Assembly (NCBI GenBank): GCA_002869615.1
Contig: PKUH01000120.1
Location: forward strand, 1-35,516
DNA from: Desulfuromonas sp.
GTDB lineage: Bacteria; Desulfobacterota; Desulfuromonadia; Desulfuromonadales; UBA2294
Length of the DNA: 35,516 bases
Direction: 5' to 3'
Position numbers and translations under genes: made by a program. Within the stretch, counting starts at the first letter, position 1; each line of letters starts with the position of its first letter. The notes beneath the pieces are model-generated. The model worked only from the letters and a program-made list of their open reading frames with translations. It was not told where the DNA came from and made no database searches. Below, in pieces: positions 1-35,516 of this stretch.

Positions 1-189
1 CGCCCGCTGCCTTTTCTTTGAAGCCTGGCGGATCCGGCGGATGATCTCCGTCTTGTCCTGTTGGCTGCCATGGGAAAAATTAAGCCTAAAAACGTCAGCT
101 CCGGCTTCCATCAGGCTGTACAGCATCTCTTCAGAATCGGATGCCGGTCCGACTGTCGCTACAATTTTGGTATGTCTTATCTCTCTCAT
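1..189 (-). CDS. pyk: Pyruvate kinase, N-terminal fragment (cut by window edge)
   Basis: Reading leftward from an ATG at 189, 63 codons stay open to the window edge. They begin MREIRHTKIVATVGPAS and contain EAGADVFRLNFSHGS, the strand-1 and strand-2 motifs of the pyruvate kinase barrel; the Arg and the Asn/Ser of RLNFSHG bind phosphoenolpyruvate/ATP and K+ in this family. The enzyme converts PEP and ADP to pyruvate and ATP in the last step of glycolysis. An AAGGA lies 7 bases before the ATG, which supports this start over the out-of-frame ATG at 193. Only about an eighth of the usual ~470-residue protein is visible, so integrity cannot be judged. It is divergent from the PBP gene. Confidence 0.9.
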   Translation of the reverse strand, partial: MREIRHTKIVATVGPASDSEEMLYSLMEAGADVFRLNFSHGSQQDKTEIIRRIRQASKKRQRA

Positions 190-345
190 TCATCGATCCT
201 TTTAGCCGAATCGCCAGCCTGCCTTCACGGCTCGGCAAGCGTGGCAATCATAGCACAGCCCCTTGCCAGAACAAGTAAAATCATTGCCTGAAACACATCG
301 ATTGTGGTAGATATCGACGTTATGGAAAAAAAGGAATTAACTAAA

Positions 346-2754
346 ATGCGATGGCCGCGCGAACGGATAATCCGGGTTTTGCTCGTGCTTGCAACGGCCG
401 GCATGGTTTCCGGTTTTCTGTTGTTTGCGTCGGCCTATCTCTACGTTGCCGGCGATCTACCGCGGGTCGATACCCTGGCTGACTATCGGCCACCGATCAT
501 TACCCGGGTTTTGAGTGCAGACGGCGAAGTCATTGCCGAGTTCGCAAAGGAACGCCGGATTGTCGTTCCTTTCAAGCGCATCCCGACAAAACTGGTCCAG
601 GCGTTTGTCGCTGCCGAAGATTCGAATTTTTTCGAGCACACCGGGATCGATTTTATTTCAATTCTGCGGGCCGCCTATAAAAATATCAAGGCGGGCGGCA
701 TCGTTCAGGGCGGAAGTACGATTACCCAGCAGGTCGCAAAATCACTGCTTCTGACTCCGGAAAAAAAGTTTGAGCGCAAATTCAAGGAGGCGATTCTTTC
801 GTGGCGGATGGAGAAAGCTCTGTCGAAAGAGGAAATTCTCTATCTCTATCTCAACCAGATCTACCTCGGCCATCGTGCATACGGCGTTCAGGCCGCGGCC
901 GAAAACTATTTCGATAAAAACATCGATGAGTTGACCCTGGCCGAATGCTCTATTCTCGCCGGATTGCCCCAGGCACCGAGCCGCTACTCGCCCTACAACC
1001 ATTATGATCGGGCCAAGAAGCGTCAGAAATATGTTCTCGATCGAATGGTTGCCGACGGTTATATCAGCCAGAGGGAAGCCGACGAAGCCGACGCCGAGGA
1101 GTTGACGATTCAGCCCCGGCTCAATGCTCATATCGCCCAGGCCTATTATTTCACCGAACAGGTCCGGCGCTATCTCGAAAACAACTACAGCCAGGACATT
1201 CTCGAGACCGAGGGCCTGACTGTGCATACCTCGATGAACCTGCAGATGCAGCGGGCAGCCCAGAACGCGGTCCGGGAAAACCTGCGCGATCATGACAAGC
1301 GCCAGGGATTTCGTGGCCCGGAGAAGGTTTTGACCGAAGAGGAGGCGGCTGCCTTTCTCGAGGAGCAGGCGGAAAGTCTAACCCGAAATCCGCTGGAACT
1401 CGAGCAGATTACCGATGCTGTTCTGGTCGGCAGCGACCAGGAAACCCTGCATCTGCGCATCGGCACTGTCACCGGGACTCTCGACCCGACAGCAGCCGAG
1501 TGGGCCGGTCTCCTGAGAGCGGTCTCGGCCGAATCGGAGCCGACCCGTAATCCGAAGAGTCAACAGCACAAGCTGCCGCTCGGCTCTGTTTTAAAGGTGC
1601 GGGTCAAACAGATCAATGAAGATGGATCACTTCTTCTCGGGCTCGAGCAGGAGCCTCTTGCCCAGGGTGCAATTGTCGCCCTGGAACCGAATACCGGTCT
1701 GGTCAAGGCGATGGTCGGCGGTTATGATTTCCTGCAGAGCCAGTTCAACCGAGTTCTTCAGGCACGCCGACTCCCCGGCTCGGCGATCAAGCCACTTATC
1801 TACGCAGCGGCTCTCGACAAGGGTTATACGCCGGCTACGGTTATTCTCGACACACCGCTCATTTACAAGGAACTTTCGGACGCCGGCCTGGAGAAATCTT
1901 GGAAGCCGAAAAATTACTCGAAAAAATTCTACGGTCCGACTCCGCTGCGAACCGCTCTGGCCAAGTCGCATAATGTCATTACCATCAAGATTCTCGAGGA
2001 CATCGGTGTCAGATATGCAGCCAACTATGCCAAAAAACTCGGAATCAATTCTCCGCTCAATTACGATCTCACCCTCGCGCTCGGTTCTTCGGCCCTGACC
2101 CCGCTTGAGCTGGCAACAGCCTACACTGTTTTTGCCAATGGCGGCGTCCGGATCAAGGCCTCCTATATCACCAAGGTCACCGATCGTGACGGTCGGGTTC
2201 TCGAGTCGATCGATCCTGCCGACTTTCCGGAAGGGATTAACGAAGGGCAGCGCTTGATCAATCTTTCCCAGGAGCGGGTGATCTCCCCGGAAACAGCCTA
2301 TCTGGTCACCAATCTCCTCGAAAGTGTCGTCCGCACAGGGACCGGTTGGCGGGCCAAAGCGCTGCGCCGACCGACCGCGGCCAAAACCGGCACAACCAAT
2401 GATCTTAAGGACGCCTGGTTTGCCGGGTACGTGCCGCAGCTCGTCGCCGTGTCCTGGGTCGGCTACGATCATGAGCGTCCACTCGGCAAGCATGAAACCG
2501 GTTCGAAAGCGGCGGCACCGGCCTGGGTTTCCTTTATGAAGGAAGCGGTCAAAAACCTTGAGCCGATTGACTTTGCGGTCCCGGATCAGATGGAATTTTA
2601 TCCGGTCGACACGGAAACCGGTCTGCTCGCACCGGAGGATAGCGGCAACATGCACATCGAAGTTTTTTCCCCCGGCACGGCACCGACCCGGTACGCCCTC
2701 GACGAAAAAAAACCGAAAGCCCGCGATTTTTTCCGACTCGACCTCGCCCAGTAA
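346..2754 (+). CDS. Class A penicillin-binding protein (PBP1A type), bifunctional glycosyltransferase/transpeptidase
   Basis: Inner-membrane peptidoglycan synthase of 802 residues that polymerises lipid II and cross-links stem peptides in the periplasm. A short basic cytoplasmic tail and one membrane anchor (about residues 10-37) come first. A GT51 domain follows, with EDSNFFEHTGID (catalytic Glu about 91), GGSTITQQ and the LYLNQIYLG motif. After a PBP1A-type OB-like insert comes the transpeptidase domain with S479-x-x-K482 (PGSAIKP), S541-H-N543 and K680-T-G-T. All catalytic motifs are intact. I chose ATG 346 because AAGGA (332-336) sits 9 bases upstream; in-frame GTG 304 and ATG 322 lack a ribosome-binding site. 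It stands alone, convergent with nth. The family is certain; mrcA/ponA naming is not. Confidence 0.95.
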   Translation: MRWPRERIIRVLLVLATAGMVSGFLLFASAYLYVAGDLPRVDTLADYRPPIITRVLSADGEVIAEFAKERRIVVPFKRIPTKLVQAFVAAEDSNFFEHTGIDFISILRAAYKNIKAGGIVQGGSTITQQVAKSLLLTPEKKFERKFKEAILSWRMEKALSKEEILYLYLNQIYLGHRAYGVQAAAENYFDKNIDELTLAECSILAGLPQAPSRYSPYNHYDRAKKRQKYVLDRMVADGYISQREADEADAEELTIQPRLNAHIAQAYYFTEQVRRYLENNYSQDILETEGLTVHTSMNLQMQRAAQNAVRENLRDHDKRQGFRGPEKVLTEEEAAAFLEEQAESLTRNPLELEQITDAVLVGSDQETLHLRIGTVTGTLDPTAAEWAGLLRAVSAESEPTRNPKSQQHKLPLGSVLKVRVKQINEDGSLLLGLEQEPLAQGAIVALEPNTGLVKAMVGGYDFLQSQFNRVLQARRLPGSAIKPLIYAAALDKGYTPATVILDTPLIYKELSDAGLEKSWKPKNYSKKFYGPTPLRTALAKSHNVITIKILEDIGVRYAANYAKKLGINSPLNYDLTLALGSSALTPLELATAYTVFANGGVRIKASYITKVTDRDGRVLESIDPADFPEGINEGQRLINLSQERVISPETAYLVTNLLESVVRTGTGWRAKALRRPTAAKTGTTNDLKDAWFAGYVPQLVAVSWVGYDHERPLGKHETGSKAAAPAWVSFMKEAVKNLEPIDFAVPDQMEFYPVDTETGLLAPEDSGNMHIEVFSPGTAPTRYALDEKKPKARDFFRLDLAQ

Positions 2755-2772
2755 CACATTGACTATTTCGCC

Positions 2773-2808
2773 AAAAGAGGGGGGTGAGTTCTATTCATAC
2801 CCCTTTTA
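2773..2808. terminator. Imperfect hairpin between convergent PBP and nth genes, possible bidirectional terminator
   Basis: A left arm of AAAAG plus a G-run and TGA (2773-2787) can pair imperfectly with TCATACCCCTTTT (2795-2807). This gives an A-tract/U-tract on either side of a G:C core, in the 62-base gap between two convergent genes. Bulges make it a weak call. Confidence 0.4.
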
Positions 2809-2816
2809 CAGATAGA

Positions 2817-3467
2817 TCACTTCGAGCGGCGCACACCGTTGCGTGGACAGGTCTCGGACAAGGGGCAGGCCGAACAAACCGGAACCGGGGCCTTGCAAAT
2901 CGCCCGACCGTGGTAGATCAGGGTATGACTGGTCTGGTTCCAGCGCTCTGCCGGCAGCAGCTTCATCAGGTCCAGCTCAACTTTTTCCGGCTCGGTCTGG
3001 CGGCTCCATCCGAGCCGATAGGCGATCCGTTTGACATGGGTATCAACAACCATTCCCGGTATACCAAAGGCGTTTCCCAGAACCACGTTGGCCGTTTTCC
3101 GACCGACCCCGGGCAGGGCGATCAGCTGGTCAAGGTCAGCCGGGACCGATCCGCCATATTCACTGACAAGCATCCGGGCACAGGCGATCAGATTGCGGGC
3201 CTTGTTGCGGAAAAATCCGGTACTTTTGATCAGCTCTTCAAGTTCGGTTATATTCGCAGATGCAAGCTGTTCCGGGTTGGCAAATCTCCGGAAAAGGTCG
3301 GATGTCACCACATTAACCCGCACATCAGTGCATTGGGCCGACAGAATCGTCGCAACAAGCAGTTCATACGGATTTTTGTGAACCAGCGCACATTCGGCCT
3401 CGGGATAAAGCGCTTCAAGAAAATCGAGTGTTTCCAGTGCGTTAGAACGGCCGCTCAGATAGCGCAT
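2817..3467 (-). CDS. nth: Endonuclease III (Fe-S DNA glycosylase/AP lyase)
   Basis: Base-excision repair enzyme of 216 residues that removes oxidised pyrimidines and nicks the abasic site. The helix-hairpin-helix LPGVGRKTA carries the catalytic lysine K124, and the VDTHVKR segment carries the catalytic aspartate D142. The C-terminus has the 4Fe-4S loop C191-x6-C198-x2-C201-x5-C207 exactly as in the family. Length matches E. coli Nth (211). The start at 3467 has only a weak ribosome-binding site, but the N-terminal LDFLEALYPEAECAL segment aligns with normal family starts. It is monocistronic or weakly linked to the leftward cluster ending at 3566, 98 bases upstream. Confidence 0.96.
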   Translation of the reverse strand: MRYLSGRSNALETLDFLEALYPEAECALVHKNPYELLVATILSAQCTDVRVNVVTSDLFRRFANPEQLASANITELEELIKSTGFFRNKARNLIACARMLVSEYGGSVPADLDQLIALPGVGRKTANVVLGNAFGIPGMVVDTHVKRIAYRLGWSRQTEPEKVELDLMKLLPAERWNQTSHTLIYHGRAICKAPVPVCSACPLSETCPRNGVRRSK

Positions 3468-3565
3468 AAATCACTTTTCATGAGATCAAGGTCCGGTCTG
3501 AAACCGGTAATATTTCGGCAAGATGATGGAACTTCAAAAACTTATCAACCGTTTCCACAGGGTTA

Positions 3566-4099
3566 TCAACAGGACGATAATCGTGCCTTCAGCTGGTCAG
3601 CAAAGACCCTGAAATCATCTTCACTGAAGAGGCAGAAGACGACGAGCTCGAGGGAAGATCGCTTCTGCAAAAAAGTACAGACCTCATCCAGCATGATTGC
3701 CGCCGCCCGCTCAATCGGAAAACCGAAGATTCCGGTTGAAAGTGCCGGAAAACTGATGCTCCGCAGGTTTTTCCCGGCGGCAATGTCGAGGCTGCTGCGG
3801 GTTGCTCCGGCGAGCTTGGCATCTTCACCCCCTTCACCCATACGCGGACCGACGGCGTGAATAACATATCCCGCTTTGAGGTTACCACTACCGGTCAAAA
3901 CTGCCGTCCCGACCGGAGTCCCGCCGATCCGGTCACACTCCTGCTGAATCGTTGGGCCTCCCTTGTTGCGGATTGCTCCGGCGACACCGGCGCCGAGCTG
4001 CAACTGACTGTTGGCGGCATTGACGATGGCATCGGTCGATTGCTCGGTGATATCACCCCGGATCAGCTGCAGACTCTTCCCGCGAATGGTTATCTGCAT
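3566..4099 (-). CDS. Macro-domain protein (ADP-ribose/O-acetyl-ADP-ribose binding)
   Basis: A single macro domain of 177 residues. Seen: RGDIT near residue 14, the adenine/ribose loop NAANSQL (27-33), GAGVAGAI, the VIHAVGP strand and the phosphate loop STGIFGFP. Known: such proteins bind ADP-ribose derivatives, and some deacetylate O-acetyl-ADP-ribose or remove ADP-ribose from proteins. Residue 40 is Ala where MacroD/YmdB enzymes have a catalytic Asp (GVDGAIH), so I place it with the Af1521/ALC1-like binders and hydrolases and give no ymdB symbol. ATG 4099 follows a GGGAGG sequence; a longer in-frame extension to 4231 lies inside the upstream gene and is unlikely. It starts inside the last codons of the EEP-fold gene (stop at 4108), so translation is probably coupled. 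Confidence 0.9.
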   Translation of the reverse strand: MQITIRGKSLQLIRGDITEQSTDAIVNAANSQLQLGAGVAGAIRNKGGPTIQQECDRIGGTPVGTAVLTGSGNLKAGYVIHAVGPRMGEGGEDAKLAGATRSSLDIAAGKNLRSISFPALSTGIFGFPIERAAAIMLDEVCTFLQKRSSLELVVFCLFSEDDFRVFADQLKARLSSC

Positions 4100-4107
4100 A
4101 ACCTCCC

Positions 4108-4851
4108 TCAGCTGTGAGCGACTTCCATTGGCCGTGCGGCTTTGATCGGTTCTTTTTGTCGCAGGTAAATTCTTGGATCGGCCATCCGTACCGTCAGGAT
4201 TAACGGCAGGTGCAACGCTGCCTGGCGACAACGTTTTGAGCGGATCACCTTGCTGTCGAGAATCCGGACCTCACCCTGAACATAAGCCCGATCACGATTG
4301 AATACCGGGAAGTGAGCCGGAAAGGTTCCGCCCCAGAACGACGGACGACCGGCACCCTGCAACATGAACTTGAGCGTCAGATTGCCGGCGCCGATCCAGT
4401 TGTCGGCAAAATCACCGAGCAGCAGAACCGGACAACAGATGTCCCGGCTGCTCAGCAGCTCCGGTCCGAGCAGGGTCTTGATCTGCTCGCGGCGTTCGGC
4501 CGCCCTGGTCGTCAGCCGGACATTAAAGATATGGATTTTCTGCCCGTCCTTGTCGAGATCGGCCTTTTGGCAGACGCCATCTTTACCGAGACTGTATTCG
4601 CGGACACCACTCAGGGGGTAGTAAGAAAGAAAGGCATTGGCATCCTCCCGGGAATGGCCATAACTTCTCATCCCGAGCTTTTCGGCCAGCAGGTTGAGAT
4701 GATCCACATCCCGGGATGCATTGACATGCTGCAGGGCAACGATGTCGGGTGCCTGGTCTTCAATAATATCGGCAATCCGTTGCGGATCACAGACACCATC
4801 GTTACCGCGGCAACCATTGATGTTGTAGGTCATTAGCCGGATGCTGATCAT
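4108..4851 (-). CDS. Endonuclease/exonuclease/phosphatase-fold protein with degenerate active site
   Basis: A 247-residue protein of the EEP superfamily, cytoplasmic (no signal peptide). Framework motifs are clear: MTYNINGC (N10), DIVALQ (36-41), the LSYYPL strand, LLLGDF (D147) and a terminal HLPL. Several catalytic positions are changed: the metal-binding Glu of the usual LQE is H42, the Asn of GDFN is A149, the usual THL histidine is R112 and the Asp of SDH is L213. The fold is confident, but nuclease or phosphatase activity is doubtful. It lies 50 bases downstream of the cyclophilin gene and overlaps the macro-domain start, so it is the middle gene of a likely three-gene tail of the gyr-gpsA run. 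Confidence 0.82.
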   Translation of the reverse strand: MISIRLMTYNINGCRGNDGVCDPQRIADIIEDQAPDIVALQHVNASRDVDHLNLLAEKLGMRSYGHSREDANAFLSYYPLSGVREYSLGKDGVCQKADLDKDGQKIHIFNVRLTTRAAERREQIKTLLGPELLSSRDICCPVLLLGDFADNWIGAGNLTLKFMLQGAGRPSFWGGTFPAHFPVFNRDRAYVQGEVRILDSKVIRSKRCRQAALHLPLILTVRMADPRIYLRQKEPIKAARPMEVAHS

Positions 4852-4901
4852 CCGTGCCTCCCGACCTGAACAGCCCGGAACCGGACCGAACAGTCTGACT
4901 G

Positions 4902-5474
4902 TTATTCAGCGACGCGCTTGACTGAAAGGATCTCGACCGTGTGAATCGGCAGACTGGCGAATGGGCCGACACCTTTCTTGATAGGTGTTTCGGCGATCTT
5001 GTCAACCACTTCCATCCCGGAGGTCACTCTACCGAAAACGGCATAACCATAGCCGCGGGCGTCAGGACTGCGGTAATTGAGAAAATCGTTGTCGACCAGA
5101 TTGATGAAAAACTGGCTGCTTGCCGAATCAACAACACTGGTGCGGGCCATGGCGATCGTTCCGCGATCGTTTTTGAGTCCGTTGTCAGCTTCATTCTTGA
5201 TCGGCGGAAAACCGTTCTTCATTTTTTTATTGGTATCAAAACCGCCACCCTGAATCATGAACCCCTTGATCACGCGGTGGAAGATCGTGCCGCTATAGAA
5301 ATCGGAATCGACATATTTGAGAAAATTGGCGACCGTGATCGGCGCCTTTTTATCATCGAGCTCCAACCGGATCGTGCCAAGATTGGTTTCCATATCAACC
5401 TCAACCGCAGCAAAGACCGGGGCAGTTACAAACAGTACGGCCAGCATGGTCATGATAAGTGTTTTACGCATCAT
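4902..5474 (-). CDS. Periplasmic cyclophilin-type peptidyl-prolyl cis-trans isomerase
   Basis: Folding catalyst of 190 residues that isomerises Xaa-Pro bonds. A signal peptide (basic MMRK, hydrophobic core, cleavage near VFA-AVEV about residue 22) points to export to the periplasm. The cyclophilin core has [13 protein letters not shown] with the catalytic Arg (R67), the MAR segment, SQFFINL and YAVFGRV. The cyclosporin-contact Trp of eukaryotic forms is absent, as is usual in bacterial periplasmic forms. AAAGGAG precedes the tandem ATGs at 5474 and 5471, either of which could start. It sits 13 bases after gpsA and is probably co-transcribed. Confidence 0.93.
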
Positions 5475-5486
5475 TTTTCTCCTTTA

Positions 5487-6503
5487 TCAGGCTCCTTCGG
5501 GCTTCAGTTGCCGCTCCATCAGAGCGTTGACTGCCACCCGGGCTTCTTTTTCATTGTACAAAATTTCGTACATCTGTTCGATTAACGGCGCCTCAACTCC
5601 CAGTTTATTGGCCAGCTGGTATGCCGACAAGGTGGTCTTGACCCCTTCGGCAACCATATTCATTTCATTGAGAATCTCTGCAAGCGTTCGCCCCTGTCCA
5701 AGTTCAAAACCGACACTACGGTTACGCGACAGGTCACCGGTGCAGGTCAGAACCAGATCGCCCATTCCGGCCAGCCCGGCAAAGGTCATCGGATCGGCCC
5801 CCATGGCAACCCCGATCCGGGTAATCTCGGCGAGCCCCCGGGTGATCAGTGCTGCCCGGGTGTTGTAACCATAACCGAGTCCATCGGAGATCCCGGCGGC
5901 CAGAGCAATCACATTTTTGAGCGCACCGCCAAGCTCCACCCCGATCGCATCCCGGTTGGTGTATACACGAAAAACATCGGTACTGAAAACGGCCTGGACC
6001 TCGGCCGCTATCGTATCATCGTTAGCCGCGACAGCGACCGCTGTCGGCATTTTCTGGACAACCTCCCTGGCAAATGAGGGGCCAGACAGATAGGCCGTCC
6101 GCTTTTTAATCGGTTGCGGTAAAAGCTCGGCAAAAATTTCCGACATCGGCAGCAGGGTATCGTTTTCGATCCCCTTCGAGGCCGAGACAATAATAACCTG
6201 ATCATCGAAACAGTTCACAACCTTCTCGAGCAACCGCCGCAAGACCTGGGAAGGGGGAACAAAAAGAACCAGATCCTTATTACTGACCGCCGCTTTGATG
6301 TCGGTCGTAAAGGTCAGATTGTCCGAAAGCGTGAAGCCGGGGAGGTAAAGATCATTTTCCCGACTCGTCTGCATGCGCGCCACAAGATCTTCCTCGTAGG
6401 CCCATAGCGTCACCGGATACCCCTTTTCGGCGAGAAGGTTGGCCAGCGTTGTTCCCCAGCTTCCGGCCCCGATGACACCAATATTTTTGACCATTTTTTT
6501 CAT
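5487..6503 (-). CDS. gpsA: Glycerol-3-phosphate dehydrogenase [NAD(P)+]
   Basis: Reduces dihydroxyacetone phosphate to sn-glycerol 3-phosphate, the backbone precursor of phospholipids; cytoplasmic, 338 residues. Seen: an N-terminal Rossmann motif VIGAGSWGT (10-18), the SGPSFAREV segment, the catalytic lysine in ELGGALKNVIALAAG, and the C-terminal GLAGMGDLVLTCTGDLSRNRSVG signature. Length equals the family norm. The ATG at 6503 overlaps the TPR gene stop by one base (TAATG), indicating translational coupling; an in-frame ATG at 6494 is an alternative start. The order gyrA-TPR-gpsA is what I recall for Geobacter. Confidence 0.97.
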   Translation of the reverse strand: MKKMVKNIGVIGAGSWGTTLANLLAEKGYPVTLWAYEEDLVARMQTSRENDLYLPGFTLSDNLTFTTDIKAAVSNKDLVLFVPPSQVLRRLLEKVVNCFDDQVIIVSASKGIENDTLLPMSEIFAELLPQPIKKRTAYLSGPSFAREVVQKMPTAVAVAANDDTIAAEVQAVFSTDVFRVYTNRDAIGVELGGALKNVIALAAGISDGLGYGYNTRAALITRGLAEITRIGVAMGADPMTFAGLAGMGDLVLTCTGDLSRNRSVGFELGQGRTLAEILNEMNMVAEGVKTTLSAYQLANKLGVEAPLIEQMYEILYNEKEARVAVNALMERQLKPEGA

Positions 6504-7384
6504 TAAACTGCCCGTTTCTTTTTCTTGATCCGCTCTTCCACCGTTTTTATTTTATGCTGAAGCGCTTCCGGTGCCGGATAGGTTCCCTCGAGTTCCTTTA
6601 ACAGCTTGAGTGACTCGCGCAACCGCCCCTGTTCCTCAAGTACCGAAGCAAGCCCGAACTTCGTTTCGATGGCAAATGGATCTTCCGACTTCTCCTTGAG
6701 GATCTTTCTGAAGACATCTTCAGCGTCTTTCAGCTTACCATCTAGAGCATAAGACATGCCGATCCGATATTCAACCTCTGTCAGCAGATGGCTCTCGGGC
6801 CACCTTTTGATCAGATTCTCGAATTCGATCCGCGCCTGTTCAAAATTATTCAGCCGGAAATAACAGTCGGAAAGCTCATACTGAAAACGATCGGCCGGCT
6901 CCATCCCGAGATCGAGAAGTTTTTGATAGAGCGCTGCCGCCCGGCCGTAATCACGCAGCCGGTTCTTGTAGATCTCCGCTTCCTGGATAAGGGCGTCGCT
7001 GACAAAGGGGGAATCGGGATACTCTCTTTCAAGATTATGAAAAACCAGCAATGCGTCGTGGAATCGCTTGAGAAAGAGATTGAGAACCTCGCCGGTCCGA
7101 AACATCGCCCGTGGTGCCAGGACAAAATCGCCGTGGCCGATGTAGATATCCTGATATTCCTCGACGGCTTCCTGGTAATCCCCGACCAGGACCATATTTT
7201 CTGCCCGGGTAAAGGATTTATGCAGGCGATCCTCAAGGGTCAGGTAGTAATAGGCGATGCCGCCGGCCAGGACCAGAAAGAACAACGGCACCAGAACAAC
7301 CAGAAGCCGGTAGGTTGGTGAGTTACGTCTCCTCCGTTTCAGCTCCTCCTGCAGGAGTTTCTTCTTCAATCTCTCGACTTCCAT
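6503..7384 (-). CDS. Membrane-anchored TPR protein of the gyrA-gpsA interval
   Basis: A 293-residue protein with a highly basic cytoplasmic start (KKK and RRRR clusters), one transmembrane helix (about residues 26-47), then at least five tetratricopeptide units rich in the A...Y..A/F pattern (for example [65 protein letters not shown]) outside the membrane. TPRs mediate protein-protein contacts and the partner is unknown. ATG 7384 has AAGGA 8 bases before it; ATG 7390 is possible and 7441 less so. Either start overlaps the 3' end of gyrA by about 60 bases, and no start codon is available after the gyrA stop. Topology resembles YfgM/BamD-like scaffolds, but I do not assign that. Confidence 0.85.
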
Positions 7385-9821
7385 CGTCATCTTCCTTTTC
7401 GGCAAGCTTTGCAACTGCAACAATCCGCTCATCCGGTTCAAGGACCATCAGGCGAACCCCCATGGTATTCCGGCCAATCAGTGAAATATTGCCGACCGGA
7501 GTCCGCAGAACCTTGCCGCGATCAGTTATAAACATCAGGTCGGATTCATCATCAACCAGTTTGACATCGACAACCTGACCATTCCGGCCGCCGGTCTTGA
7601 TTGTAATGATCCCTTTGCCACCACGACTCTGCACCCGGTACTCGCCGATCGCCGTGCGTTTACCATAACCATTTTCGGTGATCGACACCAGGGTCGCAGC
7701 CGTTGCAGCGGACACCACCTCCATACCGATAATCTGATCTTCGTCGCTGATCATCATGCCGCGCACGCCACGCGCCGTGCGGCCCATTGCGCGGGCGTTC
7801 TTTTCCGAAAAGCGGATCGACTTGCCGCTCTGGCTGGCCAGGATGATGTCCATACTGCCGTCGGTCAGGCGGGCGGCAATCAGGCTGTCATCATCATCTA
7901 TCGTCAGGGCAATAATCCCGCCCTGGCGCGGATTCGAATAGGCCATCAGGTCGGTCTTTTTGACCGTACCATTTCTGGTAGCGGTAATAATAAACTTGTC
8001 CTCTTCGAACTCCTTGACCGGGAGGATGGTCATGACCTTTTCGTCCGGCTGCAGATTAAGCAGGTTAACAATCGCCTTGCCGCGCGACGCGCGGCCGCCC
8101 TGCGGTATTTCATGGACCTTGAGCCAGTAAACCTTACCCTTATCGGTAAAGATCAGGATGTACGAGTGCGTCGACGCAATAAAGAGCCGCTCGACGAAAT
8201 CCTCCTCTTTCGGCTTCATCCCGGTTTTGCCCTTGCCGCCGCGGCGCTGCGCCCGGTAAAGCGAAACCGCGTTGCGCTTGATATAACCGGAATGGGAAAC
8301 GGTTACGACCATATCTTCCTCGACGATCATGTCTTCAATTGACAGATCACCGGTGAATTCAACAATTTCCGAACGGCGCTCATCACCGAATCGTTCCTTG
8401 ATATCGAGCAGCTCTCCCTTGATAATCTTGAGAATTTCCGCCTCACTGGCAAGGATCTCCTTGAGCCGCTTGATCAGCGCCATCACCTCTTCATACTCGG
8501 CAACGATCTTGTCCCGCTCAAGCCCGGTCAGGCGGTGCAGACGCATATCGAGGATCGCCTGTGACTGAATGTCGGAGAGACCGAAACGCTCGATCAATCG
8601 TTTTTTGGCTTCGGCCGGATTGGCGCTGGTCTTGATGATCTGGATCACCTCATCGAGGTTGTCGAGGGCGATCTTGAGACCTTCGAGGATATGGGCCCGG
8701 GCTTCGGCTTTTTTCAAATCGAAGATGGTTCGCCGGGTAACAATATCATTGCGGTGCTCGATGAAATTATCGAGGACTTCACGCAGGGTCAGGATCCGCG
8801 GCTGGCCACTAACGATTGCCAGCATGATAATACCGAACGACGACTGCATCGGCGTCATCTTGTAAAGCTGGTTGAGGATGACCTGCGGGATCGAATCCCT
8901 CTTCAGCTCGATGACAATACGCATGCCGTCACGGTCCGATTCATCGCGCAGGTCGGAGATCCCTTCAATCTTCTTGTCGCGAACCAGTTCGGCGATTTTC
9001 TCAATCAGTCGTGCCTTGTTTACCTGAAAGGGGATTTCGTTGATAATGATGCTTTCCCGCCCGGTCCGTTTGTTGGTCTCGACCATGGCCCGCGCCCGCA
9101 TCTGGATGATGCCGCGGCCGGTGCTGTAGGCTTCCCGAACGCCGCTCTGACCGAGAATAAAACCGCCAGTCGGAAAATCGGGGGCTGGGATAAGCTGCAT
9201 CAAATCTTCGAAATCGACGGCCGGGTTGTCAATAATAGCGATCAGGCCAGCAATGACTTCATCGAGATTGTGCGGTGGAATCTTGGTCGCCATGCCGACA
9301 GCGATACCTTCCGAACCGTTAACCAGAAGGTTCGGGAATTTACATGGCAGAACCAGCGGCTCTTCGAGGGAGTCGTCATAGTTCGGACCGAATTCGACGG
9401 TCTCTTTTTCGATATCATTGAGCAGTTCGTGGGCCAGCCGGTCCATCCGGACCTCGGTATAACGCATGGCCGCCGCCGAGTCACCATCGATTGAACCGAA
9501 ATTGCCCTGACCGTCGACCAGCGGGTAGCGCAAGGAAAAATCCTGGGCCATCCGGACGATGGTATCGTAGACGGCCGAATCACCATGCGGATGGTATTTA
9601 CCGATAACATCACCGACGACCCGGGCCGATTTTTTATACGGTTTGTTGTAGTCATTCCCGAGATCGTTCATGGCGAACAACACCCGACGATGCACCGGCT
9701 TCAATCCATCACGGATATCCGGTAAAGCGCGACCAACGATTACACTCATCGCGTAGTCCATGTAGGACTTGCGCATTTCATCTTCTATATTAACGGTTAC
9801 CCGATTCTGTTCCGAGAGCAT
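7323..9821 (-). CDS. gyrA: DNA gyrase subunit A
   Basis: The 832-residue breakage-reunion subunit of gyrase, which with GyrB introduces negative supercoils. Seen: the winged-helix core, catalytic tyrosine Y121 in AAMRYTE, the quinolone-resistance region [10 protein letters not shown] with S82 and D86 (equivalent to E. coli S83/D87, both susceptible-type), and C-terminal beta-pinwheel repeats including the GyrA box QRRGGKG needed for DNA wrapping, with a second, looser QSRGGKG. The tail is acidic, as in many GyrA proteins. GGGAGG sits 5 bases before the ATG. It lies 66 bases after gyrB in the same leftward run, and its 3' end overlaps the TPR gene. Confidence 0.98.
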
Positions 9822-9852
9822 TCGTCCTCCCTGTTCCGGTCAATTCTGATTC

Positions 9853-9869
9853 CCGATGCGCAGCATCGG
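9853..9869. other. Hairpin in the gyrB-gyrA intergenic gap
   Basis: CCGATGC-GCA-GCATCGG forms a 7-bp stem with a 3-base loop. In the direction of gyrA transcription the A/U-rich stretch comes before the hairpin, so it does not look like a terminator. It may protect or process the gyrB-gyrA mRNA. Confidence 0.5.
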
Positions 9870-9887
9870 CGAAAAAATTTTTAAATT

Positions 9888-12278
<2,391 letters not shown>

Positions 12279-13382
12279 TCATACCTCGTCAGATACTGTC
12301 GTTGTGAAAACTCCTTGTTCCACACGTATAAAATATCCGTCTCTTATACCGCCGTCGAGCAGCGGTTGAACCTCGGTTGTTGTTATAAAAACCTGTGCTT
12401 TCAGCGAAAGCAGAAATTCGAAAAAAAGATTCTGCCGGTGTCGATCAAGTTCACCGGTTAAATCATCAAACAGCAACAGTGGCGGTTCGCCATATACCTC
12501 TTTAAGGTGAAGCGCCTGTGCTACCTTGAAAGCCAGTATGAATGATCGCTGCTGCCCCTGGGAGCCGTAGCTTTTAAGGGGTCGCTGATTAAGTAAAAAA
12601 TCGATATCATCACGGTGCGGTCCGGAGAGCGTAACACCATACCGTTTTTCCTGCTCTTTCTGTCGCTCAAATTCATCGAGCAGGTTCTGTTCAAGTTCGC
12701 TGATATCCTTGGTATCCGCTTTACAAAACAGGTTGACCTGTTCCTGCTGACCGCAGATATGAAGGTAGCAGTCCTTAACTTGCGGCAATATTTTTTCAAT
12801 ATACCGGCTTCTCGCATGTCTTATAGCGGCGCCGGTTTTGGCCAGTTCATCGGTCCAGGGTGCGAGTTCATTTTCCGGGCGTTTCTCTTTAAGCAGCCGG
12901 TTGCGCTGTTTCAGTTGTCTGTCATATTTCTGCACATCAGCCAGATATTTATTATCTGTCTGAAAAACTGCCCGATCGAGCAACCGGCGCCGGCCACTGG
13001 GTGGGCCCTTGATCAGATTGACCTCTTCCGGAGCAAAAACAACCGGACGTAGACAGTCGAGGTAAGCTTCCGGGCGGTTGATTCTCTTTCCATCGAGCCA
13101 GGCCTGTTTGTTCTCTTTATCTATTCTCAGTTTTATCTGGTGTTTGACACCATTTTTTTCCGTTTCACCTTTTATTTCACTGTAACTCTCATTATTTTTA
13201 ATCAACTCATCGTTGCGTGATAAGCGAAAACTTTTCAGACTTCCTAACAGTGAAATTGATTCAAGCAGATTTGTTTTGCCCTGGGCATTATCTCCATAAA
13301 AAATATTGAACAGGTGGTGTGGATGTAGTTCCGTTCGCTCTATATTGCGAAAATTATAAAGAAGCAATTGCTCCAGCCGCAT
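12279..13382 (-). CDS. recF: DNA replication/repair protein RecF
   Basis: SMC-like ATPase of 367 residues that helps RecR/RecO load RecA at single-strand gaps. Seen: N-terminal LLLYNFRN, Walker A GDNAQGKTNLLE (30-41), the signature segment YGSQGQQRSFILAFKVAQ, and Walker B PLLLFDDLTGELD with the D-loop. Length is normal. It starts 18 bases beyond the 34-bp palindrome that follows dnaN, and its TGA is at 12279-12281, one base from the gyrB ATG (12278). The dnaN-recF-gyrB order is the classic origin arrangement. Confidence 0.97.
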   Translation of the reverse strand: MRLEQLLLYNFRNIERTELHPHHLFNIFYGDNAQGKTNLLESISLLGSLKSFRLSRNDELIKNNESYSEIKGETEKNGVKHQIKLRIDKENKQAWLDGKRINRPEAYLDCLRPVVFAPEEVNLIKGPPSGRRRLLDRAVFQTDNKYLADVQKYDRQLKQRNRLLKEKRPENELAPWTDELAKTGAAIRHARSRYIEKILPQVKDCYLHICGQQEQVNLFCKADTKDISELEQNLLDEFERQKEQEKRYGVTLSGPHRDDIDFLLNQRPLKSYGSQGQQRSFILAFKVAQALHLKEVYGEPPLLLFDDLTGELDRHRQNLFFEFLLSLKAQVFITTTEVQPLLDGGIRDGYFIRVEQGVFTTTVSDEV

Positions 13383-13400
13383 AAATTTATTGTGCCTTGC

Positions 13401-13434
13401 GTGAAAAAAGCCTTTTTAAAAAGGCTTTTTTCAC
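13401..13434. terminator. Perfect 34-bp palindrome between dnaN and recF, bidirectional terminator-like
   Basis: The half-site GTGAAAAAAGCCTTTTT (13401-13417) is followed at once by its exact reverse complement (13418-13434). As RNA it can fold with a GCC/GGC core flanked by A and U runs, so either strand yields a stem followed by a U tract. It lies 11 bases after the dnaN stop and 18 before the recF start, so it probably ends or attenuates dnaN transcripts before recF-gyrB-gyrA. Confidence 0.75.
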
Positions 13435-13445
13435 CGCGAATTTTT

Positions 13446-14564
13446 TTACAGCCGCATCGGCATAACCACAGCCAGAAAACCATCATCTCCATCCGGTGTA
13501 ATCAGCCCTGGCGACAGATTATCTTTGACTGCCAGCTTTATTTTTTCCTCATCGAGAACCTGAAGTATATCGATCATATAGCGGGCATTGAATCCTATCG
13601 ACATTTCATCGCTTTTATAATCAATTTCAAGTTCTTCATGGGCATCGCCAATTTCCGGATTTGACGAGGATATTTCCAGGGTGCCATGTTTAAGATCTAT
13701 TTTTACGCCTTTTGATTTTTCACTGGAAAGAATTGCCATCCGCTTTAATGCATGCAAAAAATTATCCCTGGGAATACTGATAATTTCTTCGTTGTTCTGG
13801 GGAATAACCCGATTGTAATCAGGAAAATCTCCATCAACCAGTCGCATCACGACAATCGTGTCATCTTTTATGACTACTGCACTATTATCCATAAAACCGA
13901 GTTTAATATCCGCTTCGGTTTCTTCGGTTATTTTTTTAAGTTCGATAATACCTTTTCTCGGAAAGACAACCCCATTTATAAGTTCTTCTATCTCCGGTGT
14001 ATCAACCGCTCTTTTATCAAGAGCAAGTCGATGTCCATCGGTTGCTACCAGCAACAGATATTTTTTTTGGTCTTCTTCGATCGTTTTAAAATAGATGCCA
14101 TTCAGATTATATTTGGTTTCATCGGTCGATACTGAAAAATATGTTTTTTCAATCATCTGACCAAGCAGTTGACCACTGATCGGAATCATTTTTGTTTCGT
14201 CCGGTTGTGGAAAATGGGGAAATTCATCAGATGAAAGTCCAACAATATTAAAAACCGATTTACCGCAGCTTATTTCAATCCAGCAATTATCTTTTGCCTT
14301 GAAAATAATTTCCTTTTCCGGAAGTTCTTTTATTATTTCAAAAATCTTTTTGGCAGAGACCGTAATTTTTCCGGGACTCTTTATACTGGCCGGGTATTTG
14401 GCCCGCATGCCGACTTCGAGATCTGTAGCAGTAATAAAAAGGCCTTCTTTATCTGCTTCGACGAGAACGTTTGAAAGAATAGGTATCGTATTTCTTTTTT
14501 CAACAATACCCTGAACCCGAGCCAGGCCTTTCAAAAAAACTTCTTTTTCAATTGAAAAGTGCAT
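13446..14564 (-). CDS. dnaN: DNA polymerase III beta subunit (sliding clamp)
   Basis: Ring-shaped processivity clamp of 372 residues that tethers the polymerase and binds many repair proteins. Seen: N-terminal FSIEKEVFLKGLARVQGIVEKRNTIPILSNV, the LVATDGHRLA motif in the middle domain, and the C-terminal VMPMRL that forms part of the clamp-binding pocket. GGAGG lies 5 bases before ATG 14564; the upstream in-frame ATG at 14582 has no such site. Codons are clearly more A/T-rich than in gyrB/gyrA or the atp genes. It is separated from dnaA by 288 bases of AT-rich DNA. Confidence 0.97.
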   Translation of the reverse strand: MHFSIEKEVFLKGLARVQGIVEKRNTIPILSNVLVEADKEGLFITATDLEVGMRAKYPASIKSPGKITVSAKKIFEIIKELPEKEIIFKAKDNCWIEISCGKSVFNIVGLSSDEFPHFPQPDETKMIPISGQLLGQMIEKTYFSVSTDETKYNLNGIYFKTIEEDQKKYLLLVATDGHRLALDKRAVDTPEIEELINGVVFPRKGIIELKKITEETEADIKLGFMDNSAVVIKDDTIVVMRLVDGDFPDYNRVIPQNNEEIISIPRDNFLHALKRMAILSSEKSKGVKIDLKHGTLEISSSNPEIGDAHEELEIDYKSDEMSIGFNARYMIDILQVLDEEKIKLAVKDNLSPGLITPDGDDGFLAVVMPMRL

Positions 14565-14852
14565 GTTTTCCTCCGAATGCACAGCATTATGTTTCTATTA
14601 TTTATTTAAAATATATGTTCAGTAGTAATAGTAGTTGCCTGTTAATTTGTTGATAACTGTAAAAATGATCCATTTATAACTGTTTTAAACTGTGGAAAAT
14701 AAGCTTGAATTACTGCTGATAAATGATCAGTTATTGTTGACAGTATGATATTCCAAAAATTATCCCCCGTTTATACCAATATTGTAGACATAATATAAAC
14801 ATCAGTTTTTTATTTATTATTTTGTTAATCCATTTTTCAGATTATTGATAGT
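14565..14852. other. AT-rich dnaN-dnaA intergenic region with DnaA-box-like sites
   Basis: This 288-base non-coding stretch is very AT-rich with long A/T runs. It holds TGTGGAAAA (14691-14699), the reverse complement of TTTTCCACA, which fits the DnaA-box consensus TTWTNCACA. It also holds TGTTGATAA (14648-14656), one base from a TTATCCACA box in reverse. It must also contain the promoter for dnaN on the minus strand, but no convincing -35/-10 pair was found. It may be a second half of a bipartite oriC. Confidence 0.5.
14691..14699 (-). promoter_or_regulatory. DnaA box (TTTTCCACA, minus strand)
   Basis: The plus strand reads TGTGGAAAA, an exact match in reverse to TTWTNCACA, inside the AT-rich gap between dnaN and dnaA. 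The match is short, and the call relies on its location. Confidence 0.5.
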
Positions 14853-16169
14853 TTATTTTAATTGCATATCATTTTCGAGCTGTTTATCTATTTTTTTTAT
14901 GGCGTGGATAATTGTTGAGTGATCCTTGCCGCCAAACTGTTCTCCAATATCCGGATAGGATAGAGGTGTCAGTTGTCGCGTCAGATACATTGCAATCTGT
15001 CTTGCCATAACCAGAGCTTTATGCCGTTTGGCTGACTTTAAATCCGAATTTTTAATTCCGAAATGCGCTGCAACAGCTTTTTGTATCTGTTCAGTCGATA
15101 TTTTTCTGTTTTTTTCTACGAGTATATCTTTCAGTATATCTTTCGCCATTTCAAGAGATATAGAAGTAGATGTCAGGCTGGCATAAGCCCCTATTCTTAC
15201 CAGATATCCCTCAAGATCACGGACATTATTACTGGCCGAATTAGCCAGGAAAAGAGCAACATCTTCCGGCAAGTCAATCCCGTTATTTTCCGCCTTTACT
15301 TTTAATATGGCCTGTTTTGTTTCTACATCCGGAGCTTGAATATCGGCAATCAATCCCCATTCAAAACGGGAACGTAATCTCTCTTCCAGTCCCGGTATTT
15401 CCTTTGGAAATTTGTCCGATGTAACAACGATCTGTTTATGCGACTCATATAAAGAGTTAAATGTATGAAAAAATTCTTCCTGGGTTCTTTCTTTACCGGC
15501 GATAAATTGAATATCATCAATCATCAGAACATCCATGGTTCTGAATTTATTCCTGAACTCATCCATCTTGTTATAGCGTAGAGAATTGATCAGTTCATTC
15601 ATAAATTTTTCGGATGTGTAATAACAGATTGACATCTGCGGATCATTTTTAAGAATTTCATTGCCGATAGCATTAACCAGGTGTGTTTTACCAAGTCCGA
15701 CACCACCGTATACAAAAAGAGGGTTGTAAGTCGTCGCCGGATTATTGGCAACAGCCATTGCAGCGGCATAAGCAAACTGGTTGGATGAACCGGTCACAAA
15801 TTCATCGAAGGTGTATTTGGGATTGATGTTGATTGACTGATTTCTATTTAACGGCGGGGAGAACTTTTTAGCCGGCACCGGTTGTTCTTCTTTATTACTA
15901 TTTTTAATATTGTTTTCAGATGAATTGGCTGAAATATTAAATTCGAGATTATATTCTACCGAGCCGATTGTTGATAATGTTTCCCTGATCATCTGAAAGT
16001 AGTTTTCCCTGATCCAGTCGAGAAAAAATCGATTGGGAACCTGAAGTTTCACCGTATCGGCTTTTATGTCGACGAGTTCTATCGGTTTGATCCATGTCGC
16101 AAAATGTTGCGGGTTCAAAGATAGTTCAAGTTTATCGAGAGTTTTATTCCAGATTTGTTCAGTTGTCAT
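14853..16169 (-). CDS. dnaA: Chromosomal replication initiator protein DnaA
   Basis: AAA+ initiator of 438 residues that binds DnaA boxes and melts the origin. Domain I (about 1-75) has the WIKPIEL segment used for helicase/regulator contacts. A short Asn/Ser-rich linker follows, then domain III with Walker A GGVGLGKTHL (155-164), Walker B VLMIDDIQF with D218/D219 and the sensor/Arg-finger segment ERLRSRFEWGL. Domain IV ends with the DNA-binding signature FGGKDHSTIIHAIKKID. Length is typical. Coding sequence is A/T-rich. It is flanked by the two AT-rich intergenic stretches with DnaA boxes, so autoregulation is likely. Confidence 0.98.
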   Translation of the reverse strand: MTTEQIWNKTLDKLELSLNPQHFATWIKPIELVDIKADTVKLQVPNRFFLDWIRENYFQMIRETLSTIGSVEYNLEFNISANSSENNIKNSNKEEQPVPAKKFSPPLNRNQSININPKYTFDEFVTGSSNQFAYAAAMAVANNPATTYNPLFVYGGVGLGKTHLVNAIGNEILKNDPQMSICYYTSEKFMNELINSLRYNKMDEFRNKFRTMDVLMIDDIQFIAGKERTQEEFFHTFNSLYESHKQIVVTSDKFPKEIPGLEERLRSRFEWGLIADIQAPDVETKQAILKVKAENNGIDLPEDVALFLANSASNNVRDLEGYLVRIGAYASLTSTSISLEMAKDILKDILVEKNRKISTEQIQKAVAAHFGIKNSDLKSAKRHKALVMARQIAMYLTRQLTPLSYPDIGEQFGGKDHSTIIHAIKKIDKQLENDMQLK

Positions 16170-16231
16170 TATTCGGATCTTTGTGAAACATTACCAGAAT
16201 TTTACCGAAAAGAATGAGTAGATACAAATAG

Positions 16232-16240
16232 TTATCCACA
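16232..16240 (+). promoter_or_regulatory. DnaA box TTATCCACA
   Basis: Exact consensus DnaA box, 62 bases upstream of the dnaA start codon and 14 bases from a second box in opposite orientation. Confidence 0.85.
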
Positions 16241-16254
16241 TGTTTTTTAACAGT

Positions 16255-16263
16255 TGTGGATAA
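16255..16263 (-). promoter_or_regulatory. DnaA box (TGTGGATAA on plus strand)
   Basis: Exact reverse consensus DnaA box, followed at once by an A/T-only tract. It forms a convergent pair with the box at 16232. Confidence 0.85.
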
Positions 16264-16433
16264 TTATTTTTTTTTGCTTTAGAGTCAGTATTTGCCGACC
16301 TCTTTGCCTTATCAGATAACACCAAAAATAAGCTTATCGACGCTAGCAGAGGCGACTCTTTTTTGCAAGATTTTTTTCATTTGCGCAAGAGTCCCTTTTC
16401 CCGGAAAAATAGTTAGTAAACTCCTTAATTTTC

Positions 16434-16462
16434 TTGACAGTTTTTTTTAAATATGCTTAGTA
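16434..16462 (+). promoter_or_regulatory. Sigma-70 promoter of the rpmH-rnpA run
   Basis: A perfect -35 TTGACA (16434-16439) is followed after 17 bases by TTAGTA (16457-16462). TG one base upstream of that hexamer makes it an extended -10. Transcription would begin near 16469, leaving about 75 bases of leader before rpmH. Confidence 0.65.
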
Positions 16463-16542
16463 GTGCTCTTTGGTTCAAAGATGAAAATAAACTATATGGA
16501 ACAGGCTAATCTTGTTTTTGTATTAAGAAGGAGATTTAAATT

Positions 16543-16692
16543 ATGAAAAGAACTTATCAACCGAGCCGGGTCAGTCGTAAACGGACGCACGGCTTCCGCA
16601 AGAGAATGCAATCAAAAAACGGGCGCTCCCTCATCAAAAGGCGTCGGGCGCGTGGCCGCAAGCGGTTGGCAGCTACAACACCGATCAAGTAA
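16543..16692 (+). CDS. rpmH: Large ribosomal subunit protein bL34
   Basis: A 49-residue, extremely basic protein beginning [22 protein letters not shown] with the [10 protein letters not shown] tail typical of bL34, a late-assembly protein of the 50S subunit. AAGAAGGAG ends 8 bases before the ATG. It is first in the rightward run and just upstream of rnpA, the usual arrangement. Confidence 0.98.
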
Positions 16693-16710
16693 ATTGGGAG
16701 CCGGTTAACA

Positions 16711-17064
16711 TTGTCTCTTAGCAGACGACATACCTTTCCGGCAAAAAAGAGAATAAAGAGACGGCACGATTTTATTACTGTAAAGAACCGGGGCTTTCGC
16801 TTGCGTACGCCCCATTTTTATGTCTACGTTCTTGACAATCGGAATGAAACATCACGGCTCGGGGTTACGGTATCGCGGCGCGTTGGTAACGCCGTTGTTC
16901 GGAATCGGGTCAAACGCTTATTGCGTGAATACTTTCGTCTGAATTCAATAAGCTCTGCCGACCACCTGGATATATCGATCATTGCACGCCCCGGTGCCGG
17001 TCAGCTCAAACTGTCCGATGTTGTTGACGAAATGACGGTATTACAAAACCTTGATCAGGATTGA
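16711..17064 (+). CDS. rnpA: Ribonuclease P protein component
   Basis: Basic protein of 117 residues that binds the RNase P RNA and helps recognise the 5' leader of pre-tRNA. Seen: [13 protein letters not shown], then [27 protein letters not shown] with the conserved RNR helix that contacts the RNA. It starts at TTG 16711, with GGGAG (16696-16700) 10 bases upstream and 18 bases after the rpmH stop; a TTG start would keep expression moderate. It is followed with at most a few bases of spacing by yidD. Confidence 0.95.
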
Positions 17065-17072
17065 GTCACCTT

Positions 17073-17285
17073 ATGGTAAAACAAATTGTCATTTCTGTGA
17101 TCGTTTTATATCAAAGGTTTATTTCACCTCTGAAGGGGCCATCCTGCCGGTTTTATCCATCTTGTTCTTCCTATACACGACAATCTATCGAAAAGCACGG
17201 CTTGGGCCGTGGCCTGTTGTTGGCTGCTTTTCGCTTATGCAAATGTCATCCATTTCACCCGGGTGGTTTTGATCCGGTTAAATAA
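17073..17285 (+). CDS. yidD: Membrane protein insertion efficiency factor YidD
   Basis: A small membrane-associated protein of 70 residues. Seen: an amphipathic hydrophobic start ([19 protein letters not shown]), the three-cysteine signature [13 protein letters not shown], and [12 protein letters not shown]. The family assists insertion of proteins by YidC. ATG 17073 lies 12 bases after AGGA; an in-frame TTG at 17061 overlapping the rnpA stop is a possible alternative. It sits between rnpA and yidC as in most Proteobacteria. Confidence 0.93.
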
Positions 17286-17321
17286 GTCCTCTTTCCGTTC
17301 AGTTTCGGAGTTTTTTAAGTT

Positions 17322-18932
17322 ATGGAAAATAATAACAAAAATACATTTATCGCTATCGGTTTGATGCTGCTGGTCTGGGTTGTCTTTACCGTAGTTTTTC
17401 CCCCGACCCAGGAACCATCAGTTGAACAACCGCCTGCTGATGAAGCTACTCGGACCGAGGTGGTTGCTTCTTCATCTTCATCTCCGGCGCAGGACGTTGC
17501 TTCAATACCGACTATTATCCCGGTCGTATCGACCGAAGAGAAAGAGTTGTTAATAAAGACCGATCTCTACAGTGCTGTTTTGACCAACATCGGTGCACGG
17601 GTAAAATTACTGGAACTGAATGATTATCATGTTGAAAATGATCCTGATTCCGATCTGGTACGGATTATCGACGTTTCAATGCCGCATCAGGCTTCTCTCC
17701 GTCTGGCCGGTGTAAATGGGCTCCTGCTCTCTCCGGAAGCGCCTTATTCGCTGCCAGAAGAAAAAGAGATCGTTCTTTCTTCCGATCAGGAAAAGTCCAT
17801 TACTTTAAGCACCCGGACCAGCGATGGACTTTTGATCGAAAAAGTAATGACCTTCCGCGGCAACAGTTATGCCGTAGATGTTGTTATCCGGGTCAGTAAT
17901 CCGGGCCAGGTAGCGACCAGGGGTGGCCTCGAGTTTTCCCTGGTACAGGTCTTTGATGACTCGGCCAAACCGGACCGACTCTCTTTTGTCGGCGGTGCGG
18001 CTCTGGTGAACGATGAGGTGCAGACCGCTTCTCTTGATGATCTTGCCGAAGAATCAGTTTCTTACGGCAAAGCTACGGTCTGGACCGCCTACGAAGACAA
18101 GTATTTCATGTCGGCTCTGGTGCCGCTTGAAAATGCTCTTGAAAAAGTCCGGATTCAGCGTCAGGATGAGCGGGTCGAGAATATCATCAGCCTTCCCGGT
18201 ACCAGCCTGTCTCCCGGATCAAGTACCACTCACACCTTTATGGCTTATTTCGGTCCCCGTGACATGAAGGTTCTCGAGCAGGTCAATCATCAACTTTCCA
18301 AGGCAATTGATTTCGGATTTTTCTCCATTATTTCTGATCCTTTGCTCTGGTTTCTGAATTTTATCAATACTTACGTTCATAATTACGGCATCGCGATTAT
18401 TCTTTTGACGGTTCTGATCAAGACCTTGTTCTGGCCACTGACTCACAAAAGCTACGCTTCAATGAAAGCGATGCAGAAATTGCAACCAGAGATTGCAAAG
18501 ATTCGTGAACGCTTCAAGAATGATCGGACCCGACAGGGTCAGGAAACAATGGAGATGTACAAGAAGCATCGGGTTAATCCGATGAGCGGTTGCCTGCCGA
18601 TGCTTATTCAGATCCCCGTCTTTTTCGCCCTTTACCGGGTGTTGTATGAAGCAATCGAACTGCGGCACGCCGACTTTGCGTTCTGGCTAACCGATCTGTC
18701 TGCCAAAGATCCCTACTATATTACCCCGGTCGTTATGGGCGTAACCATGTTCATTCAACAGAGAATGACTCCCAGTACAATGGATCCGACCCAGCAGAAG
18801 ATCTTTCTGGCGATGCCGGTTGTTTTTACAGCCCTCTTCCTTAACTTTCCGTCGGGGCTTGTCATTTACTGGTTGATCAACAATCTTCTGACCATTGCCC
18901 AGCAGTACTACATCCATAAGAAATTTTCCTGA
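17322..18932 (+). CDS. yidC: Membrane protein insertase YidC
   Basis: Inner-membrane insertase of 536 residues acting alone or with SecYEG; one of its classic clients is the Fo c-subunit of ATP synthase. Seen: N-terminal TM1 (about 7-24), a Pro/Ser/Thr-rich linker, a large periplasmic beta-sandwich domain typical of Gram-negative forms, then the conserved five-helix core beginning near residue 330 with GIAIILLTVLIKTLFWPLT, the charged hairpin QPEIAKIRERFKNDR, MSGCLPMLIQIPVFFALYRVL and the final FPSGLVIYWLINNLLTIAQQ. Length is typical. A GGAG lies 11 bases before the start. No jag/khpB gene follows, unlike in many relatives. Confidence 0.97.
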   Translation: MENNNKNTFIAIGLMLLVWVVFTVVFPPTQEPSVEQPPADEATRTEVVASSSSSPAQDVASIPTIIPVVSTEEKELLIKTDLYSAVLTNIGARVKLLELNDYHVENDPDSDLVRIIDVSMPHQASLRLAGVNGLLLSPEAPYSLPEEKEIVLSSDQEKSITLSTRTSDGLLIEKVMTFRGNSYAVDVVIRVSNPGQVATRGGLEFSLVQVFDDSAKPDRLSFVGGAALVNDEVQTASLDDLAEESVSYGKATVWTAYEDKYFMSALVPLENALEKVRIQRQDERVENIISLPGTSLSPGSSTTHTFMAYFGPRDMKVLEQVNHQLSKAIDFGFFSIISDPLLWFLNFINTYVHNYGIAIILLTVLIKTLFWPLTHKSYASMKAMQKLQPEIAKIRERFKNDRTRQGQETMEMYKKHRVNPMSGCLPMLIQIPVFFALYRVLYEAIELRHADFAFWLTDLSAKDPYYITPVVMGVTMFIQQRMTPSTMDPTQQKIFLAMPVVFTALFLNFPSGLVIYWLINNLLTIAQQYYIHKKFS

Positions 18933-18942
18933 TGCCGTTATC

Positions 18943-20313
18943 ATGAAATCCGGTTTTTCCGAAGAGACAATTGTCGCTCCGGCGACCGCTGTCGGTGAAG
19001 GCGGCATCGGTATCATCCGTTTGTCTGGAACCTCTGCAGAGCTAACCCTGCAGAGGTTTTTCCGTCCCAGCCGCAGCGTTGATGTTTTCGAATCGCACCA
19101 GCTTTATCATGGTCATCTTCTCGACTCTTCCGGCAGTCTTCTTGATGAAGTCCTGGCTGTTGTCATGCGTGCTCCGCGTTCCTATACCGGCGAGGAGATC
19201 GTTGAGGTTCACTGCCATGGCGGACCGGTCATTATACGGCAGATTGTCGATCTGTTTATCGATGCCGGACTCCGGCTGGCGCGCCCGGGAGAGTTTACCC
19301 TGCGCGCCTTTCTGAATGGCCGACTTGATCTCTCCCGGGCCGAGGCTGTCATTGATCTGATCCGATCCCGTTCTGAGTCGGCAAGCCAGTTAGCGGTTCG
19401 TCAACTCGACGGAGCCCTCTCCAGGATTATATACGATCTGCGTGAGCGCCTGGTCGAGAACCTTTCCCTGATTGAAGCACATATCGATTTTCCGGATGAG
19501 GATATTTCCCCTCCGGCACTGGCAAACCTCTGTGCCAACGTAAAAAAAGCCCGTGATGAAATTGACCCCCTGCTCGCCAGTTTTGATTCTGGTCGAGTGT
19601 TGCGTGAGGGGCTTAATGTATTAATACTCGGCCGTCCCAACGTTGGCAAAAGCTCGCTATTAAATGCCCTGCTCGGTGAATCACGGGCGATCGTCACCGA
19701 TATTCCCGGTACGACCCGGGACACGGTCGAGGAGTCTTTTGTTATCAGTGGTCTTCCGATCCGGCTGATTGATACCGCTGGTGTACATGCTACGTCAGAT
19801 CCGATTGAAGCAGAGGGGGTTCGGCGGGCGACCGAAAAGGTTAAAACGGCTGACCTGGTTCTGCTCGTTGTCGACGGTAGTCAGGAGGCCAGTCCTGATG
19901 ATTTTTTTGCTTTTGACCTGGTTGAAAAAGACCGGGCTCTGCTGGTTGTCAATAAAAGTGATTGCCCGGCAGTTCTGGACCGTTCCCGTTTTTCCGGTCT
20001 TGCTGCGACACCTGTTTCAGCAAAAAATGGTGCCGGTCTCGATCTTCTCAAAGATAAAATAGCCTCTCTTTTTTCCGCCGGTGGTGAAGTCTCGGAATCG
20101 ACCATGATTTCCGATCGGCGTCATCGTGAAGCGCTTCTGCGATCCCGCGAGGCGCTCAATCGTTTTCTTGCCTCAGTACAGTCGGCGCAGGAGCCGGAGT
20201 TTCTCGCTCTTGATCTGCGCGAAGCTCTTCATGCCCTTGGCGAGATTACCGGCGAAACGACACCCGATGAAATACTTGATCGGATTTTTTCCCGTTTCTG
20301 TATCGGGAAGTGA
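18943..20313 (+). CDS. mnmE: tRNA modification GTPase MnmE
   Basis: A 456-residue GTPase that with MnmG installs the 5-carboxymethylaminomethyl group on U34 of certain tRNAs. Seen: N-terminal folate-binding domain (ATAVGEGGIGIIRLSG, CHGGPVI), a helical domain, and an inserted G domain with G1 GRPNVGKSS (about 230), G2 TTRD, G3 DTAG and G4 NKSD. It ends in the catalytic C-terminus FCIGK (C-x-G-K). ATG 18943 starts the conserved MKSGFSEETIVAPATA; there is little ribosome-binding site. It is 10 bases after yidC and followed by the parS pair and mnmG. Confidence 0.97.
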   Translation: MKSGFSEETIVAPATAVGEGGIGIIRLSGTSAELTLQRFFRPSRSVDVFESHQLYHGHLLDSSGSLLDEVLAVVMRAPRSYTGEEIVEVHCHGGPVIIRQIVDLFIDAGLRLARPGEFTLRAFLNGRLDLSRAEAVIDLIRSRSESASQLAVRQLDGALSRIIYDLRERLVENLSLIEAHIDFPDEDISPPALANLCANVKKARDEIDPLLASFDSGRVLREGLNVLILGRPNVGKSSLLNALLGESRAIVTDIPGTTRDTVEESFVISGLPIRLIDTAGVHATSDPIEAEGVRRATEKVKTADLVLLVVDGSQEASPDDFFAFDLVEKDRALLVVNKSDCPAVLDRSRFSGLAATPVSAKNGAGLDLLKDKIASLFSAGGEVSESTMISDRRHREALLRSREALNRFLASVQSAQEPEFLALDLREALHALGEITGETTPDEILDRIFSRFCIGK

Positions 20314-20316
20314 TAA

Positions 20317-20332
20317 TGTTCCACGTGGAACA
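20317..20332. promoter_or_regulatory. parS: parS site 1 (ParB binding)
   Basis: The 16-bp perfect palindrome TGTTCCACGTGGAACA is one substitution per arm from the Bacillus-type parS TGTTTCACGTGAAACA. It lies just after mnmE, 3.5 kb upstream of parB, the usual zone for ParB nucleation and CTP-dependent spreading near oriC. Confidence 0.95.
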
Positions 20333-20353
20333 AGTATCTTTATGTCAGGCATC

Positions 20354-20369
20354 TGTTCCACGTGGAACA
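20354..20369. promoter_or_regulatory. parS: parS site 2 (ParB binding)
   Basis: An identical copy of site 1 with 37 bases centre to centre, about 3.5 helical turns, in the same 83-base mnmE-mnmG gap. The pair overlaps the leader of mnmG, so ParB loading could affect its expression. Confidence 0.95.
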
Positions 20370-20396
20370 GTTGTTGTTTTGTTTTAAGGATCACCC

Positions 20397-22256
20397 GTGA
20401 CTGATTATGGGAAGAAATATGATGTTGTTGTCGTCGGAGCCGGGCATGCTGGTTGCGAAGCCGCGCTGGCGGCCGCCCGCATCGGGTGTCGCACCCTGCT
20501 GTTAACGATCGGCCTCGATGCGGTTGCCCAGATGTCCTGTAACCCGGCAATCGGCGGTCTGGCCAAGGGGCACCTGGTTAAGGAGATCGATGCTCTCGGT
20601 GGTGAGATGGCACGCAATATCGATGCAACCGGAATCCAGTTCCGGATTCTGAACACCAAAAAAGGACCAGCCGTTCGGGCGTCGCGAGCGCAGGCCGATC
20701 GGATGTTGTATGCCGCCCGGATGAAGCAGGTCGTTGAGGCGCAAGAGAATCTCGATCTCAAACAGGGTACGGTCTGCAAGCTGATGCTTGCGGGAGGGGC
20801 TGTTGCCGGGGTTGAGACCCGCGAAGGGGTTCAGTACCCATCCCGTACAGTGGTGTTGACAACCGGGACTTTTATGCGTGGCCTGATCCACGTCGGGCTC
20901 AGCAACTACCCCGGTGGGCGGGCCGGCGAACCACCGTCCGAAGGGTTGTCTGACCATCTCCGCTCACTCGGGCTATCGGTTGGCCGCCTGAAAACCGGAA
21001 CGCCGGCCCGGCTCGATCGAAACACAATCGATTTTTCCGGGCTTGAGGCGCAACCGGGTGATGATCCCCCTCGCCCTTTTTCGGTTGATACCGAGTCGAT
21101 AACACTGCCACAGGTCCCCTGTTATATTACCTGGACCAATGAACGAACCCATGCTGCCATCCGTAGCGGGCTCGATCGGTCTCCACTGTACAGTGGGGTA
21201 ATTGAGGGGGTCGGGCCACGTTACTGTCCGTCGATTGAGGATAAGGTGGTCCGTTTTCCGGAAAAAGACAAACACCAGATTTTTCTCGAACCGGAGGGGT
21301 TGAACAGCGCAGAGATTTACCCTAACGGGGTTTCGACCTCGTTGCCGGCCGATATTCAACTCTCTTTCCTGCGCACGATTCCGGGTCTCGAAAAGGTCGA
21401 AATCATGCGCCCCGGATATGCCATCGAATACGATTATGTTGATCCCGGTCAACTTTTACCGACTCTGGAAACCAAGGCGGTTGGCGGACTTTTTCATGCC
21501 GGTCAGATCAACGGGACTTCCGGTTATGAAGAGGCGGCCGCCCAGGGTTTGATTGCCGGTGCCAATGCGGCGCTCAGGGTCAGGGACGAAGAGCCGCTGG
21601 TGATCGGTCGGGACGAGGGGTATATCGGTGTCCTGATCGATGACCTGGTGACGCTCGGCACAACCGAGCCTTACCGGATGTTTACCTCGCGGGCCGAACA
21701 TCGACTGCTTCTGCGTGAAGACAATGCCGATCAGCGTCTGACCGAGCTCGGCCACCGCGCCGGATTGATTGGCGCAGAGCGCTGGCAGTGTTATCGGAAA
21801 AAGATCGAGCAGGTCGAGGCGGGGTTCTCGATATTGCGGGATAAGCGGATCGGACCGGCGGACAGGGAGGTTACGGCAAAGCTGGAGCTCGGCGAACTCA
21901 AGAATGGAGCGACGCTGGAGGAGCTTTTGCGACGACCGGAGATCAGAATCGGCGATCTGCTTTTTGTTGATGACCGGTTGGCCGGGCTGCCACCGGCGGT
22001 TCATGAGCAGCTTGAAATCGCGGTCAAGTACGAGGGGTACATCCGGAGGCAGTTGGAGCAGGTCGGCCGTTTCCGCAAGGTGGAGCAGGTCAGGATTCCG
22101 GCTGATTTCGATTATTTCGGAATTTCCGGACTGTCGAGCGAAGTTCGGGAGAAGTTGGCTGTTGCGCGGCCGCAGACCCTTGGCCAGGCCTCGCGCATCC
22201 CGGGAGTCACCCCGGCGGCAATATCGATTCTGTCGGTACTGCTCAGGCGTAAATAA
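20397..22256 (+). CDS. mnmG: tRNA uridine-5-carboxymethylaminomethyl(34) synthesis enzyme MnmG
   Basis: FAD-dependent partner of MnmE, 619 residues. Seen: the dinucleotide-binding motif [13 protein letters not shown] (12-24), the signature [22 protein letters not shown], the second signature [16 protein letters not shown] binding FAD, and the C-terminal helical tRNA-binding region ending [37 protein letters not shown]. It begins with GTG at 20397, placed 6 bases after AAGGA, directly behind the parS pair. Length matches the family. Four bases span from its stop to the rsmG ATG. Confidence 0.98.
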
Positions 22257-22258
22257 AT

Positions 22259-22909
22259 ATGGATCTTCGGTCTGAACTGAAACGGCAGCTTGATTCACTT
22301 TGCTTGGCGGTTGATGAGCATGCTGTAGCCCGGCTTATTACAATGCAGGAAGAGCTTTTACGCTGGAACAGGACCTACAATCTGACCGCCATTACCGATC
22401 CGTTTGAGGCGCTGGAGAAGCATCTTGTTGATTCCCTGACCCTGCTTCCCTATCTCGGGTCGGCCAAACATCTTCTCGATATCGGGTCCGGTGCCGGGTT
22501 TCCGGCACTGCCGCTGAAAATCTGTCGAGCCGATCTGGAAACTGTCTCGGTCGATGCTGTTGCCAAGAAAATACGGTTTCAAAAACACCTGATCAGAACG
22601 TTAGGTCTCAAGGGAGCGGTCGCTTGGCATGGTCGCGCAGAAGATATTGTGCATCAACGATTTACCGAATCCGGATTTGATCTGGTCGTGGCCAGGGCTT
22701 TCGCTTCGATTCCGAAGCTGGTGCAGCTCGCTTTGCCCTGTCTCCGGCGGCATGGCGTCATCGTGGCAATGAAAGGCCCGGATGGTGATAAAGAGCTGAC
22801 AGCCGCCGGCCCGGATCTGGAAAAACTCGGGGTCAGTTGCCGGGAAGTGGTCAACCTGACCCTGCCAGTCTCCGGATCATCCCGACAATTACTCTTTTTA
22901 CAGTCATAA
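22259..22909 (+). CDS. rsmG: 16S rRNA (guanine(527)-N7)-methyltransferase
   Basis: SAM-dependent methyltransferase of 216 residues acting on G527 of 16S rRNA. Seen: WNRTYNLTAI near residue 36, the SAM motif LLDIGSGAGFPALPLKI (72-88), and VVARAFASIPKLVQLALP followed by GVIVAMKGP. It immediately follows mnmG (start two bases after the stop), so the two are co-transcribed. Loss of this gene in other bacteria gives low-level streptomycin resistance. Confidence 0.96.
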   Translation: MDLRSELKRQLDSLCLAVDEHAVARLITMQEELLRWNRTYNLTAITDPFEALEKHLVDSLTLLPYLGSAKHLLDIGSGAGFPALPLKICRADLETVSVDAVAKKIRFQKHLIRTLGLKGAVAWHGRAEDIVHQRFTESGFDLVVARAFASIPKLVQLALPCLRRHGVIVAMKGPDGDKELTAAGPDLEKLGVSCREVVNLTLPVSGSSRQLLFLQS

Positions 22910-23059
22910 AGCACAATATATAGAGTTTGAAAACCACCCTGGTACAATATGGAGTATTTTACCTAACCAACTGTTTTGTCGGTTCTTTTTGCCTTTTATC
23001 CCGATTCTCTTTGTGCTAATCTTTGGCCCGCTGTTAGTCAACTAACCCCGAGGGATTTC

Positions 23060-23836
23060 ATGAGCCAAATTATTGCTATTGCCAATCAAAAAGGTGGCGT
23101 TGGAAAAACGACCACGGCAGTCAACCTGGCTGCATCTCTGGCAGTTGCTGAGAAAAAGACCCTGCTGGTCGATATGGACCCTCAGGGCAACAGCTGCAGT
23201 GGGGTCGGTATTGACAAGCAGCAGGTCGAGTATACGGTATATCATGCCCTGCTTGGCGAGGTCGAAGTAGAAAAGACAATCATCCCGACCTGTCTTCCTC
23301 ATCTTGAAATCATGCCGGCCAATACCGATCTGACCGGTGCTGAAATCGAACTGGTCTCGGCCTTTGCCCGGGAGATCAAGCTCAAGTCCGTGCTCGATAC
23401 CATTCGTGACAACTATGACTATATCCTGATCGACTGTCCACCTTCCCTCGGCCTGCTGACCGTCAATTCATTGACGGCCGCTGATGCGGTACTGATTCCG
23501 CTGCAGTGTGAATTTTATGCCATGGAAGGCATGAGTCAGCTGATGCAGACGATCCGCCTGATCCAGCGCGACCTGAACAAGAACCTGCGACTGTTCGGAA
23601 TCGTCCTGACCATGTTCGACAGCCGTAATAATCTCTCGCACCAGGTCGCTGAAGAAATCCGCAACCATTTCGACGGCCGGGTTTTTGATGCGGTCGTGCC
23701 GCGCAATGTCCGGCTTTCCGAGGCTCCGAGTCACGGCTTGCCGGTATTGATGTATGATATCTCTTCCCGTGGCGCCGAGGCCTATCTCGATCTCGCCAAG
23801 GAAATCATCAAGTCTGAAGGGGCTTCTCATGGCTAA
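23060..23836 (+). CDS. parA: Chromosome partitioning ATPase ParA (Soj)
   Basis: Deviant Walker A ATPase of 258 residues that binds DNA non-specifically as an ATP dimer and pulls or releases ParB-parS complexes. Seen: IIAIANQKGGVGKTTTAVNLAASLA (both signature lysines present), LLVDMDPQGN, the Walker B region YILIDCPPSLGLLT and VPRNVRLSEAPSHGLPV. ATG 23060 follows GAGGG at a 5-base spacing; an upstream in-frame ATG at 22976 would add 28 residues unlike the family. Its last eight bases contain the parB start (ATGGCTAA), so the two are translationally coupled. Confidence 0.97.
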   Translation: MSQIIAIANQKGGVGKTTTAVNLAASLAVAEKKTLLVDMDPQGNSCSGVGIDKQQVEYTVYHALLGEVEVEKTIIPTCLPHLEIMPANTDLTGAEIELVSAFAREIKLKSVLDTIRDNYDYILIDCPPSLGLLTVNSLTAADAVLIPLQCEFYAMEGMSQLMQTIRLIQRDLNKNLRLFGIVLTMFDSRNNLSHQVAEEIRNHFDGRVFDAVVPRNVRLSEAPSHGLPVLMYDISSRGAEAYLDLAKEIIKSEGASHG

Positions 23837-24680
23837 ACGTCCTGCCCTCGGTAAGGGGATCGGTGCCCTCCTCGATTCGGCGACCCAGGATAATGGTCGT
23901 AAATATTTTCTTTGTCCGATCGAGGACTTGAAACCGCATGCTGATCAGCCGCGTAAGTCATTCGATAACGAAAAGCTCGAAGAACTGGCGGCATCGATCC
24001 GCGAAAAAGGCGTGATCCAGCCCCTTGTGGTGCGGCGTGAAGAGGATCACTACCAGATTATTGCCGGGGAGCGACGCTGGCGGGCTTCCCAGAAGGCAGG
24101 CCTGCGCGAAGTGCCGGTCGTTATTCAGGATGTGTCGGAAGACTGGGCCCTGGAAATGGCTCTGATCGAGAATATTCAGCGCGAAGATCTGAATCCGATT
24201 GAAGAGGCCGAGGCCTACCGCAACCTGATGGATGGCTTTGATCTGACCCAGGACGAGGTGGCCCGACGGGTCGGCAAGGAACGGCCGACGGTCGCCAACT
24301 CGCTCCGGCTGCTCCGATTACCGGCCGTCATCCAGCAGGATGTTATCTCCGGACAGTTCAGCATGGGACACGCCCGCGCCCTGCTTTCGCTCGAATCGGA
24401 GGATGAAATTGTCCGGCTGCGCAACCAGATTTCCGGAAAGGGCGTTTCGGTGCGTGAGCTCGAAGCACTGATCCGGAAACTGAAGACTGGCGGCACTCCG
24501 GTCAAGAAAAAGTCAGCCAGCAAGAAGGACCCGGAGCTTGAGCATCTGGCCGCCGAAATGAAGCGGGCTCTCGGGACCAACGTCAAAATTATTCCGTCCG
24601 GCAAAGGCGGCCGCATCGAGATATCGTATTATGCCGCCAAGGACCTCGATCGTTTAATGGAAATCATCGGAATCAGCTGA
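23829..24680 (+). CDS. parB: Chromosome partitioning protein ParB (Spo0J)
   Basis: CTP-dependent DNA clamp of 283 residues that loads at parS and spreads. Seen: an N-terminal ParA-stimulating segment RPALGKGIGALL (4-14) with conserved basic residues, the CTP-binding fold with GVIQPLVVR (61-69) and GERRWRA (80-86), ENIQREDLNPIEEA (arginine-rich patch), a central helix-turn-helix (LTQDEVARRVGKERPTVANSLRLLRLP) reading parS, and a C-terminal dimerisation domain after a Lys-rich linker. It starts inside the parA stop region. Two exact parS copies lie 3.5 kb upstream and a degenerate half-site lies just after its stop. Confidence 0.97.
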   Translation: MAKRPALGKGIGALLDSATQDNGRKYFLCPIEDLKPHADQPRKSFDNEKLEELAASIREKGVIQPLVVRREEDHYQIIAGERRWRASQKAGLREVPVVIQDVSEDWALEMALIENIQREDLNPIEEAEAYRNLMDGFDLTQDEVARRVGKERPTVANSLRLLRLPAVIQQDVISGQFSMGHARALLSLESEDEIVRLRNQISGKGVSVRELEALIRKLKTGGTPVKKKSASKKDPELEHLAAEMKRALGTNVKIIPSGKGGRIEISYYAAKDLDRLMEIIGIS

Positions 24681-24721
24681 ATGGACCGGCCGGTTAACGT
24701 GGAACAGGAGTGACCAAAACA

Positions 24722-25120
24722 ATGCGTAAGGAGACCCCCTTGGAAAAGAGTGAAATCAAGGCTTTTCTCGGCCCCGGAAGTAAATTCGAAGGCAAACTCT
24801 TCTTTGATGAGATTGTTCGCCTCGATGGCGCCTTTAAAGGCGAGATTGTCTCAAAGGATACCCTGATTGTCGGCGAAACCGCCGATATAGAAGGTGAGGT
24901 CGAAGTCGGAACCTTTATTCTCAGTGGAAACTTCAAAGGAAATATCAAAGCCAATACCCGCGTCGAATTGCGCCGCCCGGCGAAATTCGAAGGGACTGTT
25001 GAAACTCCGGTCCTGGTTGTCGAGGAAGGGGTTGTCCTCAACGGCAGTCTGTCGATGCCTGGTAAGGGTTCGGCTGGCGTATCGGCGGTTGAGGTCAAGC
25101 CTGAAAAGAGCAGCGAATAA
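24722..25120 (+). CDS. Bactofilin (polymer-forming cytoskeletal protein)
   Basis: A 132-residue protein with the repetitive right-handed beta-helix pattern of DUF583 (IKAFLGPGSKFEGKLFF, VRLDGAFKGEIVSKDTLIVGETADIEGEVEVGTFILSGNFKGNI, VELRRPAKFEGTVETPVLVVEEGVVLNGSL), with short, probably disordered ends. Bactofilins self-assemble without nucleotides and anchor cell-wall or chromosome-segregation machinery. The start is uncertain: ATG 24722 lies 11 bases after AGGAG, GTG 24710 is also in frame, and TTG 24740 has a better-spaced AAGGAG and begins just before the conserved core. Its position directly after parB (41 bases) suggests a link to ParABS positioning, as reported for Myxococcus BacNOP; that role here is inference. 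Confidence 0.92.
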   Translation: MRKETPLEKSEIKAFLGPGSKFEGKLFFDEIVRLDGAFKGEIVSKDTLIVGETADIEGEVEVGTFILSGNFKGNIKANTRVELRRPAKFEGTVETPVLVVEEGVVLNGSLSMPGKGSAGVSAVEVKPEKSSE

Positions 25121-25168
25121 AAAAGCGGCCACTAACCGTCGATAATGGCGAAATATGGCAAAAGTGTC

Positions 25169-25197
25169 TTGACAACAATAGTGGTCTGTGGTAGCAA
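25169..25197 (+). promoter_or_regulatory. Sigma-70 promoter of the ATP synthase operon
   Basis: A perfect -35 TTGACA (25169-25174), a 17-base spacer and -10 TAGCAA (25192-25197) lie 114 bases before the first ATP synthase gene. Transcription would start near 25204, so the GTATAC palindrome at 25238 falls about 35-47 bases into the transcript. Confidence 0.6.
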
Positions 25198-25237
25198 TTC
25201 CCTGCTTTAACGAAGCCGTTCTAGACCCTGTTTTTTT

Positions 25238-25250
25238 GTATACAGTATAC
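25238..25250. promoter_or_regulatory. GTATACAGTATAC palindrome upstream of atpF', candidate GntR-type operator
   Basis: Two GTATAC hexamers separated by one base form a 13-bp dyad. Its exact reverse complement overlaps the promoter of the GntR/FCD regulator gene at 34180. I found no third full copy in the window. Being downstream of the likely start site, it could act as a roadblock repressor site or mark a second promoter. Confidence 0.5.
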
Positions 25251-25310
25251 CAGCTCGGATGAGCCCAACCTGGTCGGTGGGGGTTTGTCCGGATTGAGGT
25301 GTGAAACGCT

Positions 25311-25733
25311 ATGAGTGTTGATTGGACAATTGTTCTTCAGATTATCAATTTTATCGTTTTGATGTTGGTTCTCAACATCATTCTTTACCGTCCTCTGCGT
25401 AATATTATGAGCCAGCGCAAAGAGACGATCGATGGTTCGCATGCGCGGGCCAGCGAGCTCGAGGCGCAGATTGAGGAAAAAATGGCGCGCTACGAGGAGA
25501 AACTGCAGGCGGCCAAGCTGCAGGGGAACCAGCAAAAGAACGAGCTCCGTCAGGCGGCGGCCGGCGAGGAGGCAAAAATCCTCGGCGAAGCGCGCGACGA
25601 AGCGGCCCGTCAGTTGCAAACCGTTAAGGACCGGGTCGCCGGTGAAGCCGACGCGGCCGGCAAGAAGCTGAAAAGCGATGCCGAAACCCTGGCAACCGAT
25701 ATCGCAATCAAAATTCTCGGGAGGGCTGTGTAA
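25311..25733 (+). CDS. atpF': F1Fo ATP synthase subunit b' (second peripheral-stalk subunit)
   Basis: A 140-residue subunit with one N-terminal transmembrane helix (about 5-27, WTIVLQIINFIVLMLVLNIILY) followed by RPLRNIM and a long charged, Ala/Glu/Lys-rich coiled coil reaching toward F1. It pairs with the b subunit encoded next as a b/b' heterodimeric stator. GAGGT lies 10 bases before the ATG. It is first in a seven-gene operon whose a and c subunit genes are absent here. The two stalk genes have little identity with each other apart from topology. Confidence 0.9.
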   Translation: MSVDWTIVLQIINFIVLMLVLNIILYRPLRNIMSQRKETIDGSHARASELEAQIEEKMARYEEKLQAAKLQGNQQKNELRQAAAGEEAKILGEARDEAARQLQTVKDRVAGEADAAGKKLKSDAETLATDIAIKILGRAV

Positions 25734-25734
25734 G

Positions 25735-26315
25735 ATGAAATCTTTTAACTGTAAAGTCCTCCCGGTTGCCCTGCTCGCCGTTTTGCTGACCGTCACTACA
25801 GCATTTGCTGCCGGTGGTGGTGGCCATGCCGATGGCGGCGCCCTGCTCAAGGACTTTATCTATCGCTGTATCGCTTTTGCCATGACCTTCGGCATTATTT
25901 TTTATTTTGTCAGGAAGCCGGCGATGAATGCTCTTAAGGGGCGTAAGGAATCGATCGCCCAGCAGCTCGAGGAGGCAAAGCAGGCCCGAGAGGATGCAGA
26001 AGCCAAATTCGCCGAGTACGACGAGAAGCTCAACAAGGCCGAAGCCGAGATCGAGCAGATCGCAGCCGAATTAAAAAAGGAAGGCGAGATCGAACGCGAC
26101 AAGATTATCGCCAGTGCCGGTGAGCAGGCCGAGAAGATCAAGAATGAAGCTGAAAAGTCAGCCGCCTTCGAAATCGCCCGGGCCCGGGCTGAATTGCAGC
26201 AGGAGGCGGCCCGCCTCGCAGTCGAACTGGCCGAAGAACTGCTGAAGAAAAATGTTAATGACAAGGACAAGAGCAATATGGTCGACGAATATATGAAGAA
26301 GGTAGGAGAACTACA

Positions 26316-26319
<4 letters not shown>
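25735..26319 (+). CDS. atpF: F1Fo ATP synthase subunit b with N-terminal signal-like segment
   Basis: A 194-residue peripheral-stalk subunit. It has two hydrophobic segments: a signal-peptide-like stretch (about 8-26, ending TTAFAAGGGG) and the true membrane anchor (about 40-59, FIYRCIAFAMTFGIIFYFVRKP), followed by a heptad-rich coiled coil (GRKESIAQQLEEAKQAREDAEAKF onward). E. coli b (156 residues) lacks the first segment. ATG 25735 starts one base after the b' stop, with GGGAGGG upstream. Its stop overlaps the atpH start. Confidence 0.93.
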
Positions 26320-28386
<2,067 letters not shown>

Positions 28387-28411
28387 TTTAAAGGATAAAG
28401 GGTTTTAGAGA

Positions 28412-29278
28412 ATGCCCAGTCTGAAGGATATAAAAAAGCGGATCAGCTCGGTCAAGAACACCCAGCAGATCACCAAGGCGATGAAAATGGTTTCGGCGGC
28501 CAAGCTGCGCCGGGCCCAGGACGCCGTGGTTGCTGCCCGTCCGTATGCTGACAAAATTCTCGACGTGCTCTCCAGTCTGGCCCTGCGTGAGGAGCCCGGG
28601 GTGCATCCCCTGCTCGAGGAGCGCGGGAAAGGCAAGGCGTTGGTGGTTCTGATGACAGCCGATCGCGGTCTGTGCGGTGGCTTCAACAGCAACATCAGCA
28701 AGACCGCCGAGCGTTTCATCAACGACAACGAAGAGGGCTACGAAGGTTACGACCTTTTGATTGTCGGCCGTAAAGGCAACGAATACCTGAAAAGCCGGCA
28801 TGGCGAAATCATCACCAAGGTGCATGAGCATGTGACCGGCAGTGTCGATTTTGCCCTTGCCTCGGTCATCGGAGAAGAAGTGGTCGAACCGTTTGTCGAG
28901 GGAATCTACGATGCCGTATTTCTGGTTTACAATTCATTCCAGAGCGCGATTAGCCAGGAGCAGACGGTTCGCCAGCTGTTGCCGATCGTCCCGAAAGAGA
29001 TCGAGGGCGACGGATATTCAGCCGAATATCTTTACGAGCCGAGCCGCGGCAAAGTCCTCGAACAAATCCTGCCGAAGCATATCAACGTGCAGATTTTCAG
29101 GTCTCTGCTTGAATCGGTCGCTTCAGAGCATGGTGCCCGGATGACGGCTATGGATAGTGCAAGTAAAAACGCTTCCGAGATGATCGACCGGCTGACCCTG
29201 CAGTACAACCGGGCACGCCAGGCCGCGATCACCAAAGAGTTGATGGAAATCATCTCCGGCGCTGAATCGATCAAGTAA
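28412..29278 (+). CDS. atpG: F1Fo ATP synthase subunit gamma
   Basis: A 288-residue central rotor shaft. Seen: the N-terminal helix SLKDIKKRISSVKNTQQITKAMKMVSAAKLRRAQ, the Rossmann-like middle with TADRGLCGGFNSNISK, and the C-terminal helix ending SEHGARMTAMDSASKNASEMIDRLTLQYNRARQAAITKELMEIISGA, the standard gamma signature. No regulatory insert of the chloroplast type is visible. It sits 25 bases after atpA. Confidence 0.97.
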   Translation: MPSLKDIKKRISSVKNTQQITKAMKMVSAAKLRRAQDAVVAARPYADKILDVLSSLALREEPGVHPLLEERGKGKALVVLMTADRGLCGGFNSNISKTAERFINDNEEGYEGYDLLIVGRKGNEYLKSRHGEIITKVHEHVTGSVDFALASVIGEEVVEPFVEGIYDAVFLVYNSFQSAISQEQTVRQLLPIVPKEIEGDGYSAEYLYEPSRGKVLEQILPKHINVQIFRSLLESVASEHGARMTAMDSASKNASEMIDRLTLQYNRARQAAITKELMEIISGAESIK

Positions 29279-29303
29279 CAAATACGAACGTGCTCCCGCC
29301 TGA

Positions 29304-30743
<1,440 letters not shown>

Positions 30744-30788
30744 TCGCGCGGAGTTTATATCTCCGAACCCTGAAAAAGGAAGTTTGCA

Positions 30789-31199
30789 ATGGCTGAAAAA
30801 CTGAAACTTGAAATGGTTACCCCGCACCAGCGGGTTCTGTCGGAAGAGGTCGATGAACTGTCGGCACCGGGAACCCTGGGGGAACTCGGTATCCTGCCGG
30901 GGCATACACCGCTTCTGACGACTCTCAAGGTCGGTCAACTCACCTATAAGAAAGAGGGAGAGACCTTCCATGTTGCCGTCAATTGGGGGTATGTTGAGGT
31001 TGAGGATGATACGGTCACGGTTCTGGTTGAAACAGCTGAACTGGCCGACCAGATCGATCTTGAGCGAGCCAAGGCGGCGCGCGGCCGCGCCGAAGATGCA
31101 CTTAAGACGCTCAATTCCGAAGACAAGCAGTTCAAGGTAATGGAAGCTGCCCTGGCGCGGGCTGTCATCCGGATTCAGGTTGCCTGTAAACAGCATTGA
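30789..31199 (+). CDS. atpC: F1Fo ATP synthase subunit epsilon
   Basis: A 136-residue rotor subunit with an N-terminal beta-sandwich (LKLEMVTPHQRVLSEEVDELSAPGTLGELGILPGHTPLLTTLKVG) and a C-terminal two-helix region (DLERAKAARGRAEDALKTL...VMEAALARAVIRIQVA) that in E. coli can extend to inhibit ATP hydrolysis. It is last in the operon: a strong intrinsic terminator follows within 55 bases. Confidence 0.97.
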   Translation: MAEKLKLEMVTPHQRVLSEEVDELSAPGTLGELGILPGHTPLLTTLKVGQLTYKKEGETFHVAVNWGYVEVEDDTVTVLVETAELADQIDLERAKAARGRAEDALKTLNSEDKQFKVMEAALARAVIRIQVACKQH

Positions 31200-31224
31200 T
31201 CCGGAAACAAAAGAGTGAAGAATC

Positions 31225-31253
31225 AAGGGCGGTCCATACGGACCGCCCTTTTT
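31225..31253 (+). terminator. Rho-independent terminator of the ATP synthase operon
   Basis: An 11-bp perfect stem, AAGGGCGGTCC / GGACCGCCCTT, with loop ATAC is followed by TTT. It lies 25 bases after the atpC stop and ends the rightward run. The A/T outer pairs make it potentially active in both directions, serving the leftward DUF4197 gene too. Confidence 0.92.
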
Positions 31254-31290
31254 AATTGCTGAAACAGTTTGTACGAAAATGCGGACAGGT

Positions 31291-32022
31291 TCATCTGCCG
31301 GCAAATACGCGCTGTAGAAGTTCGGTTGTCCGATTGGCCGGATTCCTGCGAATGGCCTGTTCCTCCCGGGCCAGGTAAAAGAAAATGCCGCTTATTCCCT
31401 GCTCGATCACATAACTTGTCAAATCAGCCTTTACGTCTGGAACAAACGGCAGCGCCCGGTACTTGCCGATTGCCCTGTCATAAGCCTGAATGGCACCGAC
31501 TTGCGCGAGGCTGGCAGAAACGACCGGGCGCATTTCGACGATCAGACCGGGTGTCATCCTGTTCTGGAAATATCTGGTTGCCGCATCGTCCGGACCATTG
31601 TATATCGACATAATGTCGTTAAAGGTCATTTCGTAAATCGATTGCCAGAAAAGGGCTCTAGCCTTCGGCGCGGCAAGTTCGGCAGCACGGTTAAGTTTAA
31701 GTTCAAGGTCATTGAGCAGATAGGAAAGACCAACTTTATCGAGCGCGGTCTGGACCTTCACCAGTTTATCCGGAAGCGGGATATGAATAACCGGATCGAG
31801 GTTGAAGCCGTCTTTTCTGCCGAGTTGGATAACGACGTTGCCGGTACCGACCTTCAGGGCCTCCTTGAGTCCCTGCCCGATCTCATCAGTAGTCAGTGGC
31901 CGTTCGGCCACTGCAGCGTTGAGAATATCGGTTCCCTGCTGCCACAGTCGGGCCTGATTTTCGACACAGCCGCCGAGAAAAAAAACCGTTAAAAGCAGAA
32001 ATGCAAATAGGGATGATTTCAT
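31291..32022 (-). CDS. DUF4197 family lipoprotein
   Basis: A 243-residue exported lipoprotein: hydrophobic signal followed by the lipobox LGGC with Cys19 as the predicted acylated residue. The mature part fits DUF4197 as I remember it (GLKEALKVGTGNVVIQLGR, IPLPDKLVKVQTAL, LELKLNRAAELAAPKARALFWQSIYEMTF, DDAATRYF, and a Tyr-rich C-terminal helix set). Function is unknown; the family is widespread in Gram-negative bacteria. Its ATG overlaps the stop of the DRR microprotein (TGATG), so the two are co-translated from one message. Confidence 0.85.
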   Translation of the reverse strand: MKSSLFAFLLLTVFFLGGCVENQARLWQQGTDILNAAVAERPLTTDEIGQGLKEALKVGTGNVVIQLGRKDGFNLDPVIHIPLPDKLVKVQTALDKVGLSYLLNDLELKLNRAAELAAPKARALFWQSIYEMTFNDIMSIYNGPDDAATRYFQNRMTPGLIVEMRPVVSASLAQVGAIQAYDRAIGKYRALPFVPDVKADLTSYVIEQGISGIFFYLAREEQAIRRNPANRTTELLQRVFAGR

Positions 32023-32165
32023 CAGTCTGAGGTTTTGCGCCGGTCGTCTCCTGACCGCCTATCCGTACCATTGCGGCGTTCTTCTTGAGATGAATTTGGC
32101 ATATTGGCAACCCGACGATCCGTATCGCGCCGGTCAGTGCCGGAGCGTTTTTTCTCATCTGCCAT
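32022..32165 (-). CDS. 47-residue DRR-repeat microprotein
   Basis: A very hydrophilic small protein, MADEKKRSGTDRRDTDRRVAN followed by a second half with RRNGTDRRSGDDRRK. Four DRR units occur in two GTDRR(x2-3)DRR blocks separated by a Ser/Asn/Gln spacer. AGGAGG lies 7 bases before ATG 32165, a strong ribosome-binding site; a longer open frame to 32237 has none. There is no membrane segment or signal. I know similar GTDRR-rich short ORFs from delta-proteobacteria, but no function. The repeated Asp-Arg-Arg suggests RNA, phosphate or self-association, which is speculation. Its stop overlaps the DUF4197 start. Confidence 0.75.
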   Translation of the reverse strand: MADEKKRSGTDRRDTDRRVANMPNSSQEERRNGTDRRSGDDRRKTSD

Positions 32166-32193
32166 AACGTGCCTCCTGATTAAGGTGAGTTGC

Positions 32194-32219
32194 ACCTGGT
32201 GGTAGATTAAAAACCAGGT
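32194..32219. repeat. Inverted repeat ACCTGGT/ACCAGGT upstream of the DRR microprotein
   Basis: Seven-base arms at 32194-32200 and 32213-32219 with a 12-base AT-rich spacer lie 29 bases above the start codon. It could be an operator or leader hairpin. Apart from this, the 140-base gap 32166-32305 shows only small hairpins (32276-32287 and 32292-32307) just after the isomerase stop. Confidence 0.4.
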
Positions 32220-32305
32220 AACGCAAAGTACAGACAATTCTAACAGAAAAAAGAGATTATTCAGTAAACAGGGAAGAGACGAGTCTCATCCGAAGGCGCC
32301 GACCT

Positions 32306-33073
32306 TCAGCGATGTTTTTGCAAATTGACCAATGATCGATCAAGATCATCGGGTGTATGTGCTTCGAGGGTCATCGTCGGAGACGATTCGAGTTGGTCAA
32401 CGCGGGCAAAAAGATCGGTGAAATTAATATCGCCTTCACCGATCGGGCGATGCTCGTCGCCTTTGCCGGTATTGTCGTGCAAATGGAGATGCACGATCCG
32501 GTGGCCGAGAGTGGTAAACCACTCATCAAGCGAACTCTTCGCGAAAAGGCGCCAGTGACCGACATCGAAACAGTGGCCAAGGCGTGGTGAATCAATCTGA
32601 TCAAGCAGATCGCGCAGGGTCCCGGGATGGGTTTCGAAGATATTTTCAAGGGCGAGATTGATTTCAAACTGCTCGGCCAGATCAATGATCGCAGGCCAGA
32701 AATCAAGGGAAGCATTGAGCCAGAGATGGTCCATGCCGCCGTACTTCCAGTACTCGTAGCCGGGATGGAACACGATGGTCCGGGCTCCGAAGCGTGACGC
32801 GGCCGCCAGGGTCTGGCGAAAGCGGATGGCAGTGGCCTCGAAAACGTAAGGTTCAATAGCACCCGGATTAAGATCAAAAAAAGGGGCATGAATCGAAACG
32901 TTGAGACCGGCCGCAGTGAACGCGGCAGCGGCCCGTTCAACCAGTTCCGGATCGAGCTGGTCAAGATCCTCACCCCGGAAACCGATTTCCGGTTGCAGCT
33001 GCCGTTCAAGGAGTATCGGCAGGAGCTCTTCCAGCTGCCGATACGGGATGGTCACGTGGAGCGGATTAACCAT
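32306..33073 (-). CDS. Sugar phosphate isomerase/epimerase family TIM-barrel protein
   Basis: A 255-residue protein of the xylose isomerase-like/AP endonuclease 2 fold. Metal ligands of the family are all apparent: Glu in NLALENIFETH, Asp and His in GHCFDVGHW, His and Asp in HLHLHDNTGKGDEHRPIGEGDI, and the late Glu in MTLEAHTP. Family members isomerise or epimerise sugars or act on related substrates; the substrate cannot be read from sequence. The true start is ATG 33073, 6 bases after AAGG; an upstream in-frame ATG at 33103 is inside the channel gene. Its start overlaps the last codons of the K+ channel gene, so the two share an mRNA. Confidence 0.88.
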   Translation of the reverse strand: MVNPLHVTIPYRQLEELLPILLERQLQPEIGFRGEDLDQLDPELVERAAAAFTAAGLNVSIHAPFFDLNPGAIEPYVFEATAIRFRQTLAAASRFGARTIVFHPGYEYWKYGGMDHLWLNASLDFWPAIIDLAEQFEINLALENIFETHPGTLRDLLDQIDSPRLGHCFDVGHWRLFAKSSLDEWFTTLGHRIVHLHLHDNTGKGDEHRPIGEGDINFTDLFARVDQLESSPTMTLEAHTPDDLDRSLVNLQKHR

Positions 33074-34079
33074 CGGCGGCCTTGCTGGTGGCGATCTGTT
33101 CAAGGTTCAAGATAGCCGATGGCTCTCCGAGTGTAATCAGGACATCGCCGGCATCAATCTGTGTTGTCGGTGCCGGATTGAAGTGCATCTGTCCGTCGTC
33201 CTTCTTGACGCCGACGATGATAATTCCGAGGTCCTTGCGAATTCCCGAGGTAATCAGGTTTTTGCCGACCAGGGCGGAGTCAGCGGCAATACGTAATTCC
33301 TCGAGCTGCAGCTCGTAATTCTTCCCGGCGGTAGCGATTTCGATAAAATCAACAACTGAGGGGCGCAATATGGCTTGTGCCATCCGCGATGCACCCATAA
33401 CGTAAGGTGAAATAACCTTCGATGCACCGGCCCGTTTGAGCTTGGTTTCCGAAACTTCCTCGCTGGCCCGGGCCAGGATGAAAAGGTCGGGATTGAGACC
33501 GCGTGCAGTCAGGGTAATATAGACGTTTTCGGTGTCGGAAGTGACTGCTGTGATCAGTCCCTTGGCATGCCGGATACCGGCCCTGATAAGGGTCTCGTCG
33601 AGGGTTGCATCGCCATTGACAAAGAGAGTCTCATCAAGATTTAAACGTTCGATTTTCGCCGTTTCTTTTTCGACCACGACAAACGGGACCGGTTTTGCTT
33701 CGAATTCACGACAGATATGGGTGCCGATACGGCCATAGCCGCAAATGATGTAGTGGTTCCTCAGTTTGGAGATTTTCTTTTCCAATTTTCTTCTCCCGAG
33801 AATAGAACGGAGCTGACCTTCGACCATGAATTGTACGATGCTACCGGCGCTGTAAGCAATAAAGCTGACCCAGAAAATAATCAGCGCAATGGTAAAAACC
33901 TGGCCGGGCGGGCTGAGACGGTAGACCTCGCGGAATCCAACCGTCGAAACAGTAATGACGGTCATATAGAGGGCGTCGATCAGAGACCAGTCCTCTATCA
34001 TCACATAGCCGGCGGTCCCGATAAAAAGCAGGCCTATAAGAAAAAAAAAGGATAAGCGCAAATTGCGGGTCGGGCTCAT
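33066..34079 (-). CDS. Two-TM potassium channel with RCK (TrkA-N and TrkA-C) domains
   Basis: A 337-residue MthK-like channel subunit. Seen: TM1 (about 10-28), a pore helix and filter T46-V-G-F-R-E, TM2 (about 60-82), then a cytoplasmic RCK domain with the nucleotide-binding glycine motif ICGYGRIGT (112-120), an acidic end of strand 2 (VVVEKE), GDAT, and a TrkA-C domain over the last 80 residues (LEELRIAADSALVGKNL, LGIIIVGVKKDDG, GDVLITLG). It probably controls K+ flux in the inner membrane, gated by ligand or nucleotide. The second filter Gly is Arg. ATG 34079 follows GGAG at 5 bases; a longer open frame upstream to 34898 is antisense to gntR and not coding. It is divergent from gntR. Confidence 0.88.
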   Translation of the reverse strand: MSPTRNLRLSFFFLIGLLFIGTAGYVMIEDWSLIDALYMTVITVSTVGFREVYRLSPPGQVFTIALIIFWVSFIAYSAGSIVQFMVEGQLRSILGRRKLEKKISKLRNHYIICGYGRIGTHICREFEAKPVPFVVVEKETAKIERLNLDETLFVNGDATLDETLIRAGIRHAKGLITAVTSDTENVYITLTARGLNPDLFILARASEEVSETKLKRAGASKVISPYVMGASRMAQAILRPSVVDFIEIATAGKNYELQLEELRIAADSALVGKNLITSGIRKDLGIIIVGVKKDDGQMHFNPAPTTQIDAGDVLITLGEPSAILNLEQIATSKAADG

Positions 34080-34167
34080 AAATACTCCATCAGTCAACGC
34101 GGATTTTAACCTGCCAGCAGGAAGATGGCAAGGGCTCGATTTACGCTCTGAACGGGTTAGAAAGGGC

Positions 34168-34195
34168 TTGACAAAATATGTATACTGTATACAAT
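34168..34195 (+). promoter_or_regulatory. Sigma-70 promoter of the gntR gene
   Basis: TTGACA (34168-34173), a 16-base spacer and TACAAT (34190-34195) lie 31 bases before the GTG start. The -10 is covered by the GTATAC palindrome, the geometry of an autorepressed promoter. Confidence 0.75.
34180..34192. promoter_or_regulatory. GTATACTGTATAC palindrome in the gntR promoter, candidate autoregulatory operator
   Basis: A 13-bp dyad of two GTATAC units with a single-base centre, extended by flanking A/T bases that continue the symmetry (AAAATAT / AATTTT). FCD-type GntR regulators bind short palindromes of about this size, often upstream of their own gene. The exact reverse complement is found before the ATP synthase operon at 25238. 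Confidence 0.6.
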
Positions 34196-34226
34196 TTTCT
34201 GAATTTAATTTAATGGGAGTGGCAGG

Positions 34227-34937
34227 GTGAAAAAGAAGCCGATTGAACATCACCAGACACTGCGGGAAAAGATTCTGGAAACAATCCGGGAGTCGATTCT
34301 CAAGGGTCAGCTCAAGCCGGGGGAAAAGGTCGCGGAACCGGAATTGGCCGAGCGGTTCGGAATCAGCCGAACGCCGATTCGTGAGGCGTTTCGTCAGCTT
34401 GAGAGTGAGGGCTACCTGACGGTTATTCCGCGCAAGGGTGCAGTGGTCACGGCACTGTCGGAACGGGCGGTTGAAGAGTTTTACGCGATCAAGTCGATCC
34501 TCGAAGGTTATGCAGCGCAGATGGCCGCCGAGAACATGACCGACAGGGATATCGAAAAACTCGAATCGATCAATCTGAAGCTGCAGGAACTGGCTGATGA
34601 TGGCGATGTTAAAAACTTTTTCAGAGTTCACAACGAATTTCATGAAGTCTTCATCCGGGCCTCGGGAAATGAAAAATTGCTGGAACTGATCAACCAGCTG
34701 ATGCTTAAATTTAACCGCTTTCGCCTGGCGTCTTTGTCTCTGCCCGGCCGTATGGAGATCTCGGTCAAGGAGCATGAGAAAATTATCAGGGCATTCAAGC
34801 GCAAGGATGGTTCGCAGGCGGATGCCCTGGTGCGGAAAACCGCATCCTTCGGTGGTCAGGTTCTGATCCAGAGCATGGCCCAGTCGGAGGGCCGACATGC
34901 CGAAAGCTCAATTCTGAAAAGGGTGGTCGATGTCTGA
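34227..34937 (+). CDS. GntR family transcriptional regulator, FCD (FadR-like) subfamily
   Basis: A 236-residue DNA-binding regulator. The N-terminal winged helix (about 12-74) carries LKPGEKVAEPELAERFGISRTPIREAFRQLESEGYLTVIPRKGAVV, a textbook GntR domain. The C-terminal all-helical FCD domain (about 80-220) has FRVHNEFHEVF and SGNEKLLELINQL. FCD proteins commonly bind carboxylic acids through an Asp/Asn-His-His-His metal site; here N136, H139 and H183 are candidates, but the last His position appears to be lost (TASFGGQ). It begins at GTG 34227 with GGGAG 7 bases upstream. It is divergent from the K+ channel gene, has a promoter overlapping a palindromic operator, and is followed by its own terminator. 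Confidence 0.93.
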   Translation: MKKKPIEHHQTLREKILETIRESILKGQLKPGEKVAEPELAERFGISRTPIREAFRQLESEGYLTVIPRKGAVVTALSERAVEEFYAIKSILEGYAAQMAAENMTDRDIEKLESINLKLQELADDGDVKNFFRVHNEFHEVFIRASGNEKLLELINQLMLKFNRFRLASLSLPGRMEISVKEHEKIIRAFKRKDGSQADALVRKTASFGGQVLIQSMAQSEGRHAESSILKRVVDV

Positions 34938-34961
34938 CCTCCCCGATGGTTGTGTGAACAA

Positions 34962-35015
34962 CAAGGCCCCGTTGCAGCGTATAGATAAAGACGTGTAACG
35001 GGGCCTTGCTTTTTC
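34962..35015 (+). terminator. Rho-independent terminator after gntR
   Basis: A perfect 12-bp stem, CAAGGCCCCGTT (34962-34973) with AACGGGGCCTTG (34997-35008), is followed by CTTTTTC. The 23-base loop is unusually long. It lies 24 bases after the gntR stop. Confidence 0.9.
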
Positions 35016-35067
35016 TTCTGCATCGGTTATCATACCGACGCAACAGAGAAATAAAGGAGAAAACAAA

Positions 35068-35516
35068 ATGAAAAGAATCACTGGTTTGATCGTTTGCCTG
35101 ATGCTGGTCCCTTTCTCGGCCCAGGCAACAAAGCTTGCTCTCGATTTTAATAACGAAAGTGCGGAAATCCGACTTGATGTTCCACTTACGGCCGATGAGT
35201 TTGGCCGGTCGGTTATCGGTGGACGCTATCTTTACAATGAAGATGAAGATACCGATATGGGGACCGCCGAATTCAAGTTTTTCGGTGAGCCGGGGGCTGT
35301 GCCCGGGCTCGAAGTCGGTGCCGGCTTTATCGGCTACGTCGGCGAAACTCAGGATATTTTAGATTTCCGCAATATCGGAATCGGGGTCATGGCTTCGTAT
35401 GCTCCCGGTCAGCTCCAGGGGCTCGGGTTCTCGGCCCGTGTTGTCTATTCGCCCGATATCTTCTCGTGGGGAGATTCGGATGGGTTGACCGAGTTCAATA
35501 CCCGGGTCAGCTACGC
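35068..35516 (+). CDS. YfaZ-like outer-membrane protein, N-terminal part (cut by window edge)
   Basis: Open from ATG 35068 to the window end (149 codons). A signal peptide (MKRITGLIVCLMLVPFSAQA, cleavage after about residue 19) precedes alternating hydrophobic beta-strands: AEIRLDVPLTADEFGRSVIGGRYLY, GTAEFKFFGEPGAVPGLEVGAGFIGYVG, IGIGVMASYAPGQLQGLGFSARVVYSPD. This resembles the YfaZ beta-barrel family; the function is unknown. AAAGGAG lies 8 bases before the start. The C-terminus, which should show the final barrel strands, is outside the window. Confidence 0.75.
   Translation, partial: MKRITGLIVCLMLVPFSAQATKLALDFNNESAEIRLDVPLTADEFGRSVIGGRYLYNEDEDTDMGTAEFKFFGEPGAVPGLEVGAGFIGYVGETQDILDFRNIGIGVMASYAPGQLQGLGFSARVVYSPDIFSWGDSDGLTEFNTRVSY

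Follow-up and report, generated by a model that had tools for sequence, protein, structure and literature searches.

The EEP superfamily includes ExoIII/APE1, DNase I, TDP2 and the LINE-1 endonuclease (EN), and mutagenesis of APE1 has revealed that loss of the catalytic Asn alone already has severe effects. Both this fold and pseudoenzymes are known, and an EEP protein that has been stripped of its catalytic set throughout an order forms a natural case, posing the question of what role the fold plays once cutting is impossible. In the open-access literature searched, no printed account of an inactive or pseudo EEP protein of this kind was found. The protein described here is tractable in this respect, being encoded by one gene at a fixed locus next to gpsA and, usually, nth. 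Annotated by its match to the Pfam family PF03372 only, it would be taken for a nuclease or phosphatase, but its residues argue otherwise.

The protein is encoded on a stretch of 35,516 nucleotides (the window) from Desulfuromonas sp. (GTDB lineage Desulfobacterota; Desulfuromonadia; Desulfuromonadales; UBA2294), i.e., positions 1-35,516 of the forward strand of contig PKUH01000120.1 (GCA_002869615.1). The following features are relevant:

2817..3467, minus strand: nth, endonuclease III (named by reading)
3541..3571, minus strand: degenerate DnaA-box-like cluster (TGTTGATAA, TGTGGAAAC, GTTGATAAG), overlapping the macro stop codon
3566..4099, minus strand: macro-domain gene (PF01661, E-value 7.6e-37 for the longer, TTG-started open reading frame), with its likely ATG at 4099
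4108..4851, minus strand: candidate pseudo-EEP gene, an open reading frame of 247 amino acids from ATG to TGA with a PF03372 match
4902..5474, minus strand: ppi, peptidyl-prolyl isomerase (named by reading)
5487..6503, minus strand: gpsA, glycerol-3-phosphate dehydrogenase (named by reading)

The match of the protein to Exo_endo_phos (PF03372; E-value 4.1e-11) has a score of 43.5 bits, which exceeds the curated cut-off of 24.5, and a profile search retrieved the same domain in 52 of 53 family members. The source genome contains a single match to this protein, and one further PF03372 protein, at C73, that reads with GDFN and SDH. A search of viral contigs yielded no relative of the protein. The superfamily is characterised by a four-layer alpha/beta sandwich; an AlphaFold2 model obtained from only two input sequences had a mean pLDDT of 37.7, too low for use.

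For comparison, 99 of the 126 orthologue loci identified in the order were taken, chosen to cover the order-wide matches and not at random; removal of four with odd or cut frames left an alignment of 95 rows. These were set against 41 intact relatives: 11 weaker matches within the order (“paralogues”) and, mostly from the top of the match listings, 16 from the class and 14 from the phylum. Outside the order, the profile finds 39 of the 141 genomes of the class at 1e-20 (the best hit being at 1.5e-39), and in a sample of 395 genomes of the phylum 34 match at 1e-25 (9 within the order and 25 outside, best outside 2.1e-45); a catalytically broken relative may exist elsewhere, among the 34 uninspected or the weaker matches. 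The intact relatives, which we presume to be similar to YbhP of E. coli, are at most 37% identical to the window protein (L101). All 41 possess N10, E42, H112, D147 and N149, and 40 have D187, D213 and H214 in the alignment; the remaining one (L104) has them, including SDH, in its full sequence. Three of the 11 paralogues (L102, L104, and L108) are situated within open frames of 805-849 amino acids (849 for L102 and 812 for L108). In L104 (3-2342) the intact paralogue forms the C-terminal part of the long open frame, of which 779 amino acids fall within the stretch; its N-terminal part, by reading of the sequence, is like an alkaline-phosphatase/phosphodiesterase-type domain.

The window protein indeed possesses the letters reported in the original prediction, i.e., LQH (H42), VRL (V111 and R112), GDFA (A149) and ALH (L213), instead of the pattern LQE, THL, GDFN and SDH. 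The claim that at least four catalytic or metal-binding positions are replaced is borne out by the comparison, where H42, R112, A149 and L213 stand opposite E, H, N and D in the 41 intact relatives, although the Thr of THL is found in only 31 of these. N10, D147 and the terminal His (H214) were said to be kept; all are present in the window protein, but N10 is not a constant of the family (61 of 99 orthologues, 57 of the 95 aligned). The Asp belonging to the LD/ID motif (D187) was overlooked at the time; it occurs in the window protein and in 91 of the 95 orthologues.

Alignment with orthologues from the same order, as had been proposed, demonstrated that the substitutions are conserved as losses order-wide. 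The metal-ligand Glu of LQE is retained in only 26 of 95 aligned orthologues (29 of 99) vs. 41 of 41 intact relatives; with Asp in another 24, an acid occurs at position 42 in 50 of 95. H112 occurs in two of the 99 orthologues. The Asp of GDFN is present in all (95 of 95; 99 of 99), whereas its Asn (N149) is found in none of the 95 or 99 orthologues and in all intact relatives, and of the SDH motif the Asp (D213) is likewise absent from all orthologues while the His is retained in 91 of 95 (95 of 99). The sites 42, 112 and 213 have drifted to 10, 12 and 10 residue types, respectively, and no new conserved acidic set that might supply replacement ligands stands out. Retained in common with the intact relatives are D36, Q41, Q123, G146, D147, P178, P182, D187, H214 and P216, and ten columns are invariant among 53 aligned members. 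In four proteins (L083, L084, L086, and L091) D187 and H214 are both missing; it is the same four that lack each of them, as would be expected for a coupled pair. Three of the four (L083, L084, and L091) fall in one clade of the tree and L086 is placed separately; the joint loss thus arose in at least two places, a further step in the decay of the old site.

The orthologues also possess features of their own. R186 is found in 92 of 95 orthologues but in none of the 41 intact relatives, and R188 and G193 occur in 91 and 87 orthologues vs. seven intact relatives each. Beyond H214 the window protein has a C-terminal tail of 33 residues; this tail comprises 29-47 residues (median 31) in the 95 orthologues, in contrast to 9-23 residues after the SDH His in 39 of the 41 intact relatives, the two exceptions having 32 and 52. 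Within it D225, R227 and L230 are held by 81, 82 and 73 of the 95 orthologues, and 90 have a Gly in the final alignment column, which is the genuine last residue in 85; the last residue of the window protein is Ser. C94, D98, H107, N110 and Y190 (the latter present in 95 of 95) were considered as inventions of the family and rejected, as with the 14 phylum relatives added some intact relatives proved to have them.

The gene is not an oddity of a single genome. At an E-value of 0.001, a search across the order found a match in 128 of 136 genomes, including 83 of the 84 more complete ones (≥90% complete, ≤5% contaminated), and a profile of 53 members detected an orthologue in 126 of 136 at 2.2e-50 or better. 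Two genomes, G048 (1.9e-32) and G081 (1.8e-35), have weaker profile matches only; both are just 81% complete and, therefore, the figure of 83 of 84 is valid for orthologues as well. The other eight gave no match to this profile at 1e-20. When nth was sought in these ten genomes, G019 and G032 had a close nth (62 and 54%) at a contig end, so that the place of the EEP gene falls off the contig; no nth match was found in G081, and the best match in the remaining seven was only 29-42%, which indicates that the locus is probably missing from the assembly. The gene may be truly absent from some, notably G120 (90% complete) and G102 (42%). In a maximum-likelihood tree, a branch supported at 100/100 separated the whole set of 95 orthologues from 27 intact rows, although the tool warned of long branches and unsettled bootstrap values; in a quick tree with all 41 intact relatives, rooted at the midpoint, the orthologues also grouped together (support 0.73). 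Among the 60 most similar of 133 pairs (72-99% identity), dN/dS was 0.031-0.221 for 58 pairs and, owing to saturation, undefined for the other two, indicating that the gene is maintained. It thus represents a conserved orthologous group under selection with its catalytic residues lost, as expected for a pseudoenzyme.

The position of the locus, close to the replication origin, is the same in almost all genomes examined of the order. Upstream, gpsA is present in 98 of 99 loci (only 101 nt are in view in the exception), and the nearest recognised gene is ppi in 81 of 98 and gpsA in 17 of 98, with a median gap of 51 nt. On the downstream side, 89 of the 99 loci have nth in the same orientation; of the other ten, six end within 160 nt and four (L031, L076, L077, and L095) lack nth over at least 1.4 kb. 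Eight genomes of the sister order possess gpsA, in four of them at 10.6-12.1 kb of a contig, but a range of 1.5 kb around it contained none of the other neighbours from the window; their best nth match (36-41% identity) lies elsewhere. The arrangement of the EEP gene with nth, therefore, marks the source order. The translational link with the macro gene that had been proposed holds for the source genome, where the likely macro ATG lies 8 nt past the EEP stop codon (4110-4108) with a Shine-Dalgarno-like GGGAGG (4107-4102) in between, but it is not family-wide: only two of the 99 loci, both of the source genus, have a macro gene here, and the macro protein was consequently discarded as a key to the EEP family.

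In the cluster at 3541..3571 only TGTTGATAA differs from the consensus by no more than one mismatch; the cluster resembles one that lies after the EEP gene in relatives. A scan for DnaA-box-like 9-mers (TTATCCACA, at most one mismatch) of the 159-nt stretches following the EEP stop codon, with the own genus omitted, gave 125 hits in 92 stretches, with at least one in 73 and none in 19, whereas 200 single-base shuffles gave a mean of 2.8 and a maximum of 8 hits; ahead of the EEP start such a 9-mer occurs in 10 of 98 stretches. The cluster is perhaps a site of DnaA titration or regulation, about 12 kb from dnaA. In 11 of the 99 loci (L068, L070, L073, L078, L079, L082, L083, L084, L085, L086, and L091) the last two codons of the EEP gene and its stop codon, TGT GGA TAA, themselves form an exact DnaA-box-like 9-mer. 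Further exact sites occur at 16232 and 16255, within a region (16169-17322) upstream of a dnaA-like open reading frame (14853..16169) that is the probable oriC.

The gene has lost most of its residues for cutting and yet has been kept in place in almost all of an order, a combination that makes it probable that the protein binds instead of cuts. The original prediction left the choice between a pseudo-enzyme and a new specificity class. As judged from the residues, the former is favoured, because the losses are conserved without a new acidic set and positions 42, 112 and 213 have drifted, while D147, D187, H214, R186 and R188 are held. An active enzyme with altered chemistry would use D147, D187 and H214 as an acid/base core and R186 and R188 in place of the metal, resulting in a metal-independent phosphodiesterase or phosphatase with a new specificity. 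The near-complete retention of this core, the gain of R186 beside D187 and the strong purifying selection are consistent with it; however, no orthologue has the GDFN Asn or the SDH Asp, and loss of this Asn alone is so detrimental to APE1 that an active enzyme is disfavoured. Together with the ten residue types at position 42 and the four members devoid of D187 and H214, this leads us to consider it unlikely. That the gene is simply decaying and has no function would fit with the loss of the catalytic residues, but the low dN/dS ratios and the distribution rule this out for practical purposes, as do the invariant columns; in addition, no internal stop was noted among the orthologue matches listed.

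The gene order raises two further explanations. The protein might be a partner of endonuclease III that detects abasic or nicked DNA through its non-cutting EEP fold and assists Nth. The frequent presence of nth downstream, with six of the ten exceptions ending too early in view, and the lack of ppi and nth beside gpsA in the eight sister-order genomes are in line with this, but the EEP gene occurs without nth in four loci, and the gap to nth often amounts to tens to >100 nt, commonly with DnaA-box-like sites. This wide gap and the intervening macro gene in the source genus suggest that the coupling is loose, and we regard such a partnership as quite unlikely. Alternatively, the protein may bind a phospholipid-related compound and act with GpsA or in membrane lipid synthesis, considering the almost universal gpsA upstream, in some cases as the nearest recognised gene, and an intact relative from the class (L138) that is located between VTT/DedA-like and phospholipase-D-like open reading frames (named by reading). 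However, the context of the intact relatives comes from only two loci (L104 and L138), and the sister-order genomes have gpsA without the neighbours of the EEP gene, making this explanation very unlikely. Highly speculative, and to be given just as little weight, is a scenario in which a non-cutting EEP reader of damaged or origin-proximal DNA was set beside nth in the ancestor of the order, with the Arg pair replacing the metal, and passes abasic or nicked sites on to Nth or links repair to initiation via the DnaA-box-like cluster.

The most plausible explanation is, therefore, that the protein is an EEP-fold pseudoenzyme belonging to the core of the order, which probably serves to bind a ligand that bears a phosphate, or else a partner, without metal-dependent hydrolysis. 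With the metal-ligand Glu, the His of HxL, the Asn of GDFN and the Asp of SDH lost, hydrolysis would not be expected to take place. The core of D147, D187 and H214, with R186 and R188 flanking D187, may hold a ligand or protein partner without a metal; candidate ligands would be a nucleic acid, a nucleotide or a phospholipid head group. One might guess that R186 and R188 line a pocket, and the longer C-terminal tail could provide an additional contact. Gene order points to GpsA, an enzyme of phospholipid synthesis, and to Nth, which acts in base excision repair, as the first candidate partners, but the order of genes close to an origin is frequently conserved on other grounds, which counts against them. 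The partial retention of the catalytic core and the acid at position 42 in just over half of the aligned orthologues argue against a pseudoenzyme, and the members lacking both D187 and H214 argue against an indispensable retained core.

Among known systems, the family profile matches the solved structure of a 5'-tyrosyl-DNA phosphodiesterase (4fva; 2.5e-06) and the LINE-1 endonuclease (0.001). The likeness to exodeoxyribonuclease III (TIGR00633) is weak: 6 of 53 members match at 0.01 (best 0.00028), and the window protein, with 17.4 bits, falls below the equivalog cut-off of 99.05 bits and does not have the exodeoxyribonuclease III catalytic set. With their intact EEP relatives the orthologues share Q41, R120, Q123, D147, D187, H214 and P216, but the catalytic motifs are kept by the 41 intact proteins. 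Compared to the EEP superfamily at large, the orthologues have lost the catalytic Glu, the His of HxL, the Asn of GDFN and the Asp of SDH and have R186 and R188 and a longer tail instead, whereas D147, D187 and H214 are retained in most.
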